Shown here: positions 1-64,000 of the stretch, piece by piece | Layout: the number at the start of each line of letters is the position of its first letter | How positions within the stretch are numbered: the first letter of the stretch is position 1 | Source: Enterococcus crotali | GTDB lineage: Bacteria > Bacillota > Bacilli > Lactobacillales > Enterococcaceae | Direction of reading: 5' to 3' | NCBI RefSeq assembly: GCF_000633635.1 | Contig: NZ_AYPQ01000006.1 | Coordinates: 203,458 to 267,457, forward strand | DNA length: 64,000 nt | Notes under the pieces: generated by a model | Databases searched by the model: none | Told to the model about the DNA's origin: nothing | The model's input: the letters and a program-made list of their open reading frames with translations, nothing else | Position numbers and translations under genes: made by a program

Positions 1-1
1 T

Positions 2-688
2 AGTGTCGGTTTGATTGACGCCGACAAAAGTCGATTAGAGATTATTTCTAAAGAATTCAAGCAGGAAGGATATGATTGCTACTACAGAAATGTGGATGTA
101 ACAGATGAACGCCATTTAAAAAAGGCCATCGATGAATTAACCGACAGTCTTCAAGGGTTAGATATCTTTTTCAGCAATGCTGGAATCAATGGCACGTGGG
201 CACCGATCGAGTCCTTAACAATTGAGGAATGGGATACTACAATAAATACGAATCTACGCAGTACGTTTTTATGTACAAAATTTGCAGTTCCTCATATGAA
301 AGAGCACGGCGGTTCAATCATTATAACAAGCTCTATTAATGGTACTAGAATTTTTAATAATTTTGGAGCCTCTGCCTACAGTGCTTCAAAAGCTGGACAG
401 GTAGCTTTTACAAAAATGGCCGCCTTAGAACTTGCTCGATATAATATCCGTGTCAATGCCATCTGTCCTGGAGCTATCGATACAGCAATCAATGAAAAAA
501 CAACTTATTCAGATGAATTAAAAGAAGTCGAAATCAAGGTAGAATTTCCAGAAGGTGAGCGACCGTTGAAAAATGAAACAGGAACCAGTGACCAAGTTGC
601 ACAATCCGTTTTATTTTTAGCGACGGATGCATCTGCGAATATTTCTGGAACAGAACTTTATGTGGATGGCGCAGAATCATTACTTTAA
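2..688 (+). CDS. SDR family oxidoreductase, 5'-truncated by window edge
   Basis: Short-chain dehydrogenase/reductase; an NAD(P)-dependent oxidoreductase of unknown substrate. The frame is open to the first base of the window, and the visible protein starts at the end of the second Rossmann beta strand (SVGLIDAD), so the N-terminal glycine-rich nucleotide motif lies upstream. Counting from the TTG at 11, the NAG motif is at about residues 56-58, the catalytic Ser near 107-108, and the YSASK catalytic motif has Tyr123 and Lys127. A PG motif and a typical SDR C-terminus (ISGTELYVDGA) follow. The gene is monocistronic as far as can be seen and ends before a hairpin. Family assignment is firm; substrate is unknown. 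Confidence 0.9.
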   Translation, partial: SVGLIDADKSRLEIISKEFKQEGYDCYYRNVDVTDERHLKKAIDELTDSLQGLDIFFSNAGINGTWAPIESLTIEEWDTTINTNLRSTFLCTKFAVPHMKEHGGSIIITSSINGTRIFNNFGASAYSASKAGQVAFTKMAALELARYNIRVNAICPGAIDTAINEKTTYSDELKEVEIKVEFPEGERPLKNETGTSDQVAQSVLFLATDASANISGTELYVDGAESLL

Positions 689-743
689 ACGATGTTATCA
701 AAAAATGGCAGTATCCTTGTAAGATACAGATAAACGGTTGAGT

Positions 744-786
744 CAGAAATAGCCTCTAAACATTTCAAGGCGTTAGGGGCTTTCTG
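744..786 (+). terminator. Hairpin terminator after the SDR gene
   Basis: Imperfect inverted repeat CAGAAATAGCCTCTAA / TTAGGGGCTTTCTG about 55 bases past the SDR stop, with a pyrimidine-rich 3' flank but no long T run. It lies between convergent genes, so it may serve one or both. Confidence 0.5.
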
Positions 787-826
787 CTCCAACCTCATTG
801 TTTTTCCAATTGATTTTTCGTTTTGC

Positions 827-2238
827 TTAAGAAGAACTTTCCTTGAAAAAAGCTAAGATCTCTGAACGGATTTTTTGATGATTGACGATAGGATCAGGAT
901 AAGCTTTTCCGCTAGACACAACAATGTCTTTTTGAAGGTCCGCTGGCATTTTACTTGGCTCATGAATATATTCAGTTGGTACATCTTTTAATTCAAGAAT
1001 AAATTGACGAATAAACTCTCCCTGTGGATCAAATTTTTCACCTTGTACTGTAGGGTTAAATATCCGAAAATAAGGAACCGCATCTGTTCCTGTTGAAGCC
1101 GCCCATTGCCAACCACCAATGTTACTTGCTGCATCATAATCGATTAATTTTTGTTGAAAATAGTCTTCTCCCTTCCGCCAATCGATCATTAAATCTTTGA
1201 TCAAAAAAGAAGCGACAATCATACGTACCCGATTATGCATCCAGCCAGTTTGATTAAGTTGTCTCATTCCAGCATCGACAATTGGAAAACCTGTTTGACC
1301 TTGCTTCCAACGCTCAAATGCTTCTTGGTTGGAGCCCCATTGCAACTGTCTATATTGCTCCTTTATTTCTTGCGTTTTTTGGTTAGGGTTTTCAAAATAG
1401 ATCATATTATAAAAATCCCGCCAACATAATTCAGAAATAAACGTCTGACGACTATCAGAATCTGGTTCCGCGTTTAGAGCATACCAAACTTTTCGAACCG
1501 ATATCTCCCCTGTTCTTAAATATCTCGATAACTTACTTGTTTGATCTAAAAAAGGATAGTCTCGTCCTTTTTGATAATCATGTAAGTGATTTTTAATAAA
1601 CTCTTTCAAAATATTTTCTGCAGCAGCTTCCCCACACTCAAAATCAAATGGTAAATTTATCTTTTCAATGATCTGTTTAAACTCATTTTGACCTTTGTTA
1701 AATAAGGGATGCTGAGCTTGCCAAATGATCTATTTATCTTTATGGTTCTTTCATAAAAAGGTTTTGGTAGCGTTCGCCATTTTCTAAAGTAAGGGGTAAA
1801 TACTTTGTAACTTTCGCCTGTCGGCTTTTTGATTTCCTCGACGCCATGTAAATGACTATCTTGGTATGAATGTACCTGAATTTCATTATTCTGAAAAAAG
1901 GTCACCATTTTTTGATCTCGTTGTCTGCCAAAGCCACGTTCATCTTTATTAAAATAAATCGCATGCCACTCTGGATATACCTGTTTTAGTTCAGTAAAAC
2001 TTCTTCGACATCTCCATATAGGAAATGAATGGAGATACCATTCAGCATGCTCAAAAAAAGTCTTTAAGCTATAAAAAAAAGCATCATGATTGTAACTTTC
2101 TTTTAAAAATTGTGCCGGGTTTAGTTGAAAAAGACAAATAAGCTCGTCTGTCTCTTTACTCTCTTCTATCATCTTATTAAAAGCAGTATTATCATCTAAA
2201 CGAAGGTCTTTGCGAAACCACATAAATGTTTTGCTCAT
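827..2238 (-). pseudogene. phrB: Deoxyribodipyrimidine photolyase (phrB), several frameshifts
   Basis: Remains of a CPD photolyase (light-dependent repair of UV dimers, FAD enzyme). The N-terminal part (2238 down to about 1730) has the family start FMWFRKDLRLDDN and an ERGFGRQRD segment. The C-terminal part (about 1733 down to 827) has the FAD-binding helices, with motifs such as WMHNRVRMIVASF and NIGGWQWAASTGTDA. A base appears lost near 1732. The second frame then reads IWQAQHPLFNKGQ and continues with LPFDFECGEAAAENILK, which joins the C-terminal half cleanly. A second, hidden defect lies in the N-terminal half. One extra base near 2046 and one missing T in the run at 1995-1998 compensate each other. 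The ORF stays open, but the other frame holds the family-like sequence LNGISIHFLYGDVEEV. At least three indels make an intact enzyme very unlikely unless they are sequence errors. Confidence 0.85.
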
Positions 2239-2313
2239 TATTTTTTCCTTTCCTGCTTATGATTATATAGATAGTAGCATAGTTAGCCAGTGATCACTAA
2301 AATTTAAAACTAG

Positions 2314-3471
2314 TTATTTGATCTGATCATCCAGTTTTTCATATTCATCCGTCTTTTGTTTTTCCCATAAAGGCAAGACTATATTTTCATACGCCATCGG
2401 ATCAAGATTCGTCAAGGTTATCCCTAATAAACGAATACCTTGTTCCAGTCCCAGAATTTCTTCCCAGATCAAGTTTGCCTGATAATATAATTCTTCTTTT
2501 TTAGAAATATATTCTGGCAGAGTCCGACGTTTTGTTATTGTTGTATAATCTGTATAACGAACTTTCAATACAACTGTTTTTCCGTGTTTTTGGACTCGAT
2601 CTAGTGAATCTTCCACACGTTCTGCTAACTGCCTTAATTGAGCAGTTACTTGTGCTTCAGTTGTTAGTGGTGTGCCATATGTATGTTCTTTCCCTACTGA
2701 TTTGCGGTCTCTTGTTATATTTACAGGTGAATCGTGGATACCACGAACTTTGCGATACAAAGAGTAACCCATCTTACCAAAGTTACGAATCAACTCCATC
2801 TCATCTTGCTTATACAAATCTTCACCAGTATAGATCCCCAAATCGTGCATTTTGGGAACTGTTTTTTTCCCAACCCCATGAAATGCTTCGATTGGTAAAG
2901 CCTTCAAAAATGTCTCAGCATCATCTGGCATCACAACAGTCAGACCTTTTGGTTTTTGAAAATCAGAAGCTAGTTTTGCTAAAAATTTATTGTAACTCAC
3001 CCCTGCCGAACAAGTTAAATGCAATTCATTCCATATATCGTATTGAATTAATTTGGCGATTTTGATTGCTGACTTACTATTGATTTTATTTATAGTGACA
3101 TCTAAATACGCTTCATCGATTGAAACGGGTTCGATAATATCTGTGTAGCGACGAAAAATTTCTCTGATCTGCTGTGAGATTTCCGAATATTTTTCATAAT
3201 TACCTGGTTTAAAAATAGCATCTGGACATAATTCATAGGCCTTTTGAGCACTCATAGCGGAATGGATCCCAAATTTGCGTGCTTCATAATTTGCAGTAGT
3301 TACCACGCCTTTGCCGCCAGTATCACTAGGATGGCGCGCGATTACTAGAGGATGGCCGACTAATTCAGGATGATCGCGTTCTTCGACAGAAGCAAAAAAA
3401 GCATCCATATCGATATGAATAATCTTGCGAGATGTATCCTTCTTTAAGGGAAAACGAAGTTCACTGATCAT
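2314..3471 (-). CDS. dinB: DNA polymerase IV (Y family)
   Basis: Error-prone translesion polymerase. The catalytic carboxylates are visible in HIDMDAFFASVE near the N-terminus and in SIDEAYLD at about residue 110. Helix-hairpin-helix (FHGVGKKT) and little-finger regions follow, and a hydrophobic tail (ENIVLPLW) may be a clamp-binding peptide. Length about 385 aa is normal. I chose the ATG at 3471 because AGGAGG sits nine bases upstream; an ATG nine bases earlier would abut the ribosome binding site. It follows the HD-domain gene by about 44 bases on the same strand. That gene's promoter carries a SOS box, so damage-inducible co-transcription is likely (inference). Confidence 0.95.
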   Translation of the reverse strand: MISELRFPLKKDTSRKIIHIDMDAFFASVEERDHPELVGHPLVIARHPSDTGGKGVVTTANYEARKFGIHSAMSAQKAYELCPDAIFKPGNYEKYSEISQQIREIFRRYTDIIEPVSIDEAYLDVTINKINSKSAIKIAKLIQYDIWNELHLTCSAGVSYNKFLAKLASDFQKPKGLTVVMPDDAETFLKALPIEAFHGVGKKTVPKMHDLGIYTGEDLYKQDEMELIRNFGKMGYSLYRKVRGIHDSPVNITRDRKSVGKEHTYGTPLTTEAQVTAQLRQLAERVEDSLDRVQKHGKTVVLKVRYTDYTTITKRRTLPEYISKKEELYYQANLIWEEILGLEQGIRLLGITLTNLDPMAYENIVLPLWEKQKTDEYEKLDDQIK

Positions 3472-3515
3472 AATTGCCATCCTCCTTTATAATAATCATA
3501 GTGTGCTGTCCACTT

Positions 3516-4493
3516 CTAATCGAATATAAGATAAATTCCCTTTTGACTCGCATCAAGTAATTTTTCAAGCTTTACTTGAGCGATAGCTGAAATAGACGAT
3601 ACCGAAACAATCCCTTCAGGCACTTTTACTAAAGGGTCAACAACTCTTGTTTTCTTCTTCTGGTAAATATCATAATGATCCTCACTTGAACAAACACTAC
3701 ACTTTGGAGGATGAGCTATTTTATCCAATAGTTGTTTGATTTCAACAGAAACACTTGATTTTAATTTTTTGAGAAACGCTGAATCTGTCATCATTAAATC
3801 AGCCAAAGTAATTTCTTGCTCTTCCAGTCCTAGCCGGATGGCATTTGCCATCCACTCATAGCTGCAAATATTTCGCGGATCGTAAAAAAAGTCGATCACT
3901 ACTTTTCGATATTGATCCATAAACCACATTGCCCACTCAACTGAATCTACAACGATTTGATCTTCAATGATTTTGATTGACTTCAAAAATTGCTGTATTT
4001 CTTGTATTGGAACAGAAAAATAACGATGAACTTCTCGTAATGTATAATCGATTCGATCACAACATAATAATGGTGCTTCTTGTTCTAATAATAGCCATTG
4101 TTCATCATCAAATAGTATCTGCCTGTAATCAAGATCGTACTGCTTTAATATAGCTGGGATCGTAGAGTGCTCGATCAATTGTGTTTTGATTTGCTCATGA
4201 TAATCATCCTTTTTATTCGCTAGAGCCAAATCGACCACATGTGAAAAAGCCGTGTGCGACACATCATGTAGTAAGCCTGCAATCTGTTCTTCTACAGTTC
4301 CTCCAAATTTTCTGATCAACAACATAACGCCCACAGAATGTTCGTATCTCGTTTCGTTCCAAGCTGGATTGATCAAAACGGCAGGTCCTGCCATATGAAC
4401 ATCTTTTAAACGCTGTATTTCCTGTGATGAGATCAATGCCGCTAGAACCTCTTCTACTTCAAATGAACCATACAAAATATCTTCAACAATCAT
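3516..4493 (-). CDS. HD-domain phosphohydrolase-like protein
   Basis: Predicted metal-dependent phosphohydrolase of the HD superfamily, 325 aa; substrate unknown. The HD metal site is visible as YEHSVG (His about 52) and LLHDVSHTAFSH (His-Asp about 76-77). A CxxC pair (CSVC) lies near residue 280. A longer reading from 4553 is possible, but that ATG lies inside the promoter and SOS box. The ATG at 4493 is preceded by AAGGGAGAG, so I take it as the start. It lies upstream of dinB as the first gene of a probable damage-inducible pair. The pairing suggests a role in nucleotide-pool handling or damage response (inference only). Confidence 0.8.
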   Translation of the reverse strand: MIVEDILYGSFEVEEVLAALISSQEIQRLKDVHMAGPAVLINPAWNETRYEHSVGVMLLIRKFGGTVEEQIAGLLHDVSHTAFSHVVDLALANKKDDYHEQIKTQLIEHSTIPAILKQYDLDYRQILFDDEQWLLLEQEAPLLCCDRIDYTLREVHRYFSVPIQEIQQFLKSIKIIEDQIVVDSVEWAMWFMDQYRKVVIDFFYDPRNICSYEWMANAIRLGLEEQEITLADLMMTDSAFLKKLKSSVSVEIKQLLDKIAHPPKCSVCSSEDHYDIYQKKKTRVVDPLVKVPEGIVSVSSISAIAQVKLEKLLDASQKGIYLIFD

Positions 4494-4530
4494 TTTACTC
4501 TCCCTTAAAATTCCATTTACTTTTACAAAC

Positions 4531-4559
4531 ATTATATACGAACGTTTGTTCATTTACAA
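4531..4559 (-). promoter_or_regulatory. Promoter with SOS (LexA/DinR) box
   Basis: On the minus strand: -35 TTGTAA (4554-4559), 17-base spacer, -10 TATAAT (4531-4536). Inside the spacer at 4540-4551 is GAACAAACGTTC, an exact match to the Gram-positive SOS box GAAC-N4-GTTC. LexA bound here would block RNA polymerase. The target genes are the HD-domain gene and, by read-through, dinB. Confidence 0.8.
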
Positions 4560-4599
4560 CTAAATTCATTTTATTGTAATTTATGTTATTTTTTTGATA

Positions 4600-4628
4600 T
4601 TGATAAAAAAAATTTAATGTACTATTAT
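4600..4628 (+). promoter_or_regulatory. Promoter of the lipoprotein gene
   Basis: TTGATA (4600-4605), 17 bases, TATTAT (4623-4628), about 38 bases before the TTG start at 4666. Confidence 0.6.
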
Positions 4629-4665
4629 TAGAAGTGTTCAAAATTATTGTTAGGGAGAGAATGTT

Positions 4666-5244
4666 TTGAAAAAAATACTATTAGTAACTCTTGGGGCCCT
4701 TTGCTTTTTATCATTAAGCGCTTGTTCAGACAAGAAAAATGAAACACAAGCAAGTACTACCACTACCACAACAGAGGAAAAAGTAACGACTGAAAACTGG
4801 CTTCTTGTCGGTGGATATCGTTCGGACACATTCACTGAAACTGATGCTATGAAAGATTTAGCTGCCTCTGCTACTTATACAGCACCACTTAAAGACTCTA
4901 GCGAATTACTTTTAATGAATAGTGATGATACATTTTCAATGCATGCTTTCAGCAGCATTGAGAAAAATATTGATGTTAGCGGTCACTATACTGAAAAAAA
5001 TGGTATTTATACGTTAACGTATGACAAATATAAATACATTTCTTCTCTTGATCCAGAAACCGTCGTTGATAAAAGTGATACTATGAAGAATAGTTTTAAG
5101 TACTTTATTGAACAAGACTATCTATATGCTTTTGGCTCTTCAAATGAAAATCCAGCATATACTGTCATTCAAAAGTATACAAAAATATCTGAAGACAAAG
5201 CAGCAGAACGCATTAAAGAAATCGATGATTCATCTTTTAAATAA
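4666..5244 (+). CDS. Putative lipoprotein of unknown function
   Basis: Small secreted lipoprotein, 192 aa. It starts with a charged and hydrophobic signal peptide ending in a lipobox (LSAC, Cys about 20), followed by a Thr-rich linker (about residues 28-40). The folded remainder has no motif I recognise. The start is TTG, with an AGGGAGAG ribosome binding site. It has its own promoter and a strong hairpin after the stop, so it is monocistronic. Secretion and lipidation are well supported; function is unknown. Confidence 0.75.
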   Translation: MKKILLVTLGALCFLSLSACSDKKNETQASTTTTTTEEKVTTENWLLVGGYRSDTFTETDAMKDLAASATYTAPLKDSSELLLMNSDDTFSMHAFSSIEKNIDVSGHYTEKNGIYTLTYDKYKYISSLDPETVVDKSDTMKNSFKYFIEQDYLYAFGSSNENPAYTVIQKYTKISEDKAAERIKEIDDSSFK

Positions 5245-5261
5245 ATTATTTTTATAAAAAT

Positions 5262-5307
5262 AAAGAAGTAACTCAGCATTTTCAAAAACTTGCTGAGTTA
5301 CTTCTTG
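5262..5307. terminator. Bidirectional intrinsic terminator
   Basis: Long stem AAGAAGTAACTCAGCA / TGCTGAGTTACTTCTT with A- and T-rich flanks, between the lipoprotein gene (+) and the convergent PII gene (-). Confidence 0.8.
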
Positions 5308-5315
5308 TTATCTCT

Positions 5316-5657
5316 TTAAATCGCTTTTGTGCCTCTCTCACCTGTTCTAATGCGGATCGCCTCTTCTACATTATAAACAAATATCTTGCCGTCTCCCACT
5401 TCTCCTGTCTGACAAATTAGCAAAATCAAAGAGATGATTTCTTCGACTTCTTCATCCAAAACAACAAAACTGACTTTGACTTTTGGTAATAAGGTGGTAA
5501 TGATTTCCTGTCCTCGCACATATTCTTTTAGCCCCTTTTGATTCCCAAAGCCTAGCACTTGGCTCACCGTCATTCCTAGTGCTTCAAAACTATCAGTCAT
5601 TTTCTCTTTCAGTTCTTCTAATTTTTCTTGCTGAATGATTGCTTCTACTTTTTTCAT
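5316..5657 (-). CDS. glnK: PII-family nitrogen regulatory protein (GlnK/NrgB type)
   Basis: Trimeric PII signalling protein that reports nitrogen/energy status and usually blocks the AmtB ammonium channel. Length 113 aa is typical. The T-loop (about residues 37-55) holds GNQKGLKEYVRGQE; position 51 is not Tyr, as in many Gram-positive proteins that are not uridylylated. The B-loop TGEVGDGKIFV and C-terminal RIRTGERG are clear. It sits 11 bases downstream of amtB in the same orientation, the usual partner arrangement. Confidence 0.93.
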   Translation of the reverse strand: MKKVEAIIQQEKLEELKEKMTDSFEALGMTVSQVLGFGNQKGLKEYVRGQEIITTLLPKVKVSFVVLDEEVEEIISLILLICQTGEVGDGKIFVYNVEEAIRIRTGERGTKAI

Positions 5658-5668
5658 TTATTTCCCTC

Positions 5669-6886
5669 CTAAGAATCTAATCCCATAAATGTTGGATAAG
5701 CTGTTTCATCATGCTCAATACGATCTAATCCCAATGCTTCTTCTTTTGCTGAAACTCGAATCGGCATAAATAATTGAATTCCTTTAATAATAAGAAAACT
5801 AGCAACTCCTGCAAATACAATCGTAAAAACAATACTGGCCACTTGGGCTACAAATAACTCGATTCCGCCATAAAGCAAACCTGTTTTTCCTCCTATAGCA
5901 GGATCTGCAAAAATCCCTGTCATGATTCCACCAAAGATTCCGCCAACACCATGACAGCCAAATGCATCTAGTGCGTCATCGTAACCAAATTTATGTTTAA
6001 CAAATGAAATAAAATAATAACAAACTGGACTAACCAGCGCGCCTAATACAAATGAACTCCACAACGAAACAAAGCCTGCACCTGGCGTGATTGCAACGAG
6101 ACCTACTACAGCACCTGTACAAGCGCCAACAATTGTCGGTTTCCCAATTGCCAATTTTTCAATTAGCATCCAGGAAAGCATCCCACTTGCCGCGGCTGTA
6201 TTCGTCGTAAGCATTGCATGGATCGCTAGTCCATCTGCTGCCAGAGCCGAGCCAGCATTAAAACCAAACCAGCCAAACCAAAGTAAGCCCGCACCTAGCA
6301 CAACAAAGGGAATATTATGGGGACGGTATTCTGTTTGTTGATATTCTCTACGTTGCCCTAAAACCAAAGCTAATACAAGACCTGAAATGCCAGAGCTAAT
6401 ATGCACCACATTTCCTCCTGCAAAATCGATTGAACCGATTTTGTCTAAAAAACCGCCGCCCCAAACCATATGGGCCATTGGATAATAAACAACGATCGAC
6501 CAAATACCGATAAATAAAAAGATGGCAGAAAAACGCATCCTCCCAACTACAGCCCCTGTAATAATTGCTGTTGTGATCAAAGCAAACATCATTTGAAATC
6601 CAGCAAACAGGCCTTCTGGAATCGTATCTCCTTTCGTCATGGACACTCGATTAAAAAATAATTTATCTAAGTTCCCCACAAATAAATGGTCACCACTGAA
6701 TGACATGGAATAGCCTAGGACAACCCAAAGTACTGAAGCTAAGCCCATCACACAAATTACCATCATCATCGTATTAAGGATATTTTTTCTACGCTCCAAC
6801 CCTCCATAAAAAAATGCTAATGCGGGTGTCATCAAAAAAACCATTGCTGAACATACAATAATAAACGCGATATTTCCAGTTTCCAT
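5669..6886 (-). CDS. amtB: Ammonium transporter AmtB/NrgA
   Basis: Ammonium channel of about 405 aa with about eleven membrane helices. Family motifs include FFYGGLERRKN near the N-terminus. The two pore histidines are seen in NVVHISSG and GCHGVGGIFGG. The ATG at 6884-6886 is chosen because GGAGGGG lies about seven bases upstream; a longer reading to 6907 has no such site. It is the first gene of amtB-glnK. A GlnR-like site lies about 125 bases upstream, consistent with expression in nitrogen limitation. Confidence 0.95.
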   Translation of the reverse strand: METGNIAFIIVCSAMVFLMTPALAFFYGGLERRKNILNTMMMVICVMGLASVLWVVLGYSMSFSGDHLFVGNLDKLFFNRVSMTKGDTIPEGLFAGFQMMFALITTAIITGAVVGRMRFSAIFLFIGIWSIVVYYPMAHMVWGGGFLDKIGSIDFAGGNVVHISSGISGLVLALVLGQRREYQQTEYRPHNIPFVVLGAGLLWFGWFGFNAGSALAADGLAIHAMLTTNTAAASGMLSWMLIEKLAIGKPTIVGACTGAVVGLVAITPGAGFVSLWSSFVLGALVSPVCYYFISFVKHKFGYDDALDAFGCHGVGGIFGGIMTGIFADPAIGGKTGLLYGGIELFVAQVASIVFTIVFAGVASFLIIKGIQLFMPIRVSAKEEALGLDRIEHDETAYPTFMGLDS

Positions 6887-7008
6887 ACAAACCCCTCCAA
6901 TATCCAAATTAAGCCAACCTTCATTTTAGCTTTGTCGGTTATTTTAGCATCAAACTGGGATTTATCCTAACAGAAATCACTTATTTAGTGAAAATAATTT
7001 CATTTTTC

Positions 7009-7025
7009 TGACAATTCACGTTACA
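7009..7025 (-). promoter_or_regulatory. Possible GlnR/TnrA operator upstream of amtB
   Basis: TGACAATTCACGTTACA matches the GlnR consensus TGTNA-N7-TNACA with one mismatch. The position, upstream of the amtB-glnK operon, is what the known GlnR regulon predicts. Confidence 0.45.
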
Positions 7026-7097
7026 AGAAATAACATCTATACCAATAGAACGGTTTCATTATATTCTATAGCTTCTATCGAGTACACCAATTACTAC

Positions 7098-7134
7098 AAA
7101 AAATAAACTGACTTTTGAAATCAGTTTATTTTTT
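7098..7134 (-). terminator. Terminator after rsmI
   Basis: Inverted repeat AATAAACTGA / TCAGTTTATT followed on the minus strand by TTTTTTG, just past the rsmI stop. It closes the tmk-rsmI operon. Confidence 0.75.
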
Positions 7135-7144
7135 ACTATTCAAT

Positions 7145-8011
7145 TCAATCTACATGAAACTCTCTATAGACTTCTTGTTTCTTCAATCCGCGTAGCTTTG
7201 CAACTTCTTTAATTGCTTCTTTAGATGAACTTCCTGAATTCATCAGTACATCGATATGTGCCTTGATTGAAAGCTCCAGATCCGCATTTTCAGCTACCTG
7301 TGATCCATCGGCGCCTTCAACCAAAAGACAGCACTCACCTTTTAACGAGTGTTCTGCTAAATAATCTGTCAATTCAGCCAAAGTACCTCGAAGATATTCT
7401 TCATGGAGTTTCGTTAATTCACGACAAATCACGGCTTTCCGCTCTTTTCCAAATACTTCTGAAAAATGCTTTATCGTTGTAGCAATTCGATGAGGTGATT
7501 CGTAAAAAATTTGCGTTGGTACTGCTGTTTTCAACTTCTCTAAAACATCAATTTGTTCTTTTTTCTTTCTAGGTAAAAAACCATAAAAAGTAAATGGCTG
7601 CGGCGATAATCCTGAAGCAATCAATGCCGTGATCCCAGCTGTGGGTCCAGGTAAAGCAATCACTTTAATCCCAGCTTCGATACAGGCTTCAACCAATTCA
7701 TGCCCTGGATCACTGATCGAAGGCATCCCAGCATCACTAACTTGAGCAATCAGTTCGCCAGCTTCTAAACGTTCAATAAATTGTGGTATCCGTTCTTTAT
7801 AATTATGCTCATGAAAACTGATTTGAGGAGTCGCTATCTCAAAATGATTCAACAATTTTTGAGTATTACGAGTATCTTCACTAGCAATAATTGTTGCTTC
7901 TTTTAAGATATTGATACAGCGAAAGCTCATATCTTCCAAGTTTCCTATTGGAGTCGGCACTAAATATAGCTGCCCGATGCCGGATGAATCAAAACTTTTT
8001 TGTTTTTGCAT
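7145..8011 (-). CDS. rsmI: 16S rRNA (cytidine(1402)-2'-O)-methyltransferase
   Basis: SAM-dependent 2'-O-methylation of C1402 in the 16S rRNA decoding centre; tetrapyrrole-methylase fold. Clear motifs: LVPTPIGNLEDMSFR, SEDTRNT, VSDAGMPSISDPG, ALPGPTAGITALIASG. Length 288 aa is normal. I use the ATG at 8009-8011 with AAGGAG seven bases upstream rather than the longer reading to 8056, whose extra residues fall in terminator sequence. It is the last gene of the tmk-pstA-holB-ricT-yabA-rsmI block, the same order as in Bacillus. Confidence 0.93.
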   Translation of the reverse strand: MQKQKSFDSSGIGQLYLVPTPIGNLEDMSFRCINILKEATIIASEDTRNTQKLLNHFEIATPQISFHEHNYKERIPQFIERLEAGELIAQVSDAGMPSISDPGHELVEACIEAGIKVIALPGPTAGITALIASGLSPQPFTFYGFLPRKKKEQIDVLEKLKTAVPTQIFYESPHRIATTIKHFSEVFGKERKAVICRELTKLHEEYLRGTLAELTDYLAEHSLKGECCLLVEGADGSQVAENADLELSIKAHIDVLMNSGSSSKEAIKEVAKLRGLKKQEVYREFHVD

Positions 8012-8041
8012 AGAGAAACTCCTTTTTGATTTTTTGAAAAA

Positions 8042-8096
8042 AGAAAGTTGGGACATAAGCAGTTAGCCTAAAAGCAGCCCCTTTTGTCCCAACTTT
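8042..8096 (-). terminator. Hairpin between yabA and rsmI
   Basis: AAAGTTGGGAC / GTCCCAACTTT with a long loop, followed on the minus strand by CTTTCTTTTTT. It starts directly after the restored yabA stop (8097-8099), so it may attenuate transcription into rsmI. Confidence 0.65.
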
Positions 8097-8443
8097 TTAT
8101 TTATATCGTTCACCATAAATTACATCTAGACAAAAAGCACATTCTTCATCATTTTCCCGGCGCGAGCATATAAAATGTTGCAGACATGAAACCCTTCTTC
8201 ATAGAGCTTTTCCAAATTCATTCGAGATTTAGATAGCTCCTGCTTAGCTGGATCACTAGAGTCATTGGCTAATTTAGTCAATTCCTGCAAATGTTCCCGT
8301 AAACGCTGATTTTCGATTTCTAGAGTTGTGTTTTTCTCAACTAATTCATGAAGTGCTTCTTTAATCTCTGATAATTGTCCTAAAGTTCCTTGTAAATCAG
8401 TCTCTAAAGAACTCAGACCATCGTATAAAGAGCGTTTATCCAT
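8097..8443 (-). pseudogene. yabA: Initiation-control protein YabA, frameshifted near the C-terminus
   Basis: YabA bridges DnaA and the DnaN clamp to limit replication initiation. The N-terminal coiled coil (MDKRSLYDGLSSLE, then LEIENQRLREHLQEL) and the start of the zinc domain (EGFHVCNILY) are intact. The open frame then runs into a non-family tail and stops at 8126. Shifting by one base after TAT at about 8166-8170 gives SRRENDEECAFCLDVIYGERY and a stop at 8097-8099, which restores the CxxC zinc motif. One lost G explains this. The start at 8443 is firm: its ATG overlaps the ricT stop. Without the CxxC the tetramerisation/zinc domain would be defective, unless this is a sequence error. Confidence 0.82.
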
Positions 8444-9275
8444 TGTGATCACCTTTTTCGGCTTGAGCTTTTTCTGTTGCTTCTTTGATTTCTTCATAAT
8501 CGTATTCTACAGCTATTTCACGTCCAACCAAACGAACTTTGATGATCCGGCTCAATAAATTCAAACCAACTACACGTCCTTTTCCATCTGGTGTAATGAC
8601 ATCTTTACCATAGTCAGGTAATTCTTTTTTCGCTGCTTCGTATTCATCATTTTCATATTTTAGACAACACATCAAGCGTCCACACAACCCAGAAATTTTT
8701 ACAGGGTTCAGTGATAGCCCTTGATCTTTTGCCATTTTGATCGATACTGGCATAAAATCACCTAAAAAAGTTGAACAGCATAATTGTCTGCCGCACGGAC
8801 CGATCCCACCTAAAATCTTCGCTTCATCTCTAACACCGATCTGGCGCAATTCGATCCTTGTACGGAAAATCGCCGCTAAATCTTTGACTAGCTCACGAAA
8901 GTCGATTCGTCCATCTGCTGTAAAATAAAAAACCATCTTGCTGCGGTCAAATGTATATTCAACACGAATCAATTTCATTTCTAATTCATGTGCTCGAATT
9001 TTTTCTTTGGCTACACTCAAAGCCGCTTCAGCATCATCCACGTTCTTTTGTTCTTTTTCTAAATCAGTTTCTGATGCTTTATTTAAAATGGGTTTTAACT
9101 CCTCAGGTAAGTCTTCTGGATCAATAGATTTCTTCGGTATCGCAACTGTGGCTAGCTGTTTAGACTGCTGTGACTCCACAAGTACTTTCTCATTGTAAAA
9201 ATACTCTGATTTTCCAGGAGCAAAATAATAGATATGACCTGCTTCACGGAAGCGAACTCCTACTACTTCTACCAT
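8436..9275 (-). CDS. ricT: RicT/YaaT family regulator (PSP1 domain)
   Basis: PSP1-domain protein. In Bacillus, RicT acts with RicA and RicF in RNA processing and developmental control; its role in enterococci is not established. About 279 aa. Two cysteine-rich motifs are present: GGIGPCGRQLCCSTFL and ISGLCGRLMCCLKYE. I place the start at ATG 9273-9275, six bases after AGGAGG, rather than the ATG at 9281 that abuts it. Its last codons overlap yabA by eight bases. The member of the replication operon order is conserved. Confidence 0.9.
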   Translation of the reverse strand: MVEVVGVRFREAGHIYYFAPGKSEYFYNEKVLVESQQSKQLATVAIPKKSIDPEDLPEELKPILNKASETDLEKEQKNVDDAEAALSVAKEKIRAHELEMKLIRVEYTFDRSKMVFYFTADGRIDFRELVKDLAAIFRTRIELRQIGVRDEAKILGGIGPCGRQLCCSTFLGDFMPVSIKMAKDQGLSLNPVKISGLCGRLMCCLKYENDEYEAAKKELPDYGKDVITPDGKGRVVGLNLLSRIIKVRLVGREIAVEYDYEEIKEATEKAQAEKGDHNG

Positions 9276-9289
9276 TTCCATCCTCCTAT

Positions 9290-10240
9290 TTATGTTTTAG
9301 GGTGGATCATTCGTATCACTAATTGCTCGCAAACACTCTGCCAACTGACATTAGCTTCCCATTTTTGCCGCGCTTTTAAAATCAGTTCAACTCGTTGTGC
9401 CTGTTGTTCTATCACACGTTTGAGTTGTTCTTGCGCTACACTTTCAGTGAGCTGCTTGCGGTAATAAGCAAGTAATAAATCAAAACTCAACCCTTGTTGG
9501 TCTTTTTCCTTAAAGACTTTGACCATCTTTTTTTGAACATAGACAAAAGCCTGTAAATCATCTTTTATCATATAATCAAACCATTGTTGAGTAATTTCCC
9601 TAGCTTCATTAAACCATTCATCTTGAGAGATTTCAACTGCTTTGTCAAAACTATTTGTCAACTCTGCCAAAAGGCTGGCTGTATTTTTATTGATTCCTGC
9701 TTCTACTAAAGCATGGACTAATTTAGACTTAACTAAAGGTTGAAAATGAAGAACCTGACAACGAGATTGGATCGTAGGCAACATTTTTGTTAAAGAGGTC
9801 GTTTCTAAAATAGCTAAAACTTTTCCCTCTGGCTCTTCTAAAAATTTCAACAAGCTATTCGCTGCACCAACACTCATTTTGTCTGCTTGCTCGATCAAGA
9901 AGACTTTTTGAGCGGTTTCCACTCCACTTTTGCTAAATTCTGCTTTCAATGCTCTGATTTGATCGACTTTGATCGTTTGTCCATCAGGTGCGATCCGTAA
10001 AACATCAGGGTGTTCATTTTCATTGATCCGCAAACAATTATTGCACTGATTACAAGGATTATTATCTGTTAAATTTGTACAGAAAACGGATTTTGCCATC
10101 CATAAACCAAATTCTTTTTTACCAGTTCCTGTATCGCCTTCAAAAAGATAAGCATGGGCAAGACGACCATGCTCGAAACTTTTTTGAAGCTGCTGGTAAA
10201 GCAGCGGTTGTTGTTCACTTAAAACGGATGCTTCATTCAT
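9290..10240 (-). CDS. holB: DNA polymerase III subunit delta'
   Basis: Clamp-loader delta' subunit, 316 aa. AAA+ fold with a P-loop-like EGDTGTGKKEFG at about residue 34, a four-cysteine zinc module (CTNLTDNNPCNQCNNC) and the sensor region LLKFLEEPEG with SRCQVLHF. The ATG lies one base past the pstA stop with no strong ribosome binding site of its own, so translational coupling is likely. Clamp loading needs DnaX (encoded at 23.5-25.2 kb) as partner. Confidence 0.93.
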   Translation of the reverse strand: MNEASVLSEQQPLLYQQLQKSFEHGRLAHAYLFEGDTGTGKKEFGLWMAKSVFCTNLTDNNPCNQCNNCLRINENEHPDVLRIAPDGQTIKVDQIRALKAEFSKSGVETAQKVFLIEQADKMSVGAANSLLKFLEEPEGKVLAILETTSLTKMLPTIQSRCQVLHFQPLVKSKLVHALVEAGINKNTASLLAELTNSFDKAVEISQDEWFNEAREITQQWFDYMIKDDLQAFVYVQKKMVKVFKEKDQQGLSFDLLLAYYRKQLTESVAQEQLKRVIEQQAQRVELILKARQKWEANVSWQSVCEQLVIRMIHPKT

Positions 10241-10241
10241 C

Positions 10242-10571
10242 TTAATATTGATGGAATCCTTCTACTGGCAAGACAAAAACTGTCGCGCCGCCAACTTCGA
10301 CCTCTACAGGATAAGGCACTTGTCCATCCATTGTAATATCTAATGTTACAGGAGTTGACACATATTGCTTGCGAGATTGGCATGTTTTTTTGATCAATTC
10401 TAATGCTTCTTCCACACGATCATCATCAATCCCAACGATAAATGTACTGTTTCCAGCTTTTAAAAAGCCGCCCGTTGATGAAAGCTTTGTCGCACGAATA
10501 TTGGCATCAATAAATTCATTGGCTAAACGGTTACTATCTTTATCTTGGACAATCGCTAAAATAATTTTCAT
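10242..10571 (-). CDS. pstA: Cyclic-di-AMP receptor (PstA/DarA)
   Basis: PII-like trimeric receptor for c-di-AMP, 109 aa. It matches the family throughout: MKIILAIVQDKDSNRL, SSTGGFLKAGNSTF, and the C-terminal VGGATVFVLPVEGFHQY. It lies between tmk and holB, the conserved position of yaaQ in Bacillus. Its output targets are not known. Confidence 0.92.
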   Translation of the reverse strand: MKIILAIVQDKDSNRLANEFIDANIRATKLSSTGGFLKAGNSTFIVGIDDDRVEEALELIKKTCQSRKQYVSTPVTLDITMDGQVPYPVEVEVGGATVFVLPVEGFHQY

Positions 10572-10585
10572 ATTCGGTCACCTTC

Positions 10586-11230
10586 CTAGTTTCTAAAATA
10601 TTCTGGATAACGGTTTACAATTGCTTGAAATGTTGCTTCTACAACATTTTCCAAACTCATTCTGGCATCGATTTTCGTGATTCTTTCAGGATTTTCTTCT
10701 ACTAGTTTTAAATACTCATGACGAACTCGTTGATGAAACTCAAGTCCTTCTGAATCCAATCGGTCGATTTGCTGCTGACGATGGTTTTTAATACGATTTA
10801 ATCCTGTATCTGAGTCAACATCTAAATAAATCGTGAAATCAGGTACAGTCCCTTCGATCGCAAATTCATTGATTGTCGCAATCGCTTCAACACCAATACG
10901 TCTGCCCGCTCCTTGATAGGCTAACGAACTATCTACAAAACGGTCACATAAAACAATTTTACCTTCTTCTAGAGCAGGTAAAACTTTCTCCATTAAATGC
11001 TGACGTCTAGCCGCGGCATAAAGCAGAGCCTCCGTCCGCTCATCCATCTCTTGATTTCTTGGATCTAAAATAATTTGACGAATCTTCTCAGCAATGGGAA
11101 TGCCGCCAGGTTCTCTTGTTTTGATAATACTTCTTTCCGCCGCCAGATCCAACCTTGGATATAACTCATTTAAAACACTCGTCTTTCCTGCGCCGTCTGG
11201 TCCTTCGATCGTTATAAAAATACCTTGCAC
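10586..11230 (-). CDS. tmk: Thymidylate kinase
   Basis: Phosphorylates dTMP to dTDP. 214 aa. P-loop EGPDGAGKTS at residue 8-17, the DR(Y/F) motif in DRFVDSSLAYQGAGR at about 93, and the LID region near 140-150. First gene of the replication/nucleotide operon that runs to rsmI. Confidence 0.95.
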   Translation of the reverse strand: MQGIFITIEGPDGAGKTSVLNELYPRLDLAAERSIIKTREPGGIPIAEKIRQIILDPRNQEMDERTEALLYAAARRQHLMEKVLPALEEGKIVLCDRFVDSSLAYQGAGRRIGVEAIATINEFAIEGTVPDFTIYLDVDSDTGLNRIKNHRQQQIDRLDSEGLEFHQRVRHEYLKLVEENPERITKIDARMSLENVVEATFQAIVNRYPEYFRN

Positions 11231-11334
11231 TTTACTAATCCCCTTACTTACTTTGATTCCTTCTATCTATTATACTTTATCTATCACAATCAGTCTAATT
11301 GAATTCCTTATTATTAAAAATTTCCTGTTGAACA

Positions 11335-11381
11335 AATAAAACTGAGATGAAAAGCCTCACAGACCTTACCCCAGTTTTATT
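11335..11381. terminator. Terminator 3' of the Cna_B surface protein
   Basis: Inverted repeat TAAAACTG / CAGTTTTA with a long loop, flanked by A- and T-rich sequence just after the surface-protein stop on the minus strand. Confidence 0.5.
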
Positions 11382-11399
11382 TAGTCGCTTATAAAAAAT

Positions 11400-13142
11400 T
11401 TAAACTCTTCTATTTTTAGCAAACAGGATAATCGCTCCGCTCCCTAAGCAAATGGTTCCAAATAGGACAAAGTAGTTCTTAGTACTTTCTCCAGCTTTAG
11501 GTAGTATTTTATCTTTCGCTTGGTTGCTAGTATTTTTCTTTGTTTGGTTTTCAGTACTACTCTCTTGTGAAGGTTCTGGTGTTTCTTCTTTTTGATTTTC
11601 AACAATCACTTCTAATGGTTCAATTTGAGATGACGTGATCACAAAAGGAATCGGCTCTTCATTTAGTCTATAGCCCTTTAATGCTTTGGTTTCTAAAAAT
11701 TGATAGGTTCCAGGTGCTAATCCTTCGACGAGTAGCTGCCCATCTTCATCTGTTGTAAGTCCGGTCTGTAATGTGTTTCCTTTTTCATCTTGCAGTTCAA
11801 AGACTACACCTGCTAAGGTTTTCTTCGTTGACTGATCGATTTTAATTAGTCGTACGGCTCCGAATGTTGGCTCAGCTTGATTTATTACTTGCCTGAATGC
11901 AATCTTATTTTGAAAATCTTTTGAAGCTATTTTTATAGGCGTCCCATCTAAAATAAATCCAATTGGCGCTTTTGTTTCAATCAGTGTGTAGTCTTCTTGC
12001 AATAAATTACTTATTTCGCCTATCCCTTGCTCATTTGTGATGATTTTTCCAATAAGTTCATTCGTAGAATCTTTGAAGACATCAAATTCTGCTCCCGCCA
12101 AAACAGCTCCATCCTCTGAAGTCTTCATTAATTGAATAGAGAATATTTCTCCGCTTCCTGAACCATTTCCATCAGAGTATTGCGTCTTGGATTCTTTTGA
12201 ATCAATAGTTATTTGTTCACTTTCTAACGTTGCGATATTAGAAAACTCCTCTTGATCTTGAGGTTGATGATCGATCGTTGTGTCATAAGAAATAAGGTAG
12301 CCAATTCCTTTGGGCATATCGCCAAAATCTACTGTAAATCCATTGGGAAGATAGGTGATCGTTACTTGGCTGGTGATATCGATTTTATTGATCGGATTAT
12401 CAAAAATCCCTTGATCACCGTCTGGAAATACTGCTGAGGTCACTTTGATCGAATCTGGAACTAACGTGTAGTTGTCTGTTTGAAACGTGTCTTTAACGAC
12501 CGCATTGGGCAATTCTTGACCACTAGCATTTACACGAATTTCCCAAAAAAGTGTACGAGAATCAGATGAAAACCAAGACCATTTATTGATTACTTCATTT
12601 GGATCATCTGTGGCTTCTTCGACCTCAACTTCTGTGGAAACCTCTGTCGTTTTGTTGATTGGAAACACTAGTTTAATCGTGCCGTATTCCTCGATCACTT
12701 GTTTATCAAAACGACTGAAAAACTGCAATGTACCTTTTACATTAGAATGGGTTTCTACAAAATCAGTATACGTAAGCAAAACTGTTTTGGCTCCCTTATC
12801 AGCAACTGCTGTAGCAACAACAGCCCCACTTTCATCCAGCACATCAAAAGACAAACTATTGACCAAATCTAACTCAGCAGGCAACTCGATTAATGTTGTA
12901 TCGCCTTTTTGAGCACTTCCATTTGGTATACTCCAATCCATATGAACTTGAATGATATCCCACGATTTAAACGAGTCCTGCTCTTCTCCATGTTCGTTGG
13001 TGATTTTTACATTTTGGATCGTGTTATTGATTTCTTTTGCTTCCGTTCTTATTTCAAAAAGCACTGTAGAACTGATTAAAATCCCGATAAACATAACACT
13101 TAAAACAAACACCTTAATAGACCTATGATATTTCTCTTGCAT
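11400..13142 (-). CDS. LPXTG-like cell-wall protein with Cna_B domains
   Basis: Predicted sortase-anchored adhesin, 580 aa. Order: signal peptide (about 1-35); an N-terminal adhesin-type region (about 40-325) resembling the Cna/SpaA binding module; two Cna_B repeats (about 332-420 and 425-515), each with the TLIETKAP or FLETKALKGY end typical of isopeptide-bonded domains; a Ser/Thr/Glu/Gln linker; an LPKAGE sorting motif; a hydrophobic helix; and a basic tail (KNRRV). The motif is LPxAG rather than LPxTG. It has its own promoter region and terminator. The ligand is unknown. Confidence 0.85.
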   Translation of the reverse strand: MQEKYHRSIKVFVLSVMFIGILISSTVLFEIRTEAKEINNTIQNVKITNEHGEEQDSFKSWDIIQVHMDWSIPNGSAQKGDTTLIELPAELDLVNSLSFDVLDESGAVVATAVADKGAKTVLLTYTDFVETHSNVKGTLQFFSRFDKQVIEEYGTIKLVFPINKTTEVSTEVEVEEATDDPNEVINKWSWFSSDSRTLFWEIRVNASGQELPNAVVKDTFQTDNYTLVPDSIKVTSAVFPDGDQGIFDNPINKIDITSQVTITYLPNGFTVDFGDMPKGIGYLISYDTTIDHQPQDQEEFSNIATLESEQITIDSKESKTQYSDGNGSGSGEIFSIQLMKTSEDGAVLAGAEFDVFKDSTNELIGKIITNEQGIGEISNLLQEDYTLIETKAPIGFILDGTPIKIASKDFQNKIAFRQVINQAEPTFGAVRLIKIDQSTKKTLAGVVFELQDEKGNTLQTGLTTDEDGQLLVEGLAPGTYQFLETKALKGYRLNEEPIPFVITSSQIEPLEVIVENQKEETPEPSQESSTENQTKKNTSNQAKDKILPKAGESTKNYFVLFGTICLGSGAIILFAKNRRV

Positions 13143-13402
13143 TGTTCCCCACCCTTATTATAAATTAATTTTTGTTCTCTCTATACCAAAAGATAAAAAT
13201 AAAAAATATAAACCATATTATTTCTATTTATTTCAATTATACAATATCTATTCTATTTTCATGTATTTATTTTTCAGAAAAACCAGACTATCAAAACACA
13301 TTGAACCAAAAAATATAATCAATTAAAGTAAATAATATTTCTTCTCAACACAAAAAGTGTATAATTATTTTAGGTATAACAATAAAAACTAGGAGTGATT
13401 TT

Positions 13403-14068
13403 TTGGAAAACTTATTTGCAGCTGTTGATGACTATTTTATTGAAAAACTAGTAGAAAATGACCCTATTTTTGATCAAATTCTGGCTAATAATCAAAAGCA
13501 CCAATTACCTCCACACGATGTATCCCCCTCTCAAGGAAAATTTTTATATCTTCTCGCAAAAATCAAAGGCGCTAAACGAATTTTAGAAATTGGTACACTT
13601 GGCGGATACAGCACGCTTTGGTTTGCTAAGGCAATTGAAAATGATGGACAAGTAATCTCTCTTGAATATGATAAAAAACATGCGGAAGTTGCATCAGAAA
13701 ACTTAACTATTGCTGGCGTCTCTGATAAAACAACGATTTTAGTTGGTCCAGCTTCTGACAGCTTAGAAAAAATGGTACATACTCAAACTCCTGCTTTCGA
13801 TTTAATTTTTATCGATGCAGATAAAGAAAACAACTCTGTTTACTTGGACTATGCATTGAAACTTGCTCGTCCTGGTACCATTATTATTGGCGATAATGTC
13901 GTACGTGATGGTGCTGTTATTGATTCGACTAGCTCTGATGGAAGGGTTATCGGAGTCCGTTCTTTTGTGGATGATCTATCCACTTCTCACTCATTAACTT
14001 CGACCGCAATTGAAACCGTTGGTGTAAAAGGCTACGACGGCTTTACCATCAGTATTGTTGAGAAATAA
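13403..14068 (+). CDS. Class I SAM-dependent O-methyltransferase
   Basis: Resembles the catechol/caffeoyl-CoA O-methyltransferase family (O-MT type 3). 221 aa. SAM motif I ILEIGTLGGYSTLW at about residue 59, the acidic ISLEYD, and the metal/substrate motif IFIDADKENN. TTG start with AGGAG about eight bases upstream. Monocistronic. Substrate is unknown. Confidence 0.9.
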   Translation: MENLFAAVDDYFIEKLVENDPIFDQILANNQKHQLPPHDVSPSQGKFLYLLAKIKGAKRILEIGTLGGYSTLWFAKAIENDGQVISLEYDKKHAEVASENLTIAGVSDKTTILVGPASDSLEKMVHTQTPAFDLIFIDADKENNSVYLDYALKLARPGTIIIGDNVVRDGAVIDSTSSDGRVIGVRSFVDDLSTSHSLTSTAIETVGVKGYDGFTISIVEK

Positions 14069-14215
14069 AGAATAGCGTGAAATCGTGACAACAGCATCTA
14101 GCTCCGAAAATTTCAGCTTGACTCTGATCTTGCAACTCTGAATACTAATGTGCTTAGAATTATAGGTGATCAAAACGGTATCACTGTTTTTTTAATAGTT
14201 TATGCCTAAAATAAA

Positions 14216-14258
14216 AAGGGTGTGGACAAAAGTAAAAATCACTTTTTTCCACACCCTA
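14216..14258. terminator. Intrinsic terminator between convergent genes
   Basis: AAGGGTGTGGA / TCCACACCCT stem. Minus-strand reading gives a trailing TTTTTA. A second, larger hairpin (GAAGTA...CCCC / GGGG...TACTTC, about 14285-14330) lies beside it. The 290-base gap between the O-methyltransferase and recR holds only these structures. Confidence 0.6.
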
Positions 14259-14358
14259 AATACGAATAGACGGCGAGAGCAGAAGTACCCCTTCTTATTT
14301 CTCGGGGTTAAATACTTCAGTCCCACGCGCCTTCGCTTTTCTTATAATTTTTCTATTT

Positions 14359-14954
14359 TTACAATTCACGGCGTCCTTCTACAGCTTTGAGTAAAGTCAC
14401 TTCATCCGCGTATTCAATATCACTTCCAACAGACAATCCATGAGCTAACCTTGTAACAACAATACCAGCAGGTTGATCAAACGAGATAAATACATCGCTG
14501 TCGCTTCCCCTTCTGTCGTGGCATTCGTTGCAATAATCACTTCCTTGACTTCGTCATCATGCAGACGCTGGATCAAAGAGGCAATATTGATATCTTCTGG
14601 CCCTGTCCCTTCCATAGGCGATAATACCCCATGAAGTACATGATACAGACCATGATATTCCCGCATCTTCTCCATTGCCATAACATCTTTCGGTTCTTCT
14701 ACAACTAAGATAATACTACGATCTCTTGTCGTATCTTGACAAATCTCACAAGGGTCCTCTTCTGTAATATTGCCGCAAATACTGCAAAAATGCAGATCAC
14801 GTTTCACACTAATCAAAGATTTTGCAAAAGCATTTACATCTTCTTCTTTCATATCAAGTGTATAAAAAGCCAAGCGTACAGCTGTTTTTTGGCCAATACC
14901 TGGTAATTTCATATAACTTTCTACTAATTTTGCAATTGGTTCAGGATAATGCAT
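14359..14954 (-). pseudogene. recR: Recombination mediator RecR, frameshifted
   Basis: RecR loads RecA at gaps with RecO/RecF. The helix-hairpin-helix ([15 protein letters not shown]), the four-cysteine zinc finger ([16 protein letters not shown]) and most of the TOPRIM domain are intact. After YLSRLI the frame slips: the open frame ends at 14445 with a non-family tail, while the next frame reads [20 protein letters not shown] and on through [11 protein letters not shown] to a stop at 14359. One base lost near 14473 (ATCAAACCT becoming ATCAACCT) accounts for it. With that base restored the protein is 198 aa, the normal length. I use ATG 14952-14954, with AAAGGA ten bases upstream. The lost part includes the conserved C-terminal TOPRIM segment. 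Confidence 0.88.
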
Positions 14955-15239
14955 TACTTTCAAATCCTTTCAAACACAGACCATTCGTGTCTGGTTTCAA
15001 ACTATGTATCTATTATAAGACTAAAGTCAATTATACCATTTTTTGTGAGTGATTTTATACCATTTAGCTTTTTAATTTTCTGCAAATTAATCAACTTTAT
15101 TTTTAGCACAACTAAAGTCGACAAAGTCAACCAAAAATGATTTAATTACTCTATTGAAAAATATAAAAATATTGTGAGAAAGGTTATATTATCAAAAAGT
15201 AAGGTGCTCTAAAGAAGAGCTCCTATAACTTATTTCTTA

Positions 15240-15380
15240 GTGAGTCTGGCGATGCGCAAAGCTATTGCGACTACTGAACGCTCTTTAGAAGAGCAAGATG
15301 GAACAGAACATTTCATTGCATTGATCGAACATTTAAAACAGGTTTCAAGCGATTTAGACAAAAAAAATCATCCTGAATAA
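15240..15380 (+). CDS. Small ORF or gene remnant, unknown
   Basis: A 46-codon frame from GTG (or 42 from the internal ATG), reading MRKAIATTERSLEEQDGTEH and ending in DLDKKNHPE. It is hydrophilic and helix-prone. No clear ribosome binding site precedes either start, and the upstream frame is closed at 15225. A strong hairpin follows seven bases after the stop, so this was probably transcribed. It may be the 3' end of a decayed gene. The rest of the 554-base gap (14955-15239) shows nothing I can name. Confidence 0.35.
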   Translation: MSLAMRKAIATTERSLEEQDGTEHFIALIEHLKQVSSDLDKKNHPE

Positions 15381-15386
15381 ACACAT

Positions 15387-15428
15387 TTGGGGATATCAAA
15401 CAGAATAACTTCTGCTTCATATCCCCAA
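15387..15428 (+). terminator. Hairpin after the small ORF
   Basis: TTGGGGATAT / ATATCCCCAA, perfect ten-base arms, followed by a pyrimidine-rich stretch. Confidence 0.6.
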
Positions 15429-15517
15429 TATCTCTACAATTATTTATACATTCTTTAGCTTCTTGTAAAATGATTACATCAGCTAAAACAAATGAATGAC
15501 TTCCTTCACGATTTTAA

Positions 15518-16438
15518 TTAAGTAGCATTCTTGTCTAACATCGTAGCTTCCAATTGCTTCAAAGTCGGCATGCCACCTTGTGCACCGTCCTTCTCAATAG
15601 AAAGTGATGCTCCCACACTGGCGAACTCCACGGCTTTTCTTAGCGGGTACCCCTTAGCCAAATAAGTAACAAAAATCCCATTGAAAGTGTCTCCAGCTCC
15701 TGTTGTATCTTTTACATTGACCGAAATAGTTGGTAACGTGACAACTTGGTTATTTTCAACAAATGAAACGCCATCTTTTCCTCGTGTTACAATGATTTTA
15801 GCAGTTAATTGCTTGCTCAATTCTAATAGGTCTGCTTCAAAATCAATCGATTCGTGAAATCTCGCCATAAGTTCTTGAAATTCTGTCTCATTAGGCGTTA
15901 GATAGTCCACATCAGATAATAATTCAACTACTTCATTGGTGTATGGTGCTGGATTAAGAATCGTTAGAACACCGTTAGCTTGGGCTATTTTAAAAGCCTC
16001 TTTTAACGCCCCCACTGGAATTTCCATCTGCCCAAGTAAAACTTTAGCCTGTGAGATCACTGCTTCTTTTTTAGTTACAAAGGCAACATCAGTAAAACTG
16101 TTTGCTCCAGCAATCACAATAATGCTATTGTCCTCTGGGGTTTTCGTAATGGTTGCAATCCCTGTTGCTTCTCCTGCTTCGACACTGACATGCTCCAAAC
16201 ATAACTTTTCAGTTGCTAATTGATCGATGATTTGTTTGCCAAAAACGTCTGCGCCTACTTTCCCTAATAAGCATGTCGAAATGTCCATTCTTGAAGCGGC
16301 TACCGCTTGATTCGCACCTTTTCCACCAAGATGATACGCTAAGCGCTTGCCCATGATGGTTTCGCCAACCTTAGGAAATCTACTACTAGTTACAACAATA
16401 TCCATATTTAAACTACCTAGCACAACGACATCATTCAT
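15518..16438 (-). CDS. rbsK: Ribokinase
   Basis: Phosphorylates D-ribose to ribose-5-phosphate. 306 aa PfkB-family protein with the GGKGANQAVAA motif at about 41 and the catalytic TGAGDTFNG at about 245-253. Last gene of the ecfS-ecfT-ecfA-ecfA-iunH-rbsK operon. Here it probably handles ribose released by the nucleoside hydrolase five bases upstream. Confidence 0.93.
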   Translation of the reverse strand: MNDVVVLGSLNMDIVVTSSRFPKVGETIMGKRLAYHLGGKGANQAVAASRMDISTCLLGKVGADVFGKQIIDQLATEKLCLEHVSVEAGEATGIATITKTPEDNSIIVIAGANSFTDVAFVTKKEAVISQAKVLLGQMEIPVGALKEAFKIAQANGVLTILNPAPYTNEVVELLSDVDYLTPNETEFQELMARFHESIDFEADLLELSKQLTAKIIVTRGKDGVSFVENNQVVTLPTISVNVKDTTGAGDTFNGIFVTYLAKGYPLRKAVEFASVGASLSIEKDGAQGGMPTLKQLEATMLDKNAT

Positions 16439-16442
16439 TTTG

Positions 16443-17375
16443 TCACCCTCTTTTGTCTAACTTTTCTAAAGCCGATATCAACAGCTTAACAAATTTTTCT
16501 CGATTCACCGTTTCTAAAACTAGCGTATTCTTTTCATGTTCTGTCACTAAGCGCTTATCTGCAAACGTTTGTCCTCTGCTCACACCATCATTAGTCGCAA
16601 CATCTACATAATAATAGTTACCTGTGAAGATTTCTGGCGCTATTAAATAAGCAATCGCACACAGATCATGAATGGGACTATCTATAAAACCAAACTGCTG
16701 ACCTGACTGATTATAAAAGTGTAGGAGCTCATAGGCTAAATTACTTACTCGACCTTTATTTTTTAAGGTAGCAATCTCAGGTACGGTAATTTCTGCTTTT
16801 TCAGTTACATCTAATCCTGACATAACAATCGGTAAGCCTGCATGAAAGACAATATGGGCTGCCTCAGGATCTACATAAATATTAAATTCTGCCAACGAGG
16901 TTACATTGCCATGCTCAATTCCACCGCCCATTAAACTAATAAAAGCAATTTTTTTGTGAACCTCAGGATGGCTTTTTAATAGTAGCGCAATATTGGTTAA
17001 AGGACCTAAACCAACAATAATGACTGGTTCGTCTGCTGTCATGATTTTTTCAAACATGAAATCAACTGCATTTGTTGACGCAATCGGATATTCCTTTTGT
17101 TCAAAATAAGGACCATCCATCCCGCTTTTACCGTGTGCTTCATCACTTGGCTCTAGCTGCTTCACTAACGGGCCTGCCTGTCCTATTGCTAATGGGATTT
17201 TTGCGTCAACAAACGCTAACACATTTTGGGCATTCTTTGTGACTTTTGCTAGAGTTTGGTTCCCACCTATTGTAGAAATACCAAGAATAGACAGCTTCTC
17301 CTCATTGGCAAGCGCTGTTAAAATGGCAAGTGCATCATCATGCCCTGGGTCGCAATCAATTAAAATCGTTTTCAT
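16443..17375 (-). CDS. Nucleoside hydrolase
   Basis: Inosine-uridine preferring nucleoside hydrolase family; cleaves the N-glycosidic bond to free base and ribose. 310 aa. The calcium-binding DCDPGHDDA motif is at residues 7-15, with the family segments GPLTNIALLL and SLMGGG. The ATG overlaps the stop of the preceding ATPase gene, indicating translational coupling. Purine or pyrimidine preference cannot be told from sequence. Confidence 0.92.
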   Translation of the reverse strand: MKTILIDCDPGHDDALAILTALANEEKLSILGISTIGGNQTLAKVTKNAQNVLAFVDAKIPLAIGQAGPLVKQLEPSDEAHGKSGMDGPYFEQKEYPIASTNAVDFMFEKIMTADEPVIIVGLGPLTNIALLLKSHPEVHKKIAFISLMGGGIEHGNVTSLAEFNIYVDPEAAHIVFHAGLPIVMSGLDVTEKAEITVPEIATLKNKGRVSNLAYELLHFYNQSGQQFGFIDSPIHDLCAIAYLIAPEIFTGNYYYVDVATNDGVSRGQTFADKRLVTEHEKNTLVLETVNREKFVKLLISALEKLDKRG

Positions 17376-18169
17376 CCAAAATTCCTTTCTAATAACGCAT
17401 CTATTGTCATGACCCCTGTATCACCTAACAATTTAGCAAGCTGACAAATGTAAGGTTGCTTTAGATTTGCCATGGCTAATAAAGATTCGTTCCAAAATAT
17501 TTTTTCAGGTGTCGCGTCCATTCTTTTTTCTTTATCCGAAAAGACAATCACGCGTTTAAATTCTCTTGCGACAAATTCCATATCATGAGTAATCGTGATC
17601 ACTGTTTTATGTTGTTCAGAAAGGTTGCGGATCAGTGTTCCTAATCGCTCCGTAGATTCTCGATCTTGTCCTGCAGTTGGTTCATCCAAAATAATCACCT
17701 GTGTGTCCATGGCGATGATTGCAGCGATTGTCACAAATTTTCTTTTAGAATAAGGCAAATTATACGGATGTTCCTCTAATAAATCCTCCAAGCCACAAAG
17801 AGTAGCGGCTTCTTTAACTCGTTGTTGAACTGTGTCTGCATCTAGTTTTTTGCTCTTCAGACCATAAGCGATTTCTTTAAAAATCGTTTCCTGAAAAATT
17901 TGATCATCTGGATTTTGAAAGACATAGCCGACTAGCTTCGAAGTTTGGGCTGTCGTTGTTTTTTTTATGGAAACACCCTCTACCAAAATGTCACCTTGTG
18001 TTGGTTTTAGTAGGCCATTCATTAATTTTACAGTGGTTGTTTTGCCTGCACCATTTTGCCCAATAATTGCTACAGATTCACCAAGTTCAAAGCTCAAATC
18101 GATATTTTTTACTGCTTCATAACCGTTTGGATAGGTGTAAGAAACATCATGTAGCTCTAAATAGCCCAT
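17372..18169 (-). CDS. ECF transporter ATPase (EcfA type) with degenerate signature
   Basis: One of two ABC ATPases of an energy-coupling factor transporter. 265 aa. Walker A GQNGAGKTT at about 38, Q-loop FQNPDDQIF, Walker B VIILDEPTAGQD, switch His in ITITHD. Where LSGGQ is expected it reads NLPYSKRKFVT, so the signature helix is altered and one of the two composite ATP sites is probably weak. Its start abuts the stop of the upstream ATPase (TAA-ATG) and its end overlaps the nucleoside hydrolase. Confidence 0.88.
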   Translation of the reverse strand: MGYLELHDVSYTYPNGYEAVKNIDLSFELGESVAIIGQNGAGKTTTVKLMNGLLKPTQGDILVEGVSIKKTTTAQTSKLVGYVFQNPDDQIFQETIFKEIAYGLKSKKLDADTVQQRVKEAATLCGLEDLLEEHPYNLPYSKRKFVTIAAIIAMDTQVIILDEPTAGQDRESTERLGTLIRNLSEQHKTVITITHDMEFVAREFKRVIVFSDKEKRMDATPEKIFWNESLLAMANLKQPYICQLAKLLGDTGVMTIDALLERNFG

Positions 18170-19020
18170 TTATTTCACTTCCTCTCTGAGGTTTTGATAG
18201 GCCTCACCGATTGTCAGAGGGATCGCTTTTGTTACGGGTATCTTCTCTTCCTTGATTCCTTGTAGGAAAAATAAAACGACCTGTGGTAACTGTCCGCCGT
18301 AAGTTAATACTGCTGGATTTGAGAGAACTCCTTTCGCGTTGCCAGCTAGCACAATTTGCCCTTCATGCATCAGGAGGATTTCATCGCAATATTCAGCTAG
18401 TAAGTCGACTTTATGTTCCACTAGGATAATTGTCTTTCCTTGTTTTCTTAATAAATCAACAATGGTAAAAATTTCCTCTGTACTTTGAGGATCTAATTGT
18501 GAAGTTGGCTCGTCTAAAATCATGATTTCTGGATCTAAAGCTACGATTGATGCTAAAGCAACTCGCTGCTTTTGTCCCCCTGATAGCTCAAAAGGATTTT
18601 TATCTCTCAATTCTTCTAATTTGAACATATCGATCAGTTCTTCTACCTTTTGAATCATTTGCTCTCTTTTGAAGCCTAAGTTTTCCATGCCATAAGCAAT
18701 CTCTTCATAGACAGTTTCTTTGACACCTGAAATTTGCGTAAAGGGATTTTGAAAAGAGTAGCCGATGATCGAAGCCAGCTCACCATCCTCGAAATGTTCT
18801 ATTTTTTACCATTCACAAGAACTTCGCCTTTTAAGACACCTTTATAAACAGTCGGAATAAAGCTACGAATGATATTACATAAGGTTGTTTTCCCTGATTC
18901 ATTGGCACCAATTAGACCATAAACTTTTCCTTTTTCAAATTCAAAAGAAAGACCTTTAATGGTTTCTTGGTGTTCTAACGGATAGGTGTAGTGAATATTT
19001 TTTAAAGATAGTATACTCAT
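18170..19020 (-). pseudogene. ECF transporter ATPase (EcfA type), frameshifted
   Basis: Second ABC ATPase of the ECF transporter. Its halves lie in two frames. The first (19020 to about 18802) has MSILSLKNIHYTYP and Walker A IGANESGKTT, ending VLVNGKK-stop. The second (about 18805 to 18170) restarts as IEHFEDGELASIIGYSFQNP and carries LSGGQKQRVALAS and Walker B IMILDEPTSQLDP. The break is at the T6 run 18802-18807: seven As on the coding strand instead of six would restore a continuous 283-aa protein. The ATG at 19020 has GGAGG eight bases upstream and overlaps the ecfT stop. If the frameshift is real the transporter lacks its catalytically complete ATPase. Confidence 0.88.
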
Positions 19021-19757
19021 TTCATCAGCCTCCAAATGATAAAGCCTGCAAAGATTAGCCAGCAAGTAATTGTAATTAGATAATCGATTTTTCTTTTTGG
19101 TAATTCATAGATGGATGTTTTTTTATTTTTAGATGAAAAGGCCCGTGATTCTAAGGTGAGCACTCTTTCCTCTGTTTGTTGGATGGAAGATAAAACCAGC
19201 GGGCCAATCATAGGGACAAAGGATTTCATTCTGATCCATAATGAACCTTCTGTTTCAATTCCTCTTGATTTTTGAGCATCCGTAATTGTTTTAGATAAAT
19301 TAGACATTTGTGGGACTAATTGGATCGTTGATGCTATAACAAAGGTCATTTTTTTGGGGACTCCTGATTTTTCCAAAGTGTAGTGAATATCTTTAGTACT
19401 TGTCACTTGGAAAAAATAAATAATACTGGAGCTGATTCCAACAATTTTAGAGGTCATCCCAAGGCTGTTATCTAATCCCATTTGAGAGAAGCTGAAAATC
19501 CACCAAAGTGAGGTCGAATCCTCATTCTTCACGATGAATACCTGGATAACAAAAATAAACACAATAACTACAAAAATTGATTTCATAAACACTGAGATAA
19601 ATTGCCAAAAGTTATGCGAGAAAAGACTTAGTAACATAATAAAAGGCAGCACTGCATATTGAAACAGATAACCTGGCAAAAACATACACAGGATTATGAT
19701 AAGTAAAACACAAGCAACTTTGGTTCCGGGATAAAGTCTACCGATTCTAGTATTCAT
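19017..19757 (-). CDS. ECF transporter transmembrane component EcfT
   Basis: Membrane coupling subunit that links the substrate-binding S protein to the ATPases. 246 aa with several hydrophobic helices, and the two Arg-containing coupling motifs near the C-terminal half (KSRGIE and ESRAF). Start ATG at 19755-19757 after GGAGGGA; its 5' end overlaps ecfS by about ten bases. Part of the nucleoside/ribose operon. Confidence 0.88.
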   Translation of the reverse strand: MNTRIGRLYPGTKVACVLLIIILCMFLPGYLFQYAVLPFIMLLSLFSHNFWQFISVFMKSIFVVIVFIFVIQVFIVKNEDSTSLWWIFSFSQMGLDNSLGMTSKIVGISSSIIYFFQVTSTKDIHYTLEKSGVPKKMTFVIASTIQLVPQMSNLSKTITDAQKSRGIETEGSLWIRMKSFVPMIGPLVLSSIQQTEERVLTLESRAFSSKNKKTSIYELPKRKIDYLITITCWLIFAGFIIWRLMK

Positions 19758-20358
19758 TGATTCGTCCCTCCTTATGAACATAGGGCATTCCATAATTGAG
19801 TTTCACTAAAAATCTGTCTGGAATTCTTCTAACAATCAGCCAACTGATAGAAAAGTTAATAATGGTATTGATCGTACCTGAAATCAAGTTGGTGGATAGC
19901 ACTGAATTCCATAGCTCTTTTCCGGCTGCAAGAAATGTTGCTGTGATCAAATCTGTCCCGGCACCTGTAACTCCCCCAAACATAAATACAGTCACCACCG
20001 CTGCCGCTGCGGCTGAAACAACGGATAAGATGATACAAGAAATAATAATACCGAAAATATTTGTATAAAATTTCCATCTCGACAAATAGCCTGAAATAAA
20101 ACCAACGAGCATAGATACAGCGCCATACGCAATTGAAATTGGATTAAGCATCCCACTGACCACATTTCCTAATAAACCAGTTAAAGCACCAACCCACGGT
20201 CCTGCAATCATTGATACCATAATTGTTCCGATCATATCGATAAAAACTGGTAATTTCAGGATTGATGATAACTGATACCCCACAACATTGAGTGAAACTC
20301 CTACAGGGATCAACAATAATGCCATAAGTGGAAAATCATATTTTATGCCTCTTTTCAC
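19747..20358 (-). CDS. ECF transporter substrate-binding (S) component
   Basis: About six membrane helices in 203 aa, Ala/Gly/Ser-rich, with the fold signature GTIMVSMIAGPWVGALTGLL. First gene of the operon, GTG start with AAGGA about ten bases upstream. The specific substrate cannot be read from the S protein. The downstream nucleoside hydrolase and ribokinase point to ribonucleosides or ribose (inference). Confidence 0.83.
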   Translation of the reverse strand: MKRGIKYDFPLMALLLIPVGVSLNVVGYQLSSILKLPVFIDMIGTIMVSMIAGPWVGALTGLLGNVVSGMLNPISIAYGAVSMLVGFISGYLSRWKFYTNIFGIIISCIILSVVSAAAAAVVTVFMFGGVTGAGTDLITATFLAAGKELWNSVLSTNLISGTINTIINFSISWLIVRRIPDRFLVKLNYGMPYVHKEGRINEY

Positions 20359-20375
20359 TTAAAACCCGTCCTTTC

Positions 20376-20389
20376 TTAAACCGCTTTCA
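20376..20389 (-). promoter_or_regulatory. Probable cre (CcpA) site in the ecf operon leader
   Basis: Minus strand TGAAAGCGGTTTAA matches the cre consensus TGNAANCGNWNNCA except for one base. It lies between the predicted transcription start (about 20416) and the ecfS GTG, a position where CcpA commonly represses as a road-block. Confidence 0.55.
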
Positions 20390-20422
20390 TTTGCAGAAGA
20401 ATTCTATCCATTTCCTAGCTTC

Positions 20423-20463
20423 ATTATAAAAATACATTAACCGTTAGAAAAGGACAGATGTCC
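20423..20463 (-). promoter_or_regulatory. Promoter and Crp/Fnr-type operator of the ecf operon
   Basis: -10 TATAAT at 20423-20428. The -35 position (20446-20451) reads TTTTCT, a poor match. Immediately upstream at 20452-20463 is the perfect palindrome GGACAGATGTCC, containing the ACA-N2-TGT core found in PrfA/Crp-type boxes. Its centre falls at about -41.5 from the expected start, the classical class-II activator position. The neighbouring regulator gene encodes the likely activator. Confidence 0.65.
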
Positions 20464-20483
20464 GGATAAACAAAAAAAAAAGA

Positions 20484-21179
20484 TTATCTTCCTTTTTTTG
20501 TCAGTTCAAACTTCATTTTTTCGTACTGCTCCTTTGTCACCATAATTTTTTTAGCTTGATTTTGCACTTCGTTTGTGGCTTTCAACGCCTTGATACTTCT
20601 GCCGACTGTGCGAATACTAACGCCGATTTGATTGGCAATTTTCTCATAATTCATTTCTACTTGAAGTGCCTGATGAGCATAATGTTGCTCAAAATAATTC
20701 ATTAAAAATAAACGAACTCGATCAATCCCTGTGTAGTAATAATAAATACCATCATTTCCAGATCTACTATAAAGATCATCCGCCAATAAAAAGGTACATT
20801 TTCTTAATAACGAAAGATGATTCATCAATATTTCGTAGACAATGACAGATTCGATCCGTACAACTTTTACATCAGTGAGACAAGTAATTGTTGCAACATA
20901 TTGTTCTTTTTTTGCTACTATTTCCAATAAACCAATGTTGCCATTTTGTTTGTCTATTTGGAAATAATTATATTCGTTCCCGTCTTCATAATCTCGTTTT
21001 CCAATGGCGATTCCCTCGATGATAAAATAGATATAAGAAGGAAAATCCCCTTTTTCAATGATTGATTGTCCGGACTTATAAATAACTGTATGGCCTTTTT
21101 CATTCAGATAGCTAGAGATATCAGAAAAGTTTAACACTCTGTCTGTAGGGTATTTTTGCCACGTTTCGTGCAGATTCAT
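20484..21179 (-). CDS. Crp/Fnr family transcriptional regulator
   Basis: 231 aa. N-terminal cyclic-nucleotide-binding-like beta barrel (about 25-130; IIEKGDFPSYIYFIIEGIA) and C-terminal winged helix (about 165-220; YEKIANQIGVSIRTVGRSIK as recognition region). No cysteine cluster for an Fnr Fe-S centre is evident. The site residues for cAMP binding are not conserved enough to call. AAGGAG lies before the ATG. It stands next to and in line with the ecf operon, whose promoter has a Crp/Fnr-type palindrome. Similar in kind to PrfA/Ers regulators. Confidence 0.85.
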   Translation of the reverse strand: MNLHETWQKYPTDRVLNFSDISSYLNEKGHTVIYKSGQSIIEKGDFPSYIYFIIEGIAIGKRDYEDGNEYNYFQIDKQNGNIGLLEIVAKKEQYVATITCLTDVKVVRIESVIVYEILMNHLSLLRKCTFLLADDLYSRSGNDGIYYYYTGIDRVRLFLMNYFEQHYAHQALQVEMNYEKIANQIGVSIRTVGRSIKALKATNEVQNQAKKIMVTKEQYEKMKFELTKKGR

Positions 21180-21665
21180 TTTTTGACACGCTCCTTATTA
21201 TTTTAATGCCAGTGAATCGATATTCTGAATATAAGATAGCATATTTTTTATCATTTACAATTTTATTTTTGCAAATGATTATTGTGCAGCAATCTAATAA
21301 CATGTCAAATAGTTATCCGAAAAATATATTAACATACTATTTTTTTATTGATTATAATGTGCGAAAGAATTATGTACTAGTAAATCTCATATTAAAGAGT
21401 TATCTCTGTTATTCTTAATCTTTTTTTAACATTAAAAACAACAAAATAAATAGAAATTCTAATAATCCATCCATGAAAAAACATATGAGCGACCTAAAGT
21501 GTTTAAAATCAGGCTTTTCTGCTACCTCCTTTCAACTATTGGTATGAAAATTTCATTTAAAATACCCCCTTTTATTAAAAAAAAGCCATTTAACAATAGT
21601 TAATCAAACTATATAATAAGTATAATTGACCAGACAAACACTGTTTTCCCATCCGAAAACAAGTC
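21180..21665. other. Intergenic region without a recognised gene
   Basis: AT-rich gap of nearly 490 bases between divergent genes. I see only low-complexity tracts and no conserved ORF; it must hold the promoter of the Crp/Fnr gene on the minus strand. Confidence 0.5.
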
Positions 21666-21693
21666 TTGACTTTTATTACGGGTGTTATATATT
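21666..21693 (+). promoter_or_regulatory. Promoter of the LPSTG protein gene
   Basis: TTGACT (21666-21671), 16 bases, TATATT (21688-21693). A perfect inverted repeat TATGGATA-N8-TATCCATA follows at 21697-21720, covering the expected start point, and may be an operator. AAAGGGG ribosome binding site precedes the ATG at 21745. Confidence 0.6.
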
Positions 21694-21744
21694 TATTATG
21701 GATAATAAAATATATCCATACACACACAATAAAGGGGATTTTTT

Positions 21745-22890
21745 ATGAAAAAGAGTTTAAAAATTATGTCTGCGTTATTATTATTTAGTTCTGTTGCCTT
21801 TTCAACACCTGCCGTTAACTCTATCGTGCATGCTGAAGAATCAACAGCTCCTACGGCTGACGATTCGAGTGCACTTCGAGGACAATTACAAGGTTTAGTT
21901 GATAAAGCCAACACAATCTTAGCAACACCTGATTTGTACACGCCTGAATCGATTGAAAGCCTAAAAACATCAGTATCTAACGCCCAAGTTGCCTTAGACA
22001 CTAATATGGAGAGCAGTTATCAAACGTTTATTACCAGTATGAATATTGCATTAGCAAAAGTCGTTGCTGTTACCCCACCTAGTTCTACTGAGGAGCTTAG
22101 TTCCACTGATTCTAGCTCTACTGAGCCTAGTTCCACTGAGTCTAACTCTACTGAGCCTAGTTCCACTGATCCTAACTCTACTGATTCTAGTTCGACTCAG
22201 CCTAGCTCTACTGATTCTAGTTCGACTCAGCCTAGTTCTACTGATTCTAGTTCAACTCAGCCTAGTTCCACTGATTCTAGTTCGACTCAACCTAGCTCTA
22301 CTGATTCTAGTTCCACTGAATCAAGCTCTACTGATTCTAGTTCATCAGAAGAGGTTAAACCATCCATCGAAATCTCTAATCAGACGATGTATGTAGGTCA
22401 AAAGTTAACAGAAGAGATTATTTTAAGCTGGGCAACATTTAATAACGCTGAAGGATACATGGTAGGTTTTGAAGTAGTTGGGGACTCGATCCAAGTTACA
22501 GCACTTGGCAATCTGTTAGTAACTCCTGGAACGCATACAATCAGATTTTATGTGAGTAAAGTAACTCGTAGCACAGATAACATTGTAGCAGAAAAAGAAA
22601 TTACTTTAACTGTTCTTCCAGAAAGTGATAAACCAACAGATCCATTGACTCCTGTTGATCCTACTGCTAATTCTGAAAAAACACCTGAAGCACCTACTAA
22701 TGATCTTATTTCAGAAGTAGTATCGCCAGTTTCTACTTCAGCTAAAAAACCTATTAGCTCAACTCAGAAAAAAGCAAAACAATTGCCTTCAACAGGTGAA
22801 TCAAATAACGGAATGATGATTGCTTCAGCTGGTGTAATGTTGATTGCTGGTGGAGCTTACATCTTTAGAAAAAAACAAGTAGCAAAATAA
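21745..22890 (+). CDS. LPSTG-anchored surface protein with Ser/Thr repeats
   Basis: 381 aa cell-wall protein. Signal peptide about 1-30; a helical FIVAR-like region (about 42-112; LVDKANTILATPDLYTPESI); a long low-complexity stalk of SSTDSSSTQP-type repeats (about 115-210); an Ig-like beta domain (about 213-300); a Pro/Thr/Lys linker; LPSTGE; hydrophobic helix; and a KKQVAK tail. The stalk may vary in length between strains. Monocistronic, with strong terminators after the stop. The binding partner is unknown. Confidence 0.88.
   Translation: MKKSLKIMSALLLFSSVAFSTPAVNSIVHAEESTAPTADDSSALRGQLQGLVDKANTILATPDLYTPESIESLKTSVSNAQVALDTNMESSYQTFITSMNIALAKVVAVTPPSSTEELSSTDSSSTEPSSTESNSTEPSSTDPNSTDSSSTQPSSTDSSSTQPSSTDSSSTQPSSTDSSSTQPSSTDSSSTESSSTDSSSSEEVKPSIEISNQTMYVGQKLTEEIILSWATFNNAEGYMVGFEVVGDSIQVTALGNLLVTPGTHTIRFYVSKVTRSTDNIVAEKEITLTVLPESDKPTDPLTPVDPTANSEKTPEAPTNDLISEVVSPVSTSAKKPISSTQKKAKQLPSTGESNNGMMIASAGVMLIAGGAYIFRKKQVAK
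22171..22350 (+). repeat. 30-base tandem repeat encoding the Ser/Thr stalk
   Basis: Near-perfect 30-base units (CTGATTCTAGTTCGACTCAG plus CCTAGCTCTA), about five to six copies, each encoding ten residues of type SSTDSSSTQP. Less regular 15-base versions continue upstream to about 22080. Confidence 0.9.
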
Positions 22891-22974
22891 TACATTTGCT
22901 TTTTATAATTGTAATGTAAATCTTTAACTGAAAACTATTTAGTAGCTATTTTCATTCAGTTTACTAAATGAAAT

Positions 22975-23019
22975 AACCAACACCTGATTCGGTCTCTGGA
23001 CATTTATCAGGTGTTGGTT
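22975..23019 (+). terminator. Terminator after the LPSTG protein gene
   Basis: AACCAACACCTGA / TCAGGTGTTGGTT stem followed by TTTATTTAT. Confidence 0.85.
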
Positions 23020-23083
23020 TTATTTATAAATCACTGATCAAGCTTATTCTTACTTCTAAAAACACGCAGCTAGGGATTATAAA

Positions 23084-23127
23084 AAATGAGCAACCATCAA
23101 AATTTACTTGATGGTTGCTCATTTTTA
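23084..23127. terminator. Terminator of dnaX-ybaB
   Basis: AATGAGCAACCATCAA / TTGATGGTTGCTCATT stem with A and T runs on both sides; it serves the minus-strand ybaB end and probably works in both directions. Confidence 0.85.
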
Positions 23128-23146
23128 TTCCCCAGTCTATCCTAGA

Positions 23147-23461
23147 CTAGAATCCAGGCATCCCTTTAGCATATTTACCCATTGTTGCTTCTGTTTCTTT
23201 TTCTACTTTAGTCAAAGCATCATTTACCGCCATGATCACTAAATCTTGTAGCATTTCTACATCTTCTGGATCAACAACCTCTTCTTTAATTGCGATATCT
23301 TTCATTTTACGATCGCCAGTAAAAGTTGCAGTCACCAATTGATTGGTTGCAGCTCCTACAAATTCGCGCTCGTTCAATTCCGCTTGCGCCTTTTCCATAT
23401 CTTTTTGCATTTTTTGAACTTGTTTCATCATTCCTTGCATATTACCCATGCCACGCATCAT
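23147..23461 (-). CDS. YbaB/EbfC family nucleoid-associated protein
   Basis: Small DNA-binding protein of about 104 aa. Met/Gln-rich amphipathic N-terminus ([19 protein letters not shown]), then the family core ([19 protein letters not shown]) and the [15 protein letters not shown] helix. It follows dnaX by 15 bases, the conserved dnaX-ybaB arrangement. The usual third member, recR, is not adjacent here but lies at 14.4-15.0 kb. Confidence 0.93.
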
Positions 23462-23476
23462 ACTTATCTTCTCCTC

Positions 23477-25231
23477 TTAATCTTGAATTATTTCAACTAG
23501 CTCTTCGCCAAACATTGCGATTGCTTCGTCTACTACTTGGTTGTTGACCTCTTCTGTTGGGACGTCATCGGCTAACAAATGGTTTGCTTCATTGCTAACA
23601 GGATGATCATCATTTGTTTGTTCTCCTGGTGTCTCTTTATTTTGACTGATAAATGATTGGCGTAGTTTCGGCCAACTTTCTTTTGTGATGCAAACCATAT
23701 CAGGTGCATAATTGTTTACCAAACGACTTAAATTATTATGGATCGCTAACTGCATTTCTTCATCTTCCATCGCTCGACCGCAAACAATCTCATATTCAAA
23801 TGCAATCACTAAACCATTAGGACTTGCAGCAACTGGCTCGCTAGCTTTCAACATAGCTCTTTGAGTTACAGACATCATTTGTAATAAATCATCCCAAACA
23901 TTTTTTACGTTCAATAAATGATCTTTTGTCGCTTCGATCAACACTTTATAGACAAGTTCTGTTGGGATCCGCAGCGCATTTTTACTACTTGTCGCTCGTG
24001 TTGCTTTAACAGGTTCAGCCTCTTTGGCTGTAACACCGTTTTTCTTCAACTCTGTTAGTTCCTTTTGTAACTGTTCAACTTGCTGCTGTAACGAAGTCAT
24101 CTCTGTTGTTGTTGCAGGTTGTGTCTCTGTTGAAATTTCTACAGGTTTTTTAACTGATTTTGCTAGTTTAACTGTTGCAACCTCAAGATAGATATTCGCA
24201 TTATTAGTAAAACGGATGTCATTTTGAGTATCGCTTAAGATTTGAATCATTTGATAAATTTTTTCTGCAGCAGTTTGTCCTGCTAATTCTTTAAAATTAT
24301 CAGTCAAATTTCCAACTTTTTCCGCTAACAGGTTTGGTGCTTGTTGAAACATCAATAGGTCACGACAATATAATAACAGATCTTCTAAAAATCTTCTTGC
24401 TTCTTTACCTGAACTAAGGATATTCTCTAATATTTCTAATGCCTGTTCAACATCTCCTGTCACACAACTTGAAATATATTGATCCATCATTTCATAGGTC
24501 AAGCTACCAGTTACTTGCATAGCATCAGTCAAAGTGACTTTTTCATCACTAAATGAAATTGTCTGATCCAAAATACTCAAAGCATCCCGCATCCCACCTT
24601 CAGCTGCACGTCCAATTACATATAAAGCCTGCTCTTCAAACTCAACGTTGATTTGCTTTAAAATATAGCCTAGATGATCAACAATATCTTGCGTACTGAT
24701 TCGTTTAAAATCAAAACGTTGCGTTCTCGAAATGATCGTTAATGGAATCTTATGTGGTTCAGTTGTCGCTAAAATAAAAATAACATTTTGCGGCGGTTCT
24801 TCTAAGGTTTTTAGTAATGCATTGAAGGCCCCTGTGGACAACATATGTACTTCATCAATGATATACACTTTATATTCGGCTTGTGTTGGTGCGTACTTAG
24901 CTTTATCACGGATATCACGAATTTCTTCAACACCATTATTACTAGCTGCATCAATTTCGATCACGTCATTCAAACGTCCTTCGGTGATTGCAACACAGGT
25001 TTCACATTCATTACATGGTTCTCCGTCAACACTATGTTTACAGTTGATCGCTTTAGCAAAAATTTTCGCCGCACTAGTCTTTCCTGTTCCTCTTGGGCCG
25101 GTAAACAAGTAGGCATGCGAGGTTTTCTTTTGTATGATCGCATTTTTTAATGTCTGTGTAATTGCTTTTTGTCCAACAACATCATCGAACCGTTGCGAAC
25201 GCCAGACACGATACAAAGCTTGATAAGCCAT
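23477..25231 (-). CDS. dnaX: DNA polymerase III subunit gamma/tau
   Basis: Clamp-loader ATPase and replisome organiser. 584 aa. Walker A GPRGTGKTSAAK at about 45, zinc module CKHSVDGEPCNECETC at about 64-79, Walker B IIDEVHML at about 124, sensor SRTQRFDFK. A Thr/Glu/Lys linker and tau C-terminal domain follow. No frameshift slippery site was examined in detail. ATG with GAGGGG upstream. Confidence 0.95.
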   Translation of the reverse strand: MAYQALYRVWRSQRFDDVVGQKAITQTLKNAIIQKKTSHAYLFTGPRGTGKTSAAKIFAKAINCKHSVDGEPCNECETCVAITEGRLNDVIEIDAASNNGVEEIRDIRDKAKYAPTQAEYKVYIIDEVHMLSTGAFNALLKTLEEPPQNVIFILATTEPHKIPLTIISRTQRFDFKRISTQDIVDHLGYILKQINVEFEEQALYVIGRAAEGGMRDALSILDQTISFSDEKVTLTDAMQVTGSLTYEMMDQYISSCVTGDVEQALEILENILSSGKEARRFLEDLLLYCRDLLMFQQAPNLLAEKVGNLTDNFKELAGQTAAEKIYQMIQILSDTQNDIRFTNNANIYLEVATVKLAKSVKKPVEISTETQPATTTEMTSLQQQVEQLQKELTELKKNGVTAKEAEPVKATRATSSKNALRIPTELVYKVLIEATKDHLLNVKNVWDDLLQMMSVTQRAMLKASEPVAASPNGLVIAFEYEIVCGRAMEDEEMQLAIHNNLSRLVNNYAPDMVCITKESWPKLRQSFISQNKETPGEQTNDDHPVSNEANHLLADDVPTEEVNNQVVDEAIAMFGEELVEIIQD

Positions 25232-25330
25232 AATTTACCCCTCCCTCAAAATTTCACTATCTACTATTATACGTGATTTTTATGGATAAGGCATTAAAAA
25301 AAGCTAACTGATTAAAAAATATTAAAAAAA

Positions 25331-25370
25331 TGACTGAGGCATCATCACTCTACGAGTCATACCTCAGTCA
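25331..25370 (-). terminator. Terminator after yiaA, upstream of dnaX
   Basis: TGACTGAGG / CCTCAGTCA stem followed on the minus strand by ATTTTTTTAAT. It separates the YiaA-like gene from dnaX. The 215-base gap has further small hairpins but no SRP RNA that I can recognise. Confidence 0.75.
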
Positions 25371-25446
25371 CTTAGAATCCAGATAAACCTTGGAAGCAGA
25401 AGCTTATTTCAGCTTGAGCACTACTGTCCAACCGTTTTTTTATTGA

Positions 25447-25725
25447 TTAAATATGTGTATCTGTTTCATCTTTATTAGCTAGACCATCATTTGCACGGAA
25501 CATTTGGTTATAACGTTCTTCATCTTCTTGATTGTCTCTGATTACTTTTGAAAGTGTAAATGATGAAGAAATCAATCCAACTGATCCCATCAAATAATAC
25601 CCTTTGACCATTAACGGTTCTTTTAGTGTGTATAACCCAATCAACATCAATGCCACAAAAAAGGCAAATGATCCCCAACTTAGAAAGACAAATGCAGGTG
25701 TGTTTCTGTACGCTTTCTTCTTCAT
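25447..25725 (-). CDS. YiaA/YiaB-like two-helix membrane protein
   Basis: 92 aa with two membrane helices (about 10-30 and 43-62; the second contains YYLMGSVGLISSSFTLSKVIRD), typical of the YiaAB two-helix domain family. A hydrophilic, acidic C-terminal tail follows. AAGGAG upstream of the ATG. Function of the family is unknown. Confidence 0.75.
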   Translation of the reverse strand: MKKKAYRNTPAFVFLSWGSFAFFVALMLIGLYTLKEPLMVKGYYLMGSVGLISSSFTLSKVIRDNQEDEERYNQMFRANDGLANKDETDTHI

Positions 25726-25843
25726 AATTCTCTCCTTTTAAAAAAATAATACTTTTTTAGTATAACATTATTATTTATTAAATGACAATCATTATTTTAA
25801 TTTTAAAAAATAAATGACTTATTACTTTTACTAAAATAACAAA

Positions 25844-27337
25844 TCAAGCATTTAGATACGCAATATCTTTCGGTAAAACCAATCTTCTTTTATCAATATA
25901 CTTTCGCAGGTCTGTTAAGTTTTTAAAGGATGGAATATCTTCAACGATCATGTTGATATTTTCATCTACAGACTCCACCGCATAATTTGATACGTATAGA
26001 TCATACTCTTGATCATAAGATTTCATTGACTGATTATAAAAATGGTTTTCCTGAACAGAAAGATTGACCTTGTTTTTGAAGTTTTCTTTTAAAATGGAAC
26101 TGAGAAGCTGTGCATGTTCTTTGCCTAAATCACTCAAAACTAAGACCGATAGCTGATGTCTCATCACATCCATAAGCTTACTGAGATCTTGCCAACGAAT
26201 CGCCATTTCATGAAGAATACCATCTAAATACATTGTTTTCCAAGGAAAGTTCATTTTTACTTCCAGCACACCTAATGCTTTTTTCACAACGGCAGTAAAC
26301 ACAATAAAATTCTGTTTGATTGCCCGACTGGAATACAAATACCGATCATAAACCATAAACTTTTTATAAGGAAACATTTTGTGTTTGGCATAGATATACT
26401 CAATCAAACGAACGATACTGATTCGACTTTGTTCTGAAATAGAGATAGACAACGCCTTTTTGATCGTCATTACCAAGTTTTCCGCTTGATGGATAACATT
26501 CACTTTCTCCTGTTCATTATCCCAACCAAAGTCCCACCAGAAAATAGAATAACAAAAATCTTCATACCAATTATCAGGAAGCACAACATTTAATGGTTCT
26601 GCGATCTCTTCCACGTCTGCTTGGTATTTTCTAACATCGATGGTTGTTTTTACGAAGCTATTGATTGGATCTTTTCTATTTTGGATCAAAAAACCCTGAC
26701 GTTCTCTAATGATTGTTACAGCGATCGAATACGCCAAATGAACGATCTGACTATCGTTTAGCTCTAATTCAAATTTCCGATTGATCTTGTTTGATAATCG
26801 AAAAATTTTATCTCGATCTAAATGAAACGGCCACTCACGAATACCATACACCTCGATGAAGTAACAAGTAAAAAAATAGCGAATCTGCCGTTCGTCTTTT
26901 CCATGAACAAAATACGGTGAACGACTCATTTGGATATTACGATCCTTTAACGCTGAACTGATCAGATTTGATAAACGATACAAACTAGAATTACTTAAAA
27001 ATAACTTTTTCTCCCAAAAATGTGCAGGCTGTTTCGGCTCAAAAAAAATCGACTCTAATAATGAAAAAGCATTTGATTCCTGAATGATCTCTATATAAAT
27101 TTCATGAATCGAACGATGCGGCGAGGCAATCAGCCGAACACCATGCTTTCTGGATGTCTCTATCGTCAAATAATCGGACCAGCGATCTTCTATGTACTGA
27201 CAATCCAACATGATCGTTTTTTTCGAGCAGTCAATACTCTCAGCTAAATAATCAGAGGTAATCCAGCTATTAGGTCCATTCAATAAATTCAACAACAACA
27301 CTCTTCGATGCATAGACGGCGACAACAATCTCTCCAT
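25844..27337 (-). CDS. Mga-like transcriptional regulator
   Basis: 497 aa helix-turn-helix regulator. N-terminal HTH (about 10-60; DYLAESIDCSKKTIMLDCQYI), an Mga/M-trans-acting HTH (about 75-160), a central PRD-like helical part and a C-terminal EIIB-like fold. Such regulators respond to PTS phosphorylation and control surface or sugar genes. It is transcribed away from the adjacent sortase-fold gene, with 241 bases between them, so that gene is the first candidate target (inference). Confidence 0.85.
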   Translation of the reverse strand: MERLLSPSMHRRVLLLNLLNGPNSWITSDYLAESIDCSKKTIMLDCQYIEDRWSDYLTIETSRKHGVRLIASPHRSIHEIYIEIIQESNAFSLLESIFFEPKQPAHFWEKKLFLSNSSLYRLSNLISSALKDRNIQMSRSPYFVHGKDERQIRYFFTCYFIEVYGIREWPFHLDRDKIFRLSNKINRKFELELNDSQIVHLAYSIAVTIIRERQGFLIQNRKDPINSFVKTTIDVRKYQADVEEIAEPLNVVLPDNWYEDFCYSIFWWDFGWDNEQEKVNVIHQAENLVMTIKKALSISISEQSRISIVRLIEYIYAKHKMFPYKKFMVYDRYLYSSRAIKQNFIVFTAVVKKALGVLEVKMNFPWKTMYLDGILHEMAIRWQDLSKLMDVMRHQLSVLVLSDLGKEHAQLLSSILKENFKNKVNLSVQENHFYNQSMKSYDQEYDLYVSNYAVESVDENINMIVEDIPSFKNLTDLRKYIDKRRLVLPKDIAYLNA

Positions 27338-27578
27338 TTTCTCTCCTCATTTCTCATTGATACAGGTTTATCTTCAAAATTTTCCACTAGTTAAGATTTT
27401 TTTGAAGAAATCCCTATTTAACAATAATTATAGCATCTTATTCCCCTTTTTTGAATTAATCTAAAGCGCAACTCAATTGGTTTATTTAAAAACTGCTCTT
27501 ATTATAAATATATAAAAACGCGGATTTAAAATTTATCGATAAATGGAAAATCTCACCACATTTTTGGAGGGATTCTAC

Positions 27579-28598
27579 ATGAAAAAAAACACAATTAAAC
27601 ACACAATCATCCTTGGTTTCGTTAGTATTTTAAGCATTGCTCTATTGATTGGCGGATTTATTTTTACGGATGCTGCTAGTCGAGCGAATCACTTGAATAG
27701 CAAACCACAAAAAGCAAAAGTTACATTAATAAAAAATGTTCCAACAAGCAAAGAGCTGCAGCAACTCACAGTTAAACCTGAGAAAAAACAAAATAAAGAA
27801 AAAGTCGTTGCTGTAAACACTTCTAAGGATACCATTGCGCCAACTATTACAGCTCCTGAAGAAATTGTTGAACAAAATCAACAAGTCAATATTTTTGACG
27901 GTGTCACTGCTCTTGACAATAAGGACGGAGACATTACCGAAAAAATAGCTTCTACTGAAACATTAGATACTTCGATCGTCGGTACACAGACTATCCATTT
28001 TTCTGCTACTGATGCAAATGGCAATACTGGCGTTGCTGATAGAACATTTCAGATTGTACCAAAAAGTGAACCAGAACCAATCGTACAAGCAGCACAACCA
28101 ACTACGGAGCAAGCTGCACCATCGCCTGAACCAGCTCAAGTCGAACCTGCAACTATACCTGAAATCCCAGCAGAACCTAGCTTTGGAGCGATGACCATTA
28201 CAATGAACGGGCAAACAATTCCTTATCAAAATGGTGGGCAAGGCAGTGGCCAAAGCGTGATCGACTCAAATCCTGGCGGCATTGCTTCCACTTGGGGTGG
28301 CGCAGCAGTTCAATCAGGGAATGACGGACAAAACACACATTTTATCGGTCATAATCCCGGTGCCTTTTCAACCGTTTTCTCACTAGGAGTAGGTAGTCAA
28401 ATCGTTGTTACGGATGCAACTGGTACTCCTTCTACTTATACTGTACGTACCCTCCTTCAGCTGGATGACTATGGAACAGAGGTTGGTACTGGCACCAATT
28501 ACTGGGATCTAGCTGTCGGTACGGGTGGCGGTGAACGAATCACCTTACAAAGTTGTGTTAATGACGATATCAATCTATTTGTGATTGCATATAAATAA
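27579..28598 (+). CDS. Secreted sortase-fold protein with DUF5011 Ig-like domain
   Basis: 339 aa. N-terminal membrane anchor/signal (about 5-30), a Lys-rich segment, a DUF5011/HYR-like Ig domain (about 85-158; TALDNKDGDITEKI and FSATDANGNTG), a Pro/Glu/Ala linker (about 160-200), and a C-terminal sortase-like domain. There, THFIGHN offers the catalytic His (about 258) and ITLQSC the Cys (about 326). The usual Arg a few residues after the Cys is not visible (VNDDINLFVIAYK), so the active site is atypical. I chose ATG 27579 because GGAGGG lies just upstream; an ATG at 27543 has no ribosome binding site. It might be a housekeeping, specialised or inactive transpeptidase. Confidence 0.75.
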   Translation: MKKNTIKHTIILGFVSILSIALLIGGFIFTDAASRANHLNSKPQKAKVTLIKNVPTSKELQQLTVKPEKKQNKEKVVAVNTSKDTIAPTITAPEEIVEQNQQVNIFDGVTALDNKDGDITEKIASTETLDTSIVGTQTIHFSATDANGNTGVADRTFQIVPKSEPEPIVQAAQPTTEQAAPSPEPAQVEPATIPEIPAEPSFGAMTITMNGQTIPYQNGGQGSGQSVIDSNPGGIASTWGGAAVQSGNDGQNTHFIGHNPGAFSTVFSLGVGSQIVVTDATGTPSTYTVRTLLQLDDYGTEVGTGTNYWDLAVGTGGGERITLQSCVNDDINLFVIAYK

Positions 28599-28612
28599 TC
28601 AACTAAATAAAC

Positions 28613-29635
<1,023 letters not shown>

Positions 29636-31117
29636 TTACAAACTGTCAATAAATCGTTTAAACGCAGCTTGACCTTCCGAAGTCCGTTTATAGACACCAG
29701 CATCTGCCAAGACTTGAGCAAAGATTTGACCAACTTCTTTTTGGATGATTTCTTCTACATTTTCTTCATTGAATGAATACGTATTTTTCATTTGATCGGC
29801 CCACGGCTTATGGTAATCTGCTAATTGATTTTCTTTCGCTAACACATAATTTGCCACTTCTTTTAGTTCTTCATTTAAACGAGGTGGTAACACAGCTAGC
29901 CCCATTACTTCGATCAAACCAATATTTTCTTTTTTAATATGTTGAACTTCTTGATGAGGATGGAAAATACCATCAGGATACTCTGAAGAACTATTATTAT
30001 CACGCAAAACTAGATCTAGCTCAAATAACGAGCCCTTCCGGCGAGCGATCGGCGTAATCGTATGATGAGGAGTTCCATCAACAGAAAATGCTCGAACTGA
30101 TACTTTTTCATCAGAATAGTTTCGCCATTTTTCCAATATCAAAGCAGCTGCTTCAATTAAATCCTCTGCGTTAGGACTTTGTAGCCGAATCACAGACATC
30201 GGCCATTTGACAATTCCTGCGTTCATCAAAGGATAATCACTCAACTCAAAATACTGTTCTATTTCTGCCTTCTCCATTGGAAAAATATGACGTCCTGCTT
30301 GATAATGATCATGGCTTAAAATCGATCCGCCAACAATTGGTAAGTCCGCGTTAGAGCCTACGAAATAGTGCGGCAATATTTCTGTGATTCGAACTAATCG
30401 GCGAAATGTTTCTTTTGAAATCACCATGGGACGATGTTCTTCTGATAGAATGATCGAATGTTCATTATAATAGGCATATGGTGAGTATTGAAACCCCCAG
30501 CTTTCTCCGTCCAAATTCATTCGGATGATTCGATGATTCGTTCTTGCTGGATAATTTGATCGACCCTTATAGCCTTCATTTTCCATACACAAAACACACT
30601 TTGGATACTCCACTTGAGTTAGTTGACGTTGTGCTGCGATTTGTTTTGGATCTTTTTCCGGCTTTGATAAATTGATTGTGATCTCTAGCTGTCCATATTC
30701 TGTTTCTGCTGGAAAAACAATATTTTTTGCAATTGCCCGTGTTTTGATATAATCATTCTCTTGACTTAGTTTATAGAAGTAATCAGTGGCATCTACTGGG
30801 TCTTTCTCATAATATTGAGCAAAAAGAGCATTAACGACTGACGGCGGTGGTGTAAGAAAATCCATCAATTGTGCTTCAAAAATTTCTAAGGCAGCCGGCT
30901 CTTCTTTTACTATGCCATTTTTTATCCCTTGAGCGACTAATTCATCCATAAGTTCCAAAGATGACTTTTTCACTACTGTGGGAGAAATAGATTCTAACGA
31001 CTCTTCACCAATTGCTGCAAGTACACGATTTTGTAAATAAAGACGATCCAACTCCATCCAGCCACCAGCTTGAATCGCCAACGTAACAAAATCGGTAATA
31101 GTTTGACTAATTGACAC
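29636..31117 (-). CDS. galT: UDP-glucose--hexose-1-phosphate uridylyltransferase
   Basis: Transfers UMP between UDP-glucose and galactose-1-phosphate. 493 aa, the long Firmicutes form. Conserved pieces include CVLCMENEGYKGR, ILSHDHYQAGRHIFPM and FHPHQEVQHIKKENIG. GTG start 13 bases after AGGAGGAAA. Upstream lies a 135-base leader with a perfect seven-base hairpin and a motif shared with the nptA leader. Confidence 0.95.
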   Translation of the reverse strand: MSISQTITDFVTLAIQAGGWMELDRLYLQNRVLAAIGEESLESISPTVVKKSSLELMDELVAQGIKNGIVKEEPAALEIFEAQLMDFLTPPPSVVNALFAQYYEKDPVDATDYFYKLSQENDYIKTRAIAKNIVFPAETEYGQLEITINLSKPEKDPKQIAAQRQLTQVEYPKCVLCMENEGYKGRSNYPARTNHRIIRMNLDGESWGFQYSPYAYYNEHSIILSEEHRPMVISKETFRRLVRITEILPHYFVGSNADLPIVGGSILSHDHYQAGRHIFPMEKAEIEQYFELSDYPLMNAGIVKWPMSVIRLQSPNAEDLIEAAALILEKWRNYSDEKVSVRAFSVDGTPHHTITPIARRKGSLFELDLVLRDNNSSSEYPDGIFHPHQEVQHIKKENIGLIEVMGLAVLPPRLNEELKEVANYVLAKENQLADYHKPWADQMKNTYSFNEENVEEIIQKEVGQIFAQVLADAGVYKRTSEGQAAFKRFIDSL

Positions 31118-31138
31118 AACGTTTCCTCCTAAATTAAA

Positions 31139-31205
31139 AGCTGAACAGACTCGTTCAGCCTATTATTCTCTTTTTCAAGGAACTAGCCTACAAAACAAAT
31201 AGCTC
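31139..31205 (-). repeat. galT leader element related to the nptA leader repeats
   Basis: Contains hairpin GCTGAAC-N6-GTTCAGC (31140-31159) and the outer motif AGGCTAG. On the minus strand the end CTGTTCAGCTTTTAA followed by AGGAGG is the same as at the start of the nptA leader (45.68 kb). Confidence 0.5.
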
Positions 31206-31251
31206 ATATGAACGATCAAGAGCAATATAAAGCGGATATTATCGTGTAATT

Positions 31252-32244
31252 CTAAATAGAATCATATCCTTTTGGATGACTAACATGCCAATCCCAAGCT
31301 GTTTTGATAATCTCACTGATATCTGTGACTTGAGGTTGCCAAGCTAAGATAGCTTTTGCTTTTTCACTTGAAGCAACAAGTCTGCTTGGATCCCCTAGAC
31401 GACGTGGCAACACTTTAGCTGGAATTTCTTTACCTGTTACAGTTCGTGCTGCTTCCAACATTTCTTTGACTGAATAACCAGTATTACTTCCTAAATTGAA
31501 GATATTGCTCTCATTGCCTTTTTGTAAATAATCTAAAGCTGCAATATGAGCGGCAATCAAATCTTCAATATAGACATAGTCACGAATACAGGTACCATCA
31601 GGTGTATCGTAATCATCCCCATAAATGCCTAAATACTCTCTTTGTCCTAAAGCCGTTTGTAAAATGATCGGAATCAAATGCGTCTCTGGATCGTGATCTT
31701 CACCGATCGAAGCATCTGATTTAGCACCAGCTACATTGAAATACCGTAATGCTACATAACGTATACCATATGCTTGGTCACACCATTTCATCATTTTTTC
31801 CATCATTAACTTACTTTCACCATATGGATTTTCTGGATTGGTCGCCATTGTTTCTACGATCGGCATCTCTTTTGGTTCTCCATAGGTAGCAGCTGTTGAA
31901 GAAAATACAATATTCTTAACGCCAAACTCTTCCATTACTTCTAGCACGATTTGCGTCCCGTAAACATTGTTATTAAAGTACACTAATGGTTTTTCTACCG
32001 ATTCGCCAACAAGTGAGCTTGCGGCAAAATGTATTACACCATCAATTGTTTCATTTTGAAATACTTTTTGCATAAATGACTTATCTCTAATATCCCCTTG
32101 ATAAAACGTTGCTTTTGTATGAATTGCTTCTTTATGTCCAGTCAGAAGATTATCAACAACCGCCACTTCATATCCCTTATTGATCAACTGATCCACTGCA
32201 TGAGAGCCAATATACCCTGCTCCACCTAAAACTAAAATTGACAT
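31252..32244 (-). CDS. galE: UDP-glucose 4-epimerase
   Basis: Interconverts UDP-galactose and UDP-glucose. 330 aa extended SDR. N-terminal NAD motif GGAGYIGSH at 7-15, catalytic YGESK (Tyr-x3-Lys) at about 148-152, and the substrate motif RYFNVAGA. Second gene of the Leloir operon. Confidence 0.96.
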
Positions 32245-32303
32245 ACTATTGCCTCCTTATTTAAATCCACCAGAAATCAACGTCTTTTTACGCCTTCTCT
32301 ATT

Positions 32304-33464
32304 TTACAGCTTTCTAGCTCCATCATCAACATTGGCCATATAAAAATCTGCTGAATATCCAATTTTTTCTTGATAGACTTGCCCTACCTGTTCGATAAAA
32401 TCTGTTAATTCACTCTCTTTCACCAACGCAATTGCACAACCGCCAAAGCCCGCTCCTGTCATTCTAGCTCCTAACACACTAGGAAGCTTTTGTGCAGTGC
32501 CTACCAATGTATCCAGTTCGATTCCTGTCACTTCATAGTCGTCTTTTAAAGAAGCGTGAGAGGCATTCAGTAATTCTCCAAAGAGTTTCAGGTCATTTTT
32601 CACGAGTGCATTTTTTGCCTTGATCGTCCGCTGGTTTTCAGTCACTGCATGTTTTGCACGACGAATTAGTTTTTCATCAGCAATAATCGCTTGATTTTGT
32701 TCGAAGCTTTCTTCTGTCAACTCACCCAATGATTTGATTGGCAAAATTGTTTGCAGTCGACTCAAAGCCAATTCACATTCCGCCCGGCGTTCATTGTACT
32801 TTGAGTCAGCCAATTCTCTGCGCTTGTTTGTATTCATAATCGCAATCACATATTCCCCAAAATCTGCTGGGACCAATTCATAATCCAGTGTATTAGTATC
32901 TAATAAAATAGCTTGATTTCTTTTCCCCATACCGATCGCAAATTGATCCATGATACCAGAATTTACACCGATAAAATGATTTTCTACGCGCTTTCCAGTA
33001 ATAACTAAATCCAGCATTTTAATATCTAAATCAAAAAGATCCTTTAAAATAACTCCAGTCAACAGCTCAATCGAAGCTGACGAAGAAAGGCCAGCACCAT
33101 TTGGGATGGTGCCATAAAAGAGAATATCCAACCCATGATCGATAATATAGCCATCTTCTATCAAATAATGAAGCATTCCTTTAGGGTAATTCGTCCAATC
33201 ATGTTCTTCTTTGTAAGCTAAATCTGTTAAGGAAAGCTCAATAATTCCTAAATCTGAAAAATTTTCTGAATAAAAGCGGATAACTCGATCTTCTCGTTTA
33301 CGGGCAATCCCATATGTTCCGATTGTAATCGCCGCTGGAAAAACATGTCCGCCATTATAGTCCGTGTGTTCACCAATCAAATTAATTCTACCAGGGGCAA
33401 AATATACCTCTTCAGATGTTACCCCAAAAACAGTATGAAACAGTTTTTTCAACTCATTTTCCAC
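32304..33464 (-). CDS. galK: Galactokinase
   Basis: Phosphorylates galactose. 386 aa GHMP kinase. Signature [15 protein letters not shown] near the N-terminus, ATP motif [13 protein letters not shown] at about 130, and C-terminal [12 protein letters not shown] prefer GTG 33464, eight bases after GAGG, over the GTG at 33473 that lies within the ribosome binding site. First gene of the galactose operon. Confidence 0.95.
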
Positions 33465-33486
33465 AATTGTCACCTCTTCGTTCTTT

Positions 33487-33546
33487 TTAGTAAATTAATT
33501 GTAAAACATTTACTAATTTTTACAAGTTATTTCGTAAAACGATTAC
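33487..33546 (-). promoter_or_regulatory. gal promoter with two palindromic operators
   Basis: Minus-strand promoter: -35 TTGTAA (33520-33525), 16 bases, -10 TACAAT (33498-33503). A perfect inverted repeat TTAGTAAAT / ATTTACTAA (33487-33516) covers the -10 and start region. A second LacI-type palindrome GTAAAACGATTAC (33534-33546) lies just upstream of -35. Two GalR sites flanking a promoter fit looping or combined repression. Confidence 0.65.
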
Positions 33547-33689
33547 ATTCTTCAAACACATACAACAAAAGACCCATTCAAAAAATAGGAATGGATCGAA
33601 GCTGAACCGCTTTTGTTACTATCTATTGGATTTTTTTCTGACTTTGGTTCATAATAGAGATGTGTAACTAACTGAAAGGAGAAATTTAT

Positions 33690-33857
33690 ATGAAAAAATT
33701 TATTTCAGGTATGCTTGTAGGGACAGCTGTAACTTGTGCAGCTGTGGTCGGTTTTGTAGCTACTATCAAAAAAACTGTTCTTGACCCAATTGAAGAAAAA
33801 GAAGATATGATCGAGGAAAACCGTAAAAAGGCAATGCGTAAACGCATTTCTCGATAA
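33690..33857 (+). CDS. DUF3042 family small membrane protein
   Basis: 55 aa, too short for many gene finders. One membrane helix (about 4-25), then the conserved pattern KKTVLDPIEEKEDMIEENRK and a basic end AMRKRISR. AAAGGAG lies nine bases before the ATG, and a strong terminator follows the stop. The family is widespread in lactic acid bacteria and of unknown function. Confidence 0.85.
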   Translation: MKKFISGMLVGTAVTCAAVVGFVATIKKTVLDPIEEKEDMIEENRKKAMRKRISR

Positions 33858-33888
33858 TAGTAAAACGGAACAAAGACTTAACTCTCTT

Positions 33889-33946
33889 TAAAAATAGATA
33901 CCCCTGTTGTGATGTTCTTTATCACCAACAGGGGTGTCTATTTTTA
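33889..33946 (+). terminator. Terminator after the DUF3042 gene
   Basis: AAAATAGATACCCCTGTTG / CAACAGGGGTGTCTATTTTT stem with a T run. Confidence 0.85.
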
Positions 33947-34098
33947 ATTAAATCTGAATTATTTTTTTTACCCAATTTCCTAGGTAGCAAATACTAGACC
34001 ATCTGGTATTTTATTTAAATTTGGGCGTATAGTTAGCTAAGTTTCTTAACAATAAACTATAACGAATCAAAAATAGCTACTGAAAGAAGAGAATATTT

Positions 34099-34908
34099 AT
34101 GAAAAAAATCAATCAATTTGCTGTAATAATTAGCTTATTTACTGCATTACTATTCTTTGCAGGATCACGATCTGCCTTGGCAGATGAAAATACCATCACT
34201 ACGGTTCATATTGGTACAGATATTTTTACTGTTTTCGAAAACGGAGAGATTAAAGCAGAAAAAAGTGATACTATCATTAGTGATGGCTTGAAAGCAGACA
34301 TCTTAGGCATGGCTTCTGCACAAGGACCCGATAAACCCACAGTACCTAATGAAGAAGCAACTGAGATACCTTCTGATCCTCCTAAAGAAACACCAAAACA
34401 AGAAACACCGGATCCCAAAGTTATACAAATAGATTCTAATGGGCCAAAAACACCAATTAATGAGACACCTAGCATAGAAACACCCGTTCCAAACACGACC
34501 GAAAAACCTCTTATTCCAATAAAAGAAACACCGAAACAAGAAATCCCTGATCCAAAATCAACACAAACAGTTATAGAAAAACCAATAGTCATGCAAGATA
34601 ACACCCCAAAATCAAATCCATCCTCTTCTAAAAAAGAACAAGAACAAGTGGTCAAACCAATTTCACAAAAAAAAGAGCAGACTGAATTAAACCAGTATGC
34701 TCCAACAGCTAATAAGACACAAGAAATCAATTTACTTAAAGCAACTAAGCAAGTATCGCCCACTACTAATCAAAATAAATCATTAACAATACTACCAAAA
34801 ATGGGGGAAACGCCAAACTCATTCAACTGGAAACTCGGTCTTTTTATGACTATTGCAGCTTTATGCGGAATTGTTTACAACAAGATTTATTATCGAAAAA
34901 AAAGCTAA
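34099..34908 (+). CDS. Pro/Thr/Lys-rich surface protein with LPKMGE sorting-like motif
   Basis: 269 aa. Signal peptide (about 1-29, ending SALADEN), a short N-terminal domain, then a long hydrophilic Pro/Thr/Glu/Lys stalk with ETPKQE-type repeats (about 80-225). LPKMGE follows at about 233, then a hydrophobic segment and basic tail (YRKKS). Met at the Thr position of LPxTG makes anchoring by the housekeeping sortase uncertain. Own ribosome binding site and terminator; ligand unknown. Confidence 0.75.
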   Translation: MKKINQFAVIISLFTALLFFAGSRSALADENTITTVHIGTDIFTVFENGEIKAEKSDTIISDGLKADILGMASAQGPDKPTVPNEEATEIPSDPPKETPKQETPDPKVIQIDSNGPKTPINETPSIETPVPNTTEKPLIPIKETPKQEIPDPKSTQTVIEKPIVMQDNTPKSNPSSSKKEQEQVVKPISQKKEQTELNQYAPTANKTQEINLLKATKQVSPTTNQNKSLTILPKMGETPNSFNWKLGLFMTIAALCGIVYNKIYYRKKS

Positions 34909-34948
34909 CTTTGACAACTATTTATTTGACCAATTCAATTAATCAAGC

Positions 34949-34996
34949 AAATCCCTCAATTTCTCGACATTAATGTTTAGAAATTGAGGGATTTTA
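34949..34996 (+). terminator. Terminator after the LPKMGE protein gene
   Basis: AAATCCCTCAATTTCT / AGAAATTGAGGGATTT, 16-base perfect stem followed by T-rich sequence. Confidence 0.88.
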
Positions 34997-35107
34997 AATT
35001 GCTCATCTCTTCTTCAAAAAAACTGCCTTATTTAAAACAAAATATTCGGGACGTTTTTTTTAACATGGTAAACTAAGGCTAACTTAATACATTTAGGAGG
35101 GCTTTTA

Positions 35108-36010
35108 ATAAAAACCTATGGCGAACAAATTCGAGATCTGCGTATAAAAAAGAATATCTCGCAGAAAGAACTATACCAAGGAATCATCTCAAAATCTTAT
35201 GCTATCAGATTCGAACAAGGAAAACATGAAATTTCATTTTTTCTATTAAAACAAATTTTAGATCGTTTACCCATGGCAATCGATGAATTTCTGTATATCT
35301 ATAATGATTTTCAAGAATCTGAAACAGAGCAATTTTATACCATTTATGGGAAATATAGTAATTCAAATAATATTCAAGGCTTGATTCATTTAAGAAAAGA
35401 AATTGAAAAGAAACAAATACTTACTCCGATCGATCAGCTTAAAATAGCAGAGATATCAGCCAGGATCGATCAGTTGGAAAGTTATGAGCAAACGGGTCGT
35501 TATTCAAAAAAAGCAATCAATAACGAATCTTTGACCACTATTACAAATTACCTTGCAACGATTCAAACTTGGACATTGGAAGAACTACGTTTTTTTGCAA
35601 ACACACTTGATTATGTCGACTATGAAGAAAAAGTTCTCTATTTTAATATTTTGCTGCAATCAATTGATCGATATGCAAGCTTTAATCGCGGAAAAAATGT
35701 TATCTGCACATTACTAGTCAACGAAATTTATGAACTGCTACTTTCTATGGAATTAAGCTATGCAGAAATTTTAATGCAAAAACTTTGGATCTTCACTGAA
35801 GAAGCTGGAGAACTTTTTTTCCGTAATTTTTATCATTACTATAAAGGACTCCTTCTTATCGCAAAAGAAGATAACCAACAAGGTGAAACAATGGTGCAAC
35901 AGGCAATCAAAACTCTTGATGTGTTAGGTCATCAGCATCTTGCAAAATTACTAACAACCATTTCAGAAGATTTCCACACAAATTTAAAGAATACGCAGGC
36001 TAACGACTAA
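35108..36010 (+). CDS. Rgg/MutR-family regulator with apparent ATA start
   Basis: Transcription factor with an N-terminal XRE helix-turn-helix (about 5-60; KTYGEQIRDLRIKKNISQKE, then AIRFEQGKHEISF) and a C-terminal helical TPR-like peptide-binding domain. About 300 aa, the usual Rgg length. The frame is open from 35072, but contains no ATG, GTG or TTG before 35273, and starting there would remove the whole DNA-binding domain. The ATA at 35108 lies seven bases after a perfect AGGAGG (35095-35100) and aligns with the family start MKTYG, so it is either a non-standard start or a G-to-A change. No neighbouring short peptide pheromone gene was recognised. Confidence 0.8.
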   Translation: MKTYGEQIRDLRIKKNISQKELYQGIISKSYAIRFEQGKHEISFFLLKQILDRLPMAIDEFLYIYNDFQESETEQFYTIYGKYSNSNNIQGLIHLRKEIEKKQILTPIDQLKIAEISARIDQLESYEQTGRYSKKAINNESLTTITNYLATIQTWTLEELRFFANTLDYVDYEEKVLYFNILLQSIDRYASFNRGKNVICTLLVNEIYELLLSMELSYAEILMQKLWIFTEEAGELFFRNFYHYYKGLLLIAKEDNQQGETMVQQAIKTLDVLGHQHLAKLLTTISEDFHTNLKNTQAND

Positions 36011-36051
36011 TCCTTGAAATCCTATTTTTTCATCACCTTGCTAAATGAAAA

Positions 36052-36090
36052 AACAAGCTAAAATTTCAAAGCAATTTTAGCTTGTTCTTT
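36052..36090. terminator. Bidirectional terminator
   Basis: ACAAGCTAAAATT / AATTTTAGCTTGT with T-rich end, between the convergent Rgg and CPBP genes. Confidence 0.8.
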
Positions 36091-36103
36091 CTCTACATGA
36101 TCT

Positions 36104-36748
36104 TTACTTTCCAACTAACATTCCAATAAAACTCAAACCGTCATACAGAAAATGACAGATCCAACTGACCCAAACACTAGAGGATTTCTTCCATACATAA
36201 TTTAGAGCTAGACGGACAGGCATCAGCGTAATCAAAAGCTGAGCGATATGAAAACCATATGCAGGAATATGCCAAAGTGCAAACAGCACCCCACAAATCA
36301 AACTGGCCCATTTAAATGACATACCTTTCGCTTCAAGTGCTAAGATTAAATTGGTACTCAGTAGTTCTTCACCTAGCAACATGAGCGGGATTTGTGTAAA
36401 AATCATCTGTTTCGTCAATACTTCACTGATCGAATTTGTCGTTGTTTGCCCAATAAAAGTGCTAAAAATCAAGCTAGAAGCTATACCAACTACGAGTACT
36501 AACGGAATACCATACAGCAAGACAGTAAATTTAAAATGCTTAAACTGCTCTAAAAAAGGACCTCTTAAAAGAAAAAAACCCACTAAAAAACTAAATACCA
36601 CATTCCAGACAGTCCCTAAAAATTGGATACTATTTTCTGGGAATAAAACGGGAATAAATTGATAGCTGATCCCAATCAACAGGGTAAATAAGAATAATAA
36701 CTCTGGACGACTTGTCGATTTTGTAGATTGATCATTTGATTTTATCAT
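36104..36748 (-). CDS. CPBP-family intramembrane metalloprotease
   Basis: 214 aa, about six membrane helices. ABI/CPBP motifs: GEELLSTN (Glu pair; the usual Arg-Gly is replaced by Thr-Asn), FALWHIPAY and CHFLYDGLS with the two metal-site histidines. The ATG at 36748 is used, nine bases after AAGGAG. Members act as CAAX-type proteases or in bacteriocin self-protection; no bacteriocin gene is nearby. Confidence 0.8.
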   Translation of the reverse strand: MIKSNDQSTKSTSRPELLFLFTLLIGISYQFIPVLFPENSIQFLGTVWNVVFSFLVGFFLLRGPFLEQFKHFKFTVLLYGIPLVLVVGIASSLIFSTFIGQTTTNSISEVLTKQMIFTQIPLMLLGEELLSTNLILALEAKGMSFKWASLICGVLFALWHIPAYGFHIAQLLITLMPVRLALNYVWKKSSSVWVSWICHFLYDGLSFIGMLVGK

Positions 36749-36824
36749 GGGGAAACACTCCTTTTTCATATAGTCATTACTATGAATCTCCCTTATTTTA
36801 TAAGAAAATCCTAAACTTTAAAAG

Positions 36825-36861
36825 AAAGTCGCTTATTTGAGACCAAATAAACGACACTTTT
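36825..36861 (-). terminator. Terminator after the FAD/NAD(P) protein gene
   Basis: GTCGCTTATTT / AAATAAACGAC stem, about 80 bases past the stop at 36939 on the minus strand. Confidence 0.45.
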
Positions 36862-36938
36862 GAAGCTCTTTAAAAAAAGGGGGAGTTGGAACAAACAGAC
36901 CAAATAATAAATCCTCGTTATACATCACTTTTAGACTT

Positions 36939-38773
36939 CTAATTTTTAAAGATCGTTCCAGCAATCATATCTGCCTCACGTAAATTCCATGGATCAGTTC
37001 CAGGTCTCGATGTCGCTGTAGTCAGCCAATGAATTCCTTCAGTTGGAACGCCATAACAAAACAGTCCAGCGATCGTTTTTCCAGCTTGAGATTGTACTTG
37101 ATTTGTTTGCTTATCTACTAAAAGTGCTCCGGTTTGATACCTCTTTCCAGAGGCTAACTCCAGTTGATGCAGTCCTACCATTTCCTCTCTTAGAAGCTGC
37201 TGAACTAGAGGATTTAAACTGATTTGATTCGCCGTTTTCGGCAATCTTGCTTCTAATAGAAAATGGGCCTGATATTTTTTAACTGGATTTTTTGCAGAAT
37301 ATGTAACAAACTCGCCGTTTTCTGTCTCAACCTTCATTTCTGGTTCTAGGATTGTGACCACTCCTGCCTCAATCAACGCCTTTAATTCCGCCACACGTTC
37401 CGGTGGTGGTCCGATCGATAAAAACGCATTCAATGGCGTGAACCAATCCCACAACCATTTTTTACATTCATCGTCAGAAAATAGCTTTTGATCCAAGGCA
37501 AAACGCACTTCGTCTCGTAAATCCTTGAGACTATCTAATGCTGTACTGAATGGTCCAGACAAATTGCCTTTTTTTGCTTCCTTAAAATCCCATTCTAAAT
37601 ATCTACTAATGAAAGACCGAAACGATTCTGATTCAGTTATCTCTTGAGCCGGTTGTTGAATGATCGACCAATCCCAAAAGTCAGTTTCAGCAATATTATA
37701 TTTTTCTAAAATCGAAACGGCTCCTTTGGTTCGTACAAATTCTTCACAAAACCGCACTTGATTAACTTGAGGATAGCGTTCTTTGAGCAACGCTGCATAA
37801 TAGGCAAACTCGACTTCTTTTTTTAAAAGTTCAAAAAACTGTTCAGCTGAAAATCGTTCTTTTCTTTTAAACTTATTCAAGCTCTTTACCTTCAGAAAAC
37901 GCGGCTGATATTCTTCCCCATAGCCCTTTTGATTGACTCCCCTAGCATGATAAGGGAGCCCACGCCTAGAACCTGCGATGATTTTAGGCTCTTTTCCGGA
38001 ACAATGATAAACTAATTTTCCTTCCTTCTCTTCAAAAAAACCACCACGATCACTCGTCAATAAAGTGAGATAATCAAAAAAGACCAAGCCCAATCCTCTA
38101 ATCATAACTGTTGCGTGTTCTGTGATTGCTTCAAGATAAGCATCTGCGGCATTTTTCGGTGAAGAATAAAATAAACGATGCTCGCTAGCAAACGCCGCTA
38201 AATTCTTTTCACTGCCGGTCAATTCTATTTCTTGGTGCCCTAACGCTAAGATGACAGTATCCGCTGTAGTTTCTACCGCTTTAGTATAAACCAAGAACTG
38301 CTCATCTTGCCTTTTCACCGCTCTTACAGTGTCTTTAAAAAATTTTACTGAGGTTTGTGCGGTCATTCTCGTTTGCACGTATTCATAAAACCATTTTTGA
38401 TATAAGCCATAAACAACCCGTGAACAGTGATCATTTGGTCCTAAACGTTCACATTCTTCTAGAAGCTTTATTTTATTTTCAATATTGTTTTGCTTGATAA
38501 AAACAGCCGCTTCATGTTGTGCCCACTCATATAAGTTTGGTCCTTTAGCTATAGGCCCTTTGGTACTCAGCGTTTCATCGGTAAATAAAGTGACGTGGGA
38601 AGCCACTGAATTCATCAACAATGATAAGGCTGATCTTCCCGCCAAACTTTGCCTCCTGGACCATAAGGATCAAACATGGTGATCTGAACTACCTGCTCTT
38701 CTCTTGACCACTCCACAATTCGCTCCAAAACTGAAAGGCCTCGAGGACCACCACCAACGATCGCAATTTTCAT
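36939..38773 (-). pseudogene. FAD/NAD(P)-binding protein (NAD_binding_9), frameshifted near the start
   Basis: Flavoprotein of about 610 aa with unknown substrate. The true N-terminus, MKIAIVGGGPRGLSVLERIV, starts at 38773 and carries the Rossmann GGGPRG motif. It runs in one frame to GGKVWREDQP and then hits a stop. The main frame continues at once as LSLLMNSVASHVTLFTDE and stays open to 36939. A single base lost near 38628 explains it. The long frame read alone would start at an arbitrary internal codon and lack the dinucleotide site. Good family match (pfam13454-like); real inactivation versus sequence error is open. Confidence 0.82.
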
Positions 38774-38795
38774 TTTCTTCCTCCTTTCAGTTTTT

Positions 38796-39161
38796 TTATT
38801 TCTTTGGAAAACGCTTATCTAACAATTCTTTTAAAACAACAGCATTATTATTCTTTTCGTCTTTTGCACTATAGATCAAGGTAAGCATCTGATGTGTTTC
38901 TACGATTCCCACAAGCTCTTCAAATGCAGCTTGCGCCTTACCTGTTTGTAGTTCCCTTATATATTTTGCTTTAAATTCAGGATATTTAGCCGCCTCATGA
39001 TTAAACCATTTTCTAAGCTCGGCACTTGGAGCGATTTCTTTCAGCCACAAATCTAAATGTTCTTTTTCTTTTGACATTCCTCTAGGCCATAAACGATCGA
39101 CCAATATTCGGTAGCCATCAGAAGCAGCAGGTTTTGCATAAGCTCTTTTTAATTGAATCAT
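38796..39161 (-). CDS. DUF488 family protein
   Basis: 121 aa. Typical family blocks: KRAYAKPAASDGYRILVDRL with WPRGMSKE, and WFNHEAAKYPEFKAKY. ATG 39161 is used, eight bases after GAGG. Family function is unknown, though often linked to metabolic or stress loci. It lies 22 bases upstream of the FAD protein gene and may be co-transcribed with it. Confidence 0.88.
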   Translation of the reverse strand: MIQLKRAYAKPAASDGYRILVDRLWPRGMSKEKEHLDLWLKEIAPSAELRKWFNHEAAKYPEFKAKYIRELQTGKAQAAFEELVGIVETHQMLTLIYSAKDEKNNNAVVLKELLDKRFPKK

Positions 39162-39238
39162 GTCTGTCACCTCATTTTTATTTTAGCGCAATTGATCAAA
39201 AAAGAAACGATTTATGATTTTCTCTAGGAAACAAAAAG

Positions 39239-39291
39239 CACAGAGAAGTAAACGTTGTCCCATTACGGACCCTCGTTTCCATCTCTGTACT
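39239..39291 (-). terminator. Terminator of the fthC-glcK-rhodanese operon
   Basis: CACAGAGA / TCTCTGT with an inner AACG / CGTT pairing, directly after the rhodanese stop on the minus strand. Confidence 0.6.
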
Positions 39292-39298
39292 TGATTAA

Positions 39299-39697
39299 TT
39301 AAGCATTTTTCTTTTTGGTTTTACCCTTCCAGCCTTCATAGCCGCCTTTTAAAATATAAAGATCTTTATAACCATTTTTACGTAATTGATTTGCTGTACG
39401 AATACTTAATGATTTTTTTTGATCATAAATATAAACAGGCTGATCTTTACGAATCGAATTCAACGTTGTTTTGATCGTTGTGTAAGGCATGCTGCGTGCG
39501 CCAAGAATATGACCCGCATCGAATGAATCTTTTTCACGGACATCAATAATTTGCGCTTTTCTCATGCCTTCTTTAAATTCTTCTTCTGTGATTGTTTTGG
39601 CAGAGCGTTTCGCCATGATTCTAAGATATAATTCATTGATTCCCATTGCTAGTAAAATTGTTAATAAAATTCCATTAATAATCCATAAAACATTCAT
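39299..39697 (-). CDS. Membrane-anchored rhodanese-like protein
   Basis: 132 aa. One N-terminal membrane helix (about 4-24) and a rhodanese domain (about 40-128; IIDVREKDSFDAGHILGARS). At the catalytic loop the usual Cys is not seen: the sequence reads VYIYDQKKSLSIRTA, so sulfur transfer is doubtful. Last gene of the glcK operon, the same place as yqgL/yqhL-type proteins in related bacteria. Confidence 0.88.
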   Translation of the reverse strand: MNVLWIINGILLTILLAMGINELYLRIMAKRSAKTITEEEFKEGMRKAQIIDVREKDSFDAGHILGARSMPYTTIKTTLNSIRKDQPVYIYDQKKSLSIRTANQLRKNGYKDLYILKGGYEGWKGKTKKKNA

Positions 39698-39712
39698 TCT
39701 AAAATCCCTTTC

Positions 39713-40684
39713 TTACTCTTTCTCCATAAATTGTAACGCAAGTGAAGCAGCACCGATGACGCCAGCTTCATTTCCTAATTGAGCCAATTTGACTTGTGTG
39801 CTGTTACGAACTTCTGGGAAAGTAAATTCTTCAAAATAGGTTTGAACACGACTTCGTAAAAATTCACCAGCTGCAGAAACCCCGCCGCCAATCACCACAC
39901 TAGATGGATTTAACGTATTTCCTACATTGCCGATTGCAAGTCCTAAGAAATAGCATACACGATCAACTACCATCAAAGCAAATGGGTCATCTGCTTGTGC
40001 ATAGTCAAAAACATCTTTACTTGAAACATCTTGACCATCATCGATCGCTTGTTTTAACTGAGAATCCCCCGCATATTCTTCTGACATATGGCGAGCAACT
40101 CTAACTACACCTGTAGCGCTAGAAACAGTTTCCAGACACCCACGTTTACCACATGTACATTCAAAGCCTCCAGGATCAACAGTTACATGACCAATTTCGC
40201 CAGCACAGCCATTGATCCCATGTAATAGATTGCCTTCTGCGATAATACCGCCGCCAACACCTGTACCAAGCGTGATGAACACAACATCTGGATTGTTTTC
40301 ACCAGCACCTTTCCAGCGTTCACCTAAGGCAGCTACATTTGCATCATTATCTAAAACAAAAGGAATCCCCGTTGCTTCTTCGATTTGTGCTTTTACATTT
40401 TGGATTTTCGTCCAGTTAAGATTATACGCACCAACTACTGTGCCTTTTTTTATATCTACACTACCTGGTGTCCCCATACCGATCCCAATAAAGTCCTCAT
40501 GTTTCATCTCATAAAGAGAAATTCGGTGATTGATTGATTCAATGATATCCGGCACGATATGACGGCCCTCATCCAGAATATTGGTTTCAATACTCCACTT
40601 TTGCTGAACATCTCCATCAGTCGTTAAAATCGCAAACTTAATCGTTGTTCCGCCTAAATCAATCCCAATCAATTTCTTATCCAT
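39713..40684 (-). CDS. glcK: Glucokinase (ROK family)
   Basis: Phosphorylates free glucose. 323 aa. N-terminal phosphate motif GIDLGGTTIKFA, central DNDANVAALGE with catalytic Asp, and the ROK zinc motif CTCGKRGCLET. Starts one base past yqgQ; the conserved rhomboid-yqgQ-glcK order supports the name. Confidence 0.95.
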   Translation of the reverse strand: MDKKLIGIDLGGTTIKFAILTTDGDVQQKWSIETNILDEGRHIVPDIIESINHRISLYEMKHEDFIGIGMGTPGSVDIKKGTVVGAYNLNWTKIQNVKAQIEEATGIPFVLDNDANVAALGERWKGAGENNPDVVFITLGTGVGGGIIAEGNLLHGINGCAGEIGHVTVDPGGFECTCGKRGCLETVSSATGVVRVARHMSEEYAGDSQLKQAIDDGQDVSSKDVFDYAQADDPFALMVVDRVCYFLGLAIGNVGNTLNPSSVVIGGGVSAAGEFLRSRVQTYFEEFTFPEVRNSTQVKLAQLGNEAGVIGAASLALQFMEKE

Positions 40685-40903
40685 TTACTCGGTTCCTTTC
40701 TCAGTCGCTCTGCTTTCTTCAATTCGATGTTCTCGTTGCAAAACACTTCTCGCATGGAGATACGTGTCTCTATCAATCAAGTGACCTTCATAAATATTTT
40801 TCAATTCAATCATCATCAACTCGATATCATAAATTCTAGCACCTACATAAATGTAAATGCCGAATTGTTTAAATAACTGTTGTACATCATATAGCGTTTC
40901 CAT
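40685..40903 (-). CDS. yqgQ: YqgQ family protein (DUF910)
   Basis: 72 aa helical protein matching the YqgQ family (YDVQQLFKQFGIYIYVGARI, then IYEGHLIDRDTYLHA). ATG 40903 is used, with GAGGAA upstream; a longer frame to 40927 overlaps the rhomboid stop. Conserved between rhomboid protease and glucokinase; function unknown, possibly nucleic-acid binding. Confidence 0.88.
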   Translation of the reverse strand: METLYDVQQLFKQFGIYIYVGARIYDIELMMIELKNIYEGHLIDRDTYLHARSVLQREHRIEESRATEKGTE

Positions 40904-40919
40904 TAAATGCACTTCCTCA

Positions 40920-41630
40920 TTATACAAGTAAACCGAATTTTTTAAAACCCAAGACTAGACAAACGACTAATAAAAATACAAAGATGATGCCAGAAATGAT
41001 TCGTTCATGGATATTGAACTCATCAGAACGGTCTGGTACAGCTAAAGCAGAAGCTACTAAAAGTCCACCGATCAAACCACCGATATGTCCCATGATATCC
41101 ACAGAACTGCTAAATAAATTGAAAATCAAGTTGATTCCAATAAACGTCGCATAACGTTGAACCATAAATGAAATCGCTGGATTATTTCTAAAATGACGAC
41201 CTAAGATAACAAATGCACCAAACAACCCAAATAGAGCCGTACTTGCACCTGCCGAAATACTATTCGGTGAACCAAAGGTAAAGCTAACAATATTTCCAGC
41301 CACACCACTCAATAAATAAATCACGAGATAGCGCCAATGGCCGTAAATACTTTCTACCTGAGACCCCACATAATACAAGGTCACCATATTTACCACAAAA
41401 TGCAACCAGCCGATATGTAAAAACATCGGGGTAAAAAAGCGCCAATATTGATGTAAATAAAGAATCTCACCTCGCGACATTGCTCCCCAGTTGACCAAAA
41501 CCTGTCCATTTTCTGACCCGCCTGTCAGTTCCATTCCCAGAAAAACAAGCGTCGTGATTCCAAGTAACAAGTAGGTCACTAACGGTTGCTTCAAAATTCT
41601 TTTTATTTTCATCTGTGTTTGATAATTCAT
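40920..41630 (-). CDS. Rhomboid family intramembrane serine protease
   Basis: 236 aa, about seven membrane segments. Catalytic Ser in SAGASTALFG and His in IMGHIGGLIGG; the conserved WR motif (YWRFFTPMFLH) and HFVVNM are also present. It belongs to the YqgP/GluP type by operon order. AGGAGG precedes the ATG. Confidence 0.93.
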   Translation of the reverse strand: MNYQTQMKIKRILKQPLVTYLLLGITTLVFLGMELTGGSENGQVLVNWGAMSRGEILYLHQYWRFFTPMFLHIGWLHFVVNMVTLYYVGSQVESIYGHWRYLVIYLLSGVAGNIVSFTFGSPNSISAGASTALFGLFGAFVILGRHFRNNPAISFMVQRYATFIGINLIFNLFSSSVDIMGHIGGLIGGLLVASALAVPDRSDEFNIHERIISGIIFVFLLVVCLVLGFKKFGLLV

Positions 41631-41639
41631 GTGTTCCTC

Positions 41640-42179
41640 CTAGCTAATAAATAATCGTTTTACAGGCAAATCAAAAGATTCTACCTGCCAATTTTCTTGA
41701 ATCTGTTCACTGAATACCAAACTACATGTATCTCCTTGATAGTGTTGTAGGAAACGATCATAAAATCCACCGCCAAAGCCAATCCGAAACCCCTCATGTG
41801 TAAACACGATCCCTGGAACAACAAGTAAATCGATCCGTTCATTAGAAACTGCCAAAGCATCTAGCGGCTCTTCCACACCAAACTCCGTCTGTTCAAAAAT
41901 AGTTTCAGGTGTAACCTTATGAAACGTCAACACTCGATTCTTGCCAGTGATCGGCATCAACATTTGTTTTCCTTCTTGCCAACCTTCATTAAGTAACATA
42001 TGCGTATCAAATTCAAAAGCAAGTGGTTTAGTGATTGCGATCGTTTGCGCATTTTTCCAACAAGGATCGTTAAACAGTGCTTGACTGATTTCCTGTTCTT
42101 TTTGCGCTTTTAATTCTGGATGTTTTTGAAGCCATTTTAAGTTTGCTAATCCTAGTTTTCTTAACCGTATTTTTTCCAC
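41640..42179 (-). CDS. 5-formyltetrahydrofolate cyclo-ligase
   Basis: ATP-dependent conversion of 5-formyl-THF to 5,10-methenyl-THF. 179 aa; C-terminal signature IGFGGGFYDRFL and upstream VPGIVFTHEG. GTG 42179 is taken as start, seven bases after AGGAGG. First gene of the operon that runs through rhomboid, yqgQ, glcK and rhodanese. Confidence 0.92.
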   Translation of the reverse strand: MEKIRLRKLGLANLKWLQKHPELKAQKEQEISQALFNDPCWKNAQTIAITKPLAFEFDTHMLLNEGWQEGKQMLMPITGKNRVLTFHKVTPETIFEQTEFGVEEPLDALAVSNERIDLLVVPGIVFTHEGFRIGFGGGFYDRFLQHYQGDTCSLVFSEQIQENWQVESFDLPVKRLFIS

Positions 42180-42298
42180 AATCAACCCTCCTGATCAGAA
42201 AAATTCCCCACAATAAATCACTTCATTTTTTTACTCCTTGCACTTTTTAACCTTACTTTGTAGTTTATAGAAAAACCCATTAAATAGCAAACAGATTT

Positions 42299-43231
42299 CT
42301 ATTTTTTCACGACAAGATCTAGTCTTTTTTGCAACCAATTACCAATTGCTTTATAGACCTCATTTTTTTCTTCTTCCAGTAAAATCTCATGGCGCAAATC
42401 GGCAAACAAAACAAGTGACACGTCTCTAATTCCTGCCTCGTCTAGTTCTTTGGCAACTTTTCTAGGTCCTTTACCAAAATCCCCTACCGGATCTTGCTCA
42501 CCACTAATAACTAAAATGGGTAAGTCTTGATCAATATTTTGCGCCCAACCATTACAGTTTGCTCCATCTACCAAACGAAACAAAGTATAAAAACCATTAT
42601 TCGTAAAAGTAAAACCTGTTAACGGATCTTCTTCATAACGTCTTACATTTTCTTGATTTTTACTTAACCAATTAAAACTCCCCGCTTCTGGAAATTGCTT
42701 GCTAAAAGAACCAAAAGCCATATGGTCCAGCCATTTATTTTGCTTTTGCGGGGCACTTAGATTTAATCCTTTTGTCAGAGAAAGAGCTAATGGCAGCATC
42801 GCTGCACTTTTACCAGTTCCCATAAAAATAGCCCCGCTAATTTCAGATTTATATAATTGTAAATAATTACGTAAAGCAAAAGAACCCATACTGTGTCCTA
42901 TCATAAAATGCGGTAGATTGGGGTAATTTTCCTCGATCCATTCCTTGATTTGATCAATATCTTCCAACACAAAAGTTACTGGTTCACGCTGACCAAAGTA
43001 CCCATGTTTCGGCTGATCATTTGCTACAGATTCTCCGTGCCCTAAATGATCATGACCGACCACAATAAAACCTAAATTATTTAAATACTTCGCAAAATCA
43101 TGATAACGCTCAATATATTCTGCCATCCCATGAATGATTTGAACCGTTCCGATTGCCTCGTTTTCAGGTTCCCAGCAGATAAAATGACTTGTTGTTACTT
43201 GATCGGATGACAAAAAAGTATTATGTTTCAT
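42299..43231 (-). CDS. Alpha/beta hydrolase, lysophospholipase-like
   Basis: 310 aa. Oxyanion/HG motif QIIHGMAEY, nucleophile elbow GHSMGS at about 110, acid in SGEQDPVGD and His in LRHEILLE. It resembles monoacylglycerol lipase/PldB-type enzymes. ATG 43231 is used with GAGG upstream. Monocistronic; natural substrate unknown. Confidence 0.88.
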   Translation of the reverse strand: MKHNTFLSSDQVTTSHFICWEPENEAIGTVQIIHGMAEYIERYHDFAKYLNNLGFIVVGHDHLGHGESVANDQPKHGYFGQREPVTFVLEDIDQIKEWIEENYPNLPHFMIGHSMGSFALRNYLQLYKSEISGAIFMGTGKSAAMLPLALSLTKGLNLSAPQKQNKWLDHMAFGSFSKQFPEAGSFNWLSKNQENVRRYEEDPLTGFTFTNNGFYTLFRLVDGANCNGWAQNIDQDLPILVISGEQDPVGDFGKGPRKVAKELDEAGIRDVSLVLFADLRHEILLEEEKNEVYKAIGNWLQKRLDLVVKK

Positions 43232-43346
43232 ATTCTTACCTCTTCTCAATTGATAGTATTTATTATAAAGTATTCTTAGTAAATGAAATAGTCAAATGTG
43301 TATTTTCTTTTTTAAGATTATTTCTTTGAAAGCAGGAGGGATAAGG

Positions 43347-43895
43347 ATGAAACTTCAACTTATCGGCGCATCAGGCACAGGCAAAAGTACCTTAGGGAGT
43401 TATATCGCTGAAAAAGAACAAATTAAGTGGATTGATACAGATGACTATCTTTGGAAGGACAAACATTTTTCCGAAAATTATCCGATCGAGCAACGCTTAA
43501 AAATGTACCATGATGATCGTGATACATTCCAGCATTTTGTTGTTTCTGGCTCAGTATTTTCATGGAACCCTACTGGTTTTACCGATCGAGATCTTTTAGT
43601 TTTTCTCACATTAGATGATGAGCAACGCTTTCAACGCCTGATCAAAAGAGAAATAACTAGAGGAGGAGAAGCTTGTTTATGGTTAGATACAAAACGAAAT
43701 CAAACGAATGACTTTTTAGATTGGTGTAAAACTTATTACACGGCCAAAAATCCTTCTGATATTGGAACATTTGCTGAACACAGTTACCAGATGAAGTATT
43801 CTAAAAGTCCTATTTTGAAACTCGATAGCAATCAACCATTAGAAATTTTGTATCAGCTGATCCTACAGAATCTAAAAAGAAACCTTTATGACTGA
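43347..43895 (+). CDS. P-loop nucleotide kinase-like protein
   Basis: 182 aa. Walker A IGASGTGKST at residues 5-14 followed by an adenylate-kinase-like fold (IDTDDYLW, LLVFLTLDDEQRFQRLIKRE). ATG 43347 comes directly after AGGAGGGATAAGG. The long 5' extension seen in the open frame is not translated in my view. The phosphate acceptor is unknown. Confidence 0.8.
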   Translation: MKLQLIGASGTGKSTLGSYIAEKEQIKWIDTDDYLWKDKHFSENYPIEQRLKMYHDDRDTFQHFVVSGSVFSWNPTGFTDRDLLVFLTLDDEQRFQRLIKREITRGGEACLWLDTKRNQTNDFLDWCKTYYTAKNPSDIGTFAEHSYQMKYSKSPILKLDSNQPLEILYQLILQNLKRNLYD

Positions 43896-43927
43896 AGCTT
43901 AAAATACGTCATAAAGGTTTCTTTTTT
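43878..43927. terminator. Bidirectional terminator
   Basis: AGAAACCTTTATGAC / GTCATAAAGGTTTCT followed by TTTTTATT; overlaps the kinase stop and lies against the nptA 3' end. Confidence 0.9.
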
Positions 43928-43931
43928 ATTC

Positions 43932-45659
43932 CTACGGTTGCAGGGTGATCACTGGGTTTACTGATTGTTCTACTGCAATTTCTTCGGTTCCATAGCGTTC
44001 ACCTAAAACATACTTAGCCATGTGGATCGTACGATCACTCATTCGCTCTAAGTTAGATGCTGTATCGATAAATAGCACCCCATCAGCTGCTCGACCTTTT
44101 CCGCTATTCATGATGGAAATATACTTTTTACGAAGCATTTTGACCATTTGGTCGATTTGTTCTTCCCGACTCAGCATATGAGCGGCCATTTCTTTATCAT
44201 CATTTTCAAAAACAATCAGAGAATCACGAATATTTTTTAATACTTTTTCAAATAAGTCTACCACATCTTCATCATATAAAATCAATGTATCACGATCAGA
44301 CACTTTACCTGCTTTTTTCTCTTTGGCTTTTTGTTTCTTTTCTAGATGAATCGCTTCATTGAGATTTTGAATAATATTGCGGCAATGATCACCAATTCGT
44401 TCTAAATCTTTTGTTAATTCTAACATCATCGTTTGTTCATGACTTTCAGAAATCGTTAGCTCTGTCGCTGAAAGTTGTACCAAGTACTCCGTCAAGCGAT
44501 TATCCGTATCATTGATCGCAGTCTCATACTGGCGTGCATTCTCCTTGTCGATACTGTCTTGTTTCTCATAATAAGATTTTGTTGCTTCAAAGGCCCCTAA
44601 AACATACTCACCCATTTGCAACAATTCGATTTTCGCTTGATTTAATGCTAATGTAGCTGAATTTTGAATAATTGATTCATTTAGATTTGATGGTTTAAAA
44701 TCAATGCTTTTATCTTTTCCTGGGATGATTTTTCGCACCAGCCATTCGATTTTTCTGATAAACCAAAACTGGATCAATAAATTAGAAATATTGAATAAAC
44801 CATGAGCTACCGCAATCTGCATTGCTGGTTTTAAATCTAACGCGCTAGAAATGCGCACTACGACCGCTGTAAAGGGGGTCAGCAGCGCTGTAAAAATAAT
44901 GGCACCCACTAGATTAAAAATAACATGTGACGCTGCAGTCCGCTTGGCAGCAACGCTAACACCTAATGCTGCAATCACAGCAGTGATGGTCGTTCCTATA
45001 TTATCCCCAAACAAAATTGGTAGAACTGATTCAATTGCCAAGCTCCCTTGACTATACAATTGTTGTAAAATACCGATCGTTGCACTAGAACTTTGCAAAA
45101 CCATCGTAAGTAAGGTTCCAATTCCTACACCGAGAATAGGATGATGAGAAACGTCTACCATTAGATCCGCAAACTGAGGCAACGTGCTCAAAGGCGCCAT
45201 TCCTTCACCCATTAATTTTAATCCATAGAATAAGCAACCAAAGCCAAATAAAATTTGCCCCACATTATTGATTCGCTCTCTTTTTGAGAAAAACAGCAAA
45301 ATCGAGCCAACACCAATGATCGGTAATGAGTACGAACTCAAATTAAACCCAATGATAAAAGCTGTTACCGTCGTTCCGACATTCGCTCCCATGATGACAC
45401 CGATTGCTTGGCGTAAAGACATGAACCCAACACTGACCAATCCAACTGTCAAAACAGTCGTCCCCGAACTACTTTGAATAATAGCCGTAACAATCAATCC
45501 TGCCAAAACTGATCTTAAAGGTGTAGATGTAAAGGTATTCAAAATCTCCCTTAACGAATCTCCAGCAGATTTCTGTAAACCATCTCCCATATACTTCATA
45601 CCAAATAGAAAAATCCCTAATCCTCCGAGAAAAGGAAATAATATTTCTTGATAGGACAC
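43932..45659 (-). CDS. Na/Pi cotransporter family protein
   Basis: 575 aa. Two Na/Pi-cotransporter repeats with the paired motifs AIIQSSSGTTVL (about 60) and VLQSSSATIGI (about 187), about eight to ten membrane helices in the first 310 residues, and a cytosolic PhoU-like helical domain (about 350-545). Imports phosphate with sodium, or serves another anion. Preceded by a 121-base tandem repeat leader. GTG start after AAGGAGGAAC. Confidence 0.9.
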   Translation of the reverse strand: MSYQEILFPFLGGLGIFLFGMKYMGDGLQKSAGDSLREILNTFTSTPLRSVLAGLIVTAIIQSSSGTTVLTVGLVSVGFMSLRQAIGVIMGANVGTTVTAFIIGFNLSSYSLPIIGVGSILLFFSKRERINNVGQILFGFGCLFYGLKLMGEGMAPLSTLPQFADLMVDVSHHPILGVGIGTLLTMVLQSSSATIGILQQLYSQGSLAIESVLPILFGDNIGTTITAVIAALGVSVAAKRTAASHVIFNLVGAIIFTALLTPFTAVVVRISSALDLKPAMQIAVAHGLFNISNLLIQFWFIRKIEWLVRKIIPGKDKSIDFKPSNLNESIIQNSATLALNQAKIELLQMGEYVLGAFEATKSYYEKQDSIDKENARQYETAINDTDNRLTEYLVQLSATELTISESHEQTMMLELTKDLERIGDHCRNIIQNLNEAIHLEKKQKAKEKKAGKVSDRDTLILYDEDVVDLFEKVLKNIRDSLIVFENDDKEMAAHMLSREEQIDQMVKMLRKKYISIMNSGKGRAADGVLFIDTASNLERMSDRTIHMAKYVLGERYGTEEIAVEQSVNPVITLQP

Positions 45660-45680
45660 ACCTGTTCCTCCTTTATTTTA

Positions 45681-45995
45681 AAAGCTGAACAGGCTCTTTC
45701 TGCCTTGACTGAAAAATAGGAAAAATCGACTGTGATGCTCTTTATCACATTCTATTTTTATCTTTTTTCCGAAAGGCTAGCCTGTAAAGCTAGATAGACT
45801 TAAATGCTGAACAGACTCTTCTGCCTTGACTGAAAAATAGGAAAAATCGACTGTGATGCTCTCTATCACATTCTATTTTTATCTTTTTTCCGAAAGGCTA
45901 GCCTGTGTAGCTAGATAGATTTAAATGCTGGGCAGATTCGTACAGCTTTAACTGAGAATCAACTATGATGTTCTCGATTCCATCAATCTATTTAA
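45681..45995 (-). repeat. 121-base tandem repeat in the Na/Pi transporter leader
   Basis: Two nearly identical units (starting 45681 and about 45803, period about 121-122) and a third, diverged and shortened unit from about 45921. Each intact unit holds GCTGAACAG, an inner stem-loop TGTGAT / ATCACA within AAAAATAG / CTATTTTT, then the palindrome GGCTAGCC and CTAGCT. The units lie between the nptA start and the glpF terminator and probably form its 5' leader. A related end is found upstream of galT. Confidence 0.8.
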
Positions 45996-46093
45996 GAGTA
46001 CAGAAAAATATCCCTCTTGTAAATAAAATATCTATTTTTTTCATAAGAAAATTAGTTAGGTCTTAGTCAACTCACTATAAAAAAACAAAAATG

Positions 46094-46137
46094 AAAACCC
46101 GAAGCAAAACTAAAAATCAGTTTTGTTTCAGGTTCTA
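46094..46137 (-). terminator. Terminator of glpK-glpO-glpF (repeat-family hairpin)
   Basis: Minus strand GAACCTGAAACAAAAC / GTTTTGCTTCGGGTTTT with T tail. The stem and some 25 bases before it are nearly the same as the hairpin at 53402-53444. Confidence 0.82.
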
Positions 46138-46216
46138 GTTCTGAATAAACTGTGAGAAAAAGCTACTTCTTAGGAAATATGCTTTTGTCTCATCCTCTGT
46201 AAACTTGCGATAAAAA

Positions 46217-46936
46217 TCAACCCATTAACATATAAACTCCTGAAGCAATAGCAGCTCCAATCACAGGTCCAACGATAGGAACCCATGAATAACTCCAATC
46301 AGAATCCCCTTTTGTTGAAATCGGCAATAATTGGTGAGCTAAACGTGGGCCAAAATCCCGAGCAGGATTGATTGCATACCCTGTAGGTCCACCTAAAGAC
46401 AAACCGATCGATAAAATCAATGCCCCAACAACTAATGGATTCAATCCATCTGTAAAACTGTGTTGTGAAAATGAAAGTAAACCTAATACTAAAACAAATG
46501 TCCCAATAACTTCAGTAACCATATTCGCTGGATAATTACGAATCGCAGGACCTGTAGCAAACGTCCCTAAAATCGCGCCTTGATCTTCTGTTACTTGCCA
46601 GTGAGGTAAATATGCTAGCCAAACTAAAACCGCTCCTACAATTGCTCCTAGCACTTGAGCGATAATAAAAGGCACAACTAAGCTCCATTCAAAACTTCCG
46701 GTCATCGCCATTGCGATCGTTACTGCTGGATTCAAATGGGCTGGTCCCATATACCCTGCAACATAAACAGCAATCGTTACAGCCATCGCCCAACCAAAAG
46801 CGATCACGATCCAACCAGAGGCAGCCGCCTTACTTTTCTTTAGATTAACTCCAGCACATACACCGTCTCCTAAAAGAATCAAAATCATTGTCCCTAAAAA
46901 CTCACTGAAAATCTGTGTCATATTTGAAGTATCCAT
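46217..46936 (-). CDS. glpF: Glycerol facilitator (aquaglyceroporin)
   Basis: 239 aa MIP-family channel. Two NPA-type motifs, HLNPAVT at about 66 and INPARDFG at about 188, and six helices. Last gene of glpK-glpO-glpF, one base past glpO. It lets glycerol in for GlpK. Confidence 0.95.
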   Translation of the reverse strand: MDTSNMTQIFSEFLGTMILILLGDGVCAGVNLKKSKAAASGWIVIAFGWAMAVTIAVYVAGYMGPAHLNPAVTIAMAMTGSFEWSLVVPFIIAQVLGAIVGAVLVWLAYLPHWQVTEDQGAILGTFATGPAIRNYPANMVTEVIGTFVLVLGLLSFSQHSFTDGLNPLVVGALILSIGLSLGGPTGYAINPARDFGPRLAHQLLPISTKGDSDWSYSWVPIVGPVIGAAIASGVYMLMG

Positions 46937-46937
46937 T

Positions 46938-48773
46938 TTACTTCGTCCCTTCTTTCAATATACTCAAGTCAGATTCTGCGATCAATTGATTTAGCTCGTT
47001 TGTATAACGTTCTACTTGGTTTTCAGACCAATGATAGTAATGGCTCATTTCAGAAATCACACCTTGTTTCACTTCATCCAGTGTATCTCTCATGAAAAGT
47101 AAGTGATTCGTTCGACGTACAAGATAGTCGGCCGGCGTTAGTACCATCTCATTATCTAAAGCATAATGAAGTGCCAATGTTTCAGCTAAACTTAAACCTG
47201 CTACCGGTTCAGTTGTAGCGATGTTTTCAAAAAGTTCTGTTACGTTTGAACCATATAAGTGAGCTAGATATTCTGCCTCTTCTTGGCTCAACCCTTTTTC
47301 CACACCGATTTTTGCAAGAGTATTTAATTCCGTCTCCACATTTGCCGCATCAAGATTTCCGCCAGAAACAGGATAGGTTTTAGAATCAATCAACTCAAAC
47401 GCACAATTAAATTCTGCTTTCAAAATACGTTGAATCTCTTTTAAAGCTCCTTCGGCCATCTTACGATAATCTGTGATTTTGCCTCCTGACAATGTCAATA
47501 AACCATCATCCGAACGTTCTAGTAAACTACCACGTGAAACAGCTGAAGGATTTTCTTTGCTTTCAGCTAATGAATCTTCTAGGTGATTCAAAACATTTTC
47601 GACATCAAAACGCGTGGCTTGCTGATTTTTATACTTATCAACAATCTCGATGACTTGATCGAAGCTTTCATCAGAAACTTTGCCATTATTGCCGCCATTA
47701 TAATCTGATCCACCATTTTCTGAAATCAAGGGTCTAAGACCAGCCCAGCTTGCTTCGATGTCATCGATCGTCACATTTGCTTTAGGATAATGACTATTGA
47801 CGATTTCCAGCAAGTAATCGACATCCTCTTGGGTAACAGTTGGATGTTCATAATCACCTGTATAATCTGTATCAGTTGTTCCAAAATAAGTTTTCTTTTC
47901 TCTAGGAACAACGAAAACCATCCGCCCATCATGTTTGCCTGTATCGAAATAAGTTGGTTGAGGTACGTATAATTTGCTGCTATCCACGACAAGATGAACC
48001 CCTTTTGTGGGACGCATTTGTGGAATCAACTTTTCTTTTGTATTCAAACCACGAACTTTATCTGACCAAGGCCCTGTCGTATTGATGACGACTTTGGCTT
48101 TGATTTCAAATGATTCGCCTGTCAATACATCTTCTGCTTTGACACCAATGATTTTGCCTTGGTCGTTTTGAATAAAGCCCACTGCTTTGACTTTGCTGAC
48201 CATCAAACCACCATCTGTTGCAGCACGTTTGATATTTTCTATGACCAAACGCGCATCATTATTTCTAAAATCTAGATAGACGCCGCCACCTTGTAAACCC
48301 TCACTTTTCAGTTGAGGTTCTCTTTCTAACACTTCATCTTTGGTCAGTGTATAATTTTCATATTTTGTTCCGATCACATTAGCTAAGCGGTCATAAAGAT
48401 CCATTGCCACTTTGACCGAAAACATATTAAATGTTGCCTTGGGTTCATCATAAATCGGTAAAAGCATTGGATCTGGCTTTGGAATATGAGGCGCAATGGC
48501 TTGGACAACTGCGCGCTCTTGAACTGTGTCCGCTACAACTTCTACATCAAAATTTTTCAAATAACGAATCCCGCCATGGACTAATTTTGTTGAACGAGAA
48601 GAGGTTCCTTCCGCAAAGTCCTGCATTTCGATCAAACCCGTTTTCATACCAGCAGCACTTGCTTGTAAGGCAACACCTGCGCCTGTAATCCCACCGCCAA
48701 TGATCAATAAATCTAATTCTTCAGACTTCATCTTTTCAATCGATGCTTGTCTTGTTTTAATTGAAAATGACAT
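46938..48773 (-). CDS. glpO: Alpha-glycerophosphate oxidase (GlpO)
   Basis: Oxygen-dependent FAD enzyme turning glycerol-3-phosphate into DHAP and hydrogen peroxide. 611 aa. N-terminal FAD motif LIIGGGITGAG, then TSSRSTKLVHGGIRYL. It has the roughly 50-residue insertion (about 355-410; SDYNGGNNGKVSDESF) that marks the Gram-positive oxidase form versus GlpD. ATG 48773 is used over the GTG at 48782. Peroxide formed here makes glycerol use aerobic and potentially self-stressing. Confidence 0.93.
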   Translation of the reverse strand: MSFSIKTRQASIEKMKSEELDLLIIGGGITGAGVALQASAAGMKTGLIEMQDFAEGTSSRSTKLVHGGIRYLKNFDVEVVADTVQERAVVQAIAPHIPKPDPMLLPIYDEPKATFNMFSVKVAMDLYDRLANVIGTKYENYTLTKDEVLEREPQLKSEGLQGGGVYLDFRNNDARLVIENIKRAATDGGLMVSKVKAVGFIQNDQGKIIGVKAEDVLTGESFEIKAKVVINTTGPWSDKVRGLNTKEKLIPQMRPTKGVHLVVDSSKLYVPQPTYFDTGKHDGRMVFVVPREKKTYFGTTDTDYTGDYEHPTVTQEDVDYLLEIVNSHYPKANVTIDDIEASWAGLRPLISENGGSDYNGGNNGKVSDESFDQVIEIVDKYKNQQATRFDVENVLNHLEDSLAESKENPSAVSRGSLLERSDDGLLTLSGGKITDYRKMAEGALKEIQRILKAEFNCAFELIDSKTYPVSGGNLDAANVETELNTLAKIGVEKGLSQEEAEYLAHLYGSNVTELFENIATTEPVAGLSLAETLALHYALDNEMVLTPADYLVRRTNHLLFMRDTLDEVKQGVISEMSHYYHWSENQVERYTNELNQLIAESDLSILKEGTK

Positions 48774-48790
48774 ACCACTCACTTCTTCCT

Positions 48791-50305
<1,515 letters not shown>

Positions 50306-50318
50306 TTACTCCCTTTCT

Positions 50319-50332
50319 TGAAAACGCTTTAT
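50319..50332 (-). promoter_or_regulatory. cre-like site upstream of glpK
   Basis: TGAAAACGCTTTAT matches the cre core TGNAANCGNW; the last two positions differ from the consensus. It lies about 20 bases before the glpK ATG, fitting catabolite repression of glycerol use. Confidence 0.5.
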
Positions 50333-50494
50333 ATTTTATGTATTTATAATAATCGGAAAGCCTTTCATAAAAACGTCATCTTTTTTTTAATTTCAAAAAT
50401 AAATGAAAGTTTTTCAAAATAACCTTGTTTTGACAGTAAAAAAAGGCCAAAAACAAAATAGGAAATCATTTTACTTTCAACCTTTTTATTTGAT

Positions 50495-51967
50495 TCATCT
50501 TCTATTATGCAGCGCTCTGATTTTCGTCCTGATTTGATTGATATCATACGTTGAGCCAAGTTCCGATAACACATAAACCTCTTTTGCTGAACGATAGATA
50601 TTCGGCTTCATAACATTTGTGATCAGTAAATCATACGTTTTTTTTGAATCATACGTTTCGATCGTTAAGCCATTTAAATTCTTCAGACTCAAAACTAAGA
50701 CTTGTGTCATAACTTCTTTGTACAAATAATCCATCTTCAAATCAATACCAATTCGAGTTTCACCAACAATTTCAAAATCAATGATTGCCAACACGCTAAG
50801 ATATTTCACTAATGACCATTCATGTAGGCTATTGTTTTTTTCATAGCACGCATCAAAACATTCTAAACTTTTATCTAAAAGAATACGAGAGAAATCAGCT
50901 AGCTGATGACTGGAAAGGTTTTGTTCCTTTTGCCAAATATTCTCACGATCAAACAATTCCAATTCACCTTTGAAAAAATAGAGCCGACTGTGAATTTGAG
51001 AAAAGTAATAGAAGATTTTTTTCTCTAACTCTGGAAAAAACTTTTTCGGACGATAATATAAAATCACATGTTCCAACACAAATGTATCAGCTAATGATGT
51101 CGGTGTACGCCTACCTCGAATCAAACTATAATCAGCAAAATCTGACGCAGCCAAAACGGACATACTTGTTAAAAAAATAAAATGCAGTAAACTTTCTTCT
51201 TCATCAATTTCAATAGGATAGCGGCTAAAAAAACGTAACACAAAGGAACGCAATGTTTTAAAAAAAGGATCTTGTTCGTATACTTGGCTCTTACTGTATA
51301 ACCCTTTAAATTGTTTCGATTGTACGACGATTCTTTTCTTACTGATCGTCAGCCATAAACTAATTTTCAATTTCCCGTGTTCCTCAAAAGAAAGGGACAT
51401 CGCTTTTTCCAACGCTTCAATGATCCTAGAATTTTGAACAGTCAGCGTCTTTTCCCGGTGCACTTCATAAGGGGTCAAAAACCAATAAATTTGAAAATAA
51501 AAATAACGGACTTGTAACTCTTCGCCTTTTAGCTGGCCATTGCGGATTTTAAGATCGAACTCTTTTAACAACAAATTCAGCTCTTTGATTTTTCGAAATA
51601 ATGAAGACTCGCTGATCATAAATTTTGTTGTCAGCTGAGCAATCGTAAATTCCCGATAGTGAAATAAATGATCGATCAGCTGAAACTTTATCGATGCTCG
51701 GACGTAATCATCTACAACCTTACTAACCGAAAATTGATCGGACATATGGATCGCTACCCATTGCCCATCATAAAACAAGGAGCAATCATTTTCATATGGC
51801 TTCAAATAATAACCTAACTCCTTTAAGTCACTTTCAAAAGAAGCTTTTGACACGCCTAAATAATCCAATAACTCACTATCTTTGATTCGACCGCCAGCTA
51901 AGATCACTTTTTTTAAAATGCCAATTTCTCTGGCTTCTTTTCTATCTAATAACGCTTCAATTTTCAT
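50495..51967 (-). CDS. Mga-like transcriptional regulator
   Basis: 490 aa, same architecture as the regulator at 25.8-27.3 kb: N-terminal HTH (about 15-60; LLDYLGVSKASFESDLKELG), Mga HTH (about 70-150; IAQLTTKFMISESSLFRKIK), PRD-like middle and EIIB-like end. ATG 51967 after GGAG overlaps the stop of the oxidoreductase gene by 11 bases, so the two are translationally coupled. It lies about 195 bases upstream of glpK in the same direction, a candidate glycerol regulator (inference). Confidence 0.85.
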   Translation of the reverse strand: MKIEALLDRKEAREIGILKKVILAGGRIKDSELLDYLGVSKASFESDLKELGYYLKPYENDCSLFYDGQWVAIHMSDQFSVSKVVDDYVRASIKFQLIDHLFHYREFTIAQLTTKFMISESSLFRKIKELNLLLKEFDLKIRNGQLKGEELQVRYFYFQIYWFLTPYEVHREKTLTVQNSRIIEALEKAMSLSFEEHGKLKISLWLTISKKRIVVQSKQFKGLYSKSQVYEQDPFFKTLRSFVLRFFSRYPIEIDEEESLLHFIFLTSMSVLAASDFADYSLIRGRRTPTSLADTFVLEHVILYYRPKKFFPELEKKIFYYFSQIHSRLYFFKGELELFDRENIWQKEQNLSSHQLADFSRILLDKSLECFDACYEKNNSLHEWSLVKYLSVLAIIDFEIVGETRIGIDLKMDYLYKEVMTQVLVLSLKNLNGLTIETYDSKKTYDLLITNVMKPNIYRSAKEVYVLSELGSTYDINQIRTKIRALHNRR

Positions 51968-53291
51968 CTGTTTCACTCCACAAACCTTCAAAACCTAACT
52001 GATTCGTGATATCGATCACACTAGAATAATAAGGATGATATAAAAAATCTTTCTGATAAAATGCTTCTAACGTTTGGCCAGTTTGGATTCCAAGTGCTAG
52101 TGTGTTGATTTTTTCTAAGATATTCGCTTTTGAAACCAATTGAGCTCCTAGTAGTTTGTGGCTCTCTTTTTCAAAAATGATTTTACCCAAAATTATTTCG
52201 CTACCGGAAAATAAGGAACTTTTTTGCTGAACATGAACAACAGAAATCGGCTGCTCATAAAATGCTCCTTCTGCTTCTGTCAGTCCTGTGCTCGCTACAT
52301 AATAATCAACAAGTTTGGTCCCAATCGTGCGAATCGAGCCGACAAACGGGGTGGTCGCTTCAATAAGATTTTGAGCCACAACCAATCCTGTTCTGACTGC
52401 GTTATTCACTAAAGGAATATAAAAGGATTCCTTAGTTAAACTATAAGGCACTTGAATACAATCACCGATTGCAAAAATATCGGCTTGAGAGGTTTGTAAA
52501 TAGTCATTCACAAAAATGGTTTGATCCGTGTGTCTTTTTATATGTTCGTCTAAATAGCGTAAATCTGGACGCACATTCATTGCAAAAATCGCACTATCAC
52601 AATTTATTTCAGACTTTTTCGTTTTAATCAAAAGACCTTCATCTATATCAGTGATTGCTTCCACCGTTTCATTAAAATGAAACACCACGCCTCGAGCGCT
52701 CATTTCATCTTGTACAGGCTGGATCATCTCCTCATCAAAATACTTGAATAGCAAATAATCCATACGCTCAAAAAGATGTACCTCTTTGCTTTTTTTTAAC
52801 AGTGTATCTGCTGCTTCCCCACCAATTTGACCACCGCCGATCAGAGCTACTTTAGCACTTTTTTCCAAGTATTCGATCGCTTGCTGTACACCTGGTAAAA
52901 ACTTATATTTTAAAACCTTCTGTGAATCACTACCAATAATTTTTTGTGACCATTGACTAGAGCCTGTCGCTAAAATCAATTTATCAAACGACATAAAAAA
53001 ATCCGTCTCTTCTTTTTCATATTTAATGATGTGTTGTTTTGAATCCATGCTCACCACTTTAGCATTTAGTAGTAACGAAATTTCATTGTCTATTAGTTCT
53101 CGTTCTGAAATAAACTGAGCCTTTTCAATCGGATCGATCGTTTCATTAAAATAAAGATTGATACCGCCAGGTAAATAGCCGATCATTCGTTGTTTGTCGA
53201 TCAAATGGATTTCGGCTGTGGGGTGTTTTTTTCTAATCGCTAAAGCAGCGGATACTCCGGCAAATGAAGCCCCAATGATTACAACTTTCAT
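51957..53291 (-). CDS. FAD-dependent NAD(P)-disulfide oxidoreductase-like protein without the redox Cys
   Basis: 444 aa, two-dinucleotide-binding fold of the NADH oxidase/peroxidase/CoA-disulfide reductase group. FAD motif GASFAGVSAALA at the start, NAD motif IGGGQIGGEAA at about 152, second FAD motif IFAIGDC at about 270, and a dimerisation domain from about 320. At residues 40-50, where the family has its single redox Cys (SCGI type), it reads YLPGGINLYF, so Gly replaces Cys. Water-forming or peroxide-reducing chemistry of the usual kind is thus unlikely. ATG 53291 with AAGGA upstream. Coupled to the Mga-like gene. Confidence 0.85.
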   Translation of the reverse strand: MKVVIIGASFAGVSAALAIRKKHPTAEIHLIDKQRMIGYLPGGINLYFNETIDPIEKAQFISERELIDNEISLLLNAKVVSMDSKQHIIKYEKEETDFFMSFDKLILATGSSQWSQKIIGSDSQKVLKYKFLPGVQQAIEYLEKSAKVALIGGGQIGGEAADTLLKKSKEVHLFERMDYLLFKYFDEEMIQPVQDEMSARGVVFHFNETVEAITDIDEGLLIKTKKSEINCDSAIFAMNVRPDLRYLDEHIKRHTDQTIFVNDYLQTSQADIFAIGDCIQVPYSLTKESFYIPLVNNAVRTGLVVAQNLIEATTPFVGSIRTIGTKLVDYYVASTGLTEAEGAFYEQPISVVHVQQKSSLFSGSEIILGKIIFEKESHKLLGAQLVSKANILEKINTLALGIQTGQTLEAFYQKDFLYHPYYSSVIDITNQLGFEGLWSETDEN

Positions 53292-53401
53292 AGTAGAATC
53301 CTTCTTTCTAACAAAGTGAACCGTTTTCTTAAAGAATAGCACAAGCCTGCTCTGAACGCATATAAATAGGCTGATTTGTTTGCGTTTCTTGCAAAAAAAA
53401 C

Positions 53402-53444
53402 GAACCCGGAACAAAAACTAAAAATCAGTTTTGTTTCAGGTTCT
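53402..53444 (-). terminator. Terminator after the LCP gene (repeat-family hairpin)
   Basis: GAACCTGAAACAAAAC / GTTTTTGTTCCGGGTTCG followed by TTTTTTT on the minus strand. Nearly the same as the glpF terminator. Confidence 0.85.
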
Positions 53445-53496
53445 AAATTCGAATAAAGAGTGAGATCAGAAGCAACCTCATTTTTATCCTTCTATT

Positions 53497-54411
53497 TTAT
53501 TGATCTTTCATAAAATCCTGAATTGCTTCAGCATTCTTTTGTTCATCAAGCTCGATCACGCTTCCAGATTCTGTATAATCATTAAAGTTCCATGATCCTT
53601 CTACTGGGACAGATAACGATTTTAATGGCTTCACTTTGCCAGAAAGAAAATCTTTCGCCAAATCAATCAATAAACTCGTTGGTACATTTGTGTCGATTTT
53701 CCCAACCATTTTCCCAGCTACTTGAGGTAGTTCCCAAACTGGAATCAAATCTTTAGATTGCTCAACCAAAGCATCCATCACTTGCTGTTGGCGTCTGATC
53801 CGGCCAAAATCGCCTTCTTCATCCATTCTAAAGCGTGCATACTGCAGTAAGCTATTACCATGTAAGGTTTGTTTTCCTTTTAAAATATCTACACCATCTA
53901 AATTGATATCTTTTTCAGAATCGATCGTGACTCCTTTTGGATAAAGCTCATCGATAATATCACTGAACTCTTTGAAATCCATGACAACATAATAATTGAT
54001 CGGTAAACCAAAATTCGTTTTGATCACATCTTTGGTCATTTGTGCGCCACCATATGCGTAAGCTGCATTTATTTTATCTTGTCCGCCATCAGGGAAAGTC
54101 ACATAGCTGTCCCTCATGATCGAAACCAATTTAGGCTGTTTGGTTTTCCCATCATAGTGAGCAACCATCAGTGTATCTGAACGACCTTGATCTTCATCAT
54201 CATCTCTAGAGTCATTCCCTACGACCATGACGGTCAATTCCTTATCACTCGCTTGTTCATCACCAGTAAAATTTTGATTCTTATTAGGAAGTTTTGATTC
54301 GCTCTCTTCTTTAGCCGTTTGAAATGAAATAGCCGCATAGCAGCCTGCACTGACAACGATAAGGAGAATCGATAATAAGGTAATAATCATTATTTTTACA
54401 GATTTTTTCAT
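53497..54411 (-). CDS. LytR-CpsA-Psr (LCP) family protein
   Basis: 304 aa type II membrane enzyme. One N-terminal helix (about 5-28) and an extracellular LCP domain (about 55-280). It has GNDSRDDDEDQGRSDTLM, SIMRDSYVTFPDGGQDKINA and RRQQQVMDAL, the Arg/Asp residues that hold the polyprenyl-phosphate. Family members attach teichoic acids or capsule-type glycopolymers to peptidoglycan. Its leader is an M-box Mg2+ riboswitch with terminator, an unusual control for this family. A palindrome lies between terminator and start. Confidence 0.92.
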   Translation of the reverse strand: MKKSVKIMIITLLSILLIVVSAGCYAAISFQTAKEESESKLPNKNQNFTGDEQASDKELTVMVVGNDSRDDDEDQGRSDTLMVAHYDGKTKQPKLVSIMRDSYVTFPDGGQDKINAAYAYGGAQMTKDVIKTNFGLPINYYVVMDFKEFSDIIDELYPKGVTIDSEKDINLDGVDILKGKQTLHGNSLLQYARFRMDEEGDFGRIRRQQQVMDALVEQSKDLIPVWELPQVAGKMVGKIDTNVPTSLLIDLAKDFLSGKVKPLKSLSVPVEGSWNFNDYTESGSVIELDEQKNAEAIQDFMKDQ

Positions 54412-54458
54412 TGTTTATTCCTTTCTACACATAAAAGTTGGTAAGGTAATCTCACTCA

Positions 54459-54476
54459 TGAAACGAAATCGTTTCA
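54459..54476. promoter_or_regulatory. Perfect palindrome in the LCP leader
   Basis: TGAAACGAAATCGTTTCA, two eight-base arms with a two-base centre, between the riboswitch terminator and the LCP start. Could be an operator or an RNA hairpin; nothing ties it to a known regulator. Confidence 0.45.
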
Positions 54477-54490
54477 ATCTTTACTTGGAT

Positions 54491-54531
54491 AAAAGAAAAA
54501 TCCCTCACCAAGAACACTCAGCGAAGGGATT
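54491..54531 (-). terminator. Riboswitch-associated intrinsic terminator
   Basis: AATCCCTT / AGGGATT stem with 18-base loop followed by TTTCTTTT, downstream of the M-box aptamer and upstream of the LCP gene. Expected to form at high Mg2+. Confidence 0.75.
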
Positions 54532-54585
54532 AGATTACAGGGTTAAATTTATGACACTCGCCATTTATTTTCAACTTACCTTGAT

Positions 54586-54745
54586 CTTCTCTTCGTTGAG
54601 TTTTAGCACTATATAACGTAAAAAGCATTGCCTTTAGCTACTTTGAAAAACGCCTTAATTCGACGAATTTTGTCCTACCCGTACCTGTCTTTCGACATTT
54701 CTGAGCAGTAGCCTGTGTTTATATAGGAGCCTCACCTAACAAGTA
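54586..54745 (-). promoter_or_regulatory. M-box (ykoK) Mg2+ riboswitch
   Basis: On the minus strand the conserved M-box blocks appear in order: TTAGGTGAGGCTCCTATATA, GCTACTGCTCAGAAATGTCG, AAAGACAGGTACGGG, ATTAAGGCGTTTTTCAAAGT, AGCTAAAGGCAATGC and AGTGCTAAAACTCAACGAAG. This is direct recognition of the family's primary sequence. It is followed by a terminator and then the LCP gene. M-box RNAs normally control Mg2+ transporters; none is in this operon. Confidence 0.92.
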
Positions 54746-54760
54746 TTTAATTCATTTTAA

Positions 54761-54789
54761 ACTATAAGCGTATCCAATCACAAAGTCAA
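54761..54789 (-). promoter_or_regulatory. Promoter of the M-box/LCP transcript
   Basis: TTGACT (54784-54789), 17-base spacer, TATAGT (54761-54766). The expected start near 54754 is just upstream of the aptamer. Confidence 0.7.
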
Positions 54790-55005
54790 ATTAAATTTTA
54801 TCGAAACAATCTGCTTTTATAACGATGTAAACTACTTTGCGTTTAGCACTGTTGAGGAAACAGTATATAATAACATGACTTTTAAAACAAAAAAATCTTT
54901 ATAGTTTCTTAAAACATCTATATTCTGTTAATTGTCATGTTTAGATAGACATTCCTAGCATTATCTGTTTCAATGTTTAAAAGACAACATAACTGGAGGC
55001 CACTC

Positions 55006-55515
55006 ATGGAACATTTTTTAGAAAAACAACAAGCTTTCTTTTTCAACTTTTTAACGGATAGTATTGATAACTTTTTATTGGAGCAAACCGATGAAACCTT
55101 CTATGCCTTTGCTCTAGACTGTAGTATTTATGAAGAAGGCGAAATAAACCTTTGCATCAACTCTGTCGATCTTTGGCAAGAAACAGCGAGTTATTATACA
55201 AATAAAGGCTCTAACAAATCCCAACTAACAGAAATGAAATATAATGCTCGTGACTGGGATGAAAATCAACGGATTGCTTCCCTTCATTTATTTGATGATT
55301 GGGTGGAAGATGAGCATGATATCGAGACTATCCTTGAATGGCTTTGCCAGCAAATGATCCTCTTCTCTGAAAGTGAAACATTTGAACGAATCAAAAAAGC
55401 AGAGGACTTTAAGTTGCTCGTTTATGATCATAACGAAAGCATTTTTGATTCACAAGAACGGTTTGAAAAACTATCTACCTCAGACTATTTTCAAATAAGC
55501 GAAGAAGAAAAATGA
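55006..55515 (+). CDS. Hypothetical protein, DUF4303-like
   Basis: 169 aa, acidic, soluble, with no signal peptide. The middle (DETFYAFALDCSIYEEGEIN) resembles DUF4303 proteins, some of which sit in toxin-immunity loci; none is visible here. ATG 55006 after TGGAGG. A -10 TATAAT lies at 54866-54871 beside an ACTGTT-N5-AACAGT inverted repeat. Function is unknown. Confidence 0.65.
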   Translation: MEHFLEKQQAFFFNFLTDSIDNFLLEQTDETFYAFALDCSIYEEGEINLCINSVDLWQETASYYTNKGSNKSQLTEMKYNARDWDENQRIASLHLFDDWVEDEHDIETILEWLCQQMILFSESETFERIKKAEDFKLLVYDHNESIFDSQERFEKLSTSDYFQISEEEK

Positions 55516-55612
55516 GCCTTATGAATTTTGACACTCGTATGAAATAAATCATTTTTGCTTTTGAAAGGCGTCAAAATAAAAGGAATTTCCAAAGCCTCCA
55601 ACGCTTAACACG

Positions 55613-56113
55613 TTAGCGTTTACAATTTAATCTGATTAGTTGTTGCTTTTGCTTCCACCATTTATCCGTATCTAAGGTGTGAAACAAAAGTAACTTTTTT
55701 GTCCCACACCTTTTTTTAAATTTAAAACTAAATGCTAATTCTTCTAACTTAAAAAGAGTAACTAATAGTTCATTCACTTTTTCTACTAATTTATTTTGGT
55801 CCATGAACTGATCTTTTGTTTCTATTTTTACTGTATCATTTGAATATGTTAAAAAATCATATTCTTCTTTAAGTGTGACTTGATAATTTTCTTTTTTGTA
55901 TAAAGTGTAATCATCAATAACATCCATCTTATATGCTCGTTTATAACCATTTTTTAACACAATCGCCGTTATCAAAGAATTGACGGTCAGTGTTTCTAGT
56001 GGGATTAGTTGATCCTCGATCGTCAATGTATAATTTTCATCCTCAATAATTCCGCAAGCATTGCAGCCTCCATCTAGCAAGTTAACTGTTTTCGTGATTG
56101 TCGCTTTTTTCAT
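55613..56113 (-). CDS. Hypothetical protein, 3' end reads through a terminator
   Basis: 166 aa as read. N-terminal CNAC pair (about 17-20), then a beta-rich acidic body with no family I recognise. The last 25 or so codons (FKKRCGTKKLLLFHTLDT onward) lie inside the strong hairpin at 55674-55717, which is abnormal for a coding end. The genuine stop was probably near 55720 and lost by a small indel, perhaps in the T-rich stretch; alternative frames there close at once. AAAGGA precedes the ATG. Confidence 0.55.
   Translation of the reverse strand: MKKATITKTVNLLDGGCNACGIIEDENYTLTIEDQLIPLETLTVNSLITAIVLKNGYKRAYKMDVIDDYTLYKKENYQVTLKEEYDFLTYSNDTVKIETKDQFMDQNKLVEKVNELLVTLFKLEELAFSFKFKKRCGTKKLLLFHTLDTDKWWKQKQQLIRLNCKR
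55674..55717 (-). terminator. Intrinsic terminator within the end of the preceding ORF
   Basis: AAGGTGTG, ACAAAAGT / ACTTTTTTGT, CACACCTT with A/T tails. Same general design as the hairpin at 14216-14258. Confidence 0.75.
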
Positions 56114-56338
56114 TGCTAACAGATCCTTTCTGAAACGTCCTTCATTTCTCCTCTTAATTATACCAAAAGCTACACCTTATAAAAAATAGTTTTTTTAAAT
56201 ACAAAAAAATCGAATTATTAATATATTTTAAACATTATGAGAAATCACTCATATATATTTACTTTATATTTGCTTTGGATAATAATATAAGCAAGCTATT
56301 GTTTATAAAACAGTAGTAAAAAAGAGGAGGTATTTTTT

Positions 56339-57190
56339 ATGAAATTTTTTAAAGGTATGATGGTTGCAGGTTTAGCAATCAGTTTATGTTCTGCTAGTTT
56401 GTCAGCGGTGGCAAGCCCAGCAGACGCAGCAACAGTCGTGGAATCAAATTACAATAAGACTATCACTTTATTCAATAAAGCAGATATCTTAGAGTACACA
56501 GGGTTATCATTAACTAGTTCAAATGTATCATCTGTTTACAACGAATTAGTTAAAGCAAGTACATGGGAAGCGGCTGGTTATAGTTCATCAGAAGCAACTG
56601 TGATTGCAAGAGATTTCGGTAGAAACTACTACAAATCAGTAAACTTGTTACAAAAAATGACGTATCAAAAAGATTTACACCTTAAAGTTATCTTGATTAC
56701 AAAAGGATATGTAAAAGCAGAATTTGGTTTACAATCATACTATGTACCAGAAACTGAAGTACCAGAAACTGAAGTACCAGAAATCGATGTTCCGGAAGTT
56801 GATGTACCGGAAGTTGACGTTCCTGAAGTTGAGGTTCCTGAAACTGAAACACCAGAAGTTGAAGTTCCTGCTGCAAAATCTGATTTGAAAAAATTAGAAA
56901 TCCAAGTAACATACAAAACTGGTCAACAAATCCAATTACAATATCAAGTAAATTCTAATGGAACTGTTAAAGCACAATACCAAGACAAATCAAACAAAGT
57001 TCAATTACAAGGTAGCGCTGCTGAAACTAAAATCGAAGGAATCATCGCTGGCTTAGATTTAAAAAATGGTAGCGAAAAAACAATCACTTCACACATTTTA
57101 AACAAATTAGGCCGTGGCACAAGCTACAAACAATTCCAATACCAAGGTCAATTTAACGATAATACACAAGTTAAATTCAAACTAAAATAA
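56339..57190 (+). CDS. Secreted protein with VPEV repeats and YusW-like domain
   Basis: 283 aa. Signal peptide about 1-30 (ending ADAA); a helical domain (about 35-130; ILEYTGLSLTSSNVSSVYNE); a stalk of ten or so VPE-x-(D/E)-type five-residue repeats (about 135-178); and a C-terminal YusW-like domain (about 180-283; LEIQVTYKTGQQIQLQYQV, then ILNKLGRGTSYKQFQY). No anchor motif, so secreted or loosely attached. AGAGGAGG lies upstream of the ATG. YusW function is unknown. Confidence 0.78.
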   Translation: MKFFKGMMVAGLAISLCSASLSAVASPADAATVVESNYNKTITLFNKADILEYTGLSLTSSNVSSVYNELVKASTWEAAGYSSSEATVIARDFGRNYYKSVNLLQKMTYQKDLHLKVILITKGYVKAEFGLQSYYVPETEVPETEVPEIDVPEVDVPEVDVPEVEVPETETPEVEVPAAKSDLKKLEIQVTYKTGQQIQLQYQVNSNGTVKAQYQDKSNKVQLQGSAAETKIEGIIAGLDLKNGSEKTITSHILNKLGRGTSYKQFQYQGQFNDNTQVKFKLK

Positions 57191-57249
57191 GCAGTAAAAT
57201 CATCAATCATCATAAATAATAGGTGCTTAGCACATAAGCCCTAAAGAAA

Positions 57250-57293
57250 AATCCAGATACCAATCAAGTTGATCGGCATCTGGATTATTTTTT
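57250..57293 (+). terminator. Terminator after the YusW-like gene
   Basis: AATCCAGAT / ATCTGGATT followed by ATTTTTTTT. Confidence 0.85.
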
Positions 57294-57454
57294 TTACAAA
57301 ATAAGAACGCCTTTAGCTAAAATTACTGTAAAACACTGCCAGACATGAGCTGATGCAGAACAGTACCTACTTGCTCACAAAAATTTGTAGAGTACCAAGT
57401 AGGAATCGTTCAACATCGAAATTAAAAATTCCGTGTTTCTTATCTTCTTATTAT

Positions 57455-58498
57455 TTATTCAACTTTTTTTCTTTTTCGCCATAAAATATACGTTTGAATC
57501 AGTACCAGTAACGCTAATAAAATAACCACTAAAATCAGCCACAAAGGAACCTTACTTTCAACCTTAGCTGTCTTATTTTCTTCATTGATCTGCTTGGCTT
57601 GCTCCCTTGTAATGTCAAACTCATTTTCAAATGCCCATTCTTTGCCAGCTTGACTGATTTGGGTTTTACTAATATATTTCCCCGGTTGTAATTGCCTTTT
57701 GATCGGTACAGGAAAGTTCATCACTGAGTCAGGTGCCATTTCCAATGCGTCTTTTTCTAACTTGATTAAAGGCGTCTTTTCTCCTTTTTTTTGGATCGTA
57801 ATCTTTACATCCATTTTCTTTGAAATCGCAGCATTTTTATTGCGGATCGAATGAATGACAGACAGCTTCTTTCCTTGTTTAGATTTAGCTACTTTTACTG
57901 AATCCATTTCATAATCCGGTAAGATCGATTCATCTGTCTCATTCAAAACAACACCGACAACATAATGAAATCGTTGCTGAATCGTCACATCTTTCTTTTT
58001 CTCTTGGCTTTCAGGTGCATTTTTGGTAAAACGCAGTCCACCTACAATCACACCATCATATCTTTCTTTTGGCATTTCCAAGTGAAATCGGGCAATTTTA
58101 GTTTCATACGGCTGTAAAGAAATATTCGTCTCTAAAACCTTGACCAAAGACTCAAAAGGATAGTCTAAGGTCTTATCCTTGATTCCTTTTAACGTGTAAT
58201 CGATCATTCCTTCTTCTGTGGTCGTAGCATTTATTGCATTAACTGAAACAGAGATCGGCGCATCTTCCGGATTAACTAACTTCACTTGAAGTTCTTGCTC
58301 CTCTTGCTGCTGCATTTTCAAATCAAAATATGATTTATTTAGATCGACTTGGTTCTGTGGAATAATTGCTTGTACATAAAAACTATTCGTTTCAGCCTCT
58401 TGTGCTAAAACAGTCTCCACTTTCAATAAACAAAAGAAAAAAATAAGTCCGACAAAGCATAATATCTGATAAATAGTTAACCTAAAACAACCTTTCAC
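57455..58498 (-). CDS. DUF916/DUF3324 WxL-binding membrane protein
   Basis: 347 aa. Signal/anchor helix at the N-terminus, DUF916 beta domain (about 35-155; DVNKSYFDLKM-like DLNKSYFDLKMQQQEEQELQ region), DUF3324 domain (about 160-300), then a C-terminal membrane helix (about 320-340) and a basic tail (WRKRKKVE). Such proteins hold WxL proteins and peptidoglycan at the surface. GTG 58498 is used, eight bases after AAAGGAG. Third gene of the WxL cluster, separated from the WxL gene by a hairpin. Confidence 0.9.
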   Translation of the reverse strand: MKGCFRLTIYQILCFVGLIFFFCLLKVETVLAQEAETNSFYVQAIIPQNQVDLNKSYFDLKMQQQEEQELQVKLVNPEDAPISVSVNAINATTTEEGMIDYTLKGIKDKTLDYPFESLVKVLETNISLQPYETKIARFHLEMPKERYDGVIVGGLRFTKNAPESQEKKKDVTIQQRFHYVVGVVLNETDESILPDYEMDSVKVAKSKQGKKLSVIHSIRNKNAAISKKMDVKITIQKKGEKTPLIKLEKDALEMAPDSVMNFPVPIKRQLQPGKYISKTQISQAGKEWAFENEFDITREQAKQINEENKTAKVESKVPLWLILVVILLALLVLIQTYILWRKRKKVE

Positions 58499-58524
58499 TT
58501 GAATCACTCCTTTGATAGAATCAG

Positions 58525-58600
58525 AAAAAAGAAGCTGCGAAAGAGCTTATTTCCGAAAGAGTTGCTTTTTCTCGGAGTTAGACGCTTCTATCTCAGCCTC
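58525..58600 (-). terminator. Hairpin module between WxL and DUF916 genes
   Basis: Nested stems (GAAGCG.../...CGCAGCTTC and CCGAGAAA / TTTCGG) ending on the minus strand in CTTTTTTC. Likely a partial terminator that lowers DUF916 expression relative to the WxL protein. Confidence 0.5.
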
Positions 58601-58621
58601 TCTTTCCATCATATATTGCTT

Positions 58622-59224
58622 TTATGGGGCATCAGCCAAAGTCCAGTCAATCGTTGAGGTGTGCTTACCAAGCGTTGCCATTGCTGCTGGCACATTTAGC
58701 GTCACCCCTGCATTTTCAGTATCCGGCCAAGTAAATGTCCACGTTCCAGCTCCTGCACCTGTTGCCGCACTTGCAAATGGTGTTGCTGTTGAAGCACCAC
58801 TTGTTAATTTAACCGCATTTACAGGTGTAGGTGCATCTGCATCACTATTTGTTACCGCTTGGGTATTTTTAAAATTCAAACTGGCATTTGGTAACGATGC
58901 TGCCGCTGCACTATCTTTAAACCCATTTAATTTGCCACTAAGTTTCCAACCTGCATTTGTTCCTCGAGCATCTGAAACGACAACCTTGATTGCATCTGGA
59001 TTTGTTGGGATGTATGCCGCATCATTGACCGAAATCGTTTGTGATGCGTAACTGATTGTTGAAACAGCCTCTAAAGTCAAAGCACCTGGGGTAAACGTAA
59101 CATCTACATCAGTGGCTTTATTGATATCGGCGGCACTTGCTGCTTGTCCGACAAATAATGTACCAAACACAACTGACAATAATAGAACTTTTGAACTAGT
59201 AGTAATGAACGTTGAACTTTTCAT
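58622..59224 (-). CDS. WxL domain surface protein
   Basis: 200 aa. Signal peptide about 1-32 (ending AASA), then a WxL domain spanning the rest. The two hallmark motifs are GWKLSGKLNGF in the middle and the C-terminal DWTLADAP; a WTFTWPD strand precedes the latter. WxL domains bind peptidoglycan non-covalently. ATG 59224 lies eight bases after AAAGGG. Second gene of the cluster. Confidence 0.93.
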   Translation of the reverse strand: MKSSTFITTSSKVLLLSVVFGTLFVGQAASAADINKATDVDVTFTPGALTLEAVSTISYASQTISVNDAAYIPTNPDAIKVVVSDARGTNAGWKLSGKLNGFKDSAAAASLPNASLNFKNTQAVTNSDADAPTPVNAVKLTSGASTATPFASAATGAGAGTWTFTWPDTENAGVTLNVPAAMATLGKHTSTIDWTLADAP

Positions 59225-59257
59225 TTTATACACCCTTTCTTTATTGGTAAATCTATT

Positions 59258-61456
59258 TTATTTGGTACCAACAGAAACAATGATTCTACCACTTGCAGCT
59301 GTTTCAGTACCAAGTGTTGCCGTTGTATTAAAGGTGATCGAAGTCCCTGCTTGTAATTGACGACCAGAAATATCTAGTACAAAACTTCCGTCTGTATTAA
59401 CCACAACTTCTTCATAAACATTTCCCGGAAACCTTGCTCTAACTTTAAATTGAGTACCTTCCGGAGCGTTTGTAAGTTTAACTGTTCCCTTGATCACTGT
59501 GTCTCCCACAAAGATAGGAGTAACCACTGGTGTTGGAACAACATATCCTTCTAAAGATGGTACTTTGCCAACCGCAAAAACCACGCTTTCACTGACTTTT
59601 CCTTTGAAAGACTGAGGATGTTCTGCAATTGTTACTAATCGTAGCGGATTGCCTTCTTTTAAATTTTTATCTGCTGTACTAATCTCAAATGTCCCGTCCT
59701 CTTCAATTGCGACTCTTCTCAATGAACCATCTGGAAATTGAACTTCCACAAATAATTTAGTCCCAATTGGAACATCGCTTGCCTCAACTCTTCCTGTGAT
59801 GACCTTACTTCCTTCGTTGACAGTTTTAAATTGTGGCTTAGGAACTTGATAATTTTTCAAAGGATCTATGAGTACTCGTTTAGTTTCTGGTTCGCTAGCC
59901 TTTGTTCGTTCACCATCGCTTGCTTCAATCACTACTTTTAATTGATCATTCCCTTGTGGTTGATATTTACCAAACGGAAGCGTAAAGCGACCATCTTCAT
60001 TGAGCAGTGCAGTTAAGCTGGTGCCATCAGGTAAGTCTAGCTTGGCTGTAAACGTGATCCCTTTTGGAATTGGCTGAGTTAGAGCGACACTCCCCTTCAG
60101 ATTTGGCATCCCTTCTAAAATGTCACCAATGACAGGCTTCGCAACAACGTAGTGAACAAAAGGATCTGCTATCACTTGTTTTATTGTAGGATCACTGACC
60201 TTGGAATAATTCTCTACACGAGCTTCAATCACTACTTTTAGTTGATCATTCCCTTGAGGCTGGTAATCACCAAAAGGAATGCTAAAAGAGCCGTCTTCAT
60301 TGACTACACCAGATAGAGTATTCCCAGTTGGCAGTTCAACTTTTGCTTCAAATGTCGCACCTGTCGGGATCGGCTGTACCAGAGCTACATTTCCTTTAAG
60401 GCCTGTCATACCTTCAACAATATCGTCCACAACTGGACTTGTAACTGGATAGTTTGCTAACGGATCTTCTGCTACTTGATCAAAATAAAGATTGATTGAA
60501 TCCCCATTTGCATGGATCGTATTTAAAATTTCTAAATCGATGACTGGGTTATTAACAGCCATTGCTGTTACCTTAGCTTTTTCAGCCGTTACATCAGAAA
60601 CTTTAGTAGAAAAATCAAAATTGACAGCACCTAGTACATTCGCTTGTAATGCATCTGTCAATACATCAGACGTACCATTCGCAATTTTACCTACTAGATC
60701 CAACAAACCATTCACAGCTGGTTTTAGTAAATCAAGAACCGGATTTAAAATCGCTAAAATTCCAGTAAATTTTAAGCCATTAACGGCTTCTTTCAACGGA
60801 TTAAACAGATTCGCATACGTTGTACGGACGTATTGTCCTAAGCCATCTGTGAAATCGACCATTACATACTTGCCATCTGGTGATAATTTTCCCTCAACCG
60901 AAGCTTGATAACTCCCTAAATCCTGAAGTGAATTAAGTCCTTCAAACGCTTTTTCTAAGGAATCAAGTTGTAATCCTAACGGTTTTGCCAAACCCAATAG
61001 CCTAGTCACCAAACCACCTACTTTTAAAACCAAATCTTTCACGCCTGGAACATCCCCTGGCACAATTGGAAGTAGTTTAGCGCTTGCATTGATCAAAATG
61101 GGTCCCTCAATCTTGCCGCGTAACTCTTCTGGAATTGCAAATACAATAACTTTTGGCGATGCTAACCCTACATCAGCAACACCAGTACCTTTGAAGGTTA
61201 GATTTAAATCATATGTAGAATCGGCGTTTTTTTCTAATTGGACACCATCATTGATGATCGTTCCATTATTTGAAGAAAGTTGTGTCCCCTTTAAAATACT
61301 GATATCTGCTAAATCGGCTGGATTTGTTCCCTCTGCCGCCTCTACCCTATACTGATTCCTATTCCCAAAAACAACGAGCGAACTAGGTGTTATAGCCGTT
61401 GCTAGTAAAACCATTGCCCCCACTAACGTAATCGACGTGCGATAATTCTTTTTCAT
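59258..61456 (-). CDS. Large secreted adhesin-like protein of the WxL cluster
   Basis: 732 aa. Signal peptide about 1-40; an N-terminal adhesive-type domain (about 50-340) with predicted amphipathic helices near 120-270; then four Ig-like repeats of about 90-100 aa each from about 345 to the end. Repeats 1 and 2 are closest, both with PFGxYQPQGNDQLKVVIEA; each repeat carries an (E/N)DG(S/T/R)F turn. No LPxTG, WxL or C-terminal membrane anchor is visible, so it is probably retained through the WxL/DUF916 partners. First gene of the cluster; ATG 61456 after GAAGGAGG. Confidence 0.82.
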   Translation of the reverse strand: MKKNYRTSITLVGAMVLLATAITPSSLVVFGNRNQYRVEAAEGTNPADLADISILKGTQLSSNNGTIINDGVQLEKNADSTYDLNLTFKGTGVADVGLASPKVIVFAIPEELRGKIEGPILINASAKLLPIVPGDVPGVKDLVLKVGGLVTRLLGLAKPLGLQLDSLEKAFEGLNSLQDLGSYQASVEGKLSPDGKYVMVDFTDGLGQYVRTTYANLFNPLKEAVNGLKFTGILAILNPVLDLLKPAVNGLLDLVGKIANGTSDVLTDALQANVLGAVNFDFSTKVSDVTAEKAKVTAMAVNNPVIDLEILNTIHANGDSINLYFDQVAEDPLANYPVTSPVVDDIVEGMTGLKGNVALVQPIPTGATFEAKVELPTGNTLSGVVNEDGSFSIPFGDYQPQGNDQLKVVIEARVENYSKVSDPTIKQVIADPFVHYVVAKPVIGDILEGMPNLKGSVALTQPIPKGITFTAKLDLPDGTSLTALLNEDGRFTLPFGKYQPQGNDQLKVVIEASDGERTKASEPETKRVLIDPLKNYQVPKPQFKTVNEGSKVITGRVEASDVPIGTKLFVEVQFPDGSLRRVAIEEDGTFEISTADKNLKEGNPLRLVTIAEHPQSFKGKVSESVVFAVGKVPSLEGYVVPTPVVTPIFVGDTVIKGTVKLTNAPEGTQFKVRARFPGNVYEEVVVNTDGSFVLDISGRQLQAGTSITFNTTATLGTETAASGRIIVSVGTK

Positions 61457-61477
61457 GATTGCCTCCTTCATTTTAAA

Positions 61478-61547
61478 AGCATAACAAAGCTTATGCTTTG
61501 CTTCGTATAACTAGGTAACATAAAGACTGAATAGCTAGTTCAGTCTT
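61478..61547 (-). promoter_or_regulatory. Two hairpins in the WxL-cluster leader
   Basis: AAAGACTGAA / TTCAGTCTTT (61520-61547) and AAGCATAA / TTATGCTT (61478-61499, followed by TTAAAA and the ribosome binding site). They could act as RNA-level control or stability elements; the role is inferred. Confidence 0.45.
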
Positions 61548-61618
61548 TAAACTTATTTATCTGTTTATTTCTAGGTCGACCCATACAGACAATTAAGTAA
61601 TACATGATTGCATTGTAA

Positions 61619-61647
61619 AGAATACTATCTAAATAATTTTATTTCAA
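61619..61647 (-). promoter_or_regulatory. Promoter of the WxL cluster
   Basis: TTGAAA (61642-61647), 17 bases, TATTCT (61619-61624). The rest of the 527-base gap up to 61983 shows only AT-rich sequence and the promoter region of the DUF924 gene. Confidence 0.5.
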
Positions 61648-61983
61648 ACAATTGGATTGTATTTTTTACTAAAAAATGCTTTTAGAGAATTAAAATCACA
61701 CGACTCCTCTCTTTGCACAAAAGCTAATTTAGAAAGCCCGTTTTTTTATAAAAAATCAAGCATCACTCTATTACATTTTGTTTTGATATGCCTGTATTTC
61801 TTCCACACAAACAAACTAAAATCAGTAACAATCGCTTTATTTATAAACAGTAAACGCTGCTTTTAAGGCAAATAAAATAACACTTATTTTCTAAAAAAGT
61901 TTCCAATCTGTATTTCCCCACCAAAGCAATGCCTGTGATAGAATTAAGCTAAGATGAATTACTTATAAATTGGAGGTCAGACA

Positions 61984-62523
61984 ATGAACTATCAAGAAAT
62001 ACTAGCATTTTGGTTTGAGGAAACTGAAGCCAGTCAGTGGTTTAAAAAGGATTTAGCTTTTGATGATCTTATCAAGGAGAGGTTTTCAACCGTCCATAAG
62101 CAAGTGGCTCAAGGAGAGACATTCGCTTGGCGAAAAAGCATTGACGGACGTTTAGCTGAAATTATTGTCTTAGATCAGTTTTCACGGAATTTATTTAGAG
62201 GTCAGGTACAATCTTTTGCATACGACGGCATGGCTTTAGTTTTAGCACAAGAGGCGATCGCAACCGGGGAAATAGCACTTTTAACTACTGAACAACGAGC
62301 ATTTATATATATGCCATTGATGCACTCTGAATCCTTAGTGATTCATGATGAAGCATTAAAATATTTTGCAGAAAAAGGACTAGAACACAATCTTGCCTTT
62401 GAAATAAAGCATCGCGATATTTTAGTGCGTTTTGGTCGCTATCCACATCGGAATGACATTTTAGGTAGACAATCAACAGTGGAAGAAATTGCTTTTTTAA
62501 AAGAACCTGGTTCTTCGTTTTAA
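61984..62523 (+). CDS. DUF924 family protein
   Basis: 179 aa helical protein with the family blocks LAFWFEETEASQWFKKD, LDQFSRNLFRG and FIYMPLMHSES, ending with the conserved FGRYPHRNDILGR. GGAGG precedes the ATG. Family members resemble TPR-like helical proteins; biochemical role unknown. Confidence 0.92.
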   Translation: MNYQEILAFWFEETEASQWFKKDLAFDDLIKERFSTVHKQVAQGETFAWRKSIDGRLAEIIVLDQFSRNLFRGQVQSFAYDGMALVLAQEAIATGEIALLTTEQRAFIYMPLMHSESLVIHDEALKYFAEKGLEHNLAFEIKHRDILVRFGRYPHRNDILGRQSTVEEIAFLKEPGSSF

Positions 62524-62528
62524 TGGAT

Positions 62529-62577
62529 AAAAGAGGCAGATTGGGACACAACTCTTTTGTTCCAATCTTCCTCTTTT
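62529..62577. terminator. Bidirectional terminator
   Basis: AAAAGAGG, AGATTGG / CCAATCT, CCTCTTTT with A/T tails between convergent genes. Confidence 0.85.
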
Positions 62578-62578
62578 A

Positions 62579-63004
62579 TTATGTCCAATCAAAGTAATAA
62601 TGTTTCTTAAGCTTAAGATTTTTTGTGTTTTTTTCAATACTTTTCGGACGGTCATCTTCAGTAAATATCTCTAATTCCATTGTTTTTAAATGAATAAAAT
62701 AGTAGAGCTGATGCTCTTCTTCGAACAGTAAGGCATATTCTTTATCAAAATCTAAGCGATCAAAAAAACCTTGAACGAAGACTTGTTCATGCTCTTGCTC
62801 AATAATTAAACTATCTTTCTTAGCAGAGGTTCTTGAAAGAGTGACACCATCTGCCAGCACTATCGTATGTCCAGTACTTGTTGCTCCATTTTCGATATTA
62901 TTTTTTGGAAAAAGTAGTTGATACGTTTCGCTACGAAAAAAAACTATAGCTAAGCCAATTATCAAAACCAACACAATTGTAGTCCCCACTGCTCTTTTTA
63001 TCAT
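62579..63004 (-). CDS. Hypothetical membrane-anchored protein
   Basis: 141 aa. One N-terminal membrane helix (about 5-23) followed by a hydrophilic, beta-rich extracellular or cytosolic part with no family I recognise. Ribosome binding site AGAGG upstream of the ATG. Monocistronic; function unknown. Confidence 0.65.
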   Translation of the reverse strand: MIKRAVGTTIVLVLIIGLAIVFFRSETYQLLFPKNNIENGATSTGHTIVLADGVTLSRTSAKKDSLIIEQEHEQVFVQGFFDRLDFDKEYALLFEEEHQLYYFIHLKTMELEIFTEDDRPKSIEKNTKNLKLKKHYYFDWT

Positions 63005-63379
63005 TAGATGAACAACCTCTTTCTTTGATTTTTAGCCTATCATATAAAAAATAGTCCAGTCAATATGAAAAAAAATTAGCTTATAAATACTTAATCAGAT
63101 TTTAGAACTACTCAGATAAATCCATTACTTTTATTTGAAAGTTATTTTATTTAGATCATTCTGACTCTAAATCATTCACTTAACAAGCCATCTATTTAAA
63201 AATATCAATTGTAATCTTACTAATTGATAGTCAAGCATCTTACATATATATACAAATAATTCATAAAACAAGTATCATTACTAAATACAATCAACTCAGT
63301 GATTCCTCCTCATTCATCCCACCATTGTTATTAATACTATTCAAATAATAAATCCTTGTCCCTTTAAGTAAAAAAACTC
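63005..63379. other. AT-rich intergenic stretch
   Basis: About 375 bases without a supported ORF, RNA or repeat; divergent promoters must lie here. Confidence 0.5.
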
Positions 63380-63408
63380 TTGACTACACTATAAATAAAC
63401 CCTATTAT
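63380..63408 (+). promoter_or_regulatory. Promoter of the coiled-coil protein gene
   Basis: TTGACT (63380-63385), 17 bases, TATTAT (63403-63408), about 44 bases before the TTG start. Confidence 0.65.
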
Positions 63409-63451
63409 TTATAAGAAATTCAAATAATAAAGACAGAAAGAAGATAAAATT

Positions 63452-64000
63452 TTGAGAAAAAAATTAAATAATAAACCATTCTTAGCGCTGGCGATCCTTT
63501 TATTGATCGGTACAGTTACGCTTTTTGGTTTAAAATCAGTTGCAGATAAAGTTATCTTGTGGGGCGGTGAGGAAAATGTTGAAAAAATCAACAATAACCT
63601 TGACCAATTAGACACTATGCTAAGCTCAAAAGAAAAAAAGATTACTGAACTGGAAACACAACTCAATCAAAGAAGTACTCAACTGAGTCAAAATGAGGTT
63701 GAGCTAATAAGCTTAAAAAGCCAGGTAACGACTCTAACAAATGAAAAAAATCAAACACAAGGAACAATCAACTCACTGCAATCCCAGTTAACTAATAAAA
63801 ACGGTGAAATCCAACAAAAAATTGTCGAATTGCAACAAAAAGACAGCCAGATTCAGCAAAAAATAGAAGAAGGAAAACAAAAAGAGGCAGTCAAACAATT
63901 AGAAGTTGATGCAAAAAACAAAGAAATCACAACATTGAACCAAAAAATCAGTGAGATAGCTAACGAGAAAAATACGCTTCAAGCCCAATACGAGGATTCT
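63452..64000 (+). CDS. Membrane-anchored coiled-coil protein, truncated by window edge
   Basis: Open from TTG 63452 to the last base; 183 aa visible. A short basic start (MRKKLNNKP), one membrane helix (about 10-30), then a long Gln/Lys/Glu coiled coil from about 45 onward (heptads such as ITELETQLNQRSTQLSQNEV). The C-terminal function lies beyond the window. AGAAAGAAGA may be the ribosome binding site. It could be a cell-envelope or surface protein. Confidence 0.7.
   Translation, partial: MRKKLNNKPFLALAILLLIGTVTLFGLKSVADKVILWGGEENVEKINNNLDQLDTMLSSKEKKITELETQLNQRSTQLSQNEVELISLKSQVTTLTNEKNQTQGTINSLQSQLTNKNGEIQQKIVELQQKDSQIQQKIEEGKQKEAVKQLEVDAKNKEITTLNQKISEIANEKNTLQAQYEDS

Follow-up and report, generated by a model that had tools for sequence, protein, structure and literature searches.

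An M-box leader in front of a LytR-CpsA-Psr gene in Enterococcus crotali and a probable enterococcal M-box regulon that includes wall-building genes

Why should a Mg2+ riboswitch stand in front of a cell-wall gene? LCP (LytR-CpsA-Psr) proteins are thought to attach wall polymers, and in the 64,000-nucleotide stretch of E. crotali DNA analysed here (the window) the first gene behind an M-box encodes such a protein. The usual M-box target is a Mg2+ transporter, a customary and not a defining feature according to the accessible text of PMC4072509, in which corA, mgtE or mgtA lies downstream of M-boxes almost always, with Nramp-related exceptions. M-boxes are OFF at high Mg2+ in the accessible parts of PMC4072509 and PMC12810186. 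We consider it likely that the window contains an OFF-switch M-box leader and that its LCP gene belongs to an enterococcal M-box regulon, which would raise Mg2+ handling and auxiliary wall building at low Mg2+. The riboswitch class is known; the target class, wall-building genes, is new.

The whole unit lies on the minus strand. The aptamer (54582–54750) matches RF00380 over the complete model (1–169) with 142.3 bits and an E value of 3.8e-32 in cmscan, against a curated gathering score of 44. It is the sole Rfam match at the gathering threshold in the whole window, and a false or chance M-box is ruled out by the 142 bits and the conservation of the unit. A sigma-70-type promoter, TTGACT-17-TATAGT (54761–54789), has 10 of 12 consensus matches, and TTGACT or TTGACA-17-TATAGT occupies the identical position in all 17 orthologous leaders, that of the window included. 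The region 54380–55000 holds 7 promoter-like sites, with 2.6 expected from shuffles. Behind the aptamer, an intrinsic terminator hairpin (54499–54531) leads into a U-rich tract; the computed folding energy is −16.8 kcal/mol for a 56-nt region, and −16.3 kcal/mol in a second computation. The interval between terminator and start codon contains a perfect inverted repeat, TGAAACGATTTCGTTTCA (54459–54476). Inspection by eye of the other 16 leaders, in an alignment that extends to 140 nt past the aptamer, showed no repeat of this type, and a role for it as an essential part of the unit is therefore unsupported.

The LCP gene itself (53497–54411) is intact and encodes 304 residues. It scores 157.1 bits for PF03816 (cut-off 24.6), matches no other Pfam family and reaches the cut-off of the NCBIfam LCP domain model TIGR00350 (117.4 versus 62.3); it stays below the cut-offs of the NCBIfam equivalogs that it matches, for example TagU (153.8 versus 441). 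The protein has the LCP pattern R-X-D-X(20)-R-D...R-X-R-X(4,7)-D-X(2)-R-X(2)-R-Q, searched with a middle gap of 80–110 residues (91–103 in the accessible part of PMC5059904). It is a putative Psr-like glycopolymer-peptidoglycan ligase. A hairpin and T-run, recognized by eye with no tool score, directly follow the LCP stop (53393–53443), so the gene is probably monocistronic. The four scanned neighbour genes encode an oxidoreductase, a Mga-type regulator and two DUF proteins. An earlier sequence-only reading of the window had named the promoter, the M-box, the intrinsic terminator and the LCP gene, and all four are borne out by these scores and positions.

The leader contains two strands that can exchange partners. 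The P1 3' strand CTCAACGAAG (54591–54600) is also the 5' half of an antiterminator and can make 9 pairs with the complementary CTTCGCTGAG (54517–54526), which serves as the 3' half of the antiterminator and also lies in the 5' arm of the terminator; antiterminator and terminator have this one arm in common. The predicted antiterminator duplex has −14.3 kcal/mol, with a z score of −4.0 relative to 50 shuffled arms. The complementarity of CTCAACGAAG and CTTCGCTGAG is arranged as in riboswitches that ligand binding turns OFF, and competition between P1 and terminator through the antiterminator is found in the window leader by sequence and folding. Transcription would start at the promoter 54761–54789 and produce a leader holding the M-box. 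With ample Mg2+ the aptamer would be compact and P1 would hold CTCAACGAAG; CTTCGCTGAG would then be free, the terminator would form and transcription would end before the LCP gene. With scarce Mg2+, P1 would open and CTCAACGAAG would pair with CTTCGCTGAG, a pairing that would block the terminator and allow the LCP gene to be read. Mg2+ as the ligand and the direction of control would follow by analogy from the known M-box mechanism.

The alignment of orthologous leaders comprises 17 sequences, the window and 16 others. Averaged over columns, identity amounts to 0.968 for the aptamer, 0.994 for the P1 3' strand and, for the terminator, 0.99 (5' arm) and 0.936 (3' arm), and it falls to 0.739 for the linker and 0.704 for the spacer; the identity of the CCCTTCGCTGAG columns is 0.99. 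The antiterminator pairs can form in 98.7% of cells of this alignment and give no covariation signal across the 17 LCP-class leaders because they hardly vary; for the terminator, 90.2% of cells are paired and covariation is weak. The distance from U-tract to ATG, measured in the 16 of 17 leaders with a placed start codon, is 36–40 nt in 10, 58 nt in 1 and 77–103 nt in 5 leaders (79 nt in the window). The short gap of the 10 leaders leaves little space for a second promoter, so that one downstream of the terminator is unlikely for most orthologues; it is conceivable in the 79-nt gap of the window, where the best promoter match is 8 of 12. A wider set of 186 leaders combined 106 (the 95 genus M-boxes and 11 hand-picked ones) with 80 hand-picked from a listing of the 150-odd best-scoring rows. 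Of these leaders, 164 show a terminator within 330 nt; as a whole the set gives a modest antiterminator signal (median z −1.5, with 76 leaders below −1.5). Of two other leaders in E. crotali itself, that of an FtsW/RodA pair (L014) gave no terminator in the 330-nt search, and that of a PAP2/LCP locus (L011) has only a weak, distant terminator at +151 and no antiterminator signal. These two leaders, the modest signal of the wider set and the absent or weak covariation count against the switch model.

The E. crotali genome (G000) has six M-boxes and four LCP genes. Three of the M-boxes precede envelope genes, namely the window LCP gene, a PAP2 gene with an LCP piece (in two reading frames here, one ORF in relatives) and the FtsW/RodA pair. 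The other three precede Mg2+-transport genes, all three loci with a TIGR01524-type MgtA and one with MgtC first. Only the 'instead' of the sequence-only reading, an LCP gene in place of an Mg2+ transporter, calls for a wider wording, given this even division. The window LCP gene forms no operon with pbp5, the sole MecA_N-type PBP gene found in the genome being at C1:423897 and the LCP gene on C6.

All 95 M-boxes of the 22 genus genomes, E. crotali included, were compared, and every genome has them; only these genus fractions are unbiased. By gene classes assigned, here and for the regions outside the genus, with BLAST against a small reference set (G000 and a few loci) and only in part Pfam-checked, 49 of the 95 precede envelope genes, 45 precede Mg2+-transport genes (MgtA, MgtC, MgtE) and 1 precedes another gene. 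The envelope set consists of 17 window-type LCP genes, 14 LCP-FtsW-RodA loci, 3 FtsW-RodA loci without LCP (G000, G006 and G014), 1 LCP of the LCP-FtsW-RodA type standing alone (G012), 11 PAP2-LCP fusions, each a single ORF of 520–547 aa, 2 PAP2 genes alone and the split one of G000. At the LCP-FtsW-RodA locus of G001 the LCP is a 138-aa piece only, missing from the PF03816 search list. Counted from the genes, 43 of the 98 genus LCP genes follow an M-box of their own strand at no more than 2.5 kb, with the LCP domain 356–1151 nt behind it, and none of the 98 has one within 2.5 kb in any other arrangement. An M-box is upstream of 34 of the 78 FtsW/RodA (SEDS) genes, and these 34 make up the accessory pairs found in 17 genomes; none precedes the remaining 44, of which every genome has two. 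The order and content of these loci are direct observations. The window-type unit is present in 17 of the 22 genomes, E. crotali included. Its absence from the other five, and the absence of an M-box before any LCP gene in G016, count against the regulon reading.

Named genomes gave 25 LCP loci, 15 of them with an M-box just upstream. Nine of these 15 show 85–94% identity (E. plantarum, moraviensis, ureilyticus, caccae, ureasiticus, quebecensis, termitis and two further strains) and six show 61–62%. The remaining 10 loci have no M-box within the fetched flanks, and two of the 10 are remote metagenome matches. M-box/LCP adjacency in other enterococci, a point raised by the sequence-only reading, is seen in both surveys. 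M-boxes occur in 101 of 105 Enterococcaceae genomes. Among hand-picked regions from the best-scoring listed rows, 51 from other Enterococcaceae genera divide into 27 envelope, 22 Mg2+ and 2 other, and 40 from other families, picked in the same way, into 32 Mg2+ only, 2 envelope only, 2 with both and 4 other. The two loci with both carry an M-box, MgtA and two SEDS genes, and are two of the five fetched loci of family f7.

In the faecium clade (genus g4, the 15 genomes G043–G057) an M-box is found upstream of a MecA_N/PBP5 gene in 9 genomes. The order is M-box-SEDS-LCP-PBP5 in six and M-box-LCP-PBP5 in three, the identity of the PBP being Pfam-checked for two and compared with the PDB for four. 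These 15 genomes and G022 together have 44 M-boxes and 65 LCP genes, and 17 of the LCP genes follow an M-box within 4.2 kb. The PBP5 fragment of G046 shares 660 of 662 residues, by our own alignment count, with PDB entry 6mkg, which we take to be from E. faecium. Its leader, L254, contains the hexamers TCGAAA and TATATT, separated by 19 nt and located 101 and 76 nt upstream of the ftsW start, and also GAAAAGGT-N5-ACCTTTTC. A promoter and a palindrome upstream of E. faecium ftsW are described in the accessible part of PMC13148053, and L254 fits that account, compared by description and not by sequence. The proposed −35 element TCGAAA lies inside the M-box terminator hairpin (−15.9 kcal/mol), just past the aptamer; the palindrome is the 3' half of this hairpin with the first bases of the T-tract, and the proposed −10 element is directly next to it. 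The palindrome motif, as written here, occurs in 6 of the 9 g4 leaders and is one letter off in the other 3. The near-identity of PBP5 and the match of the leader indicate that G046 is E. faecium or a very near sibling. A term search of the accessible text of PMC13148053 gave no 'riboswitch', 'magnesium' or 'leader'.

On the sequences, the M-box-LCP unit is real and conserved, and the regulon appears to reach the pbp5 operon of the faecium clade. The M-boxes before FtsW/RodA, PAP2-LCP and the PBP5 operon point to a broader Mg2+-linked wall-building programme and not to a single case. On balance, and with less assurance than for the window, we favour the reading that in E. faecium and its relatives a Mg2+ OFF switch would govern ftsW-psr-pbp5, the operon with the PBP5 determinant of beta-lactam resistance, and that the terminator of this switch has in print been read as palindrome and promoter. 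An enterococcal Mg2+ regulon would then couple the synthesis of peptidoglycan and the attachment of wall polymers to the supply of Mg2+, and the accessory wall machinery of FtsW2, RodA2 and PBP5 would have Mg2+ limitation as its natural signal. The accessible text of PMC13148053 also reports nusG and rpoB variants that increase PBP5 with the pbp5 transcript unraised, an effect that a pure attenuation model does not predict.

These loci also bear on a narrower explanation in which the LCP protein alone is the point, low Mg2+ causing more attachment of anionic wall polymers, which would hold Mg2+ at the wall. The window unit fits it: its LCP gene stands by itself, encodes the LCP residue pattern and, by eye, is followed by a hairpin and T-run; LCP proteins are also thought to carry out polymer attachment in the accessible part of PMC5059904. 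However, M-boxes of the same genus precede FtsW/RodA pairs with or without LCP in 17 genomes, g4 M-boxes precede operons with PBP5, and none of the four scanned neighbours of the window LCP gene is a polymer synthesis gene. To our knowledge, the FtsW/RodA and PBP5 families are not known for polymer attachment, which also counts against this explanation, and we regard it as possible but doubtful. From the sequence-only reading, an M-box and termination platform before an LCP gene, conserved across species, is retained; the suggested purpose, adjustment of glycopolymer attachment, stays conjectural.

One point against the regulon reading comes from genome G022. It has a PBP4 fragment near-identical to PDB entry 6bsr, which presumably is from E. 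faecalis, and an M-box precedes its PAP2-LCP gene. The accessory SEDS pair of this genome (C1:1139289–1141524), presumably ftsW2-rodA2, was rejected as an M-box target, since none of the five M-boxes is upstream of it. According to the accessible text of PMC12724132, E. faecalis ftsW2-rodA2 is CroR-dependent, and FtsW2 and RodA2 are active polymerases upregulated via CroS/R. In another explanation the aptamer might sense another divalent ion such as Mn2+, or envelope-stress control of the CroS/R type might dominate with the leader only tuning. Besides the CroR dependence, this would agree with croS variants of E. faecium that increase ftsW, psr and pbp5 (PMC13148053, accessible part) and with Listeria ftsW2-rodA3, which answer CesRK and beta-lactams and not MgSO4 or EDTA. 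In the latter case, which likewise counts against the regulon reading, neither 300 ug/ml MgSO4 nor EDTA had an effect on a Plmo2689-lacZ fusion in BHI (PMC6686043, in whose accessible text the leader content of the fusion was not seen). Nevertheless, well-scoring M-boxes precede MgtA, MgtC and MgtE in the same genomes, conservation of the aptamer is near complete, and leader-level and promoter-level control are compatible, so that we judge this explanation improbable.

The relationship of the LCP proteins was followed in a quick tree of 48 chosen rows (37 with an M-box, picked for having one, and 11 without); of two remote metagenome matches, one was dropped and one served as outgroup. The window LCP falls in a starred branch of 13 (97) with the LCP of the LCP-FtsW-RodA operon. 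A Psr branch of 12 rows (94) consists entirely of M-box rows, and a branch of 9 rows (95), probably LcpB-like by its long N-terminal part, is free of M-boxes; in this tree of chosen rows the three branches meet at an open fork. PAP2-LCP and a distant LCP pair (L153 and L159) form separate branches, all with M-box. The M-box label requires 3 changes on the tree (2 without the outgroup) compared with 10.1 in shuffles. The rows being chosen, the tree shows clustering of the label and not the full history. Psr proteins share 49–58% identity with the window LCP or with its paralogue, compared with 42–50% for the M-box-free LCPs, and by these identities the window LCP appears related to enterococcal LcpA/Psr. 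The grouping of the window LCP with the LCP of the LCP-FtsW-RodA operon in the genus means that leader and gene may have duplicated as one piece, but it is highly implausible that M-box cassettes were passively copied before wall genes with no regulatory meaning, since aptamer, antiterminator strand and terminator arm are 97–99% conserved against 70–74% for linker and spacer, and the association recurs with several LCP branches, SEDS genes and several genera.

We thus return to the M-box regulon, of which the window LCP would be one member, up at low Mg2+. Its Mg2+ arm would contain MgtA, MgtC and MgtE, and its wall arm the Psr-like LCP, PAP2-LCP and accessory FtsW/RodA, in the faecium clade also PBP5. 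As to enzyme activity and physiological reason, we infer that this auxiliary set may sustain polymer synthesis and attachment once Mg2+ fails to stabilise the wall or to serve the housekeeping enzymes fully. The natural condition that needs FtsW2/RodA2 is left open in the accessible part of PMC12724132, which names conditions 'such as altered pH or metal availability'; for these accessory SEDS polymerases the M-boxes offer a testable answer, Mg2+ limitation. A Mg2+ riboswitch before psr and its relatives would supply the physiological setting of psr, and a riboswitch before a beta-lactam-resistance operon would be a new control point for study. The known range of M-box control would extend from ion transport to wall construction.

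The sequence-only reading knew of no standard description of the M-box and LCP pairing, and our searches of the open-licence literature gave no report of it, most subscription papers being outside this scope. No link between M-box and LCP was seen in the accessible parts of PMC3766115, PMC2211319, PMC9495176 and PMC12121620, and PMC7701990 (Enterococcus, pbp5, riboswitch) is, in its accessible part, irrelevant to the pairing. The B. subtilis ykoK/mgtE M-box is of the same aptamer family (RF00380) and also has a transcription-termination platform, but its target is a Mg2+ transporter and that of the window an LCP wall gene. Another parallel, in target, is the mycobacterial PE/PPE (pe20) M-box, which lies outside the three classical transporter families in the accessible text of PMC12810186. 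However, pe20 is there thought to act in Mg2+ uptake and its platform is translational and Rho-dependent, whereas the targets considered here are enzymes of the wall, with an intrinsic terminator in the window leader. Listeria lmo2689-ftsW2-rodA3 (lmo2689-lmo2688-lmo2687) has the order of the two f7 M-box loci, an MgtA-like gene and two FtsW/RodA genes. It is without LCP and is described as a CesRK operon in the accessible text of PMC6686043, in which a term search gave no 'riboswitch' or 'M-box'. A further related system is E. hirae LcpA (Psr). The accessible part of PMC5059904 describes an ftsW-lcpA-pbp5 operon and an LcpA that binds peptidoglycan, and 'riboswitch' and 'magnesium' are absent from it. 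The LCP of G047 has 293 aa, the length given there for E. hirae LcpA, and over residues 49–291 it shares 56.7% identity with the window LCP. E. hirae LcpA is part of ftsW-lcpA-pbp5, whereas the window LCP stands alone, and the SEDS-LCP-PBP5 operon of G047 has an M-box in front.

The window leader carries a perfect inverted repeat, TGAAACGATTTCGTTTCA, at 54459–54476, in the interval between the M-box terminator and the start codon of the LCP gene. Inspection of the remaining leaders in the alignment showed no such repeat. Elsewhere in the window, a gene at 56339–57190 on the plus strand encodes a secreted-looking protein of 283 residues that contains consecutive V-P-E type repeats and is unrelated to the riboswitch.

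In genome G046, of the faecium clade, the M-box L254 (G046:C1:1235733–1235899) is followed immediately 3' by ftsW-psr-pbp5, and the same arrangement occurs at M-boxes L244, L245, L246, L252 and L253. The palindrome and -35 element described in print for the E. faecium ftsW leader (PMC13148053) overlap the M-box terminator, and the -10 element described there comes after it.

A PAP2 phosphatase and an LCP protein are encoded in two separate reading frames at L011:7286–8907 (contig C1 of the window's own genome, G000). In 11 relatives they form a single ORF of 520–547 residues, and the split may reflect loss or a sequencing error. Genomes G007 and G011 have the PAP2 part only. In another enterococcal genus, an LCP of a distant type, which shares about 36% identity with the PAP2-LCP, likewise lies behind an M-box (L153 in G032 and L159 in G029).

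Behind the lowest-scoring M-box of the genus, L131 (G016:C6:62713–62881; 94.8 bits), the first ORF of appreciable length encodes a GntR-type regulator. Five M-boxes outside the genus (L171, L187, L197, L220 and L222) have no match to our small set of reference families within reach; these are possibly orphan units or M-boxes with other targets.

An M-box also precedes an accessory FtsW/RodA pair at L014 (G000:C3) and in 16 more genomes of the genus. In 14 of these genomes an LCP gene comes first, ahead of the pair (as no more than a fragment in one of them), and three genomes, including that of the window, have the M-box-led pair without LCP. At L214 and L215, in family f7 outside Enterococcaceae, the M-box is followed by an MgtA-like ATPase with two SEDS genes after it, arranged as in Listeria lmo2689-ftsW2-rodA3.
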